Below are positions 1-64,000 of a stretch of DNA of 64,000 nucleotides, in pieces. Positions within the stretch are counted from its first letter, which is position 1. Each line of letters starts with the position of its first letter. This stretch comes from Leifsonia sp. ZF2019. Its GTDB lineage: Bacteria; Actinomycetota; Actinomycetes; Actinomycetales; Microbacteriaceae. The translations under genes were made by a program, and so were the position numbers. Under the pieces are notes generated by a model. It saw only the letters and a list, made by a program, of their open reading frames with translations, was not told the origin of the DNA and made no database searches. The stretch spans positions 744,001 through 808,000 of the forward strand of contig NZ_CP065037.1 in the NCBI RefSeq assembly GCF_019924635.1. The letters run 5' to 3'.

Positions 1-36
1 GGGCTTCCCTGGCACCGCAGAATAGTGAGCTTGTAG

Positions 37-225
37 TCATTGCTCACCCCGTTCCTGCTGATGGCAGGTGCACGTGAGATGCCGCCCGCAGCCGAATGGC
101 GTCTTGCAGCACGACGGCTTGCACTTCGCCGGCGCGGGCTTCGGTCGCGACGCTGGCTCGAACCACGAGGACAGAGGGCGCTCGTTCAGCAGCGACGTCG
201 TCGATCGCGCCCGCCGCAGCCTCAC
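37..225 (-). CDS. Small Cys/His-rich phage protein
   Basis: A 62-residue protein starting at a GTG whose GTGA overlaps the stop of the upstream gene, the coupling used throughout this operon. The C-terminal half has a cluster of cysteines and histidines (CKPSCC, FGCGRHLTCTCH) that could bind a metal ion. I recognise no family. The neat overlap and the position at the end of the early operon support it as real; function unknown. Confidence 0.5.
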   Translation of the reverse strand: MRLRRARSTTSLLNERPLSSWFEPASRPKPAPAKCKPSCCKTPFGCGRHLTCTCHQQERGEQ

Positions 226-692
226 GACGGGACCTTCTCGAGGACGACGAGCGGCCGACGCCCGCGAGTCTCCCCGCACGTCGTCCACCCGGCTCGCTTG
301 AAGCAGTAGCCCGGGTTCGTCGAGCGGATGCGCCGCGGGTTCACGTAGGTGTAGAAGCGCTCGCCCGGCCAGCGATCGCGCGCCCACGTCTCGGCGTCGA
401 TGATCATCTCGGAGGCGACGCACGGGGACTCGTTGCGGAAGATGGCACAGTTGACGCCCTTCTGGCCAGACGCGTCGATGAACTTCCGCCAGACGAACAG
501 CGCATCGTCGTCATGGGCGACGAGGACGAGTTTCTCGCCCGGGCCGACGAACAGCGCAGGGTCACGGCCGTCGGCGTACCGGCGGCGTGAGTAGTGGCGG
601 CGGTGCAGCGCGAGGCCGAGCGGGTCGCCGTCCCGCGACTGCCGCCAGAACGTCGACCCCGTCATGGAGGCCGAGCTGATGAGCGCGGTCAT
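222..692 (-). CDS. Phage protein, possibly acetyltransferase-like
   Basis: A 156-residue protein. The C-terminal part reads like the core of small actinophage proteins with a GNAT-type layout: a conserved NE after a strand, a helix with EMII, and a final NPGYCFKRAGW followed by a CGxTRGR turn. I see no signal peptide or membrane segment. A base-modifying (Mom-like) role is conceivable because a DNA methyltransferase lies in the same operon, but this is only inference from context. The start at 692 overlaps the end of the small upstream gene. Confidence 0.55.
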   Translation of the reverse strand: MTALISSASMTGSTFWRQSRDGDPLGLALHRRHYSRRRYADGRDPALFVGPGEKLVLVAHDDDALFVWRKFIDASGQKGVNCAIFRNESPCVASEMIIDAETWARDRWPGERFYTYVNPRRIRSTNPGYCFKRAGWTTCGETRGRRPLVVLEKVPS

Positions 693-802
693 GCGCGATC
701 GGCCTCCTCGAACGTGTCGGTCCCGCGGTACTCGAACTCGAACACCGTGAGGCGCTGGTCCGGGCTCAGGTGCGGCGCCGCCGGCCGGGGGACGCCGCTC
801 AT
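689..802 (-). CDS. Very small phage protein (37 aa)
   Basis: A 37-residue frame beginning at the ATG whose ATGA overlaps the stop of the preceding gene and ending in an overlap with the next gene. It contains no recognisable motif. Support comes only from the perfect start/stop coupling on both sides within an operon where every junction is of this kind. Confidence 0.4.
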   Translation of the reverse strand: MSGVPRPAAPHLSPDQRLTVFEFEYRGTDTFEEADRA

Positions 803-1131
803 CACAGCCCCATCCGGAGTAGGAGGCGCTGCCAGAGTGCCTGGCGCGCATCCTTCGCGCGCTGCGATGGGTTTGGGAGCTGCCAGAGCGCGGCGAACAT
901 CGCGACATCCGCTTCGACGGTTGTCCTCTCCGCCCGGCTCACCTCGATGCGCTCGTAGAGCCTCGCCTCCCGAAGGGCGGCGACGAGGTCGCGCTCGGGC
1001 AGAGTGACCTGTCGGACGCGGGTCACGCGTCCCCACCGGCCTCCGGCGCGCTCCTTCAGCGTGATCCGCACCCGCTGGTGCGGGCTGACCTGAGCGCCGA
1101 AGCGCTCGATCTCGATGTCCTGGTGCTTCAT
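802..1131 (-). CDS. Hypothetical phage protein
   Basis: A 109-residue soluble protein, rich in Arg and Glu, with no signal peptide or membrane helix. The ATG at 1131 overlaps the stop of the previous gene. No family recognised. It sits among small leftward early genes and was probably expressed with them. Confidence 0.55.
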   Translation of the reverse strand: MKHQDIEIERFGAQVSPHQRVRITLKERAGGRWGRVTRVRQVTLPERDLVAALREARLYERIEVSRAERTTVEADVAMFAALWQLPNPSQRAKDARQALWQRLLLRMGL

Positions 1132-1445
1132 GCTGCTCGTCCTCCTGCTGTTGGGTGCTCGATCACGTAGCGGGCGTGGTACTTCTTCGCCGTCTCGACG
1201 GCGATGTGCTCCTCCTCGGCGATCTGCTCCCACGTGCGGTGCATCCACCGGTCGTCCCAGATCCGCTCGCCGAGCGCGGGCGTGTACTTGGTCGGCCGGC
1301 CGATCCGCTTGGGCGTCAGCGCCCGGCGCGTCAGCTCAGCGACCAGCGCGCCGACCGTCGTGTCGTGGAGCGTCGCGAGCTGGTGCAGCCGCTTGTAGTG
1401 CTCGACCGTGATCGCCGTGTGCACATCCACGAACCCCTCGGTCAT
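1128..1445 (-). CDS. Probable small DNA-binding phage protein
   Basis: A 105-residue protein. The N-terminal 45 residues resemble a ribbon-helix-helix unit (ITVEHYKRLHQLATLHDTTVGALVAELTRRA). The C-terminal part (residues about 65-95, WEQIAEEEHIAVETAKKYHARY) reads like a helix-turn-helix. Two nucleic-acid-binding-like segments suggest an early regulator, but no precise family is recognised. Start and stop both overlap neighbours. Confidence 0.55.
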   Translation of the reverse strand: MTEGFVDVHTAITVEHYKRLHQLATLHDTTVGALVAELTRRALTPKRIGRPTKYTPALGERIWDDRWMHRTWEQIAEEEHIAVETAKKYHARYVIEHPTAGGRAA

Positions 1446-1786
1446 GCGAGAACCCCCGCTGCGTACACCCGTCGAGCAAGGTCGTTCGCCCGCTCCATCG
1501 CTTGCGCCCAGGTGGCGTGATACGCCTCGGCGACCGCTTCGTCATCGCGGAGCAGGTACGACAGGGCCTTGGGTGCGTCCGCGTGGCTCCAATTGATGCA
1601 GGCGACCTTGACCCGCGGAGACTTATCCACAGCTTCACTCGTGCGCTCAGGAACAGAAGAATTTCCGGTTCGGTCTTGGACACGTTCGTTAGTTGCGTCC
1701 GTTGCGTTCGTTGCGTGCATTGCTCCCAAAGCCGCCGAGCACTGCTCAGGTCGAATGCTCGGAGCATTGCTTGTAGCAGTGCTCAT
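1442..1786 (-). CDS. Hypothetical phage protein
   Basis: A 114-residue protein starting at an ATG that overlaps the stop of the upstream gene (ATGA). The first half is low-complexity (Ala/Asn/Thr-rich). The second half is probably helical (DDEAVAEAYHATWAQAMERANDLARRVY). No recognised domain. The 3' end overlaps the next gene. Confidence 0.5.
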   Translation of the reverse strand: MSTATSNAPSIRPEQCSAALGAMHATNATDATNERVQDRTGNSSVPERTSEAVDKSPRVKVACINWSHADAPKALSYLLRDDEAVAEAYHATWAQAMERANDLARRVYAAGVLA

Positions 1787-2145
1787 GCTGCTGCTCCCTT
1801 CTGCTTGGCCCACCGCGCCGCGGCAGCCTTTCTCGCCTTCTCGGACCGCGCCCGCGACTCCTCATCGGAGGGCTGGTAGACGGCCCAGTCGTGGATCTGC
1901 CAGCCGCCGTCGACTGGCTCCCACAGCCCGACCTCGACAAGCAACTCGGCGTCGCGCTTCCGGCCGTGCATCAGGCCGAGCGCGGCCGCTGGGATGAACC
2001 CGTCGTTCCCCTGCCCGCCGCAGTAGCCCAGGCTGAACACCCACACGCACATCGCGTGGTCGCCGCCGCGCTGCCCGAGCAGTTCGAGCGTCTTGTGGTT
2101 GCTGTGGAGGTTCACGTCCACCCGCACCCAGTTCAGATTCGCCAT
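1783..2145 (-). CDS. Hypothetical phage protein, replication-module type
   Basis: A 120-residue protein opening with NWVRVDVNLHSNHKTLELL, the type of N-terminus seen in phage proteins of the replication-initiator region (a short winged-helix-like segment about a host-sized cell or gene). A basic, Ala-rich tail (SEKARKAAAARWAKQKG) is typical of small phage DNA-associated proteins. No catalytic motif. It is coupled by ATGA to the HNH gene upstream. Confidence 0.5.
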   Translation of the reverse strand: MANLNWVRVDVNLHSNHKTLELLGQRGGDHAMCVWVFSLGYCGGQGNDGFIPAAALGLMHGRKRDAELLVEVGLWEPVDGGWQIHDWAVYQPSDEESRARSEKARKAAAARWAKQKGAAA

Positions 2146-2567
2146 CAGGCTTCCCCCTGCATCCGCCAGACGGCGTCCTTGTCGGTTATCTCGTCCCAAG
2201 TGCCGTCGTGCCTATACAGCACCCAGACCTGGCGGACAGTGCCCATCACGGTCGTGACCCAGCGGCGAGCCGGCCAGACCAGCGGGTCCGCGTACCCGGG
2301 CACGGCGTAGCCACTCGTGAGCGCTTCGGCCGGGTGCGAGCTCTTCCACCCGTGGCACCCGGTCGTCCCGGACCCGCAGAGGAGCTGGAGGTTCTCGACG
2401 ACGGTGAGGCCGCCGACGCCGCGCCCCTTGCGGTGGTCTCGGTTCACGCCCCAGATCGGATGGACGCGGAGGCAGCGGACGCACACACCGTGGTCACGGA
2501 ACGTCGCCGCGTCGTACGCGCGTGCCTCCTCGGTCGGCGTCGGCTTCGCGAACTTCGGGCCGATCAC
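2145..2567 (-). CDS. HNH-type endonuclease-like protein
   Basis: A 140-residue protein with a zinc/nuclease core: CVRC near residue 30, the central RDHRKGRGVGG containing the HNH-type histidine, and NLQLLCGSGTTGCHGW further on. This layout is typical of small HNH proteins in actinophages. GTG start with a strong Shine-Dalgarno (GGAGG) seven bases upstream. It is the first gene of the leftmost early sub-operon and faces the rightward cargo gene, with start codons 27 bases apart. A homing, packaging or defence role cannot be separated from sequence. Confidence 0.7.
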   Translation of the reverse strand: MIGPKFAKPTPTEEARAYDAATFRDHGVCVRCLRVHPIWGVNRDHRKGRGVGGLTVVENLQLLCGSGTTGCHGWKSSHPAEALTSGYAVPGYADPLVWPARRWVTTVMGTVRQVWVLYRHDGTWDEITDKDAVWRMQGEA

Positions 2568-2581
2568 GCCGCCACCTCCGA

Positions 2582-2587
2582 TAGGGT
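2582..2587 (+). promoter_or_regulatory. -10 box of leaderless cargo gene
   Basis: TAGGGT is followed by six bases and the ATG at 2594. No ribosome binding site precedes the ATG, and no good -35 is seen. The same layout recurs before the gene at 4950. Confidence 0.4.
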
Positions 2588-2593
2588 GCGCAC

Positions 2594-3151
2594 ATGAGTG
2601 ATGGCACGGGATGGATCGAGATCGTGGGCGCAGCTGCGTCGGTACTGAGCGCTGGTACCGCCTTCGTCGCAGCGATGTCCGCCGCCTCGTCGAAGCGGTC
2701 GGCTGACGACGCTCAGGAATCGGCGCTTAAGGCATGGCAGCAGACTGCCGATGCCGCCGCGGAGACGAACGAGGTCCACAAGGCCATGGCCGAGGCTGCA
2801 GCGCGTCGACTTCGCATACCGTTTGCGAGAGAGCTCAAGATGTACGCGAACTCTTTCCTCGCGAAACGCGTCGCGGGGCTCAGCGTCCAGCAAGCGATGG
2901 AGGAGGACATTGCCGACACGTCGAGAGTCGACCTCCTGATCCGCTTGCAGAGTGAAGCCGACGAGCCGACCGCAAGCTTGATAACGGGGTGGGCATCGAA
3001 CGTGTATTACAAGGCCCCGCTCGCTGCCAGCGATTTCCCGGGCATGATGGCGCTGTCGCAGCAAATTCAAGACCGACTTGACCTGTGGGTAGACGACCCA
3101 AAGGCGGCAGCCGCTTTGTGCGAGGAGGCAGGCGCCGCCTTGTCTGGATGA
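2594..3151 (+). CDS. Membrane-anchored prophage cargo protein (unknown function)
   Basis: A 185-residue protein on the strand opposite to the early operon. Residues about 8-32 (IVGAAASVLSAGTAFVAAMSAA) form one membrane helix. A charged, probably helical segment follows, then a soluble C-terminal domain. Third-position GC is clearly lower than in neighbouring genes, suggesting separate acquisition. A TAGGGT -10 box lies six bases before the ATG with no Shine-Dalgarno, so the mRNA is probably leaderless. A single membrane anchor plus lysogenic-type expression fits a superinfection-exclusion protein, but this is inference. Confidence 0.65.
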   Translation: MSDGTGWIEIVGAAASVLSAGTAFVAAMSAASSKRSADDAQESALKAWQQTADAAAETNEVHKAMAEAAARRLRIPFARELKMYANSFLAKRVAGLSVQQAMEEDIADTSRVDLLIRLQSEADEPTASLITGWASNVYYKAPLAASDFPGMMALSQQIQDRLDLWVDDPKAAAALCEEAGAALSG

Positions 3152-3153
3152 TC

Positions 3154-4923
3154 TCACGCTGCCACCGCCCCGAGGAACTCGGCGACCGCGTGCCCGAGGT
3201 CGCGGGCGGCCGGCGGGGTCACCGCGTTGCCGGACTGCTTGACCTGCTCCCGCTTCGAGCCGAGGAGGACGTAGTCAGTCGGGAACGCCATGCCACGCTT
3301 GATCTCGTCAGGCTCGAGCATCCGGAACTCGACATCGTCGACGTCGAGCGAGATCGGTTCGGCCGCGAGGAGCGACTGGTGGCCGCCGGTGGTGAGCGTG
3401 CGCAGCTCCTCCGTGACGGGCGTGCTCATCTCGGCGCCGCCCTGGTTGTTGCGCATCACGAGGGCGTGGGTCGTCGCGGTCGTGACGGTCGGCAGGGTCT
3501 CGTCGACCGGGCGGGACCGGTTCGCGTGGTTGTTCGTCATGACGAGTGCGTGGTGGTTGCCGTTCGCCGCGACGGTGTCGATCGGGTGCTCGGCGGGCTT
3601 CGCGACGCCGTGGTTGCGCAGCGGGATCACAAGCGCGTCCGTCTCGGCCGTCGTGCGCGTCGGCATGACGTCGGCGACCGGCGTCGCGTCCGTGCGCCAG
3701 GTGCCGCCTGCCGGGACCATGAGCGCCGTCTCGGCGCGGGTCGACTGGGTGCGCATCGGGTCCGTCACGGGCGCCGCGACCTTCCCCTCCCGGCCCTCGA
3801 CCGGGATCAGGAGAGACGGCGTCGCGCCGGATGCGGTGAGGGTGCGGATCGGCTCATCGGTCGGCGTGCACAGGTCGCCGGCGCCGCGGTTGTTGTAGTT
3901 CCGCATGACGAGCGGCGGGACGGCGACGCCGTGCTGGACCGTTGTCGACTGCGTCGGCATCGTCTCGTCGACCGGGTACGCCCGGATGTAGCTGCCGCCC
4001 TTGCCGGACGCCGAGTCGTACGTGTTCCCGGCCGCCGCGACCACGATCGGCTTCCAGTACCGCTCGATGCCCTTCTCGATCCGCAGGCGCGTCTTCTCCG
4101 CCAGTGGCTTCTTCCGGTCCCCGATCCGCTCGCCCCGGATGGACCAGTCGATCGCGGACGCGGCGGGCAGCCAGGCCGGCTCGACGACGACGGCGCACTT
4201 CGGGCACCGGTAGACGTACTGGGCGCGGTAGCGGCCCCACGCCTCGGCCTTCTTGAACGCCTGCACCGCGCGCACCTCGCCGTGCTCGACGCACACCGCA
4301 AGCGGGCGAGTCCACTGCTCGAGGCGCGGCCGCGGGTTCTTCGCCGACGCGATGTCCTTGCGCCAGAAGACGACGTACATCCGGTCGCGCGACTGCGGGG
4401 CGGGCAGGCCGGCGCCCTGCGCGTGCATCGAGTTCAGCCAGACGATCTCGTGCTGGTAGCCGAGCAGCTCCATCGCCATCAGCCAGGCGGGGAACTGGAT
4501 CCACCGGTGCGCGTCGACAACGTTCTCGATGATGATCGCCTTGTACCGGTGGTACTCGGCGAACCGGGGGACGTCCCACATGGTCGCGCGGGACCGGTTC
4601 GCGGCCTCGTCGACCAGCGGGCGGGTGCCGTTCAGGTCGAAGAGGGCGGCGTCCTCGGCGCGCTGCCGCTTCACGCCCTTCGCGATCGAGTGGTTCGTGC
4701 ACTCCGGCGACGCCCACAGGATGTCCGTGCGCGGGAAGTAGGCCGGGTTCACCTGCGAGATGTCCGCGTTGCTGTGGTCCGTGTCGGGGTGGTTCAGCTG
4801 GTGCGACTCGATCGCGCGCGCCCAGTGGTTCGCCGCGATGATCACCCGAAACCCCGCCGCGACGAGTCCGGTTGACGAACCGCCCGCGCCACAGAAGAGG
4901 TCGGTAGCGGTGAGGCCGTTCAT
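3154..4923 (-). CDS. DNA (cytosine-5) methyltransferase with internal repeats
   Basis: A 589-residue phage C5 methyltransferase. Motif I (DLFCGAGGSS, 8-17) binds S-adenosylmethionine; SPEC supplies the motif IV catalytic Cys75; motif VI IEN is at 132-134; motif VIII QSRDR at 177-181; motif X GNAVTPP at 565-571. A CPKC pair near 240 may bind zinc. Between motifs VIII and X, residues 315-521 form seven repeats of 28-37 residues built on PVxE..P/RTxTTxxxHALV, in the place of the target-recognition domain. SD GGGAGG precedes the ATG. It probably protects phage DNA from host restriction. No cognate nuclease is adjacent. Confidence 0.92.
   Translation of the reverse strand: MNGLTATDLFCGAGGSSTGLVAAGFRVIIAANHWARAIESHQLNHPDTDHSNADISQVNPAYFPRTDILWASPECTNHSIAKGVKRQRAEDAALFDLNGTRPLVDEAANRSRATMWDVPRFAEYHRYKAIIIENVVDAHRWIQFPAWLMAMELLGYQHEIVWLNSMHAQGAGLPAPQSRDRMYVVFWRKDIASAKNPRPRLEQWTRPLAVCVEHGEVRAVQAFKKAEAWGRYRAQYVYRCPKCAVVVEPAWLPAASAIDWSIRGERIGDRKKPLAEKTRLRIEKGIERYWKPIVVAAAGNTYDSASGKGGSYIRAYPVDETMPTQSTTVQHGVAVPPLVMRNYNNRGAGDLCTPTDEPIRTLTASGATPSLLIPVEGREGKVAAPVTDPMRTQSTRAETALMVPAGGTWRTDATPVADVMPTRTTAETDALVIPLRNHGVAKPAEHPIDTVAANGNHHALVMTNNHANRSRPVDETLPTVTTATTHALVMRNNQGGAEMSTPVTEELRTLTTGGHQSLLAAEPISLDVDDVEFRMLEPDEIKRGMAFPTDYVLLGSKREQVKQSGNAVTPPAARDLGHAVAEFLGAVAA
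3361..3981 (-). repeat. Seven tandem protein repeats inside the methyltransferase
   Basis: Repeat prolines fall at residues 317, 354, 385, 415, 443, 472 and 502. Each unit has the pattern P-[VTA]-x-[ED]-x2-x-T-x-[TS]-x4-[HT]-x-[AS]-L-[VL]. DNA-level copies have diverged, so this is an old protein repeat, not a recent slippage. Confidence 0.8.
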
Positions 4924-4937
4924 CGAGTGCCTCCCGC

Positions 4938-4943
4938 TAGAGT
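4938..4943 (+). promoter_or_regulatory. -10 box of leaderless cargo gene
   Basis: TAGAGT is followed by six bases and the ATG at 4950. No ribosome binding site is present. The layout is nearly identical to that before 2594. Confidence 0.4.
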
Positions 4944-4949
4944 CGCGAC

Positions 4950-5216
4950 ATGGTTGAAGATGACGTGCCCGAAGAACTCCCTGAATTTGCGACGTTCAGT
5001 GCGCCCTTTCGACGTAGCGGTCACACCTACCAGATAGGGGGCCAGGCACGAGATCACTGGGTGCTCAGGCGCTTCGACGAGAGTGATCGCGGCACGGACA
5101 TCGGCTTCATCAAGAAGCACGGCGGCAAGTGGGGCTTCGTCGACGCGTCGCTCACGGCGGACGCACATGCAGCTCTCGCCGACGACTGGCGGGAACTCGT
5201 CCGTCTCTACACCTAG
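4950..5216 (+). CDS. Small prophage cargo protein (unknown function)
   Basis: An 88-residue acidic soluble protein on the strand opposite to the early operon, between the methyltransferase and the resolvase. No motif or membrane segment is recognised. Codon third positions are less GC-rich than in flanking genes. The start has a TAGAGT -10 at six bases and no Shine-Dalgarno, so expression as a leaderless transcript in the lysogen is likely. It shares this signature with the gene at 2594. Its end lies five bases from the stop of the convergent resolvase gene. Confidence 0.55.
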   Translation: MVEDDVPEELPEFATFSAPFRRSGHTYQIGGQARDHWVLRRFDESDRGTDIGFIKKHGGKWGFVDASLTADAHAALADDWRELVRLYT

Positions 5217-5221
5217 CGCGT

Positions 5222-5785
5222 TCATGCGGCCCACCGAACCTTGTCTATCGCGCGGAGGTTCGCGGCCGGCAGGGACTCTTCGATCGGCTGCCCGGCGAGG
5301 CGGGCTCCGATCGCGGCGAGCACGAACGCGTCGGCCTCGTTGTCGTTCGCGACGTCAGCGGCGGGGTAGCGCTTGAGCACAGCGGCGAGCACCTCGGACT
5401 TCGAGGCGTTGCCCTTCCCGGTGGCGTACATTTTGACGCCCTGTGGGGTCACCTCGGCGAAGCGCTCGCTGTCGATGTCGTCGGTGAGGGCGTCCATGAC
5501 AAGCCACCAGAGGCCCGAGCGGTCGTGGTGAGAGCCGCCGGTTTGACCGTAGGCGGGCTGCTCGATAATCACGATGTCTCCGAGCGCTGCCCAGCCGAGC
5601 ACGTCGAGAGTGAGTTTGTGGAGGCGCACCGCGCGGGTGAGGAGGCCGTCGTCGGTCTTGCCCTTCGAGCGGACGGTGCGCGCGGACATCTCGGTGCCGC
5701 GGATGGTCGCGACGCCGGTAGCGGTGAGGGAGAGGTCGAGCCCGACGATTCGGAGCGGGGTCGGCGTGGCATGGTTGTCGGACAC
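5222..5785 (-). CDS. RuvC-like Holliday junction resolvase
   Basis: A 187-residue RNase-H-fold nuclease. Acidic residues are in the expected places: GLDLSLTATG near residue 15, the second-strand IIEQPAYGQ near 75, and NEADAFVLA near 150. PQGVKMYATGKGNASKSEV matches the RuvC-type loop. It would cut branched DNA during phage recombination or packaging, working with the RecT and exonuclease encoded upstream. Confidence 0.85.
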   Translation of the reverse strand: MSDNHATPTPLRIVGLDLSLTATGVATIRGTEMSARTVRSKGKTDDGLLTRAVRLHKLTLDVLGWAALGDIVIIEQPAYGQTGGSHHDRSGLWWLVMDALTDDIDSERFAEVTPQGVKMYATGKGNASKSEVLAAVLKRYPAADVANDNEADAFVLAAIGARLAGQPIEESLPAANLRAIDKVRWAA

Positions 5786-5820
5786 ACTGATTCCTTCTGA
5801 GTAGGGGGAGCGGTTGTGGA

Positions 5821-5855
5821 GGGCGGCCAGGACGCCGGAATCGTCCTGGCCGCCC
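5821..5855 (-). terminator. Perfect hairpin after the DUF2303 gene
   Basis: A 14-base perfect stem (GGGCGGCCAGGACG with its complement) around a 7-base loop lies between the DUF2303 stop and the resolvase start. There is no clear U-tail, so it may attenuate rather than end the early transcript. Confidence 0.5.
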
Positions 5856-5863
5856 GGTTCGGG

Positions 5864-6787
5864 CTACGGCCGGCCGTAGAAGATCGGCACGTCGCCGATG
5901 CCGTCGTGGATGCGGGTCTCGGTGGTCTTGCCCGTCGCGGCGTCCGTGATCTTGTCGGTGCGGCCGTCGCGGATCTCGGTCACGATGTCGGCGAAGGCGG
6001 CGTCGAGGATGTTCTCCGGCCGCTCGATCGCGTACCCGAGCGCCAGGCCGTTCGCGCCGGTGCGGTAGCGGAACTGAGCCCAGAGGTAGTAGATCGGGCC
6101 GCCGATGTACGGGCGCAGCGCGATCTGGATCCGCTTCGGGACCTCGATCGTGCCCTTCTGCCCGGCCTTCGCTGCGACCGTCTCGGTGTACTCGAACTGG
6201 ATCGCGCCGGAGTCGAGCCGGACCGCCGAACCGAAGTCGGCTTTGGACTTCGCCTCGAACGTCGTCGCGATCTCGATCAGCGTCGCGTGGTCCGGCTCGA
6301 TGACGTCGAGCGCACGGTCCTCGATGAACTCGGCGAACTCCTGCTGAGTGAACCACGAGTGCGAGTTCTGACCGAGGTCGCTCGCCATCCAGGCCTCCCA
6401 CGCCTTCGTCTTCTCGAGCGCGAGGGTCAACTTGTGCTTCTCCCAGCCCGCCGGCTCATCGGTGCCCTGGTGCGAATCGATCACGGCGATGACGCTCGAC
6501 GCCGAGGTGTGGGCGTAGACCTCGGTGCCAGACGTGCGGTGCCGGTTCACGTACCCGACGAACGACGCGGCGTCCGTGACCGTGCGGTTCGCCTTCGGCC
6601 GCCGTGGGGCGTCCGCGAAGTCGTCGGTGTCGATCACCTTCACGCCGCCACGGCCATCGGCGACCGCGTAGATGGTGCCCTCGGCGAGCTGGTGCGGTTC
6701 GATGCCGGCGACGGCGAGGGCGGCGATGGTCGCGGCCTCGGACGCGCTCTCAATTACGCCGAGCTCGGCGTTCTTGTAGTCGGTCAT
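5864..6787 (-). CDS. DUF2303 family phage protein
   Basis: A 307-residue protein of the type annotated as DUF2303 in many phages: an N-terminal segment on time/identity values, the KANRTVTDAASFVGYVNRH stretch, and a C-terminal IEVPKRIQIALRPYIGGPIYYLWAQFRYR. It is always found near phage recombination genes, as here, but its activity is not established. The start overlaps the upstream gene stop (ATGA). Confidence 0.8.
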   Translation of the reverse strand: MTDYKNAELGVIESASEAATIAALAVAGIEPHQLAEGTIYAVADGRGGVKVIDTDDFADAPRRPKANRTVTDAASFVGYVNRHRTSGTEVYAHTSASSVIAVIDSHQGTDEPAGWEKHKLTLALEKTKAWEAWMASDLGQNSHSWFTQQEFAEFIEDRALDVIEPDHATLIEIATTFEAKSKADFGSAVRLDSGAIQFEYTETVAAKAGQKGTIEVPKRIQIALRPYIGGPIYYLWAQFRYRTGANGLALGYAIERPENILDAAFADIVTEIRDGRTDKITDAATGKTTETRIHDGIGDVPIFYGRP

Positions 6788-7173
6788 GCGTTCGGGATCT
6801 CCTTGATCTCCCCAGTGCGGGGATCGGCGTAGTCGGGGGCGGTACGGATGTCCTCGTCGGCGAAGAGAGGCATCGCGGTCGGGTCGGTGCGCTGCAGCTT
6901 GTTGCCCTCCCCGATGTAGGCGATCGACCCCTCGCGGTTCTTCTCCGGCAGCTTCATCGCGATCTTGTCGTTCACGATCACCGCCGTCCCGCCGCCGTCG
7001 ACGAGCTTCACGTCGAAGCGCACGGAGAGCGACCCGGCCTTGCCAGTCGCCTTCACCGCCTCGATGAGCTTCGTCAGCCCGTCGGCGAGCTCGATGTCGG
7101 TCTTCGGCCGGATGGAGGCGAGCACAGCTGCGAAGCTGTCGCGCGTCCCCTCCTGCCTGTTGGTGTCCACCAT
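6784..7173 (-). CDS. Phage protein paired with DUF2303
   Basis: A 129-residue soluble protein with a beta-rich core (SLSVRFDVKLVDGGGTAVIVNDKIAMKLPEKNREGSIAYIGEGNKL). A similar protein often lies just before DUF2303 in phage genomes. Translation is coupled to that gene by an ATGA overlap. Function unknown. Confidence 0.65.
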   Translation of the reverse strand: MVDTNRQEGTRDSFAAVLASIRPKTDIELADGLTKLIEAVKATGKAGSLSVRFDVKLVDGGGTAVIVNDKIAMKLPEKNREGSIAYIGEGNKLQRTDPTAMPLFADEDIRTAPDYADPRTGEIKEIPNA

Positions 7174-7198
7174 TCGATTTCCCTTCTCTGGGTGGCTT

Positions 7199-7594
7199 TC
7201 AGCGGGCTACGCCGCCGACGCCGTACGCGGCGCCGTTGACTTTGTTGATGTTCTGGTAGCCCATGAGCTTCGACTTCAGGGCGTCCTGGAGGTGCTCCGC
7301 GTGGTGGAGTTGGGCCTTCGCCTCGTTCAGCTCACGGAGCAGCGGCAGACAGGACAGGCGCGCCTCGGCGATGCGGTCGTTGTACAGGTGCCGCTTCGAC
7401 TCCAACTTCGCCATCTCGAACGCCTTCGAGTACGCCTCCTCGGCGTCGTAGCGGGCGCGCTGCAGGGTGTCGATGATGACGACCGCGCGCTCGAGGCGGT
7501 CACCGATCTCGCGGATGATGAACTCGATCTCCATCGGCGAGACGGGCTGGTAGTCGAGCAGCTCACCCGTCGTCGAATGCACGATTTCCGTCAC
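7199..7594 (-). CDS. Hypothetical phage protein, helical
   Basis: A 131-residue protein predicted to be largely alpha-helical (long charged stretch from residue 30 to 115, probable coiled coil). No recognised family. It is coupled to recT by overlap at 7591-7594. A structural or accessory role in the recombination module is plausible from position only. Confidence 0.55.
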   Translation of the reverse strand: MTEIVHSTTGELLDYQPVSPMEIEFIIREIGDRLERAVVIIDTLQRARYDAEEAYSKAFEMAKLESKRHLYNDRIAEARLSCLPLLRELNEAKAQLHHAEHLQDALKSKLMGYQNINKVNGAAYGVGGVAR

Positions 7595-8646
7595 GGCTGC
7601 ACCTCACCGCGCGCGACGGCGGCTTCGTATTCGGCAGCCTCGCGCCGTAGGAACTCTTCCTCGGACGGTTCGTCGGGCTCGGCCTCGTGACCGACGGCGG
7701 CCGCCGCCAGCTCGGCGGGTGAGGGTCGGTCGGAGCGCGAGTCGACCGTGAGTGTGCCACCGTGGGCGGCGACGAGCGGCCGGAACTCGTCGATGACCTC
7801 ACGCGCCTGTGAGGCGACCAGCCGCTTCCACTCCCGCTCGAGGTCCGCCTTGTCGGTGGTGGCGAGGATGATCGACTTCCAGTCCTCCGTCGCCGGCTCT
7901 CGGCGGTCGACCGCGAGCTCGCCGAGCTCGTCGAGGTTCACGACTGCCTGGTCGGCGTCGAGCGCGAGCGCGAACTTCCATGAGTCCCGCGACTTCGCCG
8001 TGTACTTCGACACCCGCCGGATGCCGGTCTTCTTCACCATCGCGGCTTCGTCCGTCGCCCACGGGGTCTTCGCCCAGTTCGACGGCCGCATCCGGTCCCG
8101 GATGGTCTCGATGTCGAGCCACTCGATCAGGGACCGGTCGGCACCCTTCACGAGCGCCCGCCCGATCACGCCGCGCAACTCACCGCGCGCGCCGTCCGGC
8201 GCCGGCCGCAGCTTGAAGTGCGTGCCGGTCTCGTCGTCCCAGGGCAGATCGACGTCGTCGTTCTCGTAGACGAGCTTGCCCTCGATCGCGTCGTACTCGC
8301 CGGTGTTCATGGCGAGCGTGATGAGCCCGTTGTAGCCGACCACCGGGACGACCTGCCACTCCTTCTCGCCGCGCTGCGCGTTCCAGTTCTGGCGAGGGGT
8401 GAGGTGGAACTGCTGCATCGGGCCGCCGACGGGCAGGTCGATCTGCGCGGCGAAGTAGAGCGCGCCGAACAGCGACGACGGCGTGCACCGGCGGAGGAAC
8501 GGGTTTGCGTTGAGGGCGGAGAACGCCTCCTGGATGAAGCGCTCCGCCTGCTGCTCGCCGCCGAGGAAGCGGACGAAGTCCTCTCGGCGTTCGAAGAGCG
8601 CCTGCCCGGCGGGGTCGTCCTCGATGCGGGCGAGATCGGTAGTCAT
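7591..8646 (-). CDS. recT: RecT-family single-strand annealing protein
   Basis: A 351-residue RecT-type recombinase. The region from residue 35 to 260 carries RecT features: TPSSLFGALYFAAQIDLPVG, then RQNWNAQRGEKEWQVVPVVGYNGLITLAMNTGEYDAIEGKLVYENDD and KTPWATDEAAMVKKTGIRR. It anneals complementary single strands during phage DNA recombination and repair. The exonuclease gene immediately upstream would supply the single strands, so the two form a classic phage pair. The acidic C-terminal tail is normal for the family. Confidence 0.93.
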   Translation of the reverse strand: MTTDLARIEDDPAGQALFERREDFVRFLGGEQQAERFIQEAFSALNANPFLRRCTPSSLFGALYFAAQIDLPVGGPMQQFHLTPRQNWNAQRGEKEWQVVPVVGYNGLITLAMNTGEYDAIEGKLVYENDDVDLPWDDETGTHFKLRPAPDGARGELRGVIGRALVKGADRSLIEWLDIETIRDRMRPSNWAKTPWATDEAAMVKKTGIRRVSKYTAKSRDSWKFALALDADQAVVNLDELGELAVDRREPATEDWKSIILATTDKADLEREWKRLVASQAREVIDEFRPLVAAHGGTLTVDSRSDRPSPAELAAAAVGHEAEPDEPSEEEFLRREAAEYEAAVARGEVQP

Positions 8647-9224
8647 GCTGCGAGGCTCCTTTCGAAGTCGTGCGCCGCGCGGACGCCGGCCAGCACGGGG
8701 CGGGCGATGCGCAGCAGCTTGGAGAGCGCGGCGTCGTCGCGCTCGATGATCTGGATGTGCGGCTCTAGCCGCCGGGGAACGCCATCGACCAGCTCGCGCC
8801 AGAGGTACTTCGTGCGCCGGGCGCCGAGGACGTACTGGGCGAACCAGATCTGACGGAGGTGGGCGGGCGTGGGGCCGGTGTGCACGCGGCCGTGGATGAC
8901 CTTCACCTCGGCGAGCACCAGCTCACCGGACGGGAGCACCTCGATGCCGTCCGGTGTCGCGGCGAACCCGCGCTCGTCGACGGAGTGGAAGGTGAGCGTG
9001 TTGTGCGGGATGCCGAACCAGTCGAGGATCTCGGGCTCCCACCGGTGCCCGGCTTCCGTGTACGCGTTGCCCTGGAACTGGCCGTCCTTGAGCTTCGCGA
9101 GGATGTAGCTCGGGATCGACTGCTCGCGGGCGAAGGTCGCGGCGTCCGAGGCTCCGATGAAGTCGGCGCGGCCCCAGTTGGCACGGTCGGCAGAGTCGGC
9201 GAGCACGCGGTCGAGGTAGCTCAA
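8643..9224 (-). CDS. YqaJ-type viral recombinase / exonuclease
   Basis: A 193-residue lambda-exonuclease-like protein. Expected residues are seen: GASDAATFA near residue 22, GNAYTEAGHRWEP (catalytic Glu) near 48, TPDG (Asp) near 82, and LAEVKVIHG (ExK) near 95. TTG start at 9224 in a TTGA overlap with the ASCH gene stop. It would resect duplex ends 5' to 3' to feed RecT. No upstream ATG in frame gives a sensible protein, which supports the TTG. Confidence 0.87.
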   Translation of the reverse strand: MSYLDRVLADSADRANWGRADFIGASDAATFAREQSIPSYILAKLKDGQFQGNAYTEAGHRWEPEILDWFGIPHNTLTFHSVDERGFAATPDGIEVLPSGELVLAEVKVIHGRVHTGPTPAHLRQIWFAQYVLGARRTKYLWRELVDGVPRRLEPHIQIIERDDAALSKLLRIARPVLAGVRAAHDFERSLAA

Positions 9225-9664
9225 AGCAGCACCCCGATCTGCTCGACGACGATCGCAGGCAGGTCGCGCAGGCCGAGTGCACCGCGGTATGGCAGCGGTT
9301 CGCGCAACGGGCGAGCGTCGTCGAGGCACAGGTGCCAGGCGCCGCGCTCCGCCCACGGCGACCCGCCAGGGCCGCCGACAGGTCGGTGAGGGCAGCAGTT
9401 GCCGCCGTCCTGGTCCTGGTGAACGGCCCAGAGGTTGGCGACGCCGATGATTGCACCGAAGACGATGCGGGTATCCGTCTCTCCGCCATGGGCCATCCGA
9501 TGCGCGGTGGCAGCGGCGTTGTCCTTCTCGAAGGCAGCGAGGCCTGCGTGGATCGCGACGGGACCGCGGTACATGCCCGCGATGTTTCGCGTCCGGTTCT
9601 CGACGTCTTTGCCCGCGTGGATGATCGCCCACGCCCACGGCTGGCGCACGGTCAGGATCCTCAT
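9221..9664 (-). CDS. ASCH domain protein
   Basis: A 147-residue protein opening with RILTVRQPWAWAIIHAGKDVENRTRN and YRGPVAIHAG, the typical ASCH signature (QPWA...G.K..E.R...G). ASCH proteins have a PUA-like fold and are thought to bind nucleic acid or modified nucleotides. In phages they commonly lie in early operons. It is coupled to the exonuclease gene downstream by TTGA and to a tiny gene upstream. Confidence 0.85.
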   Translation of the reverse strand: MRILTVRQPWAWAIIHAGKDVENRTRNIAGMYRGPVAIHAGLAAFEKDNAAATAHRMAHGGETDTRIVFGAIIGVANLWAVHQDQDGGNCCPHRPVGGPGGSPWAERGAWHLCLDDARPLREPLPYRGALGLRDLPAIVVEQIGVLL

Positions 9665-9789
9665 GCTGCGTCCTCCGGCGTCCAGTCACCGTCCGCATCG
9701 GCGGCGGCGGTGTCGTCGTGGAACGGGAGCAGCGGCTTCCGAACGGGCAGACCGACGATGTCGCTGATCGCCTCGAACAGGTCGCTCAT
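9661..9789 (-). CDS. Very small acidic phage protein (42 aa)
   Basis: A 42-residue frame from an ATG that overlaps the ATPase stop to an ATGA overlap with the ASCH gene. The C-terminus is very acidic (DDTAAADADGDWTPEDAA). No family recognised. The double overlap is the main support. Confidence 0.5.
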   Translation of the reverse strand: MSDLFEAISDIVGLPVRKPLLPFHDDTAAADADGDWTPEDAA

Positions 9790-11024
9790 CGGGCCACCTG
9801 CCCGTCCTCGATCGTGATGCCGACCTTCCCGGACTCGTCCACGACCTCGACCCACACCTGGTAGTCGTTCGCCGCCGCCAGCTCCGAGATGATCGCCATC
9901 GACTCCTGATCGAGCAGCGAACCGTCCATGATGCGCAGCACCCGAAGCTTCGGGTTCGCCGCCATCGCGAGCGCGACCGAGACGCGCAGCTGCTCCGCCG
10001 ATGACGCCTGGCCGAGCGGGATGCCGTTCAGCGTCACGCCGGCGTCGTCGAACGAGAGCCCGGGCACCGGGAACTGGACGGCCGCGAGGGCGTCGGCCTT
10101 CTGCTTCTCGATCTCGTCGAGGCGGATCGTGAGTTTCGCGCGCGCCTCCTTTCGATCCGCGAGCTCGTCCGCGACCGCGGCGCGATGCTTCTGGTCGCGG
10201 ATGCGCCGGTTCAGATCCTCCAGCCCGGAGAGCCGGTCGGTGATCGCCGCCACATCGGCGCGCTCGGGGAGGGTCGCGAGCAGCTTGCGCTGAGCTTCCT
10301 GCTCGAACTCCGCCCGCTCGACCGCCGCCTGAGCGAGCGCGAGCGCCTCGCGCGCCTTCTCCGCGATCGTGTCCTTCGCCGCCAAGATGTCGATCTCGCG
10401 GTCGATCTCCGCGTTCACGGCGCGTGCCGCGTCCGCCTCGGCGAGCAGGTCGGCGGCCGACGACTCCTCAGCGGGCAGGGTCGGGTCTGGGGCCGCGTAG
10501 GCCGCGAGCTGCGCTTCCAGTCGGACGACGTCGCGTCCGACCTCCGTGCGCTGGTCGTACACGCCCTTCCGCTGCCGCTCCAGGTCGTCCGGGTCGAACG
10601 GCAACTCGACCATCGAGACGAGCGTCGCGACCTGGTCCTTCGCGGACTGGCGGACGAACGCGAGCGGGTCGAATGCGCGGCGGCCGAGCAGCTCGTCGAG
10701 GACCTTCTGCGGGGACGAGTAGCGGGCGCCGTCGGCGGACTCGACCGTCAGCGTTCCGGCGTCGTCCTTCGTCCAGCGGCGGGTGACGATGAGGTCGCCC
10801 AGGTCGAGGCGGACGACGGCGGTGTCCTGGCCGTCGCGGATGGGCTGCTGGGTCGCGCGAGAGGCGTCGCCGCCAGCGAGCGCCGCCCACAGGGCGTCGA
10901 GCACGCTCGACTTCACCTGCGCGTTGCGCCCGGCGATGGTGACGACGTTGCCCGTGGGGGAGATGTCGACGACGACGAGGCGCTTGTAGTTCTCGGCGCG
11001 GAGACTCAGAACTCTGAGAGACAT
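9786..11024 (-). CDS. SMC/RecN-like AAA ATPase
   Basis: A 412-residue ATPase of the SMC/RecF type. Residues 1-60 hold the N-terminal ABC-like strand and P-loop. Residues about 150-310 are a coiled coil with long Glu/Arg/Ala heptads. Residues 350-412 hold the signature-like SSAEQLRVSVALAMA and Walker B region LRVLRIMDGSLLD. The P-loop reads AGRNAQVKSS: both conserved glycines before the Lys are replaced (Ala35, Val37), which is odd. It lies just upstream of the recombination genes and probably helps process DNA ends. Start chosen at ATG 11024, which begins with the beta strand leading into the P-loop. Confidence 0.8.
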   Translation of the reverse strand: MSLRVLSLRAENYKRLVVVDISPTGNVVTIAGRNAQVKSSVLDALWAALAGGDASRATQQPIRDGQDTAVVRLDLGDLIVTRRWTKDDAGTLTVESADGARYSSPQKVLDELLGRRAFDPLAFVRQSAKDQVATLVSMVELPFDPDDLERQRKGVYDQRTEVGRDVVRLEAQLAAYAAPDPTLPAEESSAADLLAEADAARAVNAEIDREIDILAAKDTIAEKAREALALAQAAVERAEFEQEAQRKLLATLPERADVAAITDRLSGLEDLNRRIRDQKHRAAVADELADRKEARAKLTIRLDEIEKQKADALAAVQFPVPGLSFDDAGVTLNGIPLGQASSAEQLRVSVALAMAANPKLRVLRIMDGSLLDQESMAIISELAAANDYQVWVEVVDESGKVGITIEDGQVAR

Positions 11025-11026
11025 GG

Positions 11027-11233
11027 TTACCTTCCGAAGGTGTCGGGGCCGGTGAGGTAGCACGCGGCCGCGTAGGTGAGGATCGTCCCGCTGGCGCCGG
11101 CCATCAGGAGCGGGGTGGTGTTGAGCGCGGCGCCCAGGAAGGCGACCGCGGCGAGGATGAGGAAGAGGGCGACGAAGGCGCCCTTTTGGTGGCGGAGGAC
11201 GAACGCGACCATGCGGCGCAGGGCGCGCTTCAC
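11027..11233 (-). CDS. Small two-helix membrane protein
   Basis: A 68-residue protein with two hydrophobic segments (FVALFLILAAVAFLGAAL and LLMAGASGTILTYAAACYL) after a basic N-terminus. GTG start at 11233 in a GTGA overlap with the zinc-ribbon gene. No family recognised. Confidence 0.55.
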   Translation of the reverse strand: MKRALRRMVAFVLRHQKGAFVALFLILAAVAFLGAALNTTPLLMAGASGTILTYAAACYLTGPDTFGR

Positions 11234-11445
11234 GAGTCGTCCCCGTCCGTCAGGCGGGTGACGTGAGTCGTGCCGCATGGGCCCGGGCATGTCCACCGGT
11301 AGGTGATCTCGACGGCAGACCAGCCGGCCTCGATGTCGATCACCTCGGCGTCGACGTCCCCGTACCAGCCGCACGACGAGCACGAAGCGTCGATCGTCTC
11401 GGCCGCGATGTCAGGGGAGGGCTTCGGGGCGCGGATGTCGATCAT
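11230..11445 (-). CDS. Small zinc-ribbon-like phage protein
   Basis: A 71-residue protein with two cysteine pairs, CSSC near residue 20 and CPGPC near residue 55, separated by an acidic strand-rich segment. The spacing suits a zinc ribbon. The role is unknown. Confidence 0.55.
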   Translation of the reverse strand: MIDIRAPKPSPDIAAETIDASCSSCGWYGDVDAEVIDIEAGWSAVEITYRWTCPGPCGTTHVTRLTDGDDS

Positions 11446-11573
11446 CGCCACGTCAGCACCCCCGTCGCGATGAAGAGCCATGACACCGTCACGACCGTGC
11501 CAAGCAGGCCGAGCACGATCACGAAGAAGGCCGCGAGCACGGAGCCGCGGAATGGGCGGTCGTCGCGCGGCAT
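11442..11573 (-). CDS. Small single-helix membrane protein
   Basis: A 43-residue frame with one long hydrophobic helix (VLAAFFVIVLGLLGTVVTVSWLFIA). The start ATG overlaps the upstream stop and the end overlaps the zinc-ribbon gene. No family recognised. Confidence 0.45.
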   Translation of the reverse strand: MPRDDRPFRGSVLAAFFVIVLGLLGTVVTVSWLFIATGVLTWR

Positions 11574-11710
11574 CACGAGCACACCTCCAGATCGAGATCG
11601 TCCTCGGCCGCGAGAGCGGCGACGGTAGCGACCGCGGGGAGCGCCCGGTCGGCGGTCTCGGGGTGAACGAAGTTCGTTCGCGCGCGGTCGGGGCTGATGA
11701 GTTCGGTCAC
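11573..11710 (-). CDS. Small phage protein (45 aa)
   Basis: A 45-residue frame from a GTG in a GTGA overlap with the antirepressor stop. No motif. Supported by overlaps only. Confidence 0.4.
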   Translation of the reverse strand: MTELISPDRARTNFVHPETADRALPAVATVAALAAEDDLDLEVCS

Positions 11711-12483
11711 GATCCCACCGCCTGCAGCGCGCCGACGTGCAGCCGCTGGCGCAGCCGGTCGATGCCCTTGACGGTGACACGGACCTGCGGCGGGTCGAGC
11801 ACGAGCTCGCCCGTGCCCGGGTGGTGGTGGAACTGTGCCTTCTCGGACAGGTAGCCCTTCTCCATGCGCTCGGCGAACGCGCGCCACTTGCCGTCCCCGC
11901 CGCGGTAGATCCACTTGATCTCGGCGAGCTGGGTGAAAAGTCGCTGCGGGCCGGTCGGGATGCCGCCGCGCGTGAGGATCTTCGCTGCGTCGCCCACGGA
12001 GTAGTCGCCCTCGGCTGACGCGATCGCGTTCCACGCGTCAGCGCGGGGGGCTGCCTCGGCCAGCTCAGCGCGTGTTGCGTCGTGGGCCTCGACCTCCGCG
12101 AGCAGCTCGTGGAGGGCTGACGCGAAGTCGTGAGGCAGAGCGCGCTGCGCCTCGACGACGTACCCGCCCGTTCTGCGAATTGCAGGGAGCACCTCGTGAG
12201 TGACCCACCGTTTGAACGGCTTGGCCTGCGCAACTCGGGAACGGAGTGCCGCCGAGTAGAGGCCGGCCTCGCTGATGATGCTGACGGTCTGGTTTCCGCC
12301 AGGGGTACGCAGAATGTGCGTACCCTTCTCGTCCTCGTCAAGGTTGCGGCCCATGTCGCTGGCCATGCGGTAGCCGAGGGCGCTGGAGACATCTGTCGCC
12401 ACAAACCAGGGTTCATCGTCGAGGACGATCACGCGGAGATCCACCCCCTCGCGCCGGAAGATGCTAATGTCAGTCGTGTTCAA
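11707..12483 (-). CDS. BRO/KilAC phage antirepressor
   Basis: A 258-residue two-domain protein. Residues 5-105 are a BRO-N (Bro family N-terminal) domain: RVIVLDDEPWFVATDVSSALGY, then SEAGLYSAALRSRVAQAKPFKRWVTHEVLPAIRRTGGY. Residues 135-250 are a KilAC/ANT domain: YSVGDAAKIL...RLFTQLAEIKWIYRGGDGKWRAFAERMEKGYL. Such proteins bind DNA and counteract the lysogeny repressor. It lies in the leftward transcript that starts at the Cro-like gene. Confidence 0.9.
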   Translation of the reverse strand: MNTTDISIFRREGVDLRVIVLDDEPWFVATDVSSALGYRMASDMGRNLDEDEKGTHILRTPGGNQTVSIISEAGLYSAALRSRVAQAKPFKRWVTHEVLPAIRRTGGYVVEAQRALPHDFASALHELLAEVEAHDATRAELAEAAPRADAWNAIASAEGDYSVGDAAKILTRGGIPTGPQRLFTQLAEIKWIYRGGDGKWRAFAERMEKGYLSEKAQFHHHPGTGELVLDPPQVRVTVKGIDRLRQRLHVGALQAVGS

Positions 12484-12504
12484 AGGACTTGCTCCTCTCT
12501 GATT

Positions 12505-12526
12505 CGCCCCGGTTGGCCCCGGGGCG
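12505..12526. repeat. GC-rich hairpin between excisionase-like and antirepressor genes
   Basis: An 8-base perfect stem (CGCCCCGG / CCGGGGCG) with a 6-base loop; on the plus strand it is followed by TTTCT. On the leftward transcript it may act as a weak attenuator or an RNA-stabilising structure. Confidence 0.35.
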
Positions 12527-12532
12527 TTTCTG

Positions 12533-12742
12533 CTATGCGGACTTGCGCGAGCCGATCGGGGTGACGTTCGGTGCCGGAAGGAGCGAGAGCTTCCACGCTT
12601 CGATGTCCTCCGGCCGCCAGCGGAGGTACTTCCCGACGCGGATCGCGCGCGGGCCGTACTTCTTCGCTTGCCAGCCGTAGATCGTCTTGACGGGGACCTG
12701 CAGATCGTCAGAGAGCTGCTCGATCGTGAGCATCTGACTCAT
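12533..12742 (-). CDS. Excisionase / AlpA-like helix-turn-helix protein
   Basis: A 69-residue protein with a MerR-type winged helix: LTIEQLSDDLQVPVKTIYGWQAKKYGPRAIRVGKYLRWRPEDIEAWK. This is the typical layout of phage excisionase and AlpA-type proteins, which bend DNA at att sites or activate early genes. The start overlaps the Cro-like gene stop. Confidence 0.8.
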   Translation of the reverse strand: MSQMLTIEQLSDDLQVPVKTIYGWQAKKYGPRAIRVGKYLRWRPEDIEAWKLSLLPAPNVTPIGSRKSA

Positions 12743-13005
12743 GCCGCGTGTCCTTCTGCCATCTGGTCCGAGCGCTGGTCACGTCCCGCAGCGGCGCGGA
12801 AGATGTCGTCGGGATCGATGCCCAAGGCCACCGCGATCTGCGCCACCTCGATGACGTTGAACGGCGTCTTCCCTGTCGTCTTGCGCGAAAGGGTTGCCTT
12901 CGGAATTCCCGTCTCCTCCGCGATCGACGAGTGTGTTCTCGCCGCCCGCGCAATCTGAGCCCGCACCTCGGCGGCGATCGATTCGCCATACGTGAGTGCT
13001 TCCAT
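12739..13005 (-). CDS. Cro-like XRE regulator
   Basis: An 88-residue XRE-family DNA-binding protein. The HTH (THSSIAEETGIPKATLSRKTTGKTPFNVIEVAQIAVALGI) spans residues 25-65. It is transcribed divergently from the larger repressor. A promoter with TTGACC, 17 bases, TAATGT lies so that the ATG falls at the expected start of transcription, so the mRNA is probably leaderless. Position and size fit a Cro-type lytic regulator. Confidence 0.8.
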   Translation of the reverse strand: MEALTYGESIAAEVRAQIARAARTHSSIAEETGIPKATLSRKTTGKTPFNVIEVAQIAVALGIDPDDIFRAAAGRDQRSDQMAEGHAA

Positions 13006-13011
13006 GCCCCC

Positions 13012-13089
13012 ACATTAGGTTCCAATTGGAACCAGGTCAAGCTTGTTGACCCCGTTTCCAAAAGTGGTTATCTTGTTCCATATGGGAAC
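13012..13089. promoter_or_regulatory. Divergent prophage immunity promoters and operators
   Basis: Two back-to-back promoters. The leftward one is TTGACC (complement of 13035-13040), 17 bases, TAATGT (complement of 13012-13017). The rightward one is TTGACC (13046-13051), 17 bases, TATCTT (13069-13074). The leftward spacer is the perfect palindrome GGTTCCAATTGGAACC (13018-13033). A second site GTTCC-N5-GGAAC (13075-13089) covers the start of the rightward gene. Both ATGs lie 6-7 bases from their -10 boxes. Confidence 0.75.
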
Positions 13090-13531
13090 CGCTAGTAGAG
13101 AACTCGGTCCGCTTGTCGAGGCCGTCGCTGCCGAGTTGCGCGCGCGCCGCGCCTACCTGAACCTGGGGCTCCGCGAGCTTGCAGATCGTGCGCGACTGCC
13201 GCATCCGACCGTCTCTAAGAGTCTCAACGGCAAGCGCGTCATCGACGTGGAGGAGTTGGGTCGCCTCGCGCACGCGCTTGAGATCGGCCCGGATGTGATC
13301 ATGCGCGACGCCCTCGCCAATCTCAAGAAGCGTGGGTTCGAGATCGCCAGCTACATCCCTTCGCTCAACAACGCGGACGCCGCAGACCTCCGTCGATTCG
13401 GCGTGAAGCCTCGGCTGAGTGTCGTACCCCATGCGGATACTGACCTGCACAGCGTCGATCTCTCCAACGACATCGACCTCGCCGCCACGGAAGACGGCTC
13501 ACACATCGACCCAAGCAGGGGGGAATCTTGA
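13082..13531 (+). CDS. XRE-family prophage repressor
   Basis: A 149-residue protein with an N-terminal HTH (residues 22-65: AYLNLGLRELADRARLPHPTVSKSLNGKRVIDVEELGRLAHAL) and a C-terminal part without a recognisable LexA-type protease. It is the likely lysogeny repressor, followed directly by the ImmA-like protease gene and the integrase. Start taken at the ATG at 13082, seven bases after the -10, giving a leaderless mRNA; the upstream ATG at 13043 would lie within the promoter. Confidence 0.85.
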   Translation: MGTASRELGPLVEAVAAELRARRAYLNLGLRELADRARLPHPTVSKSLNGKRVIDVEELGRLAHALEIGPDVIMRDALANLKKRGFEIASYIPSLNNADAADLRRFGVKPRLSVVPHADTDLHSVDLSNDIDLAATEDGSHIDPSRGES

Positions 13532-14007
13532 CGATCGAAGCACTCGACATGCTGCTCTCGGACTGGGACGAGCGCCGCCCGTTGCCAGGCTCGACGAACT
13601 ACATGTTCGGCATCCAGAGCCTCATTGACGGACCGTGCGCTATGGACTACGACCCGTGGGTACACGCCGAGGACCTCGCGATCCCGGTCATCGTCAACCC
13701 GAACCTCCCAAGCCCGAAGATGATCGCCGCCTTCTCCCGACGCCGCGGAGCGATCTTCCTCCGCCCAAACCAACGCGACGACGTCGAGCGGTGCGCGCTC
13801 GCGCACGAGATCGTCCACTTCGAGCACCAGGACGTAGGCACCACGCGCTCGCAGGAGGACCGCGCCGACCGCATCGCCGCACAGCGGCTCATCCGGCCCA
13901 CACGTCTGCGCGAGGTCGCGCTTCAGACCGACGATCCCGGCAGGATCGCCTACGAACTCGGCGTCACCGAGCACATGATGCGTATCTACATGAGGAACCA
14001 TGCCTAG
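13528..14007 (+). CDS. ImmA/IrrE-type metallopeptidase
   Basis: A 159-residue protein with the zinc-protease motif HEIVHFEH (HExxH) near residue 96 and a downstream EDRADRIAAQRLI with the third metal-ligand Glu. In ImmA/ImmR systems this protease cleaves the neighbouring repressor to induce the element, and the adjacent repressor here lacks a self-cleavage domain. TTG start in a TTGA overlap with the repressor stop, preceded by GGGGG. Confidence 0.87.
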   Translation: MTIEALDMLLSDWDERRPLPGSTNYMFGIQSLIDGPCAMDYDPWVHAEDLAIPVIVNPNLPSPKMIAAFSRRRGAIFLRPNQRDDVERCALAHEIVHFEHQDVGTTRSQEDRADRIAAQRLIRPTRLREVALQTDDPGRIAYELGVTEHMMRIYMRNHA

Positions 14008-15190
14008 GCCGCCGCTCGTCATCGGCACCTGGGGGCGAATCAACCGCCGGCAAGTCGCACCGAAGCAGTGGGTCGCATCCGCCCGCTACCGCGACCACGA
14101 CGGCGTCACGCGCAAGGTCGAGCGAACCGCGGCCACTGGGCAGAAGGCCGAGGACGCCCTTAAGGACTACCTCACCAAGCGGCTGACGCTGACAGAAGAG
14201 GATCTCACCCAGGAGTCGACAGTACGAGCCGTCGGCGAGGTCTGGCTGCGAGACGAGATCGAGGGAGTGAAGGCGCTCAATACCGAGCGGCGCTACCGCG
14301 AGGTCTTTGAAGGAGTGGTGACCCAGGGCCTCGGCGGCGTGCGCATGCGCGAGATCAGCGTCGCCCGGCTGGACCGATTCCTGAAGCTCACAGCATCCAC
14401 CCGCGGGTCGGCAACGGCCATCGTGACCAAGACCGTGCTCTCCGGCATCATCGGACTCGCCGCGCGCCACGGTGCGATCGACCGCAACCCGCTGCGCGAT
14501 GTCGCCACGATCAAGAAGACCCGGAAGGAGGTCCGAGTCCTGCCCATCGAGCAGCTCTGGGATCTTCGATCCAAGATGTACGCGAACGAGCTCGCCGTCC
14601 TGCGCGACGTGCCGGAGCCGGTCGACTTCATGCTCGGCAGCGGCGCCCGCATCGGCGAGACACTCGCGCTCAGATGGGCGGACCTGGACCTTGAGCACGA
14701 CGTCGCCACGGCACAGATCCGTGCGACGGTGGTATGGGTGAACGGGCGCGGCATGATCATCCAGGAGCACCCGAAGACCTCGTCGTCTCGTCGCCGGCTG
14801 AAGCTGCCCCCGTTCGTCACGGAGATGCTCGAGCGGCGGCGTCTGCGGGAGTCGACGAACGACTTCGACCTCGTGTTCGCTTCGGCCGTCGGAAGCGTGC
14901 GCGCGCCGGCGAACCTCCGTCGACAGTGGAGGGATCTGCGCGAAGAGATCGGATACGACTGGGTCGTGCCGCACACTTTCCGTAAGTCTGTGGCGACGCT
15001 TGCTGAGGACCCGGAGCTGGCGAGCCAGCAGCTCGGTCACTCCGGCACAGCCACGACCAAGCTGCACTACATCCCGCAGGTGCACGAGGGGCCAGACCTG
15101 ACGGAGATCCTGCAGGGGATCGCGGACCCGGCGCTTACCCGGCGGAAACAGTCGGAAACGACGAGCAAGGATGATCGCCGACGAGCGTAG
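14000..15190 (+). CDS. Tyrosine-type site-specific integrase
   Basis: A 396-residue recombinase: an arm-binding-like N-terminus, a core-binding SAM-like domain (residues about 75-170), and a catalytic domain. Catalytic residues are all visible: Arg in GARIGE, Lys in HPKTSSS, His-x-x-Arg in HTFRKS, His in LGHSG, Tyr in HYIPQ. The ATG overlaps the protease stop. It lies 80 bases from a tRNA 3'-end fragment, the expected recombination site. No frame damage is seen. Confidence 0.95.
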   Translation: MPRPPLVIGTWGRINRRQVAPKQWVASARYRDHDGVTRKVERTAATGQKAEDALKDYLTKRLTLTEEDLTQESTVRAVGEVWLRDEIEGVKALNTERRYREVFEGVVTQGLGGVRMREISVARLDRFLKLTASTRGSATAIVTKTVLSGIIGLAARHGAIDRNPLRDVATIKKTRKEVRVLPIEQLWDLRSKMYANELAVLRDVPEPVDFMLGSGARIGETLALRWADLDLEHDVATAQIRATVVWVNGRGMIIQEHPKTSSSRRRLKLPPFVTEMLERRRLRESTNDFDLVFASAVGSVRAPANLRRQWRDLREEIGYDWVVPHTFRKSVATLAEDPELASQQLGHSGTATTKLHYIPQVHEGPDLTEILQGIADPALTRRKQSETTSKDDRRRA

Positions 15191-15272
15191 CGAGCTCACC
15201 TTCCAGCCTGATCAGGTCGGGAAATCGAGCAATGATGAGCAAGGACGAGTTGAGCCCGTCGAGAATCGTGGT

Positions 15273-15302
15273 GTCGCGGGTTCGAGTCCCGCCCTCGCTA
15301 CA
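15273..15302 (+). other. Prophage attachment site: tRNA 3'-end fragment
   Basis: The T-arm (GCGGG, TTCGAGT, CCCGC at 15276-15292) and the 3' acceptor strand CCTCGCT with the discriminator A (15293-15300) are present, followed by CA. No matching D-arm, anticodon arm or 5' acceptor at the right distance precedes it. This is the 3' remnant left where the phage integrated into a tRNA gene; the restored tRNA should lie at the other phage end, outside the window. Confidence 0.75.
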
Positions 15303-15305
15303 AGA

Positions 15306-15344
15306 CCCCCGGAATCCTACGGTTCCGGGGGCTTTCTCGTTTCT
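15306..15344 (+). terminator. Rho-independent terminator of the original tRNA gene
   Basis: A 9-base stem CCCCCGGAA / TTCCGGGGG around TCCTACGG, followed by CTTTCTCGTTTC. It directly follows the tRNA fragment and so marks the start of host DNA. Confidence 0.8.
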
Positions 15345-15634
15345 CGGGGCGGGGAAAGCCAAGATCGGTTTCGACCCACCGCTGGACGTCACTGCGTCGA
15401 CTCTCACCGAGGTGTCCTGTTCCCTGGTCTGCGCTCGTGTGGGTGCCACGCAGACTCCATCGCAGCCACCGATGACGGCGTGAGGTTGCTCTGTGCAGTC
15501 ATCCACTGCTCGCCCAGGTCACCGATCGTGGCACCGGTGACTGTCGCGTCGACGTCGGGTCCCGTGCGGGTTCTCGACCTCCGCGCGACGCCAGGCGCTC
15601 CGTGCCGTCGGAGGAGGGGGCGACAGCACCTCGG
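15345..15634. other. Intergenic stretch without a gene
   Basis: I see no convincing coding frame, RNA gene or repeat between the tRNA terminator and the end of the flavin operon. Open frames here lack ribosome binding sites and family resemblance. Confidence 0.6.
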
Positions 15635-16144
15635 TCACTCCCGCCTCTCTGACAGCACCTTCACCTTTCGCTGGTGCCAGACGATCGGCGTCGGCAGCTC
15701 GTCGCTCATCATCGAGAGCACGCGCAGGACGATGATGTCGTGGTCGCCCGCCGGGTAGCTGTGCTCGACGGCGCACTCGAGCCAGGTGGGAGAACCTTCC
15801 AGGAACACCGCGCCGGAGGGCAGTTCGGCCTTGCGGACGCCGCGGAGACGGTTCCGCTTGTCTCGGGAGGCGAGTTGTCTCGTCTGTCCCGCGTGGTCCT
15901 CGCCGAGGACCGAGACACCGATCGCCGCTGCTGCCGCGAGGTCAGGCCAGGTCGTCGAACTGCGCTGCGCCGCGAAGGAGACCATCGGCGGGTCGAAGGA
16001 GACGCCGACCGAGAAAGAGGAGGTGATCATCACAACCGGCTCCTCCCCGATCATGGCGGCGAGGGCGGCGACGCCGGAGGGGAAGCCGGCGAAGGCCGCG
16101 CGCATCTGCTCGGGATCCGAGGTGAAGTCGTGCGTCATCGTCAT
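15635..16144 (-). CDS. Flavin reductase (split-barrel, HpaC/RutF-like)
   Basis: A 169-residue FMN-binding split-barrel protein. AAFAGFPSGVAALAA near residue 14 and SSFSVGVSFDPPMVSFAAQRSSTTWPDL near 40-67 are the usual HpaC-type flavin-binding segments. It reduces free flavin with NAD(P)H for use by partner monooxygenases. It is the last gene of the nine-gene leftward operon, coupled by ATGA to the FMN reductase. Its likely partners are the two luciferase-family enzymes encoded upstream. Confidence 0.9.
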   Translation of the reverse strand: MTMTHDFTSDPEQMRAAFAGFPSGVAALAAMIGEEPVVMITSSFSVGVSFDPPMVSFAAQRSSTTWPDLAAAAAIGVSVLGEDHAGQTRQLASRDKRNRLRGVRKAELPSGAVFLEGSPTWLECAVEHSYPAGDHDIIVLRVLSMMSDELPTPIVWHQRKVKVLSERRE

Positions 16145-16644
16145 CGCGACCGATCCATCCGCAGAGAGGCGTGGATCGCGGGCGCCCAGGCGTCCACCCA
16201 CTTGTCGAGCGCGCCCTCCTCGGCGTAGCGGGAGTCGAGCTGGTAGAGCCCCTGGGCGGGGCAGACGGCGCCGAGCTCGACCAGCACGGGCTTGAGGGTG
16301 AGCTCGGGGGCGAGCGCATGCGCCGGGCCGGCGCCGAGCATGAGAGGCACGCCGACCTGATCGGCGAGGCCGGTGGCGGTGGCGAACTGGTCGAGGAAGA
16401 GCTTCAGCAGACCGGTGTACGTGCCCTTGTAGGTGGGAGAGGCGGCGACGACCAGATCTGCATCCTGCACTCTGGCGACGGCTTCGGCGACGACCGGGTC
16501 CTCAAAACCCAGGAGACGCGGGCCGAGTTCGGAGACCTCGATGGTCGTCGCGTTCGCGCCGAGGACGGCGGCGAGGCGCTCGGCGGCGTCCCGAGTGCGC
16601 GACTGCGGCTTGGGGTTGCCCACGATGACGGCGGCAGTGAACAT
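16141..16644 (-). CDS. NAD(P)H-dependent FMN reductase (flavodoxin-fold)
   Basis: A 167-residue flavodoxin-like reductase. GNPKPQSRT near residue 9 binds the flavin phosphate. VVAASPTYKGTYTGLLKLFLDQF near 75-97 matches the SsuE/MsuE-type reductases that supply FMNH2. Two reductases of different folds in one operon suggests a high demand for reduced flavin or reduction of a flavin substrate. Start and stop overlap neighbours (ATGA). Confidence 0.9.
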   Translation of the reverse strand: MFTAAVIVGNPKPQSRTRDAAERLAAVLGANATTIEVSELGPRLLGFEDPVVAEAVARVQDADLVVAASPTYKGTYTGLLKLFLDQFATATGLADQVGVPLMLGAGPAHALAPELTLKPVLVELGAVCPAQGLYQLDSRYAEEGALDKWVDAWAPAIHASLRMDRSR

Positions 16645-18410
16645 CAGGAGACATTCCTTTCGTGTGGGTTCCGGGCTGCGGCGAGCAGAGAACGGGCCTC
16701 CCGCTCGTCCTGCCGCATGGCCTCGGCCAGTTCGTCGGGACTCGCGAAGGTCTTCTGCTCGCGGAGGAGCCGATCCGCGGTCACCTCGGCGCGGTGCCCG
16801 TAGAGGTCGCCGGCGAAGTCCAGCACGTGCACCTCGACGGTGTGCGCGCGGCCGGGGAAGGTGTCGTTCGTCCCGATGGAGATCAGGGCAGGCAGCGGCT
16901 TTCTCCACGACTGGGCGCGGAAGCCGCCGATGTAGACGCCGTCGGCGGGCCGGGTGCCGGGCTCTTCCAGGTCGATGTTCGCGGTCGGGAAGCCGAGGCC
17001 GAGGCCGGCGCCTGCGCCGCCGACGACGGTGCCGACGAGGACGCCGCGCCGACCGTCGTCGTGGGCGTCCGCTGGATGCGCGCCGAGGAGCACTGCGGCG
17101 ACGATGCTCAGCACGGCCACGAGCGCGAGCGCGGCCAGTGCGGCAGCATTACCCGTCCACGCCAGCACGACGGCGGTCGCAGCGCTGCCGAGCACGGCGC
17201 CCAGCTGCTTCATCGCATTGAAGGCCCCGGAGGCGGCGCCGATCGACGATCGTGGGACAGCGCTGACGGTAGCGATGGAGAACGGCGACCAGATGAAGGA
17301 GTTCGCGATCCCGAACAGTGCGAACACCGCGGCGATGGTCCAGAGCGGCGCTTCCGCCCAGACCAGCGCGGAGGTGCCGCCGATCGACAGCACGAGCGCG
17401 ACCCCGCCGATGACGGCGACCGTGCGCAGCCCGACGGTGTTGTTCAGCCGGGCCGAGACGGGAGCCGCGAACAGGCACACCACCCCCATCGGGACCAGGA
17501 CCAGCGAGGAGGTCACCACATCCAGCCCCCGGTCCTCCTGCAGCGCCAGCATCAGCGGGATCGGCGCGGAGCCGACGCAGAAGGCGGCGGCCGCAGCGCC
17601 CCACGATGCGGTGACGAAGCCGTTGCTACGAAACAGCGACGTCGGCAGCAGCGCGCGATCGCCCGAGCGGCGCTGCAGCCACACCACGGTCACGACGATC
17701 GCCGCGCCGAGCGCGACCAGAAGCCAGCGCGGGACGTCAGCGACGGAGGCCGAGGCCGCGTCGGTGCCCTGGATGCCGAGGACCAGCGCGGCGACGCCGA
17801 GGGCGTTGCCCGCCATCGCCCAGAGCGGGATGCGCGCGGGCTGCCGCTCCGACACCGGCACCCAGACCAGCACGGCCGCCGCGGCGACCAGACCGATCGG
17901 CAGGTTGACCCAGAAGATCGACGGCCAGCCAGCCGCCCCGACGAGCAAGCCTCCCAGGATCGGCCCGGCGGCAGTGGCGGCGCCGCCGACCGCACCCCAG
18001 ATCCCGAGCGCCACCGCGAGCCGTGGCGGGGCGAACAGGGTGCGGATGATCGTCAGGCATTGCGGCGTCATGAGCGCGGCTCCGACGCCCTGCGCGACGC
18101 GCCAGCCGATCAGCGAGCCGACATCGTGCGCCAGTGCGCACAGCACGGAACCGACGGTGAACGCGGCGAGCCCGATGAGGTAGATGCGCCGGCGGCCGAA
18201 CCGGTCGCCCAGCCTTCCGGCGATCAGCAGGGGCACCGCGTACGCGATCAAGTAGCCGCTGTTGACCCAGATCGCGAAGGTCGCGGTCGTTCCGAGCTCG
18301 GCGATCAATGCGGGCAGGGCGACCGACGTTATCGTGCTGTCCAGCAGCAGCATGAAGAAGCCGAGGCAGAGGCTGGACAGAGCGAGCCAATCCCGCGTCG
18401 ATCGTCGCAC
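16644..18410 (-). CDS. MFS transporter fused to a riboflavin kinase domain
   Basis: A 588-residue two-part protein. Residues 1-445 are a multi-span (probably 14-helix) DHA2-type MFS transporter with the loop motif [16 protein letters not shown] and [18 protein letters not shown]. Residues 454-588 form a riboflavin kinase domain: GTVV, LGFPTAN (Mg/ATP loop), [21 protein letters not shown] with the catalytic Glu, [13 protein letters not shown]. No FAD synthetase domain is present. The linker is about ten residues with no internal start codon. GTG 18410 chosen because GAGGTGG lies at the right distance; GTG 18422 is possible. The fusion suggests import and phosphorylation of riboflavin or a similar flavin. 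Confidence 0.88.
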
Positions 18411-18423
18411 GGCGCCACCCACC

Positions 18424-19749
18424 TCAGACCGCCAGGTTCTCGCGGAGCGTCGAGCCGGGGTACTGCGGCGCGAGGGCACCGCGGCGGCGCAGCTCCGGGA
18501 CGAGCAGCTCGCTCAGGTCGGCGAGACCGGACGGCATCGAGAGGGGGCTCGAGAGCATGTAGCCGCCGCGCGAGCCGGTCTGGGCGAAGTTCTCCTCCAG
18601 GGCGTCGGCCACGGTGGCGGCATCGCCGACGACGGTGTGGTCGAGACCGCTGGCGGCCTCGAAGCCGTGCTCGAAGAACTCGGTCCGGCCGATCGTGTAG
18701 TCCTCGCCGAACTCCGCGACGAGCGCGCCGACGAAACCGCCGGGGCTCGCCTGGGACGCGACGATCTCATCCCGCAGCTCGCCCAGCCGGAACGAGCCGG
18801 GCAGCGTCGAGAAGTCGTACCCGGAGTTGTGCGAGAGCATCGTGCCGATGGCCTCCTCCGTCCAGAACTCGAGCACCGCATCCCGCCGCGCCGCCGCCTC
18901 CGCAGCGGTGCGGCCGACGATCGCCTGCGTCGCCCAGAGGATGCCGACGTGCGCCGGATCGCGCCCCTCTGCGGTGAGCGCCTCGTCGAGCATGCGACGG
19001 TGGCGCTGCTGGCCGGCGATGCTGCCGCCGAACCCGAAGACCAGGTCGGCGAACGCGGCCGACCCGGCGATGCCGCGCGGCGAGTTGCCCGCCTGCACGA
19101 TCACGGGATGCACCTGCGGGCTCGGCACGGAGGCCAGCGGGCCCTTGACGGTGAAGAACCGGCCGTCGTGGTCGATCGGATGCACTTTCGACGGCTCGGC
19201 GAACCGGCCGGTCGCCGGGTCGCGCTCGATCGCGTCCGGGGCCACCGAGTCCCACAGCGCGCGGCAGACGTGGATGAACTCCTCCATCCGCTCGTATCGC
19301 AGGTCGTGGTCGATCAGCTGCGCGTAGCCGTAGTTCGCCGCATCCGCACCGCGGCTGGAGGCGACCACGTTGAAGGCGATCCGGCCGCCGGTGACGTGGT
19401 CCAGCGAGTTGAGGAGACGGGCGACGTAGAAGGGGTGCATGAACGTCGACGAGTAGGTGAGCCCGAAGCCGATGCTCTCCGTCACCGTCGACATGGCGGC
19501 GATGACCGGCGACATGTCCTGCCGGGGCCATTGGATGCCCCACTCGACCGCCGGGTCGATGCTGCCCCGCCAGGTGCTCGGGATCCCGGAGCCGTCGCCG
19601 AAGAACAGCATGTCGACGCCGGCGCGCTCGGCGGTGCGGGCCACCTCCAGATACATGCGCACGTCGGGGAACTGCCGCCCGACCCACGACCCGGGCTGCG
19701 CCCAGCGGCCCTCGGTGTGCGTGAAGGAAAGGTCGTAGGCGATGTGCAT
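18424..19749 (-). CDS. LLM flavin-dependent monooxygenase (NtaA/SnaA/DszA type)
   Basis: A 441-residue luciferase-like monooxygenase of the NtaA/SnaA/DszA group: [52 protein letters not shown] and [14 protein letters not shown] are all typical. The class uses FMNH2 from a separate reductase to oxidise or cleave C-S, C-N and similar bonds. Riboflavin lyase RcaE belongs to the same superfamily, so with a riboflavin kinase and reductases in this operon, flavin cleavage is one candidate reaction. Organosulfur or aminopolycarboxylate substrates remain possible. Confidence 0.9.
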
Positions 19750-19754
19750 GCCGC

Positions 19755-20414
19755 TCAAACGGTCACCTGCTTCCAGAGGGAGACGACCTCGTCGGTGTCC
19801 GAGAGGACCGCGACGTTGAGCTCCAATTGCACGAGCGCGGCCTCGTTGACGGCGAGGTCGTACGCGGCCGTCGCATCCGTCGGCACCACGACCGGCCAGT
19901 CGAGCTGCATGGCGTCCTGCGCGGTCGCGTCGACGCAGCATTCGCTGGTGAGACCCACGATCGTGAGCCAGTCGTAGCCGGCGGCGCGCATCCGCGCGTC
20001 GAGGTCGGTGCCGAGGAAGCCGCTGTAGCCGCGCTTGACGACGCGGAGCTCGCCCTCCGTGGGCTGCATCCGGTACCACTCCGCGCCGGGGGTGCCGACG
20101 ATGCAGGGCTCGGTGGGTCCAATGGGTGCGTCGTAGTCACCCTCGCGCAGCCAGTTGCTCGACCGCCACGGACGGGTCGGGTCGCTGCCGAGCTCCACCC
20201 ACACGACCGGGACGCCCAGTGCGCGAGCGGAGTCCACGAGCGCACCGATGCGGGTCACGGTGGCGTCGAGCTCGGCGACGACCTCGTCCGTCAGTCCGTA
20301 GGCGCCGAGCGCGGCCGGGTCGCCGAAGTCGCGCTGCACGTCCACCACGACAAGGGCCGGGACGCTCCCGGGCCGGGTCAGCTGCGCGAGCTGCGCGTCG
20401 CGGAGGTCGCTCAC
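19755..20414 (-). CDS. Isochorismatase-family amidohydrolase (RutB-like)
   Basis: A 219-residue cysteine hydrolase. The catalytic triad is visible: Asp in VVDVQRDF near residue 25, Lys in VVKRGYSGF near 128, Cys in TSECCVD near 160. KRGYSGFLGTDLD resembles RutB, the peroxyureidoacrylate/ureidoacrylate amidohydrolase. Next to a RutA-like monooxygenase, hydrolysis of a carbamoyl product of pyrimidine-ring opening is likely. The start overlaps the RutA-like gene (ATGA). Confidence 0.85.
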   Translation of the reverse strand: MSDLRDAQLAQLTRPGSVPALVVVDVQRDFGDPAALGAYGLTDEVVAELDATVTRIGALVDSARALGVPVVWVELGSDPTRPWRSSNWLREGDYDAPIGPTEPCIVGTPGAEWYRMQPTEGELRVVKRGYSGFLGTDLDARMRAAGYDWLTIVGLTSECCVDATAQDAMQLDWPVVVPTDATAAYDLAVNEAALVQLELNVAVLSDTDEVVSLWKQVTV

Positions 20415-21475
20415 CGGTCACCGCCCGCGTCGTGCGCGCGCAGGGCCGGGAGCACGGTCTCGCCGAACAGGACCATGTCCTGGTCGTACTCGGGGAAGAT
20501 CAGCATGAGGCCGTCGAGGTCGGCCTCGCCAACGATGTACTGGATGTGCTCGGTCACCGTCTGCGCGGAGCCTGCGACATACGCGGTCTGGAACGCCGCC
20601 TCGCCGACCGCGCCGGAGGCCCAGGCGCGGGCCTGGTCCTCCGGCACGCCCCACGACGCGCGCATGTTCGCCAGCGCCTCCCGGTCGACACCGGCGCCCC
20701 ACTCCTTCACCTTCGCCTCGGCGAGCGCATCCGTCTCGTCCTGGACGACGGTGAGCATGGAGTACGTCTTGCAGGCGCGGCCGTTCGCCGCGGCTCTGGC
20801 GTGGACGTCGGCGGAGAGCTCCTTCATCTCCTCCAGGCTGTCGCCGGCGAGGAAGGCCCCGTCGGCGAAGCGCGCCTGGAAGGCGCGGGCGGCCTCCGAC
20901 TTGCCCGCGCTGATGATGGTCGGCGTGGCCGACGGGTGCGGCCGCGACTCGCAGTCGACCAGGTCGAAGTACGGGGTGTGCATCGTGACGGAGTCCTCCG
21001 ACCAGAGCCGGGTGACGGCCTCCGTCCACAGCTCCGTCATCGTGTACCGGTCGGCGTGGCTGAGCGCGGGGTCCCAGATGCCGAACTGCTCGAACTCCCC
21101 GGCGTAGGCGCCGTTGACGATGTTCATGCCCGCCCGGCCTCCGGAGACGTCCTGCAGCGTGGCGTACATCTTCGCCGCGATCGCCGGGTTGTGCACGTTG
21201 GCGTGCATGGTGGCCCAGATCTTCACCCGCTCCGTGGCCTCGGCCAGCGCTGACATCATGGTCATCGACTCCAGCGAGCGGCCCCAGTGATCGGTCGTGC
21301 CGCCGAAGCCACGCCACTTCGCCATCGACATGATGAAGTCGAGGCCGATCTCCTCGGCGTGGAGGGCCGCACGCTTGTTCCAGGCGTACGTGGCTTCGGG
21401 GTGGGGTGCGGTGGTGGAGAGCATCCAGCCGCCGTTTCCGATCGGGAGGAAGATCCCATAGTCTTTCGCGGGCAT
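20411..21475 (-). CDS. RutA-like pyrimidine monooxygenase
   Basis: A 354-residue LLM enzyme very close in layout to RutA: GIFLPIGNGGWMLSTTAP, FIMSMAKWRGFGGTTDHWGRSLESMTMMSALAEAT, LQDVSGGRAGMNIVNGAYAGEFEQFGIWD, and SRPHPSATPTIISAGKSEAARAF. RutA opens the uracil ring between N3 and C4 with a flavin peroxide. RutC, RutD, RutE and the RutG permease are absent, so the substrate may not be uracil. The isoalloxazine pyrimidine ring is one candidate. Coupled by ATGA to the RutB-like gene. Confidence 0.85.
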   Translation of the reverse strand: MPAKDYGIFLPIGNGGWMLSTTAPHPEATYAWNKRAALHAEEIGLDFIMSMAKWRGFGGTTDHWGRSLESMTMMSALAEATERVKIWATMHANVHNPAIAAKMYATLQDVSGGRAGMNIVNGAYAGEFEQFGIWDPALSHADRYTMTELWTEAVTRLWSEDSVTMHTPYFDLVDCESRPHPSATPTIISAGKSEAARAFQARFADGAFLAGDSLEEMKELSADVHARAAANGRACKTYSMLTVVQDETDALAEAKVKEWGAGVDREALANMRASWGVPEDQARAWASGAVGEAAFQTAYVAGSAQTVTEHIQYIVGEADLDGLMLIFPEYDQDMVLFGETVLPALRAHDAGGDR

Positions 21476-21507
21476 TGAGGGCCTTTCGCTGCGTTCGGTG
21501 GTGGGGC

Positions 21508-22620
21508 TTACGGTGCGGGCCAGATGAGCGTGTCGCCCTTGTAGATGGCCTTGATGTAGGAGTCGTCGAACCACTTCTGCGCCGTCTCGCCGGTCACGTT
21601 GTCCGGGACGATCTGGAACTGGTGCAGCATGTCGACGAGCTTCGTCACGTTGGACTCGTCCATCCCGCCGAGCGGCTGGCCGGGAGTGGGGTTGTCGGCG
21701 ACGACCTTGGTCTCGGTCTTCCAGATGGTCGCGTTGAGCTTCTTGTCGTACGTGGCGCCGCCGGAGAGGTCGGCCGCGAAGCCGACGCACTTCTCGGTGT
21801 TCGCATCGCTGGAACTGCAGTAGTCGTAGGCGTGCAGTGCGGCGCGGAGGATGTCCTGCACCGCGGTCGGGTGGGCTTTGGCGAAGGCCGGGTTGACCGC
21901 CATCGCGCCGAGCGAGCTGGGGATTCCGTACGTGACCGGCTGCCAGACCGTGACCTTGTCGCCGGCCGCCTTGAGCTGGTTGGGCTCGTTGGAGATGAAG
22001 CCGGTGAGGGCGGCGAGGCCGTCCTGCTTGCGCGGCAGCACCGAGGGGTCGTAGCCCTCCTTGACCAGGGTGAGCGACTTCCAGTCGACGCCGGCCTTGA
22101 CCATCATCGCCTCGACCGCGGCGGGGACGTATCCCTTGTGGCCGACGACCTTGCCATCCAGCTGCGTGAGGTCGGTGATGTCGGGGTTGGTCATCAGGAT
22201 GTCGAGGCCCGCGTTCGAGTACGACGAGATCCCCTCGATGTCGATGCCGTTGGCCCGCGCCTGGATGAGGTCCTGCTGGGAGATGGCGGAGACAGACGCC
22301 TGCCCGCTGGCCAGCAGCTTCGTGTTCTGGGCGGTGTCGCCGGTCCCGGGCTTCAGCTGCACGTTCAGGCACAGGTCGTCGAAGTAGCCGAGCTTGCTGG
22401 CGGCGACGTACTCCAGGATCGAGGCGGACGACTGGAACTGGTAGCCGGAGAGGTACGTGATCGTGCCGGCCTTCTTGTTCTCGGCACAGCGCTCTGCCGA
22501 GATGGCCTTGCCGGACGACGCGGAGTCTGCGGGGGAGCCGGAACTGCACGCGGCGACACCGAGCGTCAGGACGACGGCGGTGAGGGACGCGAGACCGGCC
22601 TTGATGAGACGGTGCTGCAT
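21508..22620 (-). CDS. ABC substrate-binding lipoprotein (NMT1/THI5-like)
   Basis: A 370-residue secreted lipoprotein. A basic signal peptide ends in LGVAAC, with Cys26 as the lipidation site. The mature protein resembles the NMT1/THI5 group that binds pyrimidine- and aromatic-type ligands (YLSGYQFQSSASILEYVAASKLGYFDDLCLNVQLKPG, LASGQASVSAISQQDLIQARA). Riboflavin-binding RibY and thiamin-pyrimidine ThiY proteins belong to this group, as do sulfonate-binding proteins. It delivers the operon's substrate to the permease encoded upstream. Confidence 0.88.
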   Translation of the reverse strand: MQHRLIKAGLASLTAVVLTLGVAACSSGSPADSASSGKAISAERCAENKKAGTITYLSGYQFQSSASILEYVAASKLGYFDDLCLNVQLKPGTGDTAQNTKLLASGQASVSAISQQDLIQARANGIDIEGISSYSNAGLDILMTNPDITDLTQLDGKVVGHKGYVPAAVEAMMVKAGVDWKSLTLVKEGYDPSVLPRKQDGLAALTGFISNEPNQLKAAGDKVTVWQPVTYGIPSSLGAMAVNPAFAKAHPTAVQDILRAALHAYDYCSSSDANTEKCVGFAADLSGGATYDKKLNATIWKTETKVVADNPTPGQPLGGMDESNVTKLVDMLHQFQIVPDNVTGETAQKWFDDSYIKAIYKGDTLIWPAP

Positions 22621-22733
22621 GGGTCACTCCTTCGGGGGATGGGGTGGTGCAGGGGTGCGCGATGGCAGGGGTGGGCCTGGTCGCCGGTCGGCGACAGGTG
22701 GGAGGAGCGCGAGGAGGGCGGGAGCGCCCTCGC

Positions 22734-23594
22734 TCAGTCGGTCGAGCTCTCGTGCCAGTGCAGGACGCGACGCTCGATCAGGGTGATGAGGGCGAGCAGG
22801 AGGACGCCCATGACCGCGAGGACGAAGATGGCCGCGTAGACCACGGCGAGCTGGTTCATCGACGACGCGACGCTGATGGCCGTGCCGAGACCGCCCGTCG
22901 ACCCGGAGGCGGAGAGCTCGGCGACGACCGCGCCGATGATCGACAGCGGGAAGACGATCCGCAGGGCCGCGAAGATGTACGGCAGCGCGTTGGGGATGCG
23001 GAGGTGGACGAGCATCTCCAGGCGGGACGCATCCATCGTCTTGTACACCTGCATCACCTGCTGCGGCACCGACCGGAGGCCGACCGCGGTGTTGATGAGG
23101 ATGGGGAAGAAGCAGATCAGCGCGGTGATGATGAGCTTCGGCAGCGGACCGAAGCCGAACGCGACGACGAGGGCCGGCGCGATCGCCACCAGCGGCGTGA
23201 CGTTGAGCACGACCGCGATCGGCATGATCGCCCTGCGCGCCACCGGCAGCTCACTGATCAGCACGGCGACGACGAACGCGGCGACGAAGCCGATCGCCAG
23301 CCCGGCCGTCGCCTCGCCCAGGGTGATGAGGGCGTTGCCGAGGTAGTAGCCGATGTTGTCGGCCAGGGAGTCGCCGATCGCCTGCAGCGGGGGGAGCAGG
23401 TAGGGCATGGATGCGGCGCCCCACTGCCAGAGCCCGGCGAGGAGGGCGAGCATGACGACCAGCGGAAGCCACACCGTGGGCCGGATCCACGCCAGCCGCG
23501 ACTTCGGGTGCTTGAGGCTGAACCGCGAGGGCTCGGCGGGGACGCCGTCCTGCAGGGTGTGCGACACGGCGGCCCGTTCTGTTGCGACGCTCAT
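22734..23594 (-). CDS. ABC transporter permease (SsuC/ThiX/RibX-like)
   Basis: A 286-residue inner-membrane permease with about six helices. The EAA-like cytoplasmic loop is near residues 175-205 (VYKTMDASRLEMLVHLRIPNALPYIFAALRI). It pairs with the binding protein at 21508 and the ATPase at 23606. The 113-base gap to the binding-protein gene is the longest in the operon. Start at ATG 23594 gives a soluble 30-residue N-terminus, usual for the family. Confidence 0.9.
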   Translation of the reverse strand: MSVATERAAVSHTLQDGVPAEPSRFSLKHPKSRLAWIRPTVWLPLVVMLALLAGLWQWGAASMPYLLPPLQAIGDSLADNIGYYLGNALITLGEATAGLAIGFVAAFVVAVLISELPVARRAIMPIAVVLNVTPLVAIAPALVVAFGFGPLPKLIITALICFFPILINTAVGLRSVPQQVMQVYKTMDASRLEMLVHLRIPNALPYIFAALRIVFPLSIIGAVVAELSASGSTGGLGTAISVASSMNQLAVVYAAIFVLAVMGVLLLALITLIERRVLHWHESSTD

Positions 23595-23605
23595 CTCGTA
23601 ACCTC

Positions 23606-24433
23606 CTACGCCGCGTCCGTCGATCGCCACGCGGAGCGCAGGCGATCCCTGATCAGGTCTTCGTATTCGTGGAAACGGCGGTCCTCGAACAGCTTCTGGT
23701 TGCGCGGCCGCGGCAGGTCGATGTCGATCACGTCGACGATGCGACCAGGACGCGGCGCCATCACGACGACGGTGTCGGACATCCGTACGGCCTCGGAGAC
23801 CGAGTGCGTGACGAACAGGACCGTGGTCTTCAGCTCGTCCCACAGGTCGAGGAGCTGGTCCTGGAGGCTCTCGCGGGTGAACTCGTCGAGAGCGGAGAAC
23901 GGCTCGTCCATCAGGAGGACATCCGGCTGGAGGCCGAAGGCCCGCACGATCGCCGCACGCTGCTGCATGCCGCCGGAGAGCTGGGCGGGGAGCTTGTGGG
24001 CGGCATCCGCCAGCCCGGCCCGGTCGAGCAGCTCGAGCATGTCGGGGGATTGGTCGCCGCTGCCGCGCTCGGCGAGGTGGCCGATGCGCTGGCGCCGCTT
24101 GGCGGCCCCCGGGTTGATCTTCTGCGGCAGGGTCACGTTCTGCAGCACCGTCAGCCACGGCAGCAGCGCCGGGGTCTGCGGCACGAGCCCGATCAGCTTC
24201 GCCGCGCCCGCCTCACCGGGCGTCACGTCGTGGACGCGGACCTCGCCGCGACCGGCCGACTCGAGCCCGGCGACGATGCGCAGCAGCGTCGACTTTCCGC
24301 ATCCGCTCGGGCCGATGAGGCTGACGAACCGTCCCGGCTCGATGGACAGGTCGACGTCGTTCAGCGCGACCATCGCAGAAGACCCGTACCCGTAGACTTT
24401 GCCGACCGAGGTCAGCTCTACCGCTGGCGTCAC
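23606..24433 (-). CDS. ABC transporter ATP-binding protein (SsuB/TauB/ThiZ-like)
   Basis: A 275-residue ATPase. Walker A GPSGCGKST near residue 47, signature LSGGMQQRAAI near 145, Walker B DVLLMDEPFSALD near 168, switch His in VTHSVSEAVRM. It powers uptake through the permease encoded 11 bases downstream. GTG start at 24433 preceded by GGAGGG at eight bases. It is the first gene of the nine-gene flavin operon. Confidence 0.92.
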   Translation of the reverse strand: MTPAVELTSVGKVYGYGSSAMVALNDVDLSIEPGRFVSLIGPSGCGKSTLLRIVAGLESAGRGEVRVHDVTPGEAGAAKLIGLVPQTPALLPWLTVLQNVTLPQKINPGAAKRRQRIGHLAERGSGDQSPDMLELLDRAGLADAAHKLPAQLSGGMQQRAAIVRAFGLQPDVLLMDEPFSALDEFTRESLQDQLLDLWDELKTTVLFVTHSVSEAVRMSDTVVVMAPRPGRIVDVIDIDLPRPRNQKLFEDRRFHEYEDLIRDRLRSAWRSTDAA

Positions 24434-24532
24434 TCTCCACACCCTCCATGCCGTGCACGGACCCACAGGCCCGTTCCCAGATGGCGGAGAGCGTGCGTGG
24501 CGAGTTCGATGTCTGCCACGCGGAGTCCGCTT

Positions 24533-24551
24533 GATATCCCCCAACGATATC
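24533..24551. promoter_or_regulatory. GATATC pair upstream of the flavin operon
   Basis: Two GATATCC words, 13 bases apart, lie about 100 bases before the first gene of the operon. GATATC is itself a palindrome, so the pair could be an operator. No FMN-riboswitch sequence is visible between 24434 and 24593. Confidence 0.3.
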
Positions 24552-24593
24552 CGGGCAATGTTTCGGTGACCGCGCCCGAAGATTGCGTGCGTG

Positions 24594-25019
24594 TTAACTC
24601 TGAGCGTGGAGAGGGGTGACAGCAGCACCGTCGAACAGGTACACCTCGACGCCGAGATCCGCCGCCGCGACGGCCACCCACCCGTTGAGCGCGCGGGCGG
24701 TGACCGCGTTCACCACCACCGCCGCTCGCTCGACCTTCGGGTCTGCCGCGCGCAGCCAGAGGAGCTTGAACATGTCGGCCATCACCTTGTTGCGGTAGGA
24801 CGACCGGTAGGAGCCTTGGTTCGCGACCAGTTGCACCACGATCGCGCCCGCGGCATCCATGCCCTCGACCTCGACGCGGACGCCCCCAGCGAGCAGCAGC
24901 TGGCGGGGTCGTAAGGACGTTCCGAGCCGGTCGCCGAGCGCGGCTAGCATCAGCCGCTCGACGGAGTCTTCGCCGAAGCGTTTCCACTCCGCTGCACCGG
25001 ACTCGTCTGGACCTTCCAT
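24594..25019 (-). CDS. Hypothetical protein
   Basis: A 141-residue soluble protein of unknown function. The core (RVEVEGMDAAGAIVVQLVANQGSYRSSYRNKVMADMFKLLWL and LNGWVAVAAADLGVEVYLFDG) alternates strands and helices and somewhat resembles small PD-(D/E)XK-like folds, but no catalytic set can be assigned. It lies upstream of the flavin operon on the same strand with a 160-base gap, so it is probably a separate unit. Confidence 0.6.
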   Translation of the reverse strand: MEGPDESGAAEWKRFGEDSVERLMLAALGDRLGTSLRPRQLLLAGGVRVEVEGMDAAGAIVVQLVANQGSYRSSYRNKVMADMFKLLWLRAADPKVERAAVVVNAVTARALNGWVAVAAADLGVEVYLFDGAAVTPLHAQS

Positions 25020-25297
25020 GTGGTCAGGATAGGCGCGCGGGGTTTCCGTCAGGTTTCGGCTGGGTCGGAGAGGGCTGGAGCGGAACGCGCGGATCGCGGA
25101 GTCCCACACCACCACCGGGTGATGCGGATCTGCTCGTGAAGGTGGCGGCGCGTGGAAGGGGCAGCGCGGGTCGTGCGCGTTCGCCGTCACGAACCCGGGC
25201 GTGTCGCCCGCCTGGGTCAGGACTCGGCTGTCGGTCCCCGGTCCTCGAGCGCGTAGACGAAGGGGTCTGTGCGTGCGCGCAAAGGGTGTCGTGCCGA

Positions 25298-27313
25298 TCA
25301 GAGCCCGCCGTCACCCGAATGCCGGGCGGCGTCGACGGGAGGTCTGCAGCGGTACAGGTCCGTCGGCGACGGGCGCCGGTGGAACGTCCCCGACACGACG
25401 TCGTGGAACGCCCGGACGAAGCGGCACTCTCCCGACAGCGCGACGGAGCGGACGGGGTCCGTCGCGTGCCCGCCCTGTGCGACCACGAGCACGCGCACCT
25501 CCCCGGACGCGATCATCCCGCGGATCGCGCTCGCCGTGAAGACCGGGACCGACCCGGAGTACCCGCCGTCGGTCAGCACACTGGTGCCGGTGCGGGAGAT
25601 CACGGCGGCAGACAGGGACCACGAATCCGTCAGCATGAGGGGTCGTCCCGCGGCTCCACCGCCCTCCGCGCGCGCCAGGTCGACGACCTCCTGCTGCTGC
25701 CGGGAGAGGGTCGAATGGCCTCCGACGACCGCAGGTGCCGAGATGCGGAACCCCGTGTCCATCGATGACGGCACGGGAAGCCGGACGCCGACGGAGGCGT
25801 CGCCTCCCGAACCGTCGCGAGCCGCGTCCAGCGCTTGGAGGCTGAAGGAGGCCTGGCCCGACACGAGGGCGAGCGCGACCAGCAGGGGCAGCACGGGCCG
25901 GCCGCCCGGGCGCCGCAGCACGAGGCGTCGCAGCGACGGCACGACGAGGACGATGCCGGCCGCGATGCCGAGCAGGAGCAGTACCCCCGCTGCCGCGAAC
26001 AGCACGGCGGGTTCGGAGCCGTCCGCGGCCAGTGCCACCGTCCAGCCGGATTGCGCGAGCACCACGCCGGGCAGAGCGAGCCGTGCGGCGCCGGTGCCGT
26101 GGAGCGCGAGACGGATGAGCTCACACCATCCGATCGCGGCGAGCAGGGCGAGCTGCACACCGATCGCGGCGACGTACGCCGTGTGGGGGAGATGGATGAC
26201 GGACAGGACTGCGGCCGCCGTCGCGCACCAGGCGACGAGCCCGAGTCCGACGGCGAACGCCGCCCGGCCGTGGCGGCCCGTCCGCCGCCGTCTCGGCCCC
26301 CACCGCACGAACACGAGCACCGCCCCGGCGATCGCCGCCGGATAGAGCCAGCCGATCTGGGTCGCGTACTCCGGCGAGAGCAGCTTGGCGAGACCGCCCG
26401 CGGACGCCCGTCCCCCGGGGGCGATGAGGGCGGGGAGGACGCCGCCGTGGCCACCCGGCGCGGAGTGGAGGGCGCCGACGGCCCCCGGCACGGCGCCCGG
26501 GAGCAGGCGGTCGATGCCGTTGTAGCCGAAGACCATCGCGAAGACGTTGTCGTTCACGGAGCCGTCGATGAAAGGTCGGCCGGCAGCGGGAGTGAGCGCG
26601 ATCGCCGTGATCCACGCGAGAGAGGCCGCTACGGCGCTCGCGACGAGAGCGGCACACGCCGCAAGCGCGCGGCGTCGGCGTGCGCGTGTGACGGCACCGG
26701 CGCAGAGGGTTCCGACCACGAGCGCGGGCAGGATGAACCAGGCTTGCATCATCTTCGCCTGGAACCCCACGCCCACGAACAGCCCGGCGACGAGCATCGG
26801 CCACACCCGACCGCTCAGCAGACCGCGCTGCCACCAGAGCAGCGCCAGGGCGAGGGCCATCGTGAGCAGCCCGTCCTCCATGGGGTGCCCGAACATCGAG
26901 ACGAAGATCGGCGTGCTCGCGGCGCAGGCGGCCGCCAGGAGGCCCACCCGCGGACCTGCCCAGCGCAGGCCGATGAGCGACACGGCCCACACGGCGATGA
27001 CGCCTTCGATCAGCTGCGGGAGGGCGAGCGCCGAGGTGGACATGCCGAACAGCGCGACCGAGGCGGCTTGGGGGACGGAGAACCCGCTCAGCTTGTCGAG
27101 CGTGACGGTCGCCGCCGGGTCGAAGGCGCCGAAGGCCAGCGCCCGCAGGGACTCGGACATGGAACGGGCGGACGCGGCGTAGAAGTCGAAGTCGCCGCCG
27201 CGAGCGAGGTTCCAGCCGGCGAGCACCGTGAACCCCGCGAGGATCAGGGCGAGGGCGAGCACGCGGCTCCGACGTTGCCGGCGCCACCGGGGCAGGGGTC
27301 GGGCGGGGGTCAC
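25298..27313 (-). CDS. GT39-type membrane glycosyltransferase
   Basis: A 671-residue polytopic protein. The first helix is LALALILAGFTVLAGWNL. The first external loop carries DFDFYAASARSMSESLRALAFGAFDPAATVTLDKLSGFSVPQA, and a later loop has NDNVFAMVFGYNGIDRLLPG, both typical of the actinobacterial YkcB/ArnT-like (dolichyl-phosphate mannosyltransferase) family. A soluble C-terminal domain of about 160 residues follows the helices. It would transfer sugar from a lipid carrier to a surface acceptor. No partner gene is adjacent. Confidence 0.85.
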   Translation of the reverse strand: MTPARPLPRWRRQRRSRVLALALILAGFTVLAGWNLARGGDFDFYAASARSMSESLRALAFGAFDPAATVTLDKLSGFSVPQAASVALFGMSTSALALPQLIEGVIAVWAVSLIGLRWAGPRVGLLAAACAASTPIFVSMFGHPMEDGLLTMALALALLWWQRGLLSGRVWPMLVAGLFVGVGFQAKMMQAWFILPALVVGTLCAGAVTRARRRRALAACAALVASAVAASLAWITAIALTPAAGRPFIDGSVNDNVFAMVFGYNGIDRLLPGAVPGAVGALHSAPGGHGGVLPALIAPGGRASAGGLAKLLSPEYATQIGWLYPAAIAGAVLVFVRWGPRRRRTGRHGRAAFAVGLGLVAWCATAAAVLSVIHLPHTAYVAAIGVQLALLAAIGWCELIRLALHGTGAARLALPGVVLAQSGWTVALAADGSEPAVLFAAAGVLLLLGIAAGIVLVVPSLRRLVLRRPGGRPVLPLLVALALVSGQASFSLQALDAARDGSGGDASVGVRLPVPSSMDTGFRISAPAVVGGHSTLSRQQQEVVDLARAEGGGAAGRPLMLTDSWSLSAAVISRTGTSVLTDGGYSGSVPVFTASAIRGMIASGEVRVLVVAQGGHATDPVRSVALSGECRFVRAFHDVVSGTFHRRPSPTDLYRCRPPVDAARHSGDGGL

Positions 27314-27384
27314 GGGACGACGGTGGCAGACGGGGCTGCGAGGAGGCCCCGCCTCAGCCCCTTCCGTCTGAGGCTTCTCCCATT

Positions 27385-27419
27385 CCGGGCTGTGTGCCGG
27401 GCACCGGGCTGTGTGCCGG
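27385..27419. repeat. Short tandem repeat between genes
   Basis: CCGGGCTGTGTGCCGG occurs twice with a 19-base period. The copies are identical and lie downstream of the LacI gene, where they may form terminator-like hairpins. Confidence 0.5.
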
Positions 27420-27499
27420 TGCGGCGACCGGCGGCCCGGCTCACCCCGTGCGATCGAGTCCCGCCGGACACGGGACGTCCTCGGGTCGGCCTGATCGGA

Positions 27500-28585
27500 T
27501 CACGGAGCGCGCGGGGGAGCCGTGCTCGAACGGATGACCAGCTCGGGAACCGGGAGCTCGTCCGCCGGTGAGTCGCCGGTGCCCTCGATCTGCGCGAGCA
27601 GCACGGTGATCGCGCGCGTGCCGAGCGAGTCGAAGTCCTGCCGGACGGTCGTGAGCGGCGGCGAGTAGTGCCGTGCCTCCGGGATGTCGTCGAACCCGAC
27701 GATGCTGAGCTGCTCCGGCACCGAGATGCCGAGGTCCGCCGCGGCATGGATCAGGCCGAGCGCCATCTGGTCGTTCGACGCGAAGACGGCGGAGAAGTCG
27801 GGGTGCTGCAGGATCTTGAGCCCGACCTCGTAGCCGAGGTCCGCTGTCCAGTCGCCCAGGATCGGGGCGGTGATCGGCAGGTCGTGGTCGGAGAGCTCGG
27901 CGAGGAACCCGTTCATCCGGTCCTCGGCCTCCTTCCAGTCCTGCGGCCCGGCGAGGTGGCGGATGCGCGTGTGGCCGAGTTCGATGAGGTGCCGGGTGGC
28001 GAGGCGGGCGCCGGCCATCTGGTCGAGTGCCGCGACATGCCCGTCGTCGGCACTCTCCCAGTGCAGGCTGACGAGAGGCATCCGCACCGTGACGCGCTGG
28101 AGGGCCTCATGGGCACGCTGCTGGGGCGCGATCACCACCACCCCCTCCACACCCTGCGCGACGAAGGCGTCGAGTGCGGCCTCGATGCTCTCGTCGTCCT
28201 CCCGGGCGAGCGTCGCGGTCACGATGGCGTATCCGCGGTTCCGTGCCGCCTCGTCGATGGCGGCCGCGGCGCTGAAGGGGCCGTAGTGGGAGCGGGTGGA
28301 CACGAGCAGGCCGATCGTTCTCGAGCGCGCGGTCGCCAGTGCGCGTGCAGCGCTGTTGGGCCGCCACGAGTGCTCGTCGATCACCTTGCGGACCTGTGCC
28401 TCGGTGGACGGCTTGATGTAGCGCTCGCCGTTGAGCACCCGGGACACCGTCTGCCGCGACACGCCAGCCAACCGGGCGATGTCCCGGATCGAGAGCGCGC
28501 GCCGGTCGGCGGGCGGGGGTTCTTCCATGCGTCCTGATTCCGTCGAGAGGTCGGCTGCGCTGCCGGAGGAGTCGACCTGGTTCAT
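27500..28585 (-). CDS. LacI-family transcriptional regulator
   Basis: A 361-residue regulator. The HTH is near residues 32-55 (SIRDIARLAGVSRQTVSRVLNGERYIKPSTEAQVRKVID) with the hinge PNSAARALA. A periplasmic-binding-protein-like ligand domain follows. It is transcribed divergently from the ChvE/MmsAB sugar ABC operon and most likely represses it. A near-perfect palindrome at 28645-28658 is the likely operator. The ATG at 28528 is an alternative start that still keeps the whole HTH. Confidence 0.9.
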   Translation of the reverse strand: MNQVDSSGSAADLSTESGRMEEPPPADRRALSIRDIARLAGVSRQTVSRVLNGERYIKPSTEAQVRKVIDEHSWRPNSAARALATARSRTIGLLVSTRSHYGPFSAAAAIDEAARNRGYAIVTATLAREDDESIEAALDAFVAQGVEGVVVIAPQQRAHEALQRVTVRMPLVSLHWESADDGHVAALDQMAGARLATRHLIELGHTRIRHLAGPQDWKEAEDRMNGFLAELSDHDLPITAPILGDWTADLGYEVGLKILQHPDFSAVFASNDQMALGLIHAAADLGISVPEQLSIVGFDDIPEARHYSPPLTTVRQDFDSLGTRAITVLLAQIEGTGDSPADELPVPELVIRSSTAPPRAP

Positions 28586-28603
28586 CTTATTTGGCCGGGA
28601 GGC

Positions 28604-28658
28604 TTGACGAACGATGGGTGAGGGTCGTAGCGTCTAACCCGTTCTGGGACCGGTCTCA
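28604..28658 (+). promoter_or_regulatory. Promoter and LacI operator of the sugar ABC operon
   Basis: TTGACG (28604-28609), 18 bases, TAGCGT (28628-28633), then TGGGACCGGTCTCA (28645-28658), a 14-base palindrome with one mismatch pair centred on CCGG as in LacI-type operators. The operator would cover the start of transcription. Confidence 0.5.
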
Positions 28659-28841
28659 TATATTGCGTACGGCCCAGCATACGACGAGGGAGTCACCGAT
28701 GTCAGCAGTCCGATCGCACCGCAGCGGTCGCGCGTGCGACATCCCGTCGAGTGCTGGGCGTCGCGGGCGTGACGGTTCCGAGCCCGGCGAATCCGCGCGC
28801 ATCGGGCGCACGGGTCGCCACACCGCTCGAAGGGAATCACA

Positions 28842-29969
28842 GTGAAGTTCAGGAAAGTCGCACTCGCCGCCGCGGCCCTCGGCGTCGCGGTCGCACTCGC
28901 CGCCTGCACAGGAGGGGGTCGCGGAGGCACCGGCTCGGGATCGGGCACCGACAACAAGGGCGCGCTCGTCGGAGTCGCGATGCCGACCAAGGTCTCCGAA
29001 CGCTGGATCGCCGACGGCAACGCCGTCAAGTCCGACCTGGAGAAGGACGGGTACAAGGTCGACCTGGAGTACGCCAACAACGACATCCCCACTCAGGTCC
29101 AGCAGGTCAACACCATGATCACCAAGGGTGCCAAGGTGCTGATCATCGCCTCGATCGACGGGGGCTCGCTCACGGACCAGCTGGACGCCGCGGCCAAGGC
29201 CGGCATCAAGGTCATCTCGTACGACCGCCTGCTCACCGGCGACAAGAACGTCGACTACTACGTCTCCTTCGACAACTACAAGGTCGGTGTCTACCAGGCC
29301 AACTCGCTCCTCACCGGACTCGGTGTGCTCGACAAGGACGGCAAGCCCACGGGAACGAAGGGTCCGTTCAACATCGAGGTCTTCGCCGGCAGCCCGGACG
29401 ACAACAACGCGACGTTCTTCTACAACGGCGCGATGGACACGCTGAAGCCGTACATCGCCGACGGGACACTGGTCGTGGGCAGCGGTCAGACCGCCTTCAA
29501 CCAGGTCGCGATCCAGCGCTGGGACCCGGCGACGGCGAAGGCCAGGATGCAGGACCTGATCGCCAAGTCGTACTCCACCGGCGCGACCGTGCAGGGCGTG
29601 CTCTCGCCGTACGACGGCCTGTCCGACGGCATCCTGAGCGCGCTCGAGGGCGCCGGCTACGGGTCGGGCGGCAAGACGATCCCGGTCATCACCGGTCAGG
29701 ACGCCGAGGTCGCGAGCGTCAAGCAGATCATCGCGGGAACCCAGTACTCGACGATCTACAAGGACACCCGCAAGCTGGCCAACGAAGCGGCCTCGATGGC
29801 GAACGACCTCCTCACGGGCAAGAAGCCGGAGGTCAACGACACGAAGAGCTACGACAACAAGGTCAAGGTCGTGCCGAGCTACCTGTTCCAGCCGGTGGTC
29901 GTGACGAAGGACAACTACAAGGAGATCCTGGTCGACAGCGGCTACTACAAGGAATCCGAACTGCAGTAG
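28842..29969 (+). CDS. Monosaccharide-binding lipoprotein (ChvE/XylF-like)
   Basis: A 375-residue secreted lipoprotein, with signal peptide ending VALAAC (lipidated Cys22) and a Gly/Ser linker. The type-I binding fold shows [62 protein letters not shown] and [30 protein letters not shown], typical of ChvE/XylF-type pentose- or hexose-binding proteins. GTG start preceded by AAGGGA at seven bases. First gene of the three-gene ABC operon. Confidence 0.92.
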
Positions 29970-30038
29970 CAGCGGACCACAGGCCGGCGGGTGTGCCTCG
30001 AGCCCGCCCGCCGGCCCTCACCACGAGCAAGGGAGACC

Positions 30039-31579
<1,541 letters not shown>

Positions 31580-31583
<4 letters not shown>

Positions 31584-32755
31584 AACCGTTTATCAACGCC
31601 CTCAGCTATCTGACCGGGCAGCTGCGCCAGATCGGCCTGTTCATCACCCTGATCGCGATCGTGATCTTCTTCCAGGTGGCGACCGGCGGCATCACCCTCG
31701 CCCCGATCAACGTGTCGAACCTGATCGTGCAGAACAGCTACATCCTGATCCTGGCGATCGGCATGGTCATGGTCATCATCGCCGGCCACATCGACCTCTC
31801 GGTCGGCAGCGTGGTGGCGTTCATCGGCGCGATGGCGGGAGTGTTCATCTCCCAATGGCATCTGCCCTGGCCGCTGGCCGTCGTGTTCTGCCTCGTCCTC
31901 GGCGCGCTCGTCGGCGCGTGGCAGGGGTTCTGGATCGCCTACTTCGGCATCCCCGCCTTCATCGTCACCCTCGCGGGGATGCTCGCGTTCCGCGGGGCGG
32001 CCCAGATCGCACTCGGAAACCAGCAGATCTCCTTCTTCCCGAAGGAGTTCCGTGCGATCGGCTCCGGTTTCCTGCCGACGTTCGGCACCACCGGGTATGA
32101 GCCCCTCACCATGGTCCTCGGCATCCTGGCGAGCATCGCGATCATCGCGAACGCGCTCCGTCAGCGGGCGGTCCGCCGCAAGTTCGACCTCGAAGACGAG
32201 CCGCTGTGGTGGTTCCTCGTCAAGCTCGCGTTCCTGGTGCTCCTGGTGCTGGTGATCACCGTGCTCCTCGCGAGCTACAACGGCACTCCCATCGTCCTCA
32301 TCATCCTGGCGGTGCTCGTGATCGGCTACTCGGCGATCATGAACCGTTCCGTCTTCGGGCGGCACATCTACGCGATCGGAGGCAACCTCGCCGCCGCCGC
32401 GCTCTCGGGCGTCAAGACGAAGCGAGTGACGTTCCTGCTCTTCGTGAACATGGGCGTCCTGTCGGCGGTGGCCGGTCTGGTGTTCACGGCCGGTCTCAAC
32501 CTGGCGAGTCCGAGCGCGGGCAACGGTTTCGAACTCGACGCGATCTCAGCGGTGTTCATCGGCGGTGCGGCCGTCACGGGAGGTATCGGCACCGTCCCCG
32601 GCGCGATCATCGGCGGCCTGATCATCGGAGTCCTCAACAACGGCATGTCGATCCTCGGAATCGACAGCGACTACCAGCTGCTCATCAAGGGCCTGGTGCT
32701 GCTGGCGGCCGTCGCGTTCGACGTCTACAACAAGCGCCGCTCCGTCACGGCGTAG
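31580..32755 (+). CDS. Sugar ABC transporter permease (MmsB/GguB-like)
   Basis: A 391-residue CUT2-class permease with about 10-11 helices. Typical segments include [42 protein letters not shown], and the C-terminal [35 protein letters not shown]. It completes the monosaccharide transporter encoded with the two preceding genes. It ends just before a strong bidirectional hairpin. Confidence 0.93.
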
Positions 32756-32790
32756 CCGGTGGTGCCCGGACACGTGGTCTCGTGGGGGAC

Positions 32791-32826
32791 CTGGCCGCCA
32801 TCGCCGATGACTTCGATGGCGGCCAG
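32791..32826. terminator. Bidirectional terminator hairpin
   Basis: A 13-base perfect stem CTGGCCGCCATCG / CGATGGCGGCCAG with a 10-base loop lies between the converging sugar-permease and GH127 genes. The U-tail is weak on both strands. Confidence 0.7.
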
Positions 32827-32840
32827 GCGGCTCGTGTCGC

Positions 32841-34757
32841 TCAGGCGCTGTGGCGAGGGAGGAACACCCGCATCGTGCTCGGACCGTTGTTGCCCCAGCC
32901 GAAGTAGGGCTTCAACTCGAGGGTGCGCTCCTCGGCCCCGGAGACGATCCCGGGCTGCGGCGCGTACGGCCACTCGGCGCCGGGGCTGCGGACGACCGTG
33001 ATCCGGGCCCGCGCTCCCGTCGGGGTGGCGGCGAGCGGGAGTCCGTCGTGGATGCGGATCTCGTCCACGTGCACGCCCTCCGGGAGGCCGGTCGACTCCG
33101 CGCAGAGCACCAGGGGGCCGCGCTCGACGGCGACCGTCCCGCGCACGGCGTCGATGCCGGGCGCCGGGTACGCGAACCGGGGCTCCATCGGCAGCGACAG
33201 GCGGATCGGATCCTCCGGAGCGAACCGGGCGCGGATGCGGACGTAGCCGTCGACGGCGGTGTGATCGGTGCCCGCGTGGGTCACGCGCGCCGAATGCGCC
33301 CAGGCCGGCACCCTGACGGCGATCTCGACCTCCCCGTCCGACCGCGCGGCGATGACGATCTCGCCTCCGAAGGGGTACCCGTTCGTCCGCATTTCGAGCT
33401 CGACGGTCACGCCGCCGCCCGTTCGCGTGGCGAGTTCGGCGTCCGCCAACTGGTGCAGCTGAACGCCGTCGTGGGTGGCGGTCGCGATGTACGAGCCCAC
33501 GCTCGCGAGCGTGCGAGCGAGGTTCGTCGGGCAGCAGGAGACCTCGAACCAGGGTGCTCGGAGGCTGGACTCCGCCCGCTCGCTCAGCTCGTCGTCGGCG
33601 GGGACCGTGCCCTGCACCCGCTGGTGGAGCGTGTTCGCGTAGTAGAACGCCCTGCCGTCCTCGCGCGGCGAGACGAGGATCGCGTTGTAGAGCGTCCGCT
33701 CGATCAGGTCGGCGTACTTGCTCTCACCGGTGGCCAGCAGCAGCCGCCAGCTGAGCATGACCGACCCGATCGCCGCGCACGTCTCCGCGTAGGCCCGATC
33801 CGGAGGCAGCTCGAGGTCGGCACCGAATTCCTCGTTCTGATGGTGGGCACCGACGCCGCCGGTGATGTAGGTGCGGGAGGCCACGGTGTTCGCCCACTGG
33901 CGTTCGACGGCGGCCAACAGCTCCGCGTCGCCACGCTCCGCCGCGACGTCCGCCGCTCCGGAGGCCAGATACATGGCTCGCACGGCGTGACCGCGCAGTC
34001 GATCCGACGACCGCACCGGCTGGTCGTCGAGGAAGTAGTCGCTTCCCTGGAACAGCGTGGTCTTCAGCCGACGCCTCCCCCGGCGTTCGACGAGGACGGC
34101 CGCGAGGTCGATGTACCGGGGCTCCGACAGCGCGCGGCCGAGCTCGACGAGTGCGGTCTCGATCTCGGGATGGCCGCAGACGGCGTCGCGTCCGCCTGGT
34201 CCGAACTCCGCGTGGACGTGTTCCGCGAGCCGGCGTGCGACCTCCACGATCGTGTCGTGGCGGCCGCTGCGCACGCGGGCCACGGCGGCCTGGAAGAGGT
34301 GGCCGAAGCAGTAGAGCTCGTGGCCGAACTCGAGGTCGGAGTAGCGCGCCCGCTGACCCGGTCGGCCGAACGATGTGTGGAGGTAGCCGTCCGGCTCCTG
34401 GGCCGCCGCCACCCGGGCGACGAGTCGGTGATAATCCGCTTCGAGCTCCGAGCCCGGATCGCGGCCCAGCTCCCAGGCCATGGCCTCCAGCAGTTTGTAG
34501 ACCTCCGAGTCGACGAACTCGATGCCGTCGTGGTGCTCGGCGACGGTGCCCGCTGCAGCGCGGTCGAAGTTGGCGATCCAGCCGATGCGTTCCATCCAGC
34601 TCAGACAGTGCCGGATGATCGTGCGACCGTTGAGCTCCTGCTTGTCGCCCCAGAAACCCCCGGTGATGCGGAGTTCGTCCGGGCCCAGGGGGCGCAGGGC
34701 GGAGCGGGTGGGGCTCACGGGGCCGCCGCGGCGGACGGCGCTGATCGTGTCGGTCAT
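32841..34757 (-). CDS. GH127 beta-L-arabinofuranosidase (DUF1680 family)
   Basis: A 638-residue enzyme of the DUF1680/GH127 family. It has an (alpha/alpha)6 barrel and C-terminal beta domains, with residues of the HypBA1 type: AETCAAIGSVML holding the Glu-x-Cys pair and FEVSCCPTNLARTLAS holding the catalytic and zinc-binding double Cys. It releases terminal arabinofuranose from glycans in the cytoplasm (no signal peptide). ATG at 34757 chosen because AGGAG lies just upstream; the ATG at 34772 overlaps the previous stop. Last gene of the LacI-controlled operon. Confidence 0.9.
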   Translation of the reverse strand: MTDTISAVRRGGPVSPTRSALRPLGPDELRITGGFWGDKQELNGRTIIRHCLSWMERIGWIANFDRAAAGTVAEHHDGIEFVDSEVYKLLEAMAWELGRDPGSELEADYHRLVARVAAAQEPDGYLHTSFGRPGQRARYSDLEFGHELYCFGHLFQAAVARVRSGRHDTIVEVARRLAEHVHAEFGPGGRDAVCGHPEIETALVELGRALSEPRYIDLAAVLVERRGRRRLKTTLFQGSDYFLDDQPVRSSDRLRGHAVRAMYLASGAADVAAERGDAELLAAVERQWANTVASRTYITGGVGAHHQNEEFGADLELPPDRAYAETCAAIGSVMLSWRLLLATGESKYADLIERTLYNAILVSPREDGRAFYYANTLHQRVQGTVPADDELSERAESSLRAPWFEVSCCPTNLARTLASVGSYIATATHDGVQLHQLADAELATRTGGGVTVELEMRTNGYPFGGEIVIAARSDGEVEIAVRVPAWAHSARVTHAGTDHTAVDGYVRIRARFAPEDPIRLSLPMEPRFAYPAPGIDAVRGTVAVERGPLVLCAESTGLPEGVHVDEIRIHDGLPLAATPTGARARITVVRSPGAEWPYAPQPGIVSGAEERTLELKPYFGWGNNGPSTMRVFLPRHSA

Positions 34758-34768
34758 CGTTCTCCTGG

Positions 34769-36478
34769 TCATGCGGTGCGGCCGCCGCGCTGAGCGGCGT
34801 CGGAACGCAGGGTGAGGTAGGCGGCGGCAGTCCAGCTGTAGGCGCGGTCGCGCAGGCCCGCCCCGGTTCGCGCATCGAAGTTCTCTGCGAATCCGGAGGT
34901 CTCGCAGAGTGCCCGGAAGCGCGCGCTGATCTCGTCGGCCAGGATGGTGCGCCCGGCTCGGCGGAGTCCGTCCTCGATCAGGGCGGTGGATGGTGCCCAG
35001 ATCGGGCCGCGCCAGTAACCGTCGTCCTCGTACTCGGGCGAGCCGACCGGTTCGGTGGCCGGCCCCCACGCCGTCAGATGCTCGCCGATCCGTCGCTCGA
35101 GCGCATCGGCGATCTCTCGCGGCAGCAGTTCCCCGAGCACGATGGGGAGGCAGTTGAGGAGGCTGTTGGCCGGAGCGGCCTCGCCCGTCGTTGCGAGCCG
35201 TGCGACGAAGCGCTCGCCGGTCCACAGCTCCTCGAAGAGGGCCGCGGTCAGATCGCCTTCGGCGGCCTCCCACTCGAGTGTCGAGCGGCCGAGCCTGCGG
35301 CCGAGCTCGTGGAGTTCTCGGAGCTGGAGGATGAGGAAGCTCGCCAGGTCGGGCGACTCGACGACGCCGCCCGCGTCGAAGGTGGTCGAGTTGTCCCAGC
35401 CGCTGTCGTTGCCGTGCTGATAGTACGGCAGGCGGTGGCCGGGACGGCGCCGGTGATCGAGCCAGAAGCGCGTCCAGGCGCTGAGGTGCTCGTAGACGCT
35501 GGTGAGCTCCGCCTCCGTGTACGCGTCGCCGGTGCGGCGGCGCAGCTGCGCGAACGCCCAGCCGTGGATGGGCGGCTTGACGAAGTTGTAGAGCACTTCG
35601 GAGTGCGTCACCGAGTCGGGGATCGCGCCCGTCGCCTCCTGGTGGTCGAAAGGGACCAGGAACTGGTCGAGTGCGGCCCGGGGATCGGCGCCGGCGAGGG
35701 CGATGGCGTTGAAGCAGTGGTCCCAGCTCCAGACCTTGTCCATCCAGTGCTTGGACATCAACACGGCCTCGCGCCGCACGAACCCGGCCGGAGCGACCGT
35801 GGCCGACCACAGCACGTACGCGGCCTTGATCGCGCCGTCGTCGATGTCCGCTCCGTGCAGCCCGTCGAGGTACTGCGCGAACTCCTGCCGTCGCGCGGCG
35901 GCGAGGTCGTCGAACCGCGCCGAGACATCGGGTCGCGGCGCGGCCGCGCCGATCTCCTCCACGAGGACCTCCCACGCGCCCTCGGCGCCGAACTCGATCG
36001 AGCGCGAGTTCTGCCCGAGCGCACCGACACCGGTCGTCGTGGGCGATCCCTCCACGACGGTGAAGCGGTATCGTCGGCCGGACTCGTAGCTCGTGAGGGT
36101 GAGCGCGCCGTCGACGGGGTCCTCGAAGAGGTAGCCGCCCGTGAACGGGGTGAGCTGGTCGCCCGCGACGAACCGCAGCCCGAACCCCCGCCCGCGAAAG
36201 CGGATGCCCCGGCCGGAGGCGAAGACGGCCTGGGCCTCCCCGGCACCCGTTCGCCAGGAGAGCGTCGCAGCCGTGGCGATCACCTGCGGTTCCTCGGCCC
36301 CGTCCACCCCGACGGGCACCAAACGGAAGATCGGGTGCATGCCGCCGGTGTGGGTGACCAGATGCACCTCGGGGGAGCTTCTGTGCAGACCGATGACGCG
36401 GGACAGGTCGAGCCAGGAGCCGCGGAGCGAGAACGGGATCTCGCCGATGTCGAACGCGAACTGATCGAGGAGCGTCAT
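34769..36478 (-). CDS. GH63/trehalase-like glycoside hydrolase
   Basis: A 569-residue cytoplasmic enzyme. The N-terminal 200 residues are beta-rich. The C-terminal (alpha/alpha)6 part has KVWSWDHCFNAIALA, PDSVTHSEVLYNFVKPPIHGWA, YYQHGNDSGWDNSTTFD, and YEDDGYWRGPIWAPSTALIEDGL, the layout of GH63 and related clan GH-G enzymes such as mannosylglycerate hydrolase. The acid Asp is likely in GNDSGWDN. It works with the GH127 enzyme on an imported oligosaccharide. Exact linkage not deducible. Confidence 0.85.
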   Translation of the reverse strand: MTLLDQFAFDIGEIPFSLRGSWLDLSRVIGLHRSSPEVHLVTHTGGMHPIFRLVPVGVDGAEEPQVIATAATLSWRTGAGEAQAVFASGRGIRFRGRGFGLRFVAGDQLTPFTGGYLFEDPVDGALTLTSYESGRRYRFTVVEGSPTTTGVGALGQNSRSIEFGAEGAWEVLVEEIGAAAPRPDVSARFDDLAAARRQEFAQYLDGLHGADIDDGAIKAAYVLWSATVAPAGFVRREAVLMSKHWMDKVWSWDHCFNAIALAGADPRAALDQFLVPFDHQEATGAIPDSVTHSEVLYNFVKPPIHGWAFAQLRRRTGDAYTEAELTSVYEHLSAWTRFWLDHRRRPGHRLPYYQHGNDSGWDNSTTFDAGGVVESPDLASFLILQLRELHELGRRLGRSTLEWEAAEGDLTAALFEELWTGERFVARLATTGEAAPANSLLNCLPIVLGELLPREIADALERRIGEHLTAWGPATEPVGSPEYEDDGYWRGPIWAPSTALIEDGLRRAGRTILADEISARFRALCETSGFAENFDARTGAGLRDRAYSWTAAAYLTLRSDAAQRGGRTA

Positions 36479-36479
36479 G

Positions 36480-37298
36480 TCAGTCCTTCACCGCCCCGGC
36501 AGTGACGCCCGCTGCGACGTACTTCTGGGCGAGGACGAGGAGCACGGCTGCCGGGATGGAGGCCACCACGGCAGTGGCCATGATCGCGTTCCACTCCTGG
36601 TTGTTGTTGCCGATGTACCTGTAGATGCCGAGGGTGATCGTCTGCAGGGTGCCTCCGCTGTTCAGGGTCGACGAGAAGGTGAAGTCGGACCAGGCCCACA
36701 GGAACGCGAAGAGCGACACCGTGACGATCGCGTTGCGGCTCACCGGGAGGACGATCGAGCGGAAGGTGCGCCACGTGCCTGCTCCGTCGATCTTCGCCGC
36801 GCTCATCAGCTCGTCGGGGATCCCCGCCATGAAGGCCGAGAAGATCAGCACTCCGAACGGCACCGCCAGAGTCGAGTCGGCGATGATCAGGCCCCAGATC
36901 GTGTTGAGGATGCCGAGGTTGAGGTAGATGGCATAAAAGCCCATCGCCATGATGATGCCGGGGATCATCTGCGCGATCAGCAGCACGAAGTCGAGGACCC
37001 CACGGCCCCTCGGACGCAGCTTCGCGAGCGAGAAGGCGGCCGGGGCCGCGAGGGCGATGGTCAGGACGACCGTGCCGAGGCCGATGATCAGGCTGGTGCC
37101 GAGGTACGGCAGCTGCTGGCTCAGCACGGCCTGGTAGCCCTCGAAGGTGGCGTGGACCGGGAAGAGGTCGGGCGGGCTTTTGCGCATCTCGGTCGTCGGG
37201 GTGAGCGAGACGTTGATCATCCAGTAGACGGGGAACAGCATGATCGCGGTCAGCACCACCCCGACCACGGTCTTCCACCACGGCCGCCTGCCGTTCAT
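36480..37298 (-). CDS. Sugar ABC permease (MalG-like)
   Basis: A 272-residue permease of the CUT1 class with six helices. The EAA loop IPDELMSAAKIDGAGTWRTFRSIVLPVSRNAIVTV is near residue 180. Overlaps by ATGA with the partner permease and sits one base from the GH63-like gene. No dedicated ATPase gene is present, which is usual for CUT1 systems that share an MsiK-type ATPase. Confidence 0.92.
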   Translation of the reverse strand: MNGRRPWWKTVVGVVLTAIMLFPVYWMINVSLTPTTEMRKSPPDLFPVHATFEGYQAVLSQQLPYLGTSLIIGLGTVVLTIALAAPAAFSLAKLRPRGRGVLDFVLLIAQMIPGIIMAMGFYAIYLNLGILNTIWGLIIADSTLAVPFGVLIFSAFMAGIPDELMSAAKIDGAGTWRTFRSIVLPVSRNAIVTVSLFAFLWAWSDFTFSSTLNSGGTLQTITLGIYRYIGNNNQEWNAIMATAVVASIPAAVLLVLAQKYVAAGVTAGAVKD

Positions 37299-38269
37299 GA
37301 GATGTCCTGCTTTCGCTGCGTGCGGATGTAGATGAACCCGAAGATCAGGGCGATCACGATCAGCACATTGCCGACCGCTGCCGCGGGGCTGAAGTCGGGC
37401 AGCGTGGAGGCGAACCCGAGTTGGTACGACCAGGTCGCGAAGGTCGTCGACGCGGTGCCCGGGCCGCCTCGCGTCATGATCCAGATGATGTCGAACACCT
37501 TGAGGGTGTAGATTAGGCCCAGCAGCAGGGTGATCGCCGAGACCGGCTTGAGCAGCGGGAAGGTGACGCGCCAGAACTTCTGCCAGCCGTTCGCGCCGTC
37601 GAGGGCGGCGGCCTCGTAGAGGTCCGTGGGGATGTTCTGGAGACCGGAGTAGATAATCACCAGGTTGAACGGGATGCCGATCCAGATGTTCGCGATGATG
37701 ACACTGGTCAGGGCCCAGTCCGGCGAGGTCAGCCAGTTGATGCCGGGCAGACCGATGGCCTGCAGGAACGCGTTGACGACGCCGGAATCGCTGTTGAGCA
37801 TCCACGACCACGTGGAGGCCGACACGATGAGGGGCAGCAGCCACGGGACCAGGAACAGGGCCCGCAGGGTCGCGCTCAGCCGGAAGTGCTGGTGGAAGAA
37901 CACGGCGAGAGCCATTCCGATCGTGAACTGGAACACGATGGAGATGACAGTGAAGAGGGCGGTGTGCAGGAACGCCGGACCGAACGTCGGACTCTGGAAC
38001 ACCGAGATGTAGTTGTCGAAGCCCACGAACGGCGCGTCGCCCATCACGAACGAGCGCACCGTGTAGTCGCGGACGCTCAGCTCGATGTTGCGATACAGCG
38101 GGTAGGCGTAGAAGACGGCGAGGTAGATCACGACAGGGGCGAGGAACGCCCACGCTGGCCACTGCCCGGTGCGCCGCCTGCGCCGTCGGGACCGGGGCGG
38201 GGTGTCGCCGCGCGCCACCCCGCCGTGGTCTCCGACAGAACCGGGCGGCACTGTCTGAATGGTTGTCAT
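37295..38269 (-). CDS. Sugar ABC permease (MalF-like)
   Basis: A 324-residue CUT1-class permease with a basic N-terminus (RSRRRRRR) and six helices. The EAA loop is PTDLYEAAALDGANGWQKFWRVTFPLLKPV near residue 220. It forms a heterodimer with the downstream permease and depends on the binding protein encoded upstream, whose gene is interrupted. Confidence 0.92.
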   Translation of the reverse strand: MTTIQTVPPGSVGDHGGVARGDTPPRSRRRRRRTGQWPAWAFLAPVVIYLAVFYAYPLYRNIELSVRDYTVRSFVMGDAPFVGFDNYISVFQSPTFGPAFLHTALFTVISIVFQFTIGMALAVFFHQHFRLSATLRALFLVPWLLPLIVSASTWSWMLNSDSGVVNAFLQAIGLPGINWLTSPDWALTSVIIANIWIGIPFNLVIIYSGLQNIPTDLYEAAALDGANGWQKFWRVTFPLLKPVSAITLLLGLIYTLKVFDIIWIMTRGGPGTASTTFATWSYQLGFASTLPDFSPAAAVGNVLIVIALIFGFIYIRTQRKQDIS

Positions 38270-38300
38270 CGGTTTGCCTTACTCGGGTTGCGCGTCGGCG

Positions 38301-39551
38301 CTACTTCGTAGCGGCCGCCGCTGCCGTCTGGGCGGCCTTGAGTGCGTCGGCGGGGGACTGGGAACCGCTCAGCGCGTTCTGCACGGCACCCCAGAGCTGC
38401 TGCGAGATTTTCGGGTACTTCGTGCCGAGGTTGTCGCTGGTGCGGCCCTTGGCCGCGGCGACGGCCTCGACCCAGGGCTTCAGCTCCGGGTCGGCCGCGA
38501 CCTGCTTCTCCCGCGCGGCCGTGGTGGGCGCGATGTAGGAGAGGGTGGTGTCGGTCTTCACGAAGTTCTAGGTGCTGGTGAGGCAGTCGGCGATCTTCTT
38601 GGAGGTCGCGTACCGCCCGGTGTCCTTCTGCACCGGGATCGTCATGAACTCGCCGCCTGTCGGAGCCGGCGCGGAGCCACCGTCGATGCCCGGGATGCTC
38701 AGGATGCCGTAGTCGATCCCGGCCTTCTTGACGTTGCCGAGCTGCCAGGTGCCGTTCTCGCCGAAGGCGAAGTCGCCGGTCGCGAACTCCTGCCACGACG
38801 TGGTCTGGGTGTTGTTGATCACGGAGTTGGGAGCGTAGCCCTGCTTCACCCAGTCGGTCCACAGCGACAGCGCCTGTACGGCCTTGTCGGAGTCGAGCTG
38901 CTTGAGGTTGGCGCCGGAGCCCCAGAACCACGGCAGGAACTGGAAGCTGCCCTCTTCGGTGCCGATCGCCGAGAAGGTGATGCCCTTCTTGCCCGCGGCC
39001 TTCACCTTGGCGAGAGCGGCGGTCAGGCTGTTCCAGTCCTTGATGGTGGACACATCCACGCCCGCGGTGTTCAGCACGGCCTTGTTGTAGTACAGGGCCA
39101 GCGTGTTCGCGCCGATCGGAACGCCGTACGTCTTCCCGTCGAGCTCGCCGGCGGCCAGGATGTTCTTCTGGATGTCCGAGGTGTCGAGCTTGTTCTCAGC
39201 GGTGGTCGTGAGGATGCCGGCCTCGGCCAGGGTCGAGACAACCGGGTTGTCGACCAGGAGCAGGTCGGGGGAGCTGCCCTGCTGCCCGGCGAGGAGGGCC
39301 TTGTTGGTGAGGTCGCTCGTGTCGTAGCCGGTGCGCTTGACGGTGACCCCGGCGTCCTCGCCACACTGCTCGACCAGCTTCGTCCAGTCTGCGGACGCGT
39401 CGAACTGGGGATAGGGGTCCCAGAACGTGTACGTGCCGCCTGCGCTGCTGCTGGAGCCGGGGCTCGAGCTGGAGCAGGCCGACACGCCGCCGATCACGGC
39501 GGCCGTGAGCACGGCGGCGCCGATGAGCCGGGTGCGCTTGTTTGCGATCAC
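38301..39551 (-). pseudogene. Sugar-binding lipoprotein interrupted by an in-frame amber codon
   Basis: One continuous 416-codon frame is broken by a TAG at 38568-38570 (codon 328). The N-terminal 327 residues give a CUT1 binding protein: signal peptide ending VSAC, ADLLLVDNPVVSTLAEAGIL-type pocket strands, and GEFMTIPVQKDTGRYATSKKIADCL. The downstream 88 residues (NFVKTDTTLSYIAPTTAAREKQVAADPELKPWVEAV) are the normal C-terminal lobe helices and stay in frame. A single CAG to TAG change would explain it. The truncated protein would lack the last fifth and probably not bind sugar. Confidence 0.85.
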
Positions 39552-39626
39552 AGTATTCCTCCTTGAATCGTGTACTGCTGTTCGGGTGTCGCGGGAGCGA
39601 TGCTCTGCTGCGTTGTAGGGATCGGG

Positions 39627-40634
39627 TTACTCGGTGCTCCCGCGGATGGTGAGTTCGGGTGCGATGAAGCGCGTCACCGGTGCTCCTGCGAGCTCGGGCG
39701 ATGCGATCCTGCGCACCAGGTGCCGGACCGCTTGCTGGCCCAGCTGATCGGGGGAGCTCTCGATCGCCGTGTAGGGGAGCGAGAAGGCTCGACCGAAGTC
39801 TTTGGAGTAGAGACTGACCACCGACAGATCCTCCGGCACACGAGTCCCGCGCGCCGCCAGCACGGGCGGCAGTGCTGCGATGGTGGCGTCGTTGTGGACG
39901 ATCATGGCGGTCGCGGTCGGGCGGGCGTCGAGGATGGCGTTGATCGTCTGCCCGATGGCCGGCTGCTTCGCCTCGCCGAAGTACGGATGCATCTGCAGGC
40001 CGTACCGGGCGCCTCGCTCCAGCGCCGCGTCGCGGAAGCGCCAGCCGTAGGCCCCGCCGCGGTCGAAGACGTGCCGCGGAGGAGAGACGACGATGATCTC
40101 GCGGTGCCCGAGCTCGTGGAGGTGATCGACGAGGATCCGCGCCGACTCGCCGAAGTCGAGGTCGAACACGTCCAGTCCCTCGGTGTGCTTGGGGAGGCCG
40201 ACGAGTGCTCCCGGCTGGGGCGCGGCGCGCAGGGTGTCCAGCCGCGGATCCTCGTGGACGACATCAAGCAGGACGACCCCGTCGACCATCCCCGCGCTGG
40301 TGACTCGGCGGAGTGCGGCCGTCGCGTCGGCTTCGGTCACGAGCAGGATGTCGTAGCCGAGCTCGCGTGCGGTGTCGGACACCGGCAGGACGTACTGCAG
40401 CATGGCCGGCGCGAACTCGTCCTGGTGGAACTGGGTGAGCAGCCCGATGACCATGGTCTGGGACGTGGCGAGTGCTCGTGCGCCGGCGTTGGCGGTGAAG
40501 CCCAGAGTCGCGATCGCTTCGTCGATTCGCGCACGTGTCGACGGCGAGATCGGTCGTTTGCCCGACAGCGCATAGGAGACCGTGCTGGGTGACACGCCCG
40601 CGTGGCGGGCGACATCCGTGATGGTGATGGCCAT
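39627..40634 (-). CDS. LacI-family regulator (first of two paralogues)
   Basis: A 335-residue LacI protein. HTH TITDVARHAGVSPSTVSYALSGKRPISPSTRARIDEAI (residues 3-40), hinge NAGARALATSQ, and a ligand domain with DGVVLLDVVHEDPRLDTLRAA. It is about 60% identical by eye to the adjacent regulator at 40796, pointing to tandem duplication. Its promoter is flanked by two operator palindromes, so it is autoregulated. It leads the operon of transporter and hydrolases. ATG 40634 chosen for the GGAG at seven bases. Confidence 0.92.
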   Translation of the reverse strand: MAITITDVARHAGVSPSTVSYALSGKRPISPSTRARIDEAIATLGFTANAGARALATSQTMVIGLLTQFHQDEFAPAMLQYVLPVSDTARELGYDILLVTEADATAALRRVTSAGMVDGVVLLDVVHEDPRLDTLRAAPQPGALVGLPKHTEGLDVFDLDFGESARILVDHLHELGHREIIVVSPPRHVFDRGGAYGWRFRDAALERGARYGLQMHPYFGEAKQPAIGQTINAILDARPTATAMIVHNDATIAALPPVLAARGTRVPEDLSVVSLYSKDFGRAFSLPYTAIESSPDQLGQQAVRHLVRRIASPELAGAPVTRFIAPELTIRGSTE

Positions 40635-40650
40635 CGCGTCTCCTTTCATC

Positions 40651-40712
40651 GTCGAACCGGTTCGACAACTGTAGCGGCGCTGGAGGAGAAAGACAAGTCG
40701 AAGCGGTTCGAC
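40651..40712 (-). promoter_or_regulatory. Autoregulated LacI promoter with two operators
   Basis: Leftward promoter TTGTCT (complement of 40691-40696), 17 bases, TACAGT (complement of 40668-40673). Operator GTCGAACCGGTTCGAC (40651-40666, perfect palindrome) lies just after the -10. Operator GTCGAAGCGGTTCGAC (40697-40712, one mismatch) lies just before the -35. Confidence 0.8.
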
Positions 40713-40795
40713 GATTCTTCACGGTCGGATCGTCCGCTCCCCGTCCGTGCGCGGGCGGGCGGCGCCGCCGCTCGCGGCTGGCCGATGCTCCCCGG

Positions 40796-41812
40796 TCAGG
40801 CGACCGGGCGTGTGCTCCCCCGATCGACCAGACGCGGCTCGATCAGGCGGACGATCGGGGCTCCCGCCCGCTCCGGATCGGCGATCCGCGTGACCAGCTG
40901 GCGGACGGCGAGCTCGCCCAGCCGATCCGGGGAGGTCTCCACGGCTGTGTACGGCAGCGAGAACGTCTGGCCGAAATCCCGCGAATAGACCCCGACGACG
41001 GAGAGGTCGTCCGGTGCGCGCACGCCGCGCTTGTGGAGGTACGAGGGCAGCGCGGCGATCATGGCGTCGTTGTGCACGATGAGTCCGGTGGCGGTCGGGG
41101 CGGTGGCGAAGGCCGCGTCGAACGCGGTGTCGATGCCGGGCTGGCGCGAGTCGCCGTAGAGTGCGGAGATCCGGATGCCATACCGCGCCGCCCTGTCGAC
41201 GGCCGCGTCCCGGAAACGCCAGGCGTAGGAGCCGCCGCGCTCGTAGACGTGACGGGGCGGCGTGATGAGGACGAGTTCCGTGTGACCGAGCGCGGCGAGG
41301 TGGTCGACGGCCAGGCGGGCCGCCTCGCCGAAATCGAGGTCGTAGGAGTCGAAACCGGCGCTGTCCCTGGCGTAGCCGATGAGCACCGCCGGCTGGGCGG
41401 CCTCCCGCAGCGGCTCGAGCCGGACGTCGTCGTAGGTCACGTCGAGCAGCACGACGCCGTCGACCATGCGCGAAGAGGTCGTCCGCCGCACCGCTTCGAC
41501 GAGGTCGGTGTCGGTCACCATCAGCAGGTCGAAGCCGTCTTCGCGGGCCGTCGTCGACACCGGGAGCACATACTGCAGCATGGCCGGGGCGAACTCGTCG
41601 TCCTGGAACTGCAGGTACAGGCCCAGCACATTCGTCTGCGCGGTCGCCAGCGCCCGTGCTCCGGCGTTCGGGGTGAAGCCGAGATCGTCGATGGCCGCCT
41701 GGATCCGGGCCCGGGTCTCGTCCGAGATCATGCGCTTGCCCGAAAGGGCGTACGACACCGTGCTCCGCGACACTCCGGCAGCGCGGGCCACGTCGCCGAT
41801 CGTTGCTGCCAT
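40796..41812 (-). CDS. LacI-family regulator (second paralogue)
   Basis: A 338-residue LacI protein with HTH TIGDVARAAGVSRSTVSYALSGKRMISDETRARIQAAI, almost the same recognition helix as its neighbour, and a matching ligand domain (DGVVLLDVTYDDVRLEPLREA, PPRHVYERGGSYAWRFRDAAVDRAARYG). It faces the secreted glycoside hydrolase gene. The shared operators suggest both paralogues bind the same DNA, possibly with different sugars. SD GGAGG precedes the ATG. Confidence 0.92.
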   Translation of the reverse strand: MAATIGDVARAAGVSRSTVSYALSGKRMISDETRARIQAAIDDLGFTPNAGARALATAQTNVLGLYLQFQDDEFAPAMLQYVLPVSTTAREDGFDLLMVTDTDLVEAVRRTTSSRMVDGVVLLDVTYDDVRLEPLREAAQPAVLIGYARDSAGFDSYDLDFGEAARLAVDHLAALGHTELVLITPPRHVYERGGSYAWRFRDAAVDRAARYGIRISALYGDSRQPGIDTAFDAAFATAPTATGLIVHNDAMIAALPSYLHKRGVRAPDDLSVVGVYSRDFGQTFSLPYTAVETSPDRLGELAVRQLVTRIADPERAGAPIVRLIEPRLVDRGSTRPVA

Positions 41813-41883
41813 CTGTCCTCCGGTAAGGGTCTGCTGATTGTTTCACGTCGTGAGGATGTGCGCAGCGATGCGGTGAGAGGGTC

Positions 41884-41966
41884 GTCGAATCGGTTCGCCA
41901 GATTTCCTTGACGTTCTGCCGATCGAAGGTCTAACTTTCCTCCTGAGTGCATCGAACCGGTTCGAC
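41884..41966 (+). promoter_or_regulatory. Promoter of the secreted hydrolase with two LacI operators
   Basis: TTGACG (41908-41913), 18 bases, TAACTT (41932-41937). Operator GTCGAATCGGTTCGCC (41884-41899) lies upstream of the -35. Operator ATCGAACCGGTTCGAC (41951-41966) lies just after the start of transcription. The layout copies that at 40651-40712. Confidence 0.8.
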
Positions 41967-42036
41967 GCACGATCTCGAACGGACCGCGTTCACTGTCGCG
42001 GCCGCTTCATCACTGATTGAGCAATGGAGAACAATC

Positions 42037-45000
42037 ATGTCTGATACTCGATCGGATCGGTCGTCCGCGCCGATCCGGGGTGCTGATCCCTCGCCCCGCC
42101 GCTCCCGGATCCCGACCGCGCGCCGCGTCACCGCGACCGTCGCCGGATTCGCACTCGTCGCCGCAGGAGGGGTGCTCGCCTCGACGCTCCCCGCCGCGGC
42201 TGCGCCCGCCGCCGCCTCGACACTCACCGTTCAGGCCGACCAGCCTTTCCGCCCGGTGTCCCACGTCGGCACCGGCTCCTTGTACGGACTCGCCGACGCG
42301 ACGACGCCGTCCGACGGACTGGTGCAGGCGATCAAGCCCACCGAGTTCGTCATGAAGCCGATCGGCGGCAAGCAGCAGCCCACCGGCGACATCGGCCAGA
42401 CCTGGCAGAAGGCCGACGCGGCCGGCGCGAAGGTCGTCGACCGGCTCGCGGACTACTACCCGGGCTGGCCCTACCAGTTCAGTTGGAGCAACTGGGACCA
42501 GTTCGTGACCGATCAGATCCAGCAGGTCAAGGCCTCCGGCATGACGAACCTCTCGGCGTGGGCACCGTGGAACGAGCCGGACGGAACGTGGCTGGCCTCC
42601 AACGGGACGTTCGAGGACTTCTGGACGCACACGTACCGTCTGATCCGCAGCCTCGATCCGACGACACCGATCCAGGGGCCGAGCTTCTCGGACAACATCA
42701 GCGACATGCAGAACTTCCTGAACAACGCGGTCGCGACGAACACCGTGCCGGACGTGCTCGCCTGGCACGAGCTGGCCGGCTCGTCGTTGATCGCGGGCGA
42801 CGTCGCCAAGGTGCAGGGGATGGAGGACGCCCTCGGCATCCAGCGCCGACCCATCGACATCGAGGAGTACGCCGCGCCCGCCGAGGTCGGCATCCCGGGT
42901 TCGCTGGTCGGCTACGTGGCGAAGTTCGAGCGCCTGGGCATCCGCGACGCCGAGCTGGCGTTCTGGAACCAGTCCGGCGCGCTCGGCGACCTGCTCACCG
43001 GCCAGGGCGGCAGCCCGAACGGCGCGTACTGGCTCTACAAGTGGTACGCGGACATGAACGGCGACATGGTCACCACCACGCCGCCCGGCAACAACAACTT
43101 CGACGCTGCGGCGTCCGTCACCGCCGACAAGAAGGAGGTCGACGTCATCACCGGTGGCGCATCGGGCACCGCGGGCATCCGCGTCGCCGGCCTCGACAAA
43201 CTGGCCGTCGGCTCGAAGGTGAACGTGAAGCTCGAGTTCACCCCGTCGTACGGCCGGACCGTCGCGGTCGCCGGGCCCACGACCATCTCGACGACCACCT
43301 ACCAGGTCGGCAGCGACGGCTCCATCACCGTGCCCGTCGTGATGAACCCGGCCTACGGCTACCACATCGTCGTGACGCCGGCGAGCCAGACCACCGACCT
43401 CTCCGGCACCTACTCGATCTCGAACCTGAACAGCGGCCTCGCGCTCGACACCCAGGCCGGCGGCACGGACGCCGGCACGGCGGTCGTGCAGAACACCGCG
43501 GCGGCCGGCGGCAGTGCCACCCAGACGTGGAAGCTCGTCTCCGCCGGTTCCGGTCTCTACAAGATCGTCAACCCCGCGACCGGCCTGGTGCTCGGCGTCC
43601 AGGGCGGCGGGACGGCGACGGGCGTGCCCGCCGTCATCTGGGGCGACAGCGGCACCGACGACCACCTCTGGCAGGTCGTGCCGGACGGCAAGGGCGACTA
43701 CCGGTTCGAGAACTACGGAACGGGTCTGGTCCTGGGGGTCGCCGGCATGAGCACGACCGCAGGCGCGGGTGTCGTGCAGTGGACGGACGGCTCGGTCACC
43801 TCGGGCTGCACAGCGACCGGCCCCCGTCAGCCCGGCAAGATCGGCTCGGCGCTGTCGTTCTGCGACAGCAGCGCGTATGCGCAATTGCCGACCGGCGCGG
43901 TGAGCGGCCTGACCGGTGACTACACGGTCTCGGCGTGGGTGAACCCGGCGAGCAACACCTCCTGGCAGCGGCTGTTCGACATCGGCTCCGGCAGCAACGC
44001 CAGCATGTTCGTCACCCTCAACGACGGCACCGAGCTGCGCTACGCGATCACCACCAGCGGAGGAGGCGGCGAGCAGCGACTCAACAGCAGCACGAAGACG
44101 CTGCCGCTGAACCAGTGGTCTCTCGTGACCGTGACCGTCGCCGGCACGACCGGGACGCTCTACGTGAACGGGCAGGTCGTCGCGACGAACGCGAACATGA
44201 CGATCCACCCGTCGGCGTTCGGGCAGAGCACGAGGAACTACATCGGCAAGTCGCAGTACAGCAGCGACCCCGCACTGAACGCGACCGTGGACGACTTCAA
44301 CATCTACAGCCGTGCCCTCAGTGCGGCCGAGGTGGCGGCGCTCGCCTCCGGTCAGGCGGGCGCGGGCGACGTCGTCCACTACGCCTTCGACGAGGCCGGC
44401 GGCGCGACGTTGGTGGACTCGTCCGGCAGCGGTCGCAACGGCACCGTCGTGGCCGGGACCTCGGCGGCGGCGAACACGTCGGCCACCGACGCTCAGACCG
44501 CCGACCACTTCTGGACGCTGCACGCGCTGAGCGCGCCCACCGCGCCCACCGGTGCGACGCCGACGGCGACCCCCTCGGCGGTCACGGTCGGCTGGACGGC
44601 ACCGGCGGATGACGGCGGCACCCCGATCACGGGCTACCGGATCTTCCGGCAGGGCGTTGCGGACCCGGTCGCCTCCGTGGGAGCCGACGCCACCTCCGCA
44701 ACGGTCACGGGCGTCTGGCCGGGCGACACCGCGTCGTTCGGTGTGACCGCCGTCAATGCGGCGGGCGAGAGCGCCGAGTCCACGCTCAGCGCTCCGGTCA
44801 CCGTGCCCGACGGCGCGACGAGCAAGCCGGGCCAGGCGGCCCTGTCGAACGACAACGGCTGGGACACCGGGCTCCAGGACGGCAGCTACAACGTCGTCAT
44901 GAACCTGTGGTGGGGCGAGGAGGGGTCGATCTACCGGCTCTACGAGAACGGGACCCTGATCGCCACCAAGCAGCTGACCTTCGGCGGCGTCGGTGCCCAG

Positions 45001-45399
45001 AACGTCTCCATCCCGGTCACCGGGAAGACGAACGGCACCTACGTCTACACGGCGCAGCTGGTGAACAGCAAGGGAACCACCGCGACCACCAGCACCACCG
45101 TCAAGGTGACCCAGGCGAACCCGGGTACGCCGGTTCTCAGCAACGACGACTGGAACGGCGGCGGCACTTACACCGTCACGGCGAACATGTGGTGGGGGAC
45201 CAACGCGACCTCCTACACGTTCTCCGAGAACGGCGTCGTCGTCGGCCGGGGCGACCTGACCGCGAACACGCCGAACGCCCAGGCGGCCACGCTGAAGGTC
45301 GAAGGCAGGGCGAAGGGGACCTACACCTACACGGTCGCCTTCACCAACGCCGCGGGCACCACGACCAGCAAGACGATGACGGTGACCGTCGTCAAGTAG
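42037..45399 (+). CDS. Secreted multidomain glycoside hydrolase (clan-A type with RICIN, LamG, Fn3)
   Basis: A 1120-residue exoenzyme. A long signal peptide ends near residue 57 (LPAAAAPAAA). Residues 62-370 are a TIM-barrel-type catalytic domain with acid/base Glu180 in WAPWNEPDGTW and a nucleophile Glu in IDIEEYA (276/277), as in GH39/GH30-like enzymes; the exact family is uncertain. Residues 455-585 are RICIN (CBM13) repeats, then a LamG-like module to about 770, a LamG/RICIN remainder to 830, one Fn3 domain (833-922), and two 90-residue Trp-rich repeats (935-1025, 1029-1120) common at the C-termini of secreted glycanases. Controlled by the LacI operators upstream. SD GGAGA at seven bases. 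Confidence 0.85.
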   Translation: MSDTRSDRSSAPIRGADPSPRRSRIPTARRVTATVAGFALVAAGGVLASTLPAAAAPAAASTLTVQADQPFRPVSHVGTGSLYGLADATTPSDGLVQAIKPTEFVMKPIGGKQQPTGDIGQTWQKADAAGAKVVDRLADYYPGWPYQFSWSNWDQFVTDQIQQVKASGMTNLSAWAPWNEPDGTWLASNGTFEDFWTHTYRLIRSLDPTTPIQGPSFSDNISDMQNFLNNAVATNTVPDVLAWHELAGSSLIAGDVAKVQGMEDALGIQRRPIDIEEYAAPAEVGIPGSLVGYVAKFERLGIRDAELAFWNQSGALGDLLTGQGGSPNGAYWLYKWYADMNGDMVTTTPPGNNNFDAAASVTADKKEVDVITGGASGTAGIRVAGLDKLAVGSKVNVKLEFTPSYGRTVAVAGPTTISTTTYQVGSDGSITVPVVMNPAYGYHIVVTPASQTTDLSGTYSISNLNSGLALDTQAGGTDAGTAVVQNTAAAGGSATQTWKLVSAGSGLYKIVNPATGLVLGVQGGGTATGVPAVIWGDSGTDDHLWQVVPDGKGDYRFENYGTGLVLGVAGMSTTAGAGVVQWTDGSVTSGCTATGPRQPGKIGSALSFCDSSAYAQLPTGAVSGLTGDYTVSAWVNPASNTSWQRLFDIGSGSNASMFVTLNDGTELRYAITTSGGGGEQRLNSSTKTLPLNQWSLVTVTVAGTTGTLYVNGQVVATNANMTIHPSAFGQSTRNYIGKSQYSSDPALNATVDDFNIYSRALSAAEVAALASGQAGAGDVVHYAFDEAGGATLVDSSGSGRNGTVVAGTSAAANTSATDAQTADHFWTLHALSAPTAPTGATPTATPSAVTVGWTAPADDGGTPITGYRIFRQGVADPVASVGADATSATVTGVWPGDTASFGVTAVNAAGESAESTLSAPVTVPDGATSKPGQAALSNDNGWDTGLQDGSYNVVMNLWWGEEGSIYRLYENGTLIATKQLTFGGVGAQNVSIPVTGKTNGTYVYTAQLVNSKGTTATTSTTVKVTQANPGTPVLSNDDWNGGGTYTVTANMWWGTNATSYTFSENGVVVGRGDLTANTPNAQAATLKVEGRAKGTYTYTVAFTNAAGTTTSKTMTVTVVK

Positions 45400-45406
45400 C
45401 ACCATG

Positions 45407-45442
45407 CGAAGCAGGGCCGGCATCACCGCCGGCCCTGCTTCG
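45407..45442 (+). terminator. Strong terminator hairpin after the secreted hydrolase
   Basis: A 15-base perfect stem (CGAAGCAGGGCCGGC and complement) with a 6-base loop ATCACC lies 8 bases after the stop codon. Confidence 0.8.
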
Positions 45443-45497
45443 TCCATCGTCGGCGACGAGCAGCGCCGCGTGCCGGGCTCGCGTGCGATCATGTCCC

Positions 45498-46271
45498 ATG
45501 CCGTCCTTCCCGGAGAGCCTTCCCGACGCGCCGAACCGCCGACCCGACATCGATGACGACTTCCGTGCCGGGCTGAGTCCGCAGCGCTGGGTCGCGAGTT
45601 ATCTGCCGCAGTGGACCACGGCGGAGCGGGCACGTGCGCACTACGAGATCGGCGCTGCCGGGATCGTGTTGCGGATCGATGCCGACCAGCCCGATTGGCG
45701 CCCCGAAGACGCGCCTCTGCGCGTCTCGAACCTGCAGACCGGCGTCTACTCCGGGCCGGTCGGCTCCCGGCTCGGGACTCATCGCCACCGCGAGGATCTC
45801 GAGGTGCGCACGGAGACGCCGCAGACGCTCCTCTTCGCGCCGTCGCGCGGGCGAGTGGAGATCACGGCCTCCGCGAGCCGGGACGCCGGCTGCATGCTCG
45901 CGGCGTGGCTCGTCGGAACCGAGCACCGATCCCCTTCCGAGTCCGGTGAGATCTGCATCTTCGAGATCGACGCCGACGCGATCGGGGAGACCACCGTGGC
46001 CCGCACAGGAATCAAAGCGCATCACGACCCGGGACTGGCCACCGACATGGCCGCGGTCGTCGTCCCGGTGGACGCCTCGTCCCCACACACCTGGACGGTG
46101 GTCTGGCATGACGGCGAGACCGTGATCGGATGCGACGGCCACACGCTCCGGCGCATCCCGCAGGCCCCCGACTACCCGCTGTTCCTCATGATCGACCTCT
46201 TCGAGATCGGGACACGCGGCGGCCACTACCCCAAGACCGCAACCATCCACCGCGTCCGCGCGTGGCAGTGA
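45498..46271 (+). CDS. GH16-like beta-glucanase-fold protein
   Basis: A 257-residue protein without signal peptide, with the jelly-roll layout of GH16: an N-terminal DIDDDFRAGLSPQRWVASYLPQW, the SNLQTGVYSGPVGSRLGTHRH segment, and a central SGEICIFEID. In GH16 the active site is ExDxxE; here it reads E-I-C-I-F-E, with the middle Asp replaced by Cys. It may be a binding protein or a divergent enzyme. It lies just after the secreted hydrolase but has its own start beyond a terminator. Confidence 0.7.
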   Translation: MPSFPESLPDAPNRRPDIDDDFRAGLSPQRWVASYLPQWTTAERARAHYEIGAAGIVLRIDADQPDWRPEDAPLRVSNLQTGVYSGPVGSRLGTHRHREDLEVRTETPQTLLFAPSRGRVEITASASRDAGCMLAAWLVGTEHRSPSESGEICIFEIDADAIGETTVARTGIKAHHDPGLATDMAAVVVPVDASSPHTWTVVWHDGETVIGCDGHTLRRIPQAPDYPLFLMIDLFEIGTRGGHYPKTATIHRVRAWQ

Positions 46272-46301
46272 GGTGCTGACGGCCGCGGTCCAGCGACACC
46301 C

Positions 46302-47591
46302 TCAGCGGCGCGCAGCGAGGAGGGCCTCCGTGTGCTCGACGACTTCGCCGGGTCCGTCATGCCGGCGGAGCGCCGCGCCGATGCGTTCGGCGGCGGCCCG
46401 GTAGTCGGCTCCGTCGGAGATGCGCCGCCAGGCGCGCAGGATCGCGCGGGACGACGGCGTTCCCGTGCGCAGATTCACCCCGGCGCCGGACCAGGCGACG
46501 CGGGCTGCGACTTCCGGTTTGTCCAGGTCTCCGCCCGCGATCACCAGGGGTACGCCGTGGCGCAACGCCGCCAGCACCCCGCCCCACCCTCCGTTGGTCA
46601 CCATCACGTCGACGCGGGGGAGCAGCCGATCGTACGGAAGCAGGTCTGCGACGCGCGCGTTCGCCGGCGCGGGGAACGGCAGAGCGCTGTTCCCGCGCAC
46701 TCCCGTCGCGACGGCCAGCTGCACCTGCTGCCGCCCGAGGGCGGCGAACGTCGGCCGGATGAGGTCGTCGGGGTCCACATTCTGCGTGCCCTGGGTCACA
46801 TGCACGAGTGGACGCGGGTCTGCGACCGACTCCGGCCACCACGCGGGCTCGGGGATGCCGTTGCCGGCATGGTCCGCGAGCTCGCCCACCCAGACGATCC
46901 TGCCCGGCCACTCCGGGCGGGGGTACTCCAACTGCTCGACGCCGCTGGCACACACCAGGTCGCGTGAGTACAGCGCCTCCTGGAACGTGAGTGCGGTCGG
47001 TGGGAGACCGGCGAGCGCGCGTTGCTCGTGGAACGCGCGCTGGATCGGGCGGGATGCGGCCGAGATCGCCGCCCACAGGGCGCGGTCCCGCAGGCGGCCC
47101 AGCGCAGACGCCGCCGGACGCAGGCCCAGACCGGGCGGCGGCGCACCCGGCGACGGTGTCGCGAGGGGGACGAGCGAGACGGTCACCCGCGGCGTGCCGG
47201 TCCGCTCGGCGGCCAGATGCGCCCCGAGGGAGAGGCTGTCGGCGACGAGGACATCCCAGGGCCGTGTGTCGAAGGCCGCCGTCAGGTCTGCGCATTGCGC
47301 CGCTCCCGTCCGGACGAACAGGTCCTCGACGTTCACGATCATCTGGCGGGGCCCTTTCCGGCCGCGCAGCCGCGGAAAGGTCCGGGCCGGATCGTTCTCG
47401 TCGAAGTCCGGCGCCCTCACCCACGGCACGGTCTCCGCGCCGTCCGCGCGGAAGGCTTCGGCATGGGCAGACCCTGTGTAGACGCGCACCCGGTGCCCGG
47501 CGGCAGCGAAGGCGCGCACGACCGCACGCATGGGTGCGACGTGACCGGAGAACGGCATCACCGCGAACATCACCTCTGCCATAGCAGACAT
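46302..47591 (-). CDS. GT1-family (UGT/MGT-like) glycosyltransferase
   Basis: A 429-residue GT-B enzyme. N-terminal acceptor domain MFAVMPFSGHVAPMRAVVRAFAAAGHRVRVYTG. C-terminal donor domain with VHVTQGTQNVDPDDL, and the signature region LLPRVDVMVTNGGWGGVLAALRHGVPLVIAGGDLDKPEVAARV. It probably glycosylates a small molecule (macrolide or similar) for resistance or tailoring. No biosynthetic genes are adjacent, so a detoxification role is more likely. The ATG at 47582 is an alternative start. Confidence 0.9.
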   Translation of the reverse strand: MSAMAEVMFAVMPFSGHVAPMRAVVRAFAAAGHRVRVYTGSAHAEAFRADGAETVPWVRAPDFDENDPARTFPRLRGRKGPRQMIVNVEDLFVRTGAAQCADLTAAFDTRPWDVLVADSLSLGAHLAAERTGTPRVTVSLVPLATPSPGAPPPGLGLRPAASALGRLRDRALWAAISAASRPIQRAFHEQRALAGLPPTALTFQEALYSRDLVCASGVEQLEYPRPEWPGRIVWVGELADHAGNGIPEPAWWPESVADPRPLVHVTQGTQNVDPDDLIRPTFAALGRQQVQLAVATGVRGNSALPFPAPANARVADLLPYDRLLPRVDVMVTNGGWGGVLAALRHGVPLVIAGGDLDKPEVAARVAWSGAGVNLRTGTPSSRAILRAWRRISDGADYRAAAERIGAALRRHDGPGEVVEHTEALLAARR

Positions 47592-47645
47592 GGTGACGCA
47601 TGCGGTCCGGACGGTGCCAGAGGGCGCCTCCCGGACCCGCCGGTG

Positions 47646-47873
47646 TCAGACGATCCCGCCCACCATCGCATCCCGGCGCAGCTGCGCGTGCGTGGCGTGG
47701 AACTTCCCGTCCGGCGTCCACCACGCTTCGTGTCCGGCGGCGTCGGGGTCGTTCTCGACGACGACCGGCCAATGGTCGCGGATGTTCTTGATGTAGTAGC
47801 GGAGTTCCCCGCCGACCGTGCGCTTCTCGACCTTGTCGGAGGCTTCCAGCTGTTCCTGAGTGGGCTCGTCCAT
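47646..47873 (-). CDS. Small hypothetical protein
   Basis: A 75-residue soluble protein with the sequence VGGELRYYIKNIRDHWPVVVENDPDAAGHEAWWTPDGKFHATHAQ. No recognised domain. It is upstream of the glycosyltransferase on the same strand, and its ATG overlaps no neighbour. Confidence 0.55.
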   Translation of the reverse strand: MDEPTQEQLEASDKVEKRTVGGELRYYIKNIRDHWPVVVENDPDAAGHEAWWTPDGKFHATHAQLRRDAMVGGIV

Positions 47874-48015
47874 GCGAGCATCATAGGTCCGCGTCGCCCG
47901 GGACCGTGCTCGGTCGAGCCGGGTGGGGAGGGGTGGATCGTCAGGGCGTGGATACCGGGCGGCGTGTGCGATAGACATGCGGTGAGGCGTGACCGTACGG
48001 CGAGGGGAGGCGGCC

Positions 48016-48855
48016 GTGATCGACAGGCCCGGGCTTGCGGAGTTCATCCGGCACCGGCGGGAGGCGCTCCAGCCCGAGGACGTCGGGCTGCCACCGGGCC
48101 GGCGGAGGCGCGCCGTCGGCCTCCGGCGCGAGGAGGTGGCGGCGCTGTCCCACATGTCGACCGACTACTACTCGCGCCTCGAGCGCGGCGACGGCCCGCA
48201 GCCGTCCGAGCAGATGCTCGCCGCGATCGCCCAGGGCCTGCATCTGACGCTCGCCGAACGCGATCATCTCTTCCGTCTGGGCGGTCGCACTCCGCCGGAC
48301 CGGGGAGCGTCCACCGAGCACATCAGCCCGGGAATGCTCCGCGTGTTCGACCGGCTCGACGACACTCCCGCCGAGATCGTCACGGAGCTGGGCGAGACCC
48401 TGCGGCAGACGGCGCTGAGCGTCACGCTCGTCGGGGACCTCGTCGCGCTGACGGGGGCGGAGCGGTCGATCGGATACCGCTGGTTCACCGACCCGGGAAG
48501 TCGTGCGGCCTACACCGAGGAGGAGCGGGAGGTCCTGTCGCGCGTCTACGCGTCCGGACTCCGGGAACTCGCCGCCGCCCGCGGCGCGGGATCGCCTGCC
48601 GATCGTCTGCGCCAGCAGCTGCTCGATTCGAGCGAGGAGTTCCGGAGCGCCTGGGACCACCACGACGTCGGATTGCGTCCCCCGGATCGCAAACGCTTCC
48701 TCCATCCCGAGGTGGGCGTTCTCGAGCTGAGCTGCCAGACGTTGCTCGACCCCGAGCAATCGCATCGCCTGCTGGTGTACACGGCGACGCCGGGGAGCGA
48801 CAGCAGCGAGAAGCTGCGCCTGCTGTCGGTCATCGGCGCCCGGTCCTTCGCGTGA
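48016..48855 (+). CDS. MmyB-like XRE transcriptional regulator
   Basis: A 279-residue protein. N-terminal XRE HTH (residues 5-75: GLAEFIRHRREALQPEDVGLPPGRRRRAVGLRREEVAALSHMSTDYYSRLERGDG), then the MmyB-type ligand domain (TPAEIVTELGETLRQTALSVTLVGDL, RSIGYRWFTDPGSRAAY, LHPEVGVLELSCQTLLDPEQSHRLLVYTATPGS). Such regulators usually control an adjacent short-chain dehydrogenase, as found here. GTG at 48016 chosen for GGGGAGG at six bases. Confidence 0.9.
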   Translation: MIDRPGLAEFIRHRREALQPEDVGLPPGRRRRAVGLRREEVAALSHMSTDYYSRLERGDGPQPSEQMLAAIAQGLHLTLAERDHLFRLGGRTPPDRGASTEHISPGMLRVFDRLDDTPAEIVTELGETLRQTALSVTLVGDLVALTGAERSIGYRWFTDPGSRAAYTEEEREVLSRVYASGLRELAAARGAGSPADRLRQQLLDSSEEFRSAWDHHDVGLRPPDRKRFLHPEVGVLELSCQTLLDPEQSHRLLVYTATPGSDSSEKLRLLSVIGARSFA

Positions 48856-48970
48856 CCGTTCCCGCGGAGAGGTGGATCGGATGTCAGTGGATCGCCGCGC
48901 ACTGGAACGCGCGCGCCGACGGCGCGAGCATGGGATCTCCCGATCGAACTCGACGAAGGGCCCACTCGCC

Positions 48971-49912
48971 ATGAACGCACGACCCGCACTGTTTCCTCCA
49001 CTGACGGGCACGCTCATCGTCGTCACCGGGGCGAGCGACGGCATCGGCCGCGCGATCGCGTGGCGACTGGCGGAGGCGGGCGCCGAACTCGTCCTCCCGG
49101 TCCGCTCGCCCGAGAAGGGCCGGCGCGTCGCCGACGAGCTCGCGTCGCGGTTCCCCGGTGCGATCGTGGCGACGCCCGCCCTCGATCTGGCCTCGCTGGA
49201 CTCGGTGTTCGCCCTGGTCGACGCCCTCGGCGCGGAGGGGCGGCCCATCGACATCCTCATCAACAACGCCGGTGTGATGACCCCGCCCACCAGGCAGGCG
49301 ACCAGCGACGGCTTCGAACTGCAATTCGGCACGAACCACCTCGGCCACGTCGCGCTCACCCTGGGCCTCCTCCCGCTGATCCGAGCGGCTCGCGGACGCG
49401 TGACCCACCAGACCAGCATCGCCGCGCGTCGCGGGCGCATCAACTGGGACGATCTGAACTGGGAGCGGTCCTACGACGGCGGCGCGGCCTACGCGCAGTC
49501 GAAGCTCTCCGTCGCCCTCTTCGCACGGGAACTCCACGAGCGCAGCCGGGTCGGGGGGTGGGGGATCAGCAGCAACCTCTCGCATCCGGGTGTCTCACCC
49601 ACCAATCTGCTCGCGGCACAGCCCGGTCTCGGTCGCGATCGGGAGCTGATCGGACGCCGCGTCATCAGGGGTCTGTCCCGCATCGGCGTGACGGGGACGG
49701 TAGAGAGCGCTGCGCGCCCTGCGCTGCTGGCGGCCGTCGCCCCCGACGGAGACGAGAGGTTCTACGGCCCCCGGCGCGTCGTGAGCGGGCCGCCCACCGT
49801 TCGGCCGCTGTGGCGCCCGATGACCGACGGGCCGGCGGCGGGACGCCTCTGGGACGAGTCGGTGCGGCTGATCGGGCCCCGGTTGCAGGAGCGGATGTCC
49901 GCGTCGAGCTGA
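48971..49912 (+). CDS. Short-chain dehydrogenase/reductase
   Basis: A 313-residue SDR. The cofactor loop VVTGASDGIGRAIAWRLAEAG is at residues 17-38. NNAGVMTPP follows, then the catalytic Ser in THQTSIAARR, and Tyr/Lys in GAAYAQSKLSVALF. The layout resembles the SDR14/retinol-dehydrogenase-like group. It follows the MmyB-like regulator on the same strand and is its probable target. Substrate unknown. Confidence 0.9.
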   Translation: MNARPALFPPLTGTLIVVTGASDGIGRAIAWRLAEAGAELVLPVRSPEKGRRVADELASRFPGAIVATPALDLASLDSVFALVDALGAEGRPIDILINNAGVMTPPTRQATSDGFELQFGTNHLGHVALTLGLLPLIRAARGRVTHQTSIAARRGRINWDDLNWERSYDGGAAYAQSKLSVALFARELHERSRVGGWGISSNLSHPGVSPTNLLAAQPGLGRDRELIGRRVIRGLSRIGVTGTVESAARPALLAAVAPDGDERFYGPRRVVSGPPTVRPLWRPMTDGPAAGRLWDESVRLIGPRLQERMSASS

Positions 49913-49928
49913 CAGCACCCGAGCGTGA

Positions 49929-49980
49929 TGCAACCGAAAAGTTGCAAATGGTTTCCACTTAATGCAACCATTGAGTTGCA
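49929..49980 (+). promoter_or_regulatory. Two ArsR-type operators upstream of the SRPBCC-ArsR pair
   Basis: TGCAAC-N6-GTTGCA occurs at 49929-49946 and 49963-49980, 34 bases apart. The second copy is directly followed by the AGGAGG ribosome binding region of the SRPBCC gene. Winged-helix repressors bind such inverted repeats, and the downstream ArsR is the natural candidate. Confidence 0.65.
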
Positions 49981-50016
49981 GGAGGATCCGCCTCCCGCCT
50001 CAGGGAAGGAGCCGAC

Positions 50017-50505
50017 ATGGCTACCGAGAACGCGGCCGCCGTCGCCGACATCGACGAGCTCACGGTCCGACGCACCATCCGCATCTCCGCGCCCCGGGAG
50101 AAGGTGTGGGCCGCGGTGATCGAGCCCGCACACATCTCCCGGTGGTTCGCCGCGACTGAGCTGGATGCGGAGGGGCAGGGGAGCATCACCTTCGAGGGAT
50201 ACGGCACTGTCCCGCTGCGCGTTGCGGCGATCGCGCCGCAGGACTCGGTCACATACCTGTGGAACAACGACGACAACCTCGACGAGCGCCCGCCGCGCTT
50301 CGACGAGTCGCGCGCGACGCGGTTCACGTTCACGCTGGCCGACGCGCCCGGTGGCACGCAGCTGACCGTGGTCGAGTCGGGCTTCGGGGTCACGACCGAC
50401 CCGGCGGGCAACGTGGAGTCGCACCGCGAGGGATGGACGCAGGAGCTCGACAAGCTCGTCGCCCTGCTGGAGGATGGCGTCGAGCTTGCGGGTGCACGCG
50501 CGTGA
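50017..50505 (+). CDS. SRPBCC (AHSA1-type) domain protein
   Basis: A 162-residue START-like protein: RTIRISAPREKVWAAVIEPAHISRWFAATELDAEGQG at the N-terminus and EGWTQELDKLVALLEDG at the C-terminus, the activator-of-Hsp90-ATPase-like family. It would bind a hydrophobic small molecule or act as an uncharacterised enzyme. In many actinobacteria it is paired with an ArsR regulator, as here (GTGA overlap with the next gene). Confidence 0.88.
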   Translation: MATENAAAVADIDELTVRRTIRISAPREKVWAAVIEPAHISRWFAATELDAEGQGSITFEGYGTVPLRVAAIAPQDSVTYLWNNDDNLDERPPRFDESRATRFTFTLADAPGGTQLTVVESGFGVTTDPAGNVESHREGWTQELDKLVALLEDGVELAGARA

Positions 50506-50819
50506 GCGCGCCCACTCTGGTCCCCGTGTTCGCCGCGCTCGGCGACGACACGCGCTGGAGCATCCTGAGCGCGCTCGCGGAGGGGGAGGCCTCCGCGAGC
50601 GCGCTCGACGCGGTGCTCCCGGTCTCCCGGCAGGCCATCGCGAAGCATCTCGCGGTGCTGCAGGAGGTCGGGCTCGTCGAACCGGTCCGCGTCGGGCGCG
50701 AAGTGCGCTTCCGCGTGCTCGGTTCGGAGCTGAGCGCGACGGCCCGCCGCCTCGACGAGATCGGTGCGGCATGGGATCGTCGCCTCGCCGAGATCAAGCG
50801 GATCGCGGAAGGGCTCTGA
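50502..50819 (+). CDS. ArsR-family transcriptional repressor
   Basis: A 105-residue winged-helix protein: LVPVFAALGDDTRWSILSALAEGEASASALDAVLPVSRQAIAKHLAVLQEVGLVEPVRVGREVRFRV. No metal-binding Cys cluster is present, so a non-metal signal is likely. GTG start overlapping the SRPBCC stop (GTGA). Probably autoregulates through the two palindromes at 49929-49980. Confidence 0.9.
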   Translation: MSAPTLVPVFAALGDDTRWSILSALAEGEASASALDAVLPVSRQAIAKHLAVLQEVGLVEPVRVGREVRFRVLGSELSATARRLDEIGAAWDRRLAEIKRIAEGL

Positions 50820-50843
50820 GGCGCGGAGCGGTACGGTGACGGA

Positions 50844-51179
50844 ATGCCCGCCAGTCCGCCCCGTTACTGCCCGAGTCGCAAGCGCGGCCAGCACTGCACG
50901 CGTCCGCTCGGTCACGCCGGATTGCACCGCCGCGAGGGGCTTCTGTGGTCCGACCGGGATGCCGACCCCGCTCGGTGTCCCGGATCGGGAGAGAGCGGGT
51001 CACCGGCCGCTCGCCTGCCCGACGGGTTCCCGGAGGGGCGCGCCGACTGCCCGCACTGCCAGCGCTTCGTCGCGCTCGACACGGCAGGCAGACTGGTCGA
51101 GCACGACACGACCGACGCCGCGGAGTCGGACGAGGAGATCGCCCACCGGAGGGAGTGGTTCAACGTCCACGGCTGGTGA
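50844..51179 (+). CDS. Hypothetical protein with Cys pairs
   Basis: A 111-residue protein. CPSRKRGQHCTRPLGHAGLH at the N-terminus and CPHCQRFVAL later give two possible zinc sites. Similar short proteins occur in Microbacteriaceae without assigned function. It follows the ArsR gene by 24 bases on the same strand, so co-transcription is possible. Confidence 0.6.
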   Translation: MPASPPRYCPSRKRGQHCTRPLGHAGLHRREGLLWSDRDADPARCPGSGESGSPAARLPDGFPEGRADCPHCQRFVALDTAGRLVEHDTTDAAESDEEIAHRREWFNVHGW

Positions 51180-51209
51180 GCGCGGACGACGCCGGGCGCA
51201 CCGAACCGC

Positions 51210-51596
51210 TCACCCCGCGGCGAGCGGCGCGAACACGTTGACGAGGTTGCCGTCCGGGTCGGCGATCAGCAGCGACCGGTTGCCCCACGGCATGTCAGCG
51301 GGCTCCTGGACGATGCGGGCGGCCCCCTCGCTCAGATCGCGGTGCGCGGCGTCCACCGCATCCGGGCTCCCGACGCGGAAGTCCAGGCACACGGAGTGGT
51401 TGTCCGCCGCGCGCATCCCGCTGTCTCCCATCGCGGCGACCGTCCGGGTGCTGGCGATCGCGAGTGTGCCGGACGGTGTCACGAGCTCGGCGAACAGCGG
51501 GTGGCGGCGGGTGGCGCCGAGGCCGGTGACGCGCTCGTAGAACGCGACCATCCCGTCGACGTCGTCGGTGAAGATGCGGGTTGCTGCCAGATCCAT
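51210..51596 (-). CDS. VOC/glyoxalase superfamily protein
   Basis: A 128-residue vicinal-oxygen-chelate protein with the usual start (ATRIFTDDVDGMVAFYERVTGLG) and end (WGNRSLLIADPDGNLVNVFAPL). Two beta-alpha-beta units as in dioxygenase or glyoxalase-type proteins. The substrate cannot be told from the sequence. Confidence 0.88.
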   Translation of the reverse strand: MDLAATRIFTDDVDGMVAFYERVTGLGATRRHPLFAELVTPSGTLAIASTRTVAAMGDSGMRAADNHSVCLDFRVGSPDAVDAAHRDLSEGAARIVQEPADMPWGNRSLLIADPDGNLVNVFAPLAAG

Positions 51597-51680
51597 GGAA
51601 CGGCCCTTCTCGTCGGGGATCCCGGGTGGATCCGCTTCCGACGCTAGATCGCATTCCGGTCGGGAACCGGCCGCAATCGA

Positions 51681-52073
51681 TCAGGCCCTCGCGGCCAGGT
51701 TCTCGGCGATCGACGCGAGCGAGCCGTCGAGGGCCTCCTGCATGCCGGGGAAGTCAGAGGTGGTGTGGATGGTGAGCTCGACGCCGCCCTCGGTCAGTCG
51801 CAGCGAGCCGTGGTAGTCGTGCGGGCCGGGAGCCGACCAGGTGATCTCGCGGGCCGCCCGGTCGACGTCGAACGTCGCCTCCGAGGTGACGGTCTCGTCC
51901 CGGCCGTCGCGGTCCGCATCCACGTGGGCCGTCGTCTCGACTTTGCCGTCGGGGAGCTCGTGGGCCTCCGTCATGCGAGGGAAGTAGGCGGGAAGGTTCT
52001 CCGGATCGGAGATGTAGTCGAAGTACTCGTCGGCGTCGCCCTCGAGCGGCCGGGTCGCAGTGTAGGTGGGCAT
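51681..52073 (-). CDS. SRPBCC family protein
   Basis: A 130-residue START-like protein: MPTYTATRPLEGDADEYFDYISDPENLPAYFPRM then an alternating beta sheet and a final helix (ALDGSLASIAENLAARA). The fold is that of polyketide cyclase/Bet v 1-like proteins. No partner gene; function unknown. Confidence 0.8.
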   Translation of the reverse strand: MPTYTATRPLEGDADEYFDYISDPENLPAYFPRMTEAHELPDGKVETTAHVDADRDGRDETVTSEATFDVDRAAREITWSAPGPHDYHGSLRLTEGGVELTIHTTSDFPGMQEALDGSLASIAENLAARA

Positions 52074-52149
52074 GCGACGACGGTACGACCGGCCGATGCG
52101 GCGGGGGAGGGCGTTGACGTGGGGGCGCGATGGGTGTCGCGAACGCGCC

Positions 52150-52179
52150 GCGGCCCCCGCCCAGGAGGACGGGGGCCGC
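52150..52179 (-). terminator. Terminator hairpin after the surface-protein gene
   Basis: A 10-base perfect stem GCGGCCCCCG / CGGGGGCCGC with a 10-base loop lies 25 bases after the stop of the surface-protein gene. Confidence 0.65.
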
Positions 52180-52204
52180 AGCGCGCCTGCCCGGCGTGAG
52201 GCTC

Positions 52205-54883
52205 CTACTCGCTGACCGCGTCCCGGTTCGGGCGGCGGCGGCGGAGCAGGAGTCCGGCACCCGCCAGCAGCAGGGCCAGCGCCGCGATGATCGCCGGGCC
52301 GGTGAGGTCGGAGCCGGTGGAGGCGAGGGTGCTCGCGGTCGATCCGGTTCCGGTGACCGCGGGGTCGGCCGCGGCCACGATGGTGAATGCGGTGGAGGCG
52401 ACCACCGTGCCGCCGATGGAGGCGGTGACGGTGTGCGCTCCCGCTGCGACGTTCGGAACGGTGAACGTGAAGCTCAGCTTCCCGTTCGCGTCGCTCGTGG
52501 CGGTGCCGAGCAGCACCGGGGTCGAGTGGAAGACGAACGAGACCGCGGTGCCGGGCGTGAGGTTGCTGCCCGCGACGGAGATCGTGTCGCCGATCGAGCC
52601 GGAGTCCGCCGACAGCGTGAGCGCGGGCGTCGGGGTGGTCACCGGGGGGACGCCCTGCTCGCCGAGGGCGAGGTCGCAGGAGATGCGGCCGCTGTAGAGG
52701 GCGTGGCCCTCTCCGGCGCTGCCCGCGCCCGTGCCGTAGACGCCGTCGTCCGACCACAGGGCCTCGCGGGTGCCGTCGACGCAGGTGGAGGCCGGCGCCA
52801 GGGCGAAGCCCTCCAGGTTGTCGACCGGGAGGCCGGCCGGCTTGCTGTAGGAGACGTCGGGGACGATCGTGCCCGTGCTGCTCACCTTGAGCACCGTCGA
52901 GACGACGCCGCAGGTGTTGTCGCACAGCGCCCAGATCCGCTGGGTGTCCGTGTCGAACGCGACGTCCATCACGTGGCCCATCTTCGTGTCCACGACGGCG
53001 ACGCGGTGGAAGGTGCCGTCGCTGTTGAGCGCGTAGGCGTAGAGCTTGCCGTCGTTCTCGAGGGCGGCGAAGTAGAGGCCGGTGCCGTGCTTCGGGTAGT
53101 CGGCCGGGACGTAGGTGCGACCGGTCGACTGGTCGACGAACCCGTTCGCGGTCAGGTAGCTGTCCGGCACGAAGGTGACGCCCTCGAAGCCGAGGTTGGC
53201 CTCCGTCTTGTTGCCGGCGTGGAGCTCCGGGAACTCGGCCGTCAGATTCCACTGCTCCGTCGCGACCAGCTGGGTTCCCGACTGGTTCGGGTCGATGCGC
53301 AGGATGGAGTTGAGCGGGATGGTGTTGGCCGCGTTGTTGCGCTCGGTGGTCACGTAGAGGGCGCCGTCCGGTCCCACCGTCAGACCCTCGGAGTCGGGCT
53401 GGTTGGTCGCGGTGTCGGTGCTGCCCGGGAAGAAGATCTGCTTGCCCGCGCCCCAGCCGTTGCTGGTGTCGGCGACCCACAGGCCGTCCTGCTTCACCAT
53501 CCGGAACACCCAGGACTTGTTCTTGACGCTGTAGAGCACGTTCGCGTTCGACGGGTCGAAGACGAGACCGCTGACGTCGCGGCCCTCGGGGCCGGTGGTC
53601 GTCGTCCACGCGCACTGCTTGTCGGCTACGGTGACCTCGGAGCTGCCCGGCCAGGCGGACGGGGTGAGTGCGGTCGCGGGGAGGGCGCCGGTGCCCGAGG
53701 GGGCCTCCGGCTGGCAGTTCAGCGTCGGCTGTCCGCCGGTGCCGCCGTCGGCCGGGTTGGTGAGCGGGGTCGTGCAGGCGTCGGCGTTGGAGGCGCCGAA
53801 GCTCTTCGTGCCGACCGACACGAAGGCGCCGGTGCCGTCCGGGCAGCGGGCGAACGCGCCCGCCCCGAAGTCGTTGCCCTCGTCGGTGCCGGCCTCGCCG
53901 GCGGTGTAGTCGACCGAGTCGACGAGCGTTCCGGCCGTGCCGTTCGCGCCGTCCGGGAGGTACAGCTTCACGCTGTCGCCGCCGCTGCCGAGCCCCTTGG
54001 TCGAGGAGAAGTAGACGTAGCCGTGCGCCGGGACGACCGTGGTCCCTGTCCCGTCGGCCAGTTTCGCCGAGAAGGTCGTGGCGGCGGAGGCCGCACCGCT
54101 GTCGATCTGGAGCCAGCCGGCGATGCTCACATCCGTGGAGCCGCTGTTGAACAACTCGATCGCGTCGGCGACCGGGGTGGCGCCGTTGTCCGAGGAGACC
54201 TCGTTGATGCGGACGTTCGCCCACTCTGGCGTCCCGCCGCCGTCGGCCGGCGCGAACCGGCTCTTCCCCGGCGAGCCGATGTCGCCCGTGGTGGACGTCC
54301 ACGACGCCTCGGCGTCGCCCGCTGCCGACAGCTGCCATTGCGACGCGTCGTTCGCGCCCAGCGCCGCCGCGGTCTTCGGGATGCCCGAGACGCCCTGCGT
54401 GCGCGGACCCTTGACCGCGCCGGTGCCCTGGTCGTTGTAGGTCAGCCGGTCGACGAGGTTCGCGACCGCGTCCGGCCCGCTGAAGAGGTTGATCTCGTCC
54501 GCACGCCCGAGCCCGACCGTGTTGCCCGCCAGGATCTTGACCGACGCGTCCAGGCCCCACTCGGCCCGGAACGTCGCGTCGGGCGACTCGGTGATGATCG
54601 CCGACTCGCCGACCGCGAGTGTGCCCAGGCTGTCCAGCGGCACCGTGCCCGGCGTCTCGCTGTCGTCGTCGAACGACCAGCCGGCGAGGCTGACCGGCGC
54701 CGCACCCAGGTTCGTGAACTCGATGAACTCGCCCGACGAGTTGACGGGGTTGTACATCCACTCGGTGATGCGCACCCCCGAAGCGTCGGCGGCGCTCGCG
54801 GCTGCGGGCAGGGCGACGGCGAGCGCGCCGGCGGTGGCGGCCGCGGCGAGCACGGCGACGGCACGGGAGCGGTGAGGTCTCAT
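52205..54883 (-). CDS. Sortase-anchored surface protein with LTD and phytase-like domains
   Basis: An 892-residue exported protein. Signal peptide ends near residue 31 (LPAAASAA). Residues about 33-175 and 190-330 are two lamin-tail-like (LTD) domains (VRITEWMYNPVNSSGEFIEFTNLG, VRINEVSSDNGATPVADAIELFNSG). Residues about 380-710 resemble the esterase-like domain of phytase (SNWGWGAGKQ region, SEGLTVGPDGALYVTTERNN). A bacterial Ig-like domain (about 735-825) follows. The C-terminus carries LASTGSD (LAxTG motif), a hydrophobic helix and LLLRRRRPN, a sorting signal for a class E sortase. Confidence 0.88.
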   Translation of the reverse strand: MRPHRSRAVAVLAAAATAGALAVALPAAASAADASGVRITEWMYNPVNSSGEFIEFTNLGAAPVSLAGWSFDDDSETPGTVPLDSLGTLAVGESAIITESPDATFRAEWGLDASVKILAGNTVGLGRADEINLFSGPDAVANLVDRLTYNDQGTGAVKGPRTQGVSGIPKTAAALGANDASQWQLSAAGDAEASWTSTTGDIGSPGKSRFAPADGGGTPEWANVRINEVSSDNGATPVADAIELFNSGSTDVSIAGWLQIDSGAASAATTFSAKLADGTGTTVVPAHGYVYFSSTKGLGSGGDSVKLYLPDGANGTAGTLVDSVDYTAGEAGTDEGNDFGAGAFARCPDGTGAFVSVGTKSFGASNADACTTPLTNPADGGTGGQPTLNCQPEAPSGTGALPATALTPSAWPGSSEVTVADKQCAWTTTTGPEGRDVSGLVFDPSNANVLYSVKNKSWVFRMVKQDGLWVADTSNGWGAGKQIFFPGSTDTATNQPDSEGLTVGPDGALYVTTERNNAANTIPLNSILRIDPNQSGTQLVATEQWNLTAEFPELHAGNKTEANLGFEGVTFVPDSYLTANGFVDQSTGRTYVPADYPKHGTGLYFAALENDGKLYAYALNSDGTFHRVAVVDTKMGHVMDVAFDTDTQRIWALCDNTCGVVSTVLKVSSTGTIVPDVSYSKPAGLPVDNLEGFALAPASTCVDGTREALWSDDGVYGTGAGSAGEGHALYSGRISCDLALGEQGVPPVTTPTPALTLSADSGSIGDTISVAGSNLTPGTAVSFVFHSTPVLLGTATSDANGKLSFTFTVPNVAAGAHTVTASIGGTVVASTAFTIVAAADPAVTGTGSTASTLASTGSDLTGPAIIAALALLLAGAGLLLRRRRPNRDAVSE

Positions 54884-55075
54884 GGCACGGGAACGTATCG
54901 ACGCCGGCGGTACGGGGAACGTCGGGAAGGTGAACGGGAGGGGAACGCGGGGCAGGCGCACCCGACAACCCCTCGACAGTTTGTCGAAGGGCCCACGCGG
55001 TGGTCGACAGGGTGTATAGCTGAGCCGTGAGGCGGCCCGCCTAGCCTCGCAGTGACCCATCGAGGAGTGATAGCC

Positions 55076-56455
55076 ATGAGCAGCATCGAACGTGACGTCG
55101 TCATCATCGGCGCCGGTGCTTCCGGACTGACGGCCGCGACCGAACTGAAGAAGGCGGGCCTGACCGTCGCCGTGCTGGAGGCGCGTGACCGCGTCGGCGG
55201 ACGGCTGTGGACCGACGACATCGACGGGGCGACCCTCGAGATCGGCGGTCAGTGGGTGTCGCCCGACCAGGACGCCCTGATCGACACCCTCGCCGAGCTC
55301 GGTCTCGAGACCTACGAGCGCTACCGCGACGGCATCAACGTCTACCTCGGCGAGGGCGGGGAACGCCGCACCTTCGAGGGCGAGATCTTCCCCGTCGCTC
55401 CGACCACCGAGCGCGAGATCGTCGGCCTCATCGACCGGCTCGACGCGCTCGTCGCCGAGATCGACCCGGACCGCCCGTGGGAGCACCCGCAGGCGAAGGA
55501 GCTCGACGAGATCTCGTTCCGTCGCTGGCTGGAGACGCAGACCGACGACGAGGAGGCGCGGCTCAACATCGGCATGTTCATCGCCGGCGCCATGCTGACC
55601 AAGCCCGCGCACGCATTCTCCGCGCTGCAGGCGCTGCTCATGGCCGCCAGTGCGGGCAGCTTCTCGCACCTGGTGGACGCCGACTTCATCCTCGACAAGC
55701 GCGTGAAGGGCGGCCTGCAGCAGGTCCCGCTGCTGCTCGCCGAGCGCCTCGGTGACGACGTCATCCTGAACGCACCGGTGCGCACGCTGCGCTGGGGCGA
55801 CGACGGTGTCACCGCGATCGCCGACGGTGTCGAGGTCCGCGCCCGCCGCGTCATCCTCGCCGTCCCGCCGGTGCTCATCAGCCGCATCTCGTACGAGCCG
55901 CCGCTCCCGCGCCGCCAGCAGCAGATGCACCAGCACCTGTCGATGGGCTTCGTCATCAAGGTGCACGCCGTCTACGAGACGCCGTTCTGGCGTGAGGACG
56001 GCCTCTCCGGCACCGCGTTCAGCCCGTATGAGCTCGTGCACGAGGCGTACGACAACAGCTACCACGGCGACCCGCGCGGCACCCTGGTCGGCTTCGTCTC
56101 CGACGAGTCCGCCGACGACGTCTTCCGCTTGACCCCGGAGGAGCGCAAGGCCCGCATCCTGGAATCCCTCTCGCACTACTACGGCGAGAAGGCGCTCAGC
56201 CCGGTGGTCTACTACGAGAGCGACTGGGGCAGCGAAGAGTGGACCCGCGGCGCCTACGCGGCCAGCTTCGACATGGGAGGCCTCGCCCGCTACGGCTCCG
56301 ACCTCCGCGCGCCCGTCGGGCCCGTCCACTTCTCGTGCAGCGACATGGCCGGCCGCGGCTACCAGCACGTGGACGGTGCGATCCGCGTCGGCCGCGAGAC
56401 CGCTGCGGCGATCCTCGCCTCCCTCACCCCCGCAGGAGCCGCTTCGGCATCCTGA
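55076..56455 (+). CDS. Flavin monoamine oxidase
   Basis: A 459-residue FAD-dependent amine oxidase. The dinucleotide site VVIIGAGASGLTAATELKKAGLTVAVLEARDRVGGRLWTDD is at the N-terminus. LEIGGQWVSPDQ follows, and the C-terminus has CSDMAGRGYQHVDGAIRVGRETAAAIL where MAO-type enzymes close the FAD site. It oxidises an amine (for example putrescine, tyramine or an amino acid) with oxygen. SD GAGGAG at eight bases before the ATG. Confidence 0.92.
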   Translation: MSSIERDVVIIGAGASGLTAATELKKAGLTVAVLEARDRVGGRLWTDDIDGATLEIGGQWVSPDQDALIDTLAELGLETYERYRDGINVYLGEGGERRTFEGEIFPVAPTTEREIVGLIDRLDALVAEIDPDRPWEHPQAKELDEISFRRWLETQTDDEEARLNIGMFIAGAMLTKPAHAFSALQALLMAASAGSFSHLVDADFILDKRVKGGLQQVPLLLAERLGDDVILNAPVRTLRWGDDGVTAIADGVEVRARRVILAVPPVLISRISYEPPLPRRQQQMHQHLSMGFVIKVHAVYETPFWREDGLSGTAFSPYELVHEAYDNSYHGDPRGTLVGFVSDESADDVFRLTPEERKARILESLSHYYGEKALSPVVYYESDWGSEEWTRGAYAASFDMGGLARYGSDLRAPVGPVHFSCSDMAGRGYQHVDGAIRVGRETAAAILASLTPAGAASAS

Positions 56456-56529
56456 TCCCAGACGGCGTGCGGCCTGTCGTGGATGCCGCACGCACTCCTC
56501 CGTCGGCCCCCAGCGCCGGCGGAAACGCA

Positions 56530-56562
56530 GAACGGGCCGGCTTTCGTGGAGCCGGCCCGTTC
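56530..56562. terminator. Bidirectional terminator between convergent genes
   Basis: A 12-base perfect stem GAACGGGCCGGC / GCCGGCCCGTTC with a 9-base loop lies between the amine oxidase and the convergent hydrolase gene. Confidence 0.75.
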
Positions 56563-56602
56563 GGCGCCTGTGCCTTCAGCATCTGCGGCGTCCGCGCTGC
56601 TC

Positions 56603-57688
56603 CTACGCCGCGGCGCCCGTCCCGACCAGCTCCTGCACCGCCTTCTGGACTGCGGCGAACTCGTCCTGCTTGCGCGCGACGAACTCGAGGGCGTCGAGGC
56701 CGACCGTGAGGAGCTCCTCCGTCAGCTCGCCCGGGTCGGTGAACTTGTGGCTCGCGTCGCCCGCCAGGCCGCCTTCGAGGGCGAGGCGGCCCACCAGGTC
56801 GAGCTTGAGCACTTTCGTGCCCTCCGTGAAGCTGACCTTGTCGAAGTCGACCCAGACGATGTTCGGTCGCGTCGTCGACTCGAACGCGTAGCGCCTGTTG
56901 GTGAGGTCGAGCACGACCTGCCAGATCGTCTGCGAGGCGTCGGGCTTGCCCGGTTCCGGCGTGCGGAACGGCTGCGCCGCGTTGCGGATGATGCTGAACA
57001 TGGCCGCCATCGCGGCGATCTGCGTCTTCGGCTGCACCTGGTGCGCGACGTAGTACGACGCGCGCGCGAACCGGTCGCTCGCGAGCGTCGACCCCGGCAG
57101 CGGCTGGTCTCCGCCGAGCCCGTCGATCTGCTTCACGAGCTCGAGCTGCTGGTCGAACGTGGGGGAGTTGGTCATGACCTGGTAGTCCCGGCTGTGGTAG
57201 ACGGTCGGCGTGCCGTCGGTGTACTCGATGATCGCCGAGTCGCCGGTCGCGTCGTTGATGGCGAGGTGGAGGGTCGGCACGATGTGGCCGGTGGGGTCGA
57301 AGAGCTGCGCGATCCCGACCTGCGTGCTGTTGGTCCACTCGACGGCCTCGGCCACCGTCGCGAAGTTGTCGAGGTAGTACTGCAGCCACACCGCCTGGCT
57401 CAACTGGGTGGAACCGTCAGCCGGCTTACCGTAGTCCGACTCCGCCAGCCACAGGATGTGCCCGGCGAACCCCTTTTCGTTCATGCCGTCGGTCGCGATG
57501 AGGTCGAAGGCCGTCGCCACCACGCTGCCGTACTTCGCCTTCCAGGTGAGCGTGCCGTCGACGCCGTCCGAGCGCTCGATGCCCCGCGGCAGCTTCCAGA
57601 GGTTCGTCAGGAGATCGAGGTGGAAGTCCATGTTCCGCCCCACGATCACCGAGCCGTTGGCATCGGGCCAGACAACGCGTGTGCACAT
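56603..57688 (-). CDS. Choloylglycine hydrolase-family (Ntn) amidase
   Basis: A 361-residue N-terminal-nucleophile hydrolase of the penicillin V acylase / bile salt hydrolase family. With the ATG at 57688 the second residue is Cys, the nucleophile freed by Met removal. Supporting residues: Arg and Asp in VGRNMDFH, Asn in VMTNSPTFDQQ, Arg in ASDRFARASYY. It hydrolyses an amide such as an acyl-homoserine lactone, penicillin V or a conjugated acid. No signal peptide, so cytoplasmic. An in-frame ATG three codons upstream would spoil the nucleophile position. Confidence 0.88.
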   Translation of the reverse strand: MCTRVVWPDANGSVIVGRNMDFHLDLLTNLWKLPRGIERSDGVDGTLTWKAKYGSVVATAFDLIATDGMNEKGFAGHILWLAESDYGKPADGSTQLSQAVWLQYYLDNFATVAEAVEWTNSTQVGIAQLFDPTGHIVPTLHLAINDATGDSAIIEYTDGTPTVYHSRDYQVMTNSPTFDQQLELVKQIDGLGGDQPLPGSTLASDRFARASYYVAHQVQPKTQIAAMAAMFSIIRNAAQPFRTPEPGKPDASQTIWQVVLDLTNRRYAFESTTRPNIVWVDFDKVSFTEGTKVLKLDLVGRLALEGGLAGDASHKFTDPGELTEELLTVGLDALEFVARKQDEFAAVQKAVQELVGTGAAA

Positions 57689-57844
57689 CGATCGCATCCG
57701 TTCTCTCGTTCCGCCCCGGCGTCTCGGGGCCGGGCATTCCCCATCCTGCTCGTGGCGCGGCCGTGCCCGAATAGGCGATTTGGTGAAAATGTGAGGCGCT
57801 AAGCTCTACACATCGACAGGGCAGTCGGCGTCACAGGAGGTGCG

Positions 57845-57940
57845 ATGTCGTCGCCAAGGAAGCCGAAGTCCCGGCAGACGTGAAATACGAGTTCGGACGC
57901 AAATCCCGGACGAGTGGCCCCAAGATCACGTATCACGGGT
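57845..57940 (+). pseudogene. Possible frameshifted small basic protein gene
   Basis: AGGAGG at 57835-57840 and ATG at 57845 start a frame that stops after 12 codons. One frame over, the sequence from 57853 reads AKEAEVPADVKYEFGRKSR then TSGPKITYHG and a stop at 57940, with no start codon of its own. The second frame looks like a real small-protein C-terminus. A one-base deletion just after the ATG would explain both. A terminator hairpin follows. Confidence 0.35.
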
Positions 57941-57947
57941 AGGCATT

Positions 57948-57983
57948 GGCGGGGACGAGCCCGAGCCTCGGCACGTCCCCGCC
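57948..57983. terminator. Terminator hairpin
   Basis: A 10-base perfect stem GGCGGGGACG / CGTCCCCGCC around a 16-base loop lies between the small frame at 57845 and the convergent lipoprotein gene. Confidence 0.65.
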
Positions 57984-58414
57984 TAGTCCCGCGCCCGTAT
58001 TGAAACGTTCGGAGAGACCCGCGTCCAGCCTCTGCCGACCTCGCCGCCTCCGTCGACGACGAATCGCGCTGTGATGGTTGGGCTCAGGACGTCGAACTGA
58101 GGTGCCGTTCCGCACCCCTCGACCGGATCCTCAGAGTCGTCGACGAGCACCAGGCAGACCCCGTGCTCCGTCGCGCGAGGCAGGGCGAGGTAGACCCTGT
58201 TGCCGTCAACGATCCCTGCGAGTCTGGTCGAAGTGGGATCTGCGAGCTCGAGGCGACGCGACACGTCTGTGGGGACGTCGTCGTCCGGTGTGCGTTCCGA
58301 TGAGAACGGCGAGGGAGTTGCGACACACGCTGTCAACACCCAGAGGCTCGAGAGAGCGGCTGCCCCAGACAGGAGGCGGCGTGCCGGGATCGGCGGGGGC
58401 GAAGACCTATTCAT
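57983..58414 (-). CDS. Hypothetical lipoprotein
   Basis: A 143-residue secreted lipoprotein. Signal peptide ends LTAC with the lipidated Cys near residue 30, followed by a Ser/Pro-rich linker and a small beta-rich domain with three cysteines (GVCLVLVDD, VEGCGTAP). Codon use is slightly less GC-biased than in neighbours. No recognised family. ATG 58414 chosen because it starts the signal peptide directly. Confidence 0.65.
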   Translation of the reverse strand: MNRSSPPPIPARRLLSGAAALSSLWVLTACVATPSPFSSERTPDDDVPTDVSRRLELADPTSTRLAGIVDGNRVYLALPRATEHGVCLVLVDDSEDPVEGCGTAPQFDVLSPTITARFVVDGGGEVGRGWTRVSPNVSIRARD

Positions 58415-58536
58415 TACCTTGATGGTAGGTTGTCGCCTCGCTACTGCGCTAGAGAAGTGAGAAGTATGTGTGCAATACATTCAAAGATGGCGCAGGCCTC
58501 CGCGCCACCTCGCCTGACGGCTGAAACGATGCCCGA

Positions 58537-59463
58537 TCACGCCAGCGCGCGAATCGTCCACGACGCCGTCGTGGATGCGCCCGGCTGCAGCACGATCAGG
58601 TCGGTGCCGGAGTTGAAGGCGTCCGGCGGGCACGTCATCGGCTCGACGGCGAGACCGAGGCGGTCGAGCGCCGGGTCGGGCTGGTCGGCGGTGTGGATCT
58701 GGACCCACGGGCAGGCCTCGTCCCAGACCATCTCGACACCCGTTCCGTCCGCCGCGCGCAGGGCGACCGTGGCGAGGCCGTCCGCGTCGCGGGTGAGCCC
58801 GGTGAACGCGTGGTCGATGAACGTGTCGCCGATACGACGCTCGGCGCGGAAGTCGAACGCGCCGTCGCCCTCCGCCTCCACGCTGGTGAGGTCGATCGGG
58901 ATGAGGCGCTCCGGGTCGACCGAGAGCACCGTGTCGGCGGGGAGGCTGAGCGTCCAGTCGTCCACCCGTCCGTCGCCGGCGACGAGATACGGGTGCGGTC
59001 CGGTGCCCCACGGTGCGGCTGTCGGGCCGGTGTTGGTCGCGGTGACCTCCGTTCGGAGGCCGCACTCGTCCAGACTGAAGGCGACCGAGACCTCGACGCG
59101 GTGCGGGTAGCCGGCCTGGGCCTCGATCGTGGCGGCGAAGGTGACGCTGCTGCCGGAGCGGTCGACCGCGGCGAAGTCGAGCCAGGTCGCGAGACCGTGC
59201 AAGGCGTGACCGCGGTCCGGCTCGGTGAGCGGGAGCTGCTGCTCCACGCCCTCGAACGTGTACTTCCCGTCCACGACCCGGTTGGGCCACGGGGCCAGGG
59301 TCGCGCCGCGATACGCCGGCCGCACCTCGTCGGCCTCGAACGGCACCACGAGCGCGCGCCCCTTGTGCTCCAGGGTGCGCAGCGACGCCCCGACGGAGGC
59401 GATGGTGGCGTGGTAGTCGCCGGCGCTCAGGCCGAAGTGGGTGCCGGAGAGGGGAATGGTCAT
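58537..59463 (-). CDS. Aldose 1-epimerase family protein
   Basis: A 308-residue galactose-mutarotase-like beta protein. GATLAPWPNRVVDGKYTFEG near residue 52, HALHGLATW with the catalytic His near 82, GTGPHPYL near 152, and the late VWDEACPWVQIHTADQP and LAVEPMTCPPDAF (catalytic Glu) are all in order. It interconverts alpha and beta forms of a free sugar such as glucose or galactose. Start at ATG 59463 chosen over the upstream ATG because the mutarotase fold begins there. Confidence 0.9.
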   Translation of the reverse strand: MTIPLSGTHFGLSAGDYHATIASVGASLRTLEHKGRALVVPFEADEVRPAYRGATLAPWPNRVVDGKYTFEGVEQQLPLTEPDRGHALHGLATWLDFAAVDRSGSSVTFAATIEAQAGYPHRVEVSVAFSLDECGLRTEVTATNTGPTAAPWGTGPHPYLVAGDGRVDDWTLSLPADTVLSVDPERLIPIDLTSVEAEGDGAFDFRAERRIGDTFIDHAFTGLTRDADGLATVALRAADGTGVEMVWDEACPWVQIHTADQPDPALDRLGLAVEPMTCPPDAFNSGTDLIVLQPGASTTASWTIRALA

Positions 59464-59584
59464 CCGCCCATTCTGGTGCTGCGCGGTGACCGGACACAAA
59501 ACAGGGGTGGGCGGACCGCCGTGGGGCAACATCCCGGAAACGTGCGGAAATCTGGGGGTAACGCCGCGGCGCTAGCGTCAGCCC

Positions 59585-61258
59585 ATGGGAGATCTGTTCG
59601 GCGGGTACGGGGTGCAGACGGCACGACGCCGGCGTGGCCGTGCGACTCCGTTCGACGAGATGTTCGGCGACGCGCGCAGGGCGCACGCCTCCCGGACCCG
59701 GCCGGCCTACCGTGAGCTGTTCACGGCGCTCGCCGCGCTCACGCAGGACGAGCTGCGCGGACGCACCGACGCGCTGGCCAGCTCATACCTCGCGCAGGGC
59801 GTGACGTTCGACTTCGCGGGCGAGGAGCGGCCATTCCCGCTCGACGCGGTCCCGCGCGTGATCGAGCAGCCGGAGTGGGCGCACATCGAAGCCGGCGTCG
59901 GGCAGCGGGTGCGGGCGCTGGAGGCGTTTCTGAGCGACGTCTACGGCGCGCAGAACGCGGTGCGCGACGGCGTCGTCCCCGCCGGGCTGATCACCTCGTC
60001 CGCGCACTTCCATCGGGCGGCCGCCGGGATCGAGAGCGCCAACGGAGTGCGCATCCACGTCTCCGGGATCGACCTGATCCGCGACGAGCACGGCGACTGG
60101 CGCGTGCTCGAGGACAACGTGCGGGTGCCCAGCGGTGTCAGCTACGTGATCTCCAATCGACGGGTCATGGCGCAGACGCTGCCCGAACTGTTCACCTCCA
60201 TGCGCGTGCGGCCGGTCGGCGACTACCCCTACCGGCTGCTGCAGGCGCTGAAGGCGAGCGCGCCGGGCGGCATGGACAACCCCAACGTCGTCGTGCTGAC
60301 CCCGGGGGTCTACAACTCCGCATACTTCGAGCACACCCTCCTCGCCCGGTTGATGGGCGTGGAGCTGGTGGAGGGGCGCGACCTGTTCTGCTCCGCCGGG
60401 AAGGTGTGGATGCGCACCACCAGCGGGCCGCAGCGCGTCGACGTGATCTACCGGAGGATCGACGACGAATTCATCGACCCGCTGCAGTTCCGCGTCGACT
60501 CGGTGCTCGGCACGCCCGGCCTGATGCTCGCGGCGCGGCTCGGCAACGTGACGATCGCGAACGCCGTCGGAAACGGCGTCGCGGACGACAAGCTCGTCTA
60601 CACCTACGTGCCCGACCTCATCCGGTACTACCTGGCCGAGGAGCCGATCCTCCCGAACGTCGACACCTGGCGGCTGGAGGAGCCGGAGGCGCTCGCCGAG
60701 GTGCTCGACCGGCTGGACGAGCTGGTCGTCAAGCCGGTCGACGGCTCCGGCGGCAAGGGCCTCGTCATCGGGCCCGACGCCTCCCGCCGCGAGCTCGCCG
60801 ACCTGCGGGCCCGCCTCATCGCCGACCCGCGCGGGTGGATCGCCCAGCCCGTCGTGCAGCTCTCCACCATCCCGACCCTGGTGGAAGACGGCATGCGCCC
60901 CCGGCACGTCGACCTGCGCCCGTTCGCGGTGAACGACGGGCGTGACGTCTGGGTGCTGCCGGGCGGCCTGACCCGGGTGGCGCTCGCAGAGGGACAGCTG
61001 GTCGTGAACAGCAGCCAGGGCGGCGGCTCCAAGGACACCTGGGTCGTCGGTACGGCCGGCGGCGCGGTCGAGGCGGAGAACGGGCACGAGCCGCGCGCGG
61101 TCGCCGGGCTCGTCGCAGATCAGGCGGCACTCGCGATCTTCCCTGCCCCGCACGCGCCCGATCACTCCGAGGAGGACGCGCCGCGCGCCGACCAGCAACA
61201 GCAGCAGCAGCAACAGCAGCAGACGCGCGCCGACCGGGAGGAGGCCCCGGCATGCTGA
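59585..61258 (+). CDS. Circularly permuted ATP-grasp protein with polyglutamine tail
   Basis: A 557-residue protein of the permuted ATP-grasp family: LEDNVRVPSGVSYVISNRRVM near residue 178, VLTPGVYNSAYFEHTLLARLMGVELVEGRDLF near 238, LVVKPVDGSGGKGLVIGP near 385, and the C-terminal SSQGGGSKDTWV. It is the usual first gene of a triad with an alpha-E protein and a transglutaminase, thought to act on peptides or proteins. The last 45 residues are unusual: a run of about ten glutamines encoded by CAG/CAA codons (61195-61221). The stop overlaps the next gene start. Confidence 0.92.
   Translation: MGDLFGGYGVQTARRRRGRATPFDEMFGDARRAHASRTRPAYRELFTALAALTQDELRGRTDALASSYLAQGVTFDFAGEERPFPLDAVPRVIEQPEWAHIEAGVGQRVRALEAFLSDVYGAQNAVRDGVVPAGLITSSAHFHRAAAGIESANGVRIHVSGIDLIRDEHGDWRVLEDNVRVPSGVSYVISNRRVMAQTLPELFTSMRVRPVGDYPYRLLQALKASAPGGMDNPNVVVLTPGVYNSAYFEHTLLARLMGVELVEGRDLFCSAGKVWMRTTSGPQRVDVIYRRIDDEFIDPLQFRVDSVLGTPGLMLAARLGNVTIANAVGNGVADDKLVYTYVPDLIRYYLAEEPILPNVDTWRLEEPEALAEVLDRLDELVVKPVDGSGGKGLVIGPDASRRELADLRARLIADPRGWIAQPVVQLSTIPTLVEDGMRPRHVDLRPFAVNDGRDVWVLPGGLTRVALAEGQLVVNSSQGGGSKDTWVVGTAGGAVEAENGHEPRAVAGLVADQAALAIFPAPHAPDHSEEDAPRADQQQQQQQQQQTRADREEAPAC
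61195..61221 (+). repeat. CAG/CAA repeat encoding polyglutamine
   Basis: A run of mixed CAG and CAA codons gives ten or so consecutive Gln residues near the C-terminus of the ATP-grasp protein. The repeat could vary in length by slippage. Confidence 0.75.
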
Positions 61259-62178
61259 GCCGCATCGCGTCGTCGCTGTTCTGGATCGGCCGCTACGTCG
61301 AGCGCAGCGACGGCACCGCGCGCATCCTGGACGTGCACCTCCAGCTGCTCCTGGAGGACCCGTGGATCGACGAGGACACCGCCTGCCGGTCGCTGCTCGG
61401 CGTGATGGGCAGCGAGGCGCCCGACGGTGCGCTGGTGCGGGAGGACGTGCTGCGCATCCTCGCCGTGGACCGCAGCGCACCAGCCTCCATCGTCTACTCG
61501 CTCGCCGCCGCCCGGGAGAACGCCCGTCGCGCCCGCGAGATCGTCTCCACCGAGCTGTGGGAGTGCCTGAACACCACGGCCGCACGGATGCCGCGGCGGG
61601 TCACCAGCGACAAGGTGCACGAGTTCTTCACCTGGGTCCGCGACCGGACGGCGCTCGCCGTGGGGATCATGGAGTCCGGGGCGAGCCGCGACGAGGCCTG
61701 GCACTTCTTCACCCTCGGCCGCAGTGTGGAGCGGGCGGACATGACCGCCCGGCTGCTCGCGACCCGCTCGCTCACCGAGGCGAGCGGCCCGAGCTGGACG
61801 ACCATCCTGCGCTCGTGCGGAGCGTACGAGGCGTACCTGCGCACCTACCGGGGCGTTCCGTCCGCGCGCAACGCGGCCGAGTTCCTGTTGCACGACAGGC
61901 TGTTCCCGCGCTCGATCCTGTACTCGATCGCGCGAGCGGTCGACAGCCTGCGCGACATCGAGCCCCGCACCGAGCGCGCCGGGGTCTCCGACCGTGCGGT
62001 GCGGCTGCTCGGGCAGGTGCAGAGCGAGCTCGAGTTCCGGCCGGTCGCCGACGTGATCGACGACCTGCCGGCGTACATGTCCGCCATCCAGGATGCGACG
62101 AGTGCGGCGACGGCGGCCGTCACCCAGCGCTACTTCCCGGAGCACGCGGCGCCCAGCTGGATCGGAGACAGGGTATGA
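61252..62178 (+). CDS. Alpha-E domain protein
   Basis: A 308-residue all-alpha protein that opens with MLSRIASSLFWIGRYVERSDGTARILDVHLQLLLED, the hallmark of the alpha-E family, and continues with AWHFFTLGRSVERADMTARLLATRS, a second copy-like segment. It is nearly always encoded between an ATP-grasp and a transglutaminase gene, as here, with short overlaps on both sides. Biochemical role not established. Confidence 0.94.
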   Translation: MLSRIASSLFWIGRYVERSDGTARILDVHLQLLLEDPWIDEDTACRSLLGVMGSEAPDGALVREDVLRILAVDRSAPASIVYSLAAARENARRAREIVSTELWECLNTTAARMPRRVTSDKVHEFFTWVRDRTALAVGIMESGASRDEAWHFFTLGRSVERADMTARLLATRSLTEASGPSWTTILRSCGAYEAYLRTYRGVPSARNAAEFLLHDRLFPRSILYSIARAVDSLRDIEPRTERAGVSDRAVRLLGQVQSELEFRPVADVIDDLPAYMSAIQDATSAATAAVTQRYFPEHAAPSWIGDRV

Positions 62179-63020
62179 AGCGGCTGCGGGTCACCCACTC
62201 CACGGGCTACCGCTACGACGGCGAGGTCACCGCGTCGTACAACGAGGCCAGGATGCTCCCGCTCTCGGGCGAGCGCCAGCTGGTCCTGCACGCCGCGCTC
62301 GACGTGCAGCCGGTCTCCTCCCACCACCAGTACACCGATTACTGGGGCACCCGCGTCCTGGCCTTCGACGTGCTCGACCCGCATCGCGAGCTCACCATCA
62401 CCGCGAGCAGCCTGGTCGAGGTGCTGGATGCGCAGCATCCCGCGGCCGGGCTCGGCTGGGACGAGCTGGAGGTCGCCGTGCAGCGCTCGGGGGAGTGCGT
62501 GCAGCAGTTGCGGCAGACCGAGCTGACCGCGCCTCCCGCGTCGCTCGCCGGGCTCGCGGCGGACGAGAAGAGCTCAGCGGCAGACCCGTGCGCTGTCGCG
62601 CGGGCGATCGTCGCGGCCGTCGGCGACGGGATGGAGTACGTCAGCGGAGTGACCGGGGTGCGCACGACCGCCGCCGAGGCCTGGGACGCCCGCAGCGGCG
62701 TCTGCCAGGACATCGCCCACGTCGCCATCGGCGCCCTCCGCTCGGCCGGCATCCCGGCCCGCTACGTGTCGGGCTACCTGCACCCGAAGGCGGAGGCGGC
62801 GATCGGCGAGACCGTCACCGGCGAATCCCACGCCTGGGTCGAATGGTTCTGCGGCACCTGGCACGGCTACGACCCCACCAACGGCATCGAGATCGGCGAC
62901 CGCCACGTGCGCGTCGGCCACGGCCGCGACTACACCGATGTCACGCCCTTGCGCGGCGTCTACGCCGGCACGGGAACCTCGGAGCTGTTCGTCTCGGTGT
63001 CGATCACGCGGGAGGCGTGA
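62175..63020 (+). CDS. Transglutaminase-like cysteine protease domain protein
   Basis: A 281-residue protein: an N-terminal beta domain typical of bacterial transglutaminases (HSTGYRYDGEVTASYNEARMLPL), then the catalytic triad Cys in SGVCQDIAHVAIGALR, His in GESHAWVEWF, Asp in GYDPTNGIEIGDRHV. It completes the ATP-grasp / alpha-E / transglutaminase triad. The start overlaps the alpha-E stop (ATGA). Confidence 0.94.
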   Translation: MKRLRVTHSTGYRYDGEVTASYNEARMLPLSGERQLVLHAALDVQPVSSHHQYTDYWGTRVLAFDVLDPHRELTITASSLVEVLDAQHPAAGLGWDELEVAVQRSGECVQQLRQTELTAPPASLAGLAADEKSSAADPCAVARAIVAAVGDGMEYVSGVTGVRTTAAEAWDARSGVCQDIAHVAIGALRSAGIPARYVSGYLHPKAEAAIGETVTGESHAWVEWFCGTWHGYDPTNGIEIGDRHVRVGHGRDYTDVTPLRGVYAGTGTSELFVSVSITREA

Positions 63021-63043
63021 GCGCGCGGGTTCGCCGGTCGCCG

Positions 63044-63098
63044 AAGTTCACGACGTTGCGCCCATTCCGCCGAAATGAGCGCAACAACGTGAACTTCC
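63044..63098. terminator. Bidirectional terminator hairpin
   Basis: Two 19-base arms (63044-63062 and 63080-63098), complementary except for two bases, enclose a 17-base loop between converging genes. Confidence 0.7.
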
Positions 63099-63105
63099 GC
63101 GGGCC

Positions 63106-64000
63106 TTACGCGGTCGCCCGCAGGGCGGCGTAGAGGTCGGCGCGGGCGGCGAAGCCGCTGAGGTCGCGGCCGAGAAGGCGTTCGGCATCGGCGACGCGGG
63201 CGCGGAGGGTGTGGCGGTGGATGCCGAGGCGGCGGGCGGCGATGTCATAGACGCCGTCGCTGTCGAGCCACGTGCGCAGCAGGGCCGGGAGGCCGGGGTC
63301 GGCGGCGACGAGCGGGGCCAGCGCGGTCTGCGCGACGGCCCGGGCGTCGGGGGTCTGGAGGAGTGCGAGCATCCCGGCCGTGGCGACATCGTCGAACGAG
63401 GGGACCGGGGAGGCGGGGGTCGCCCGCTGTCGCGCCACCTCGGCCTGCGCGAGGGCGGTCGGGAGATCGGCGAGCGACGACGGCGCCGACGTGCCGCCGC
63501 GCAGTTCGAAGCGCGCGGCGGCGGCCGGGCCGAGCGCGCCGGAGTCGGCGGCGTCGGCGCCCGTCTCCGACTCCATCAGGACGAGCTCCTGGCCGTCGCG
63601 CGCGAAGAAGCCGTCCGCGTGGGACTCCAGCCAGTCGGCCGCGGCGGCCAGCGCGGTTCCGGTGAGCACGGTGACGCGTACCGGGGCCTCCGGCAGCGCG
63701 CCGAGCACCGGCTCAGCGACGGACTCGGCCAGCGCACGGTCGCCCGCGATGAGGGCGCGCCAGACGGCCGTCCGGAGGCGGGCGCGAGCGGCGTCGGTGG
63801 CGCGGCTCTGCTCGAGCGCAAGGCCGGCCAGGGCGACGACTCCGGTGACCACCTGCTGGGCGGCCGGGTCGAGACCGTCGGAGCCGATGGCGAGCACGCC
63901 GCGCAGACGGCCGGCGGCGCCGAGGGTCTGGAGCGCGAACGCGCCCGCCTCCGTGTCCGCCGAGCCGGCGGCGCGGCGGCGGCTGCGCAGCAGCGGGTCG
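63106..64000 (-). CDS. PucR/CdaR-family regulator (5' end outside window)
   Basis: The C-terminal ~298 residues of a regulator. The frame is open to the window edge, so the start is missing. The end carries the PucR C-terminal HTH: LLRTWLDSDGVYDIAARRLGIHRHTLRARVADAERLLGRDL. The GGDEF-like and GAF-like middle parts are usual in the family. Such proteins control purine, amino-acid or sugar use. No target gene is next to it in the window. Confidence 0.85.
   Translation of the reverse strand, partial: DPLLRSRRRAAGSADTEAGAFALQTLGAAGRLRGVLAIGSDGLDPAAQQVVTGVVALAGLALEQSRATDAARARLRTAVWRALIAGDRALAESVAEPVLGALPEAPVRVTVLTGTALAAAADWLESHADGFFARDGQELVLMESETGADAADSGALGPAAAARFELRGGTSAPSSLADLPTALAQAEVARQRATPASPVPSFDDVATAGMLALLQTPDARAVAQTALAPLVAADPGLPALLRTWLDSDGVYDIAARRLGIHRHTLRARVADAERLLGRDLSGFAARADLYAALRATA

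What the first reader, a model, noticed from the sequence alone, without database searches (positions are those of the whole stretch)
15635..24433. Nine-gene flavin operon: candidate riboflavin/lumichrome catabolic system
One leftward operon joins an NMT1/THI5-type ABC importer, two different LLM monooxygenases, a RutB-like hydrolase, a riboflavin kinase domain and two flavin reductases of different folds. A kinase, a reductase and an LLM-type riboflavin lyase are the core of the riboflavin catabolic cluster known from Microbacterium maritypicum. The RutA/RutB-like pair could then open the pyrimidine ring of lumichrome. The ribokinase of that cluster is absent here, so the pathway would differ. 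The combination, with an ABC importer, looks undescribed. Alternative: the flavin genes only supply FMNH2 for an unrelated substrate such as an organosulfur compound.
Basis: partly seen in the sequence, partly recalled or inferred. Interest (0 to 1): 0.8.

Follow-up and report, generated by a model that had tools for sequence, protein, structure and literature searches.

The report
Actinobacterial heterocycle-opening operon with flavin kinase
Many actinobacteria share an uncharacterised gene set that seems to import a ring compound and cut it open with reduced-flavin enzymes; it is not the known vitamin B2 lyase cluster, but it shares that cluster's type of importer and a flavin kinase, so a flavin is a testable guess for the substrate.

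Summary
The operon is real: nine co-directional ORFs (15635-24433, minus strand). Corrections: the riboflavin kinase (RFK) is the C-terminal domain of one 588-aa MFS-transporter protein, and a tenth conserved gene (24594-25019) precedes the ABC genes. The set recurs in Actinomycetota (LLM1, hydrolase and LLM2 in 56 of the 80 loci kept of 334). The LLM at 18424-19749 is not a riboflavin lyase: 33% to RcaE, sixth-best RcaE match in its own genome, DszA side of the tree; true RcaE orthologues sit in other genomes of the family. Yet true Rca clusters carry an importer of the same binding-protein subfamily (301 bits against 87 for the next protein), a flavin reductase and, in 2 of 5, an RFK. LLM1 is RutA-like: O2-pocket Thr/Asn kept, Trp139 changed to Ala/Ser in 12 of 12, suggesting a substrate larger than uracil. 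The hydrolase resembles RutB, biuret hydrolase and carbamoylsarcosine amidase. Best reading: import, flavin-N5-type oxidative opening of a uracil-like ring, ureido hydrolysis, a second monooxygenation, export, with dedicated FMN supply. Substrate unproven; flavin or alloxazine about 0.3.

The parts
24594..25019 (-).
   Evidence: no Pfam match over cut-off; homologue in 63 of 80 related loci; upstream of the ABC genes in Leifsonia and Streptomyces loci, downstream in Actinoplanes loci
23606..24433 (-). ABC importer ATPase
   Evidence: PF00005; 50-51% to the ATPase of five Rca clusters
22734..23594 (-). ABC importer permease
   Evidence: PF00528; 43-44% to the Rca permease
21508..22620 (-). ABC substrate-binding lipoprotein (NMT1/THI5 type), same subfamily as the Rca-cluster SBP
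   Evidence: PF09084; profile A4 scores an Rca SBP 301 bits, the next protein 87 bits, in 60 genomes; tree
20411..21475 (-). LLM1, RutA-like FMN-dependent monooxygenase
   Evidence: RutA HMM 241 bits, under cut-off 498; RutA Thr105/Asn134/Lys69 equivalents invariant in 12, Trp139 changed to Ala/Ser
19755..20414 (-). RutB-like cysteine hydrolase, predicted ureido/carbamoyl hydrolase
   Evidence: PF00857; Asp25, Lys127, Cys159 invariant in 12 of 12; profile hits cysteine hydrolase 6xix, RutB, N-carbamoylsarcosine amidase
18424..19749 (-). LLM2, NtaA/DmoA-family FMN-dependent monooxygenase, DszA side of the family
   Evidence: TIGR03860 358 bits over cut-off 279.7; best PDB match DszA 214 bits, RcaE fifth at 165 bits; tree
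16644..18410 (-). MFS (EmrB/DHA2 type) transporter fused to a C-terminal riboflavin kinase domain
   Evidence: MFS_1 14-408, Flavokinase 456-575; fusion in 13 of 80 loci; RFK motifs kept in 21 of 21 operon RFK rows
16141..16644 (-). NAD(P)H-dependent FMN reductase, SsuE-like flavodoxin fold
   Evidence: PF03358; TIGR03567 86 bits, under cut-off 164
15635..16144 (-). flavin reductase, split-barrel fold
   Evidence: PF01613; 35-44% to the flavin reductase called in four of five Rca loci

Best explanation
A catabolic or nitrogen-scavenging operon for an imported heterocycle that holds a uracil-like (cyclic ureide) ring and is bulkier than uracil. The ABC transporter brings the compound in. LLM1, with FMNH2 from one reductase and O2, opens the ring oxidatively next to a carbonyl by RutA-type flavin-N5-(hydro)peroxide chemistry and leaves a ureido acid. 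The cysteine hydrolase cleaves the ureido group to amine, CO2 and ammonia. LLM2, with FMNH2 from the other reductase, carries out a second monooxygenation or C-heteroatom cleavage on the remnant. The MFS part exports what is not used. The RFK domain keeps FMN in supply and would trap riboflavin if the substrate is a flavin. Shown by sequence: gene content, homology, expected catalytic residues, conservation, and kinship of the binding protein with that of the Rca (riboflavin) cluster. Inferred: the order of steps, direction of the MFS, roles of RFK and LLM2, and the substrate (flavin/alloxazine about 0.3; another pyrimidine-, pteridine- or purine-like compound about 0.35; the rest open).
For: LLM1 is nearest to RutA by profile (264.6 bits against 172.5 for the dimethylsulfone enzyme) and keeps the O2-pocket residues Thr105 and Asn134 (equivalents) in 12 of 12, while Trp139 on the substrate side is Ala/Ser in 12 of 12; the two sampled 35-37% paralogues keep Trp139. 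The hydrolase groups with ureido/carbamoyl hydrolases and has the Asp-Lys-Cys triad. LLM1 and the hydrolase share the locus in 65 of 80 actinobacterial loci, and relatives (LLM1 44-47%, hydrolase 36-38% where the window query matched) lie together in four proteobacterial plasmid clusters. The SBP subfamily is shared with the Rca importer; its nearest solved relative is ThiY, which binds a pyrimidine. Of 56 loci with LLM1, hydrolase and LLM2, 47 have a flavin reductase homologue and 49 an MFS. Operon RFKs form a group apart from 29 housekeeping RFKs (SH-aLRT 85).
Against: No enzyme was assayed. RutA and RutB equivalog cut-offs are not reached (241 of 498 and 63 of 378 bits). No Rfam match in the window or in 14 further loci, seven of them Rca or f20 loci. 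RFK is present in only 19 of 80 loci, 17 of 56 with LLM1-hydrolase-LLM2, and 2 of the 12 family genomes with the operon, so it is not essential. The SBP subfamily also serves a locus with an alcohol-dehydrogenase-like gene and no flavin gene seen. In the four proteobacterial clusters no LLM2, RFK or NMT1-type SBP was seen (annotation, which is incomplete; ORFs by eye). Support for the RFK group is moderate and its split from housekeeping is weak (68).
Confidence: 0.6

Rival explanations
1. One reading: a riboflavin catabolic system in which the LLM at 18424-19749 is an RcaE-type riboflavin lyase that releases lumichrome.
For: RFK, flavin reductase and an importer of the Rca subfamily are present.
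Against: LLM2 is 33% to RcaE, sixth in its own genome; other side of a branch with SH-aLRT 99; true RcaE orthologues in 5 of 150 family genomes, none holding this operon; no ribokinase among the operon's proteins, whereas a ribokinase-like ORF follows RcaE in four of the five Rca loci (by eye).
Confidence: 0.04
2. The flavin genes only supply FMNH2 and the substrate is an organosulfur compound: LLM2 works as a sulfone monooxygenase like DszA and LLM1 like the dimethylsulfone enzyme.
For: LLM2's best solved match is DszA, and six of seven DszA active-site residues have identical, invariant equivalents (His11, Asp52, Ser131, His148, Arg151, Tyr152); LLM1's second-best solved relative is the dimethylsulfone enzyme; one reductase is SsuE-like. 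An extra RFK also lies about 10 kb from an LLM gene in another genome, G116, so RFK may serve LLM enzymes in general.
Against: DszA His316 is Asn308 in 12 of 12; the SBP scores only 35 bits against the sulfonate model, cut-off 163.5, and falls with the Rca SBPs; a ureido-type hydrolase has no obvious place in desulfuration. Sulfur-assimilation neighbours were not searched for systematically.
Confidence: 0.12
3. The substrate is a thiamin-type pyrimidine (HMP, FAMP or a breakdown product) or a free pyrimidine base, imported by a ThiY-like protein and opened in a Rut-like way.
For: The SBP profile's nearest solved structure is the FAMP-binding protein ThiY (91.6 bits); RutA/RutB-like enzymes.
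Against: An Rca SBP is much closer than ThiY (301 against 92 bits); no TPP riboswitch; RutA's Trp139, which borders the substrate-side cavity (PMC10005588 passages), is lost; 4-aminopyrimidines lack the amide that RutA attacks (recalled chemistry).
Confidence: 0.18
4. A detoxification operon against a flavin-like or pyrimidine-fused antibiotic (roseoflavin- or toxoflavin-like), with the MFS as efflux pump.
For: The MFS part matches drug-efflux models best; antibiotic producers such as Streptomyces share the habitat and the operon (names; habitat recalled).
Against: An ABC importer is kept in most loci (SBP in 76 of 80), which is odd for a toxin defence.
Confidence: 0.06

Closest known systems
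Rca riboflavin catabolic cluster (Microbacterium maritypicum; RcaE, PDB 5w48)
   Same: NMT1-type ABC importer of the same SBP subfamily, an LLM monooxygenase, a flavin reductase and (2 of 5 loci) an RFK.
   Different: No RcaE orthologue and no ribokinase here; two other LLM enzymes and a ureido-type hydrolase instead; RFKs of the two systems do not group together.
Rut pyrimidine pathway (E. coli RutA-G)
   Same: RutA-like monooxygenase with conserved O2 pocket, RutB-like cysteine hydrolase, split-barrel flavin reductase.
   Different: No RutC, RutD, RutE or RutG family among the operon proteins; both enzymes far below the Rut equivalog cut-offs; Trp139 lost; extra LLM2, RFK and ABC importer.
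Lum lumichrome pathway (Nocardioides simplex, PMC12746152)
   Same: In concept: opening of a uracil-type ring followed by hydrolysis of the urea moiety (LumH, LumI).
   Different: LumH opens the ring by hydrolysis, here an oxidative LLM is predicted; no P450, Rieske, xanthine-oxidase-type or TPP-enzyme family among the ten operon proteins. Homology to LumI could not be tested (no sequence at hand).
DszA / NtaA-DmoA family monooxygenases
   Same: LLM2 passes the TIGR03860 cut-off and keeps FMN-site residues.
   Different: Own group in the tree; DszA His316 replaced by an invariant Asn; different operon partners.
ThiXYZ FAMP importer
   Same: SBP fold family; ThiY is the nearest solved structure.
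   Different: Long branch between ThiY and this SBP subfamily; no TPP riboswitch found; thiamine genes were not searched for.

Membership tests
Rca riboflavin catabolic cluster | RcaE-type riboflavin lyase | tested here: not met
   33%, sixth in own genome; other side of a 99 branch
Rca riboflavin catabolic cluster | ribokinase | tested here: not met
   no PfkB family among the operon proteins
Rca riboflavin catabolic cluster | riboflavin kinase | tested here: met
   PF01687 over cut-off, motifs intact; but present in only 19 of 80 related loci
Rca riboflavin catabolic cluster | importer of the Rca SBP subfamily (a feature seen here in 5 of 5 Rca loci, not taken from the literature) | tested here: met
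Rca riboflavin catabolic cluster | turnover of riboflavin | not testable with these tools
   needs enzyme assay
Rut pyrimidine pathway | RutA equivalog score | tested here: not met
   241.3 bits, cut-off 498.3
Rut pyrimidine pathway | RutA O2-pocket Thr105 and Asn134 | tested here: met
   12 of 12; residues named in PMC10005588 passages
Rut pyrimidine pathway | si-side cavity Trp139 and Glu292 | tested here: not met
   Trp139 is Ala/Ser in 12 of 12; Glu292 kept in none of 12
Rut pyrimidine pathway | RutB equivalog score | tested here: not met
   62.7 bits, cut-off 378
Rut pyrimidine pathway | Asp-Lys-Cys triad of the hydrolase | tested here: met
   Asp25, Lys127, Cys159 invariant, aligned with RutB; that these are the triad is recalled
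Rut pyrimidine pathway | RutC, RutD, RutE, RutG partners | tested here: not met
   no such family among the operon proteins; the rest of the genome was not searched for them
NtaA/DmoA-family FMN monooxygenases (TIGR03860) | family score | tested here: met
   LLM2 358.1 bits, cut-off 279.7
DszA-type sulfone monooxygenase | active-site His20, Asp59, Ser139, His156, Arg159, Tyr160, His316 | tested here: inconclusive
   the first six have identical equivalents in 12 of 12, His316 is Asn308 in 12 of 12; residues named in PMC11134501 passages
Aliphatic sulfonate uptake (Ssu) | SsuA-family SBP score | tested here: not met
   35.2 bits, cut-off 163.5
Riboswitch-controlled flavin or thiamine uptake | FMN or TPP riboswitch | tested here: not met
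   no Rfam match at gathering score in the window or in 14 further loci; the genome's one FMN riboswitch match is therefore outside the window

The most novel reading that the evidence does not exclude
The operon is a dedicated flavin-degrading system that differs from Rca/Lum: imported riboflavin or lumichrome is attacked at its pyrimidine (C) ring first, by a RutA-type flavin-N5-peroxide enzyme, and the ureido product is hydrolysed for nitrogen, the quinoxaline remnant being exported. C-ring-first is the order of the lost Pseudomonas RF route, whose enzymes were never reconstituted and whose strain was not kept (PMC12746152). A flavoenzyme would then use a relative of its own cofactor as substrate, and the transporter-RFK fusion would couple transport to phosphorylation.
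Probability: 0.25. Interest if true: 0.8.

Novelty: new variant of a known kind. Interest (0 to 1): 0.55.

Why it matters
A gene set spread over many actinobacteria (named loci include Leifsonia, Curtobacterium, Streptomyces, Actinoplanes, Nonomuraea and, in part, Nocardiopsis) has no assigned substrate in the papers whose listings I saw. The binding-protein subfamily shared with the riboflavin cluster gives a short list of ligands to test. If flavins are the substrate, a second, widespread route of vitamin B2 breakdown exists and the old Pseudomonas RF route gets candidate genes. Even if not, LLM1 is a RutA relative with an opened pocket, useful for learning what flavin-N5 chemistry can attack, and a transporter fused to riboflavin kinase is an unusual domain pair.

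Tried and rejected
RcaE identity of LLM2: rejected. Claim that the ABC importer is peculiar to this operon: rejected, since the 5 Rca loci read each have one. FMN or TPP riboswitch as a clue to the substrate: none in the window, in seven related loci or in seven Rca/f20 loci. An FMN-riboswitch survey of 296 genomes, meant to find actinobacterial RibY for comparison, was run but its loci were not examined. Shared origin of Rca RFK and operon RFK: not supported, the two Rca RFKs group with housekeeping ones. Defence-system link of U140: no PADLOC match for the two sequences tried; no Pfam match over cut-off for the window's U140. Fold prediction of U140 and of the SBP: not obtained. Proteobacterial context was read for a substrate: Kozakia and Novosphingobium clusters add Rieske oxygenases, formamidases, an extradiol dioxygenase or a ribokinase-like kinase (216 bits, under the cut-off 300); these would fit a C-ring-first flavin route but equally other heterocycles, so I give them little weight. 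Literature: the listings (titles and starts of abstracts of the rows shown) held no paper that I recognised as being on this operon; the library holds only open-licence papers. The search counts in the 80 loci rest on my own ORF scorer; at least L109 (hydrolase) and L088 (LLM2 in two pieces) are counted as lacking a gene that tblastn shows.
Full report
OBSERVATION. The nine ORFs lie on the minus strand from 24433 to 15635, with overlaps or short gaps. Two corrections matter. First, riboflavin kinase is not a separate gene: 18410-16644 is a single 588-residue ORF, MFS (EmrB/DHA2 type) at residues 14-408 and Flavokinase at 456-575. The genome's other RFK lies in a 486-residue open frame elsewhere, by its place in the tree the housekeeping one. 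Second, a gene at 24594-25019 precedes the ATPase. Its protein (U140 here) has no Pfam match over cut-off, but a homologue is near LLM1 in 63 of 80 related loci. It moves within the operon: upstream in Leifsonia and Streptomyces loci, downstream in Actinoplanes loci. In L090 one 261-residue ORF falls both in the U140 cluster and among the RFKs.

DISTRIBUTION. A search of 150 genomes of the family with LLM2 gave 39 with a match at 1e-60; 12 of them, the own one included, hold an orthologue at 65-100%, each beside LLM1 and the hydrolase. Nine of the 12 have the ABC genes just upstream in the same direction; the other three (L036, L040, L041) have a related ABC set, with another ORF between (an alcohol-dehydrogenase-like one in L036, by eye), running divergently. 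RFK is in the operon in 2 of the 12, G000 and G060. One scan of GTDB contigs with the LLM1 alignment gave 334 relatives, of which the best 80 were kept. The two nearest are Leifsonia (100% over LLM1). In these 80 loci, 15 of them with cut flanks, I find hydrolase 65, LLM2 57, SBP 76, permease 72, ATPase 73, U140 63, split-barrel flavin reductase 51, FMN reductase 31, DHA2 MFS 30, another MFS 20, RFK 19 (13 fused to the MFS, 6 not). Loci with LLM1, hydrolase and LLM2 number 56; 47 of them have a flavin reductase homologue, 49 an MFS and 17 an RFK. Genes were called by a home-made ORF scorer, and a few are missed (L109 hydrolase, L088 LLM2).

LLM2 IS NOT RcaE. By sequence its best solved relative is DszA (214 bits), then LadA, DmoA and HcbA1, with RcaE fifth (165 bits). 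With a profile of 12 orthologues DszA scores 287 and RcaE 207 bits. Searching the own genome with RcaE at 1e-10 gives eight matches; the window's LLM2 is sixth (33%, 162 bits), the best is 41% and 286 bits. In 150 family genomes true RcaE orthologues (73-80%) occur in five (G089, G082, G006, G080, G063), none of which is among the 12 genomes with the operon. In a 70-row tree the 31 operon sequences form one group (94) next to a 57-60% paralogue group, and DszA lies on the same side of a branch (SH-aLRT 99) whose other side holds the five RcaE orthologues, 5w48, LadA, DmoA and HcbA1 (quick search, no bootstrap, midpoint root, some long branches).

WHAT THE TRUE Rca CLUSTERS LOOK LIKE. I read five loci (L139-L143). 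Each has an NMT1-type SBP, ATPase and permease directly before RcaE and a divergent gene that looks PadR-like (by eye). In four of five the ORF caller shows a ribokinase-like ORF after RcaE (by eye) and a flavin reductase; in the fifth, L140, a plain reading shows the end of a flavin reductase in front of an RFK. RFK lies in the cluster in G063 and G082 and not in G089, G006 or G080, which have a single RFK. The functions RcaA kinase, RcaB reductase, RcaD ribokinase, RcaE lyase are recalled from the abstract of Xu 2016, which is not held; PMC12746152 (parts 1-3 of 6 read) confirms RcaE and gives the Lum pathway. An ABC importer is thus an ordinary part of the Rca loci read here.

THE IMPORTER. 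Profile A4 was built from nine operon SBPs and the three SBPs of the divergent, ADH-type sets. Over 60 family genomes it matched nine at E<=1e-20: four operon SBPs, two ADH-type SBPs (G011, G026), a G029 SBP beside an alcohol-dehydrogenase-like gene (436 bits), the Rca SBP of G006 (301 bits) and, far below, a G008 protein (87 bits). ThiY, the best solved relative, scores 92 bits. Over 296 genomes of the class, with fewer candidates scored per genome, 12 matched at 1e-40; two, of one genus, carry Rca-like SBPs (269 and 275 bits) in an ABC set about 6 kb from ribA- or ribH-like genes (by eye), not in one operon with them. The SBP tree shows operon SBPs as one group (99), Rca plus those two as another (100), the ADH type apart, and all of these far from ThiY. 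The whole subfamily shares a Cys pair (Cys45, Cys84) and a C-terminal Ile-Trp-Pro stretch. This is the best substrate clue: kinship with what is presumably a riboflavin importer. It is not proof, since the ADH-type members stand in a locus where I saw no flavin gene, and RibXY-type transporters are thought to vary in substrate (PMC4418817, passages).

THE RFK. In 150 family genomes eight have more than one RFK; of the nine extra copies two are in this operon, two in Rca clusters and five elsewhere. I looked at three of those five (G007, G087, one of G116). The G116 one lies about 10 kb from an LLM gene. So extra RFKs are rare, and several are near LLM enzymes. Operon RFKs (15 fused rows, two of them from one genome, and 6 not fused) form one group (SH-aLRT 85) apart from 29 housekeeping RFKs, the split itself being weak (68); the two Rca RFKs fall among the housekeeping ones. 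All 21 rows keep the PTAN, GxNxTF and E-x-[HY]-x-LD stretches (motif roles recalled). Either FMN supply or trapping of riboflavin explains this.

LLM1 AND THE HYDROLASE. LLM1 scores best with RutA by profile (264.6 bits). RutA residues named in PMC10005588 (passages) were mapped: Thr105 and Asn134, which hold O2 beside N5, are identical in 12 of 12, as is Lys69; Trp139, on the si side, is Ala or Ser in 12 of 12; Glu292 is kept in none. The two sampled paralogues of the 57-60% LLM2 group (L044, L047) keep Trp139. Four proteobacterial sequences also have Ala or Ser there by eye. Hence RutA-like oxygen chemistry with a wider pocket is likely. The hydrolase has Asp25, Lys127 and Cys159 invariant; its nearest solved relatives by profile include a cysteine hydrolase (6xix), RutB and N-carbamoylsarcosine amidases, and RutB and biuret amidohydrolase are its best NCBIfam models, below cut-off; such enzymes act on ureido or carbamoyl groups (partly recalled). 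In LLM2 six DszA active-site residues have identical equivalents and His316 is Asn (DszA residues from PMC11134501, passages).

WIDER MODULE. On plasmids LLM1 relatives at 44-47% occur in Kozakia, Acinetobacter, Novosphingobium and Paraburkholderia. The hydrolase matched in three of these at 36-38%; Acinetobacter's copy is annotated beside LLM1 and matched with the Novosphingobium query. Paraburkholderia and Acinetobacter have MFS, LLM1, hydrolase, an M20-type protein (weak match for the one scanned), flavin reductase and an HTH regulator. So LLM1 plus hydrolase looks like the older core; the importer, LLM2, RFK and U140 look like actinobacterial additions.

MECHANISM AND SUBSTRATE. I commit to oxidative ring opening by LLM1, ureido hydrolysis, and a second monooxygenation by LLM2, fed by dedicated FMN and FMNH2 supply, with confidence 0.6 for this general scheme. 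A flavin or alloxazine substrate gets about 0.3, because of the importer, the RFK group and the widened pocket. PMC12746152 summarises three older riboflavin routes; [quoted passage not shown] The present set could encode such a start. That is the bold reading and remains untested.

NOVELTY. Every enzyme family is known except U140; the combination is a new variant of flavin-dependent heterocycle catabolism. I recognised no paper on it in the listings.

Noticed in passing
window 24594-25019: Conserved ~140-aa operon protein (U140) without Pfam match over cut-off; invariant Q63, G69, R76, N77, K85, L86, W88, W114, A118 over 37 sequences. Fused to RFK in L090.
   Followed up: partly
window 13549-15190: A tyrosine-recombinase-like ORF (14000-15190, plus strand) and a small HExxH metalloprotease-like ORF lie just beyond the operon's 3' end (by eye); of the two same-genus genomes drawn, G125 has no LLM2 match and G055 only a 35% one, so the operon may have been gained. 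No tRNA found in the window.
   Followed up: no
L139-L143: Five loci of the family with true RcaE orthologues, each with an NMT1-type ABC importer; RFK in two (G063, G082).
   Followed up: partly
L044-L047: A paralogous system: LLM1-like (35-37%, keeps RutA Trp139 in the two checked) and LLM2-like (57-60%) with a ~557-aa protein and, in L044 and L047, a GntR-like regulator (by eye); substrate unknown.
   Followed up: no
L084, L086: Amycolatopsis: LLM1 with RFK (in L084 also the hydrolase) and an IclR-like regulator (by eye), without LLM2 or the ABC genes; perhaps a minimal form.
   Followed up: no
L241-L244: Proteobacterial plasmid clusters with the LLM1-hydrolase pair and, variously, flavin reductase, M20-type protein or Rieske oxygenase; no substrate assigned in the annotation seen.
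   Followed up: partly
L154, L036, L040, L041: SBP of the same subfamily in an ABC set with another ORF between (alcohol-dehydrogenase-like by eye in L154 and L036); in L154 also an MFS 42% like the window's and a LacI-like regulator (by eye).
   Followed up: no
   Followed up: no
L175, L176: Rca-like ABC importer about 6 kb from ribA- or ribH-like genes (by eye) in one genus of the class; no riboswitch in the stretch.
   Followed up: no
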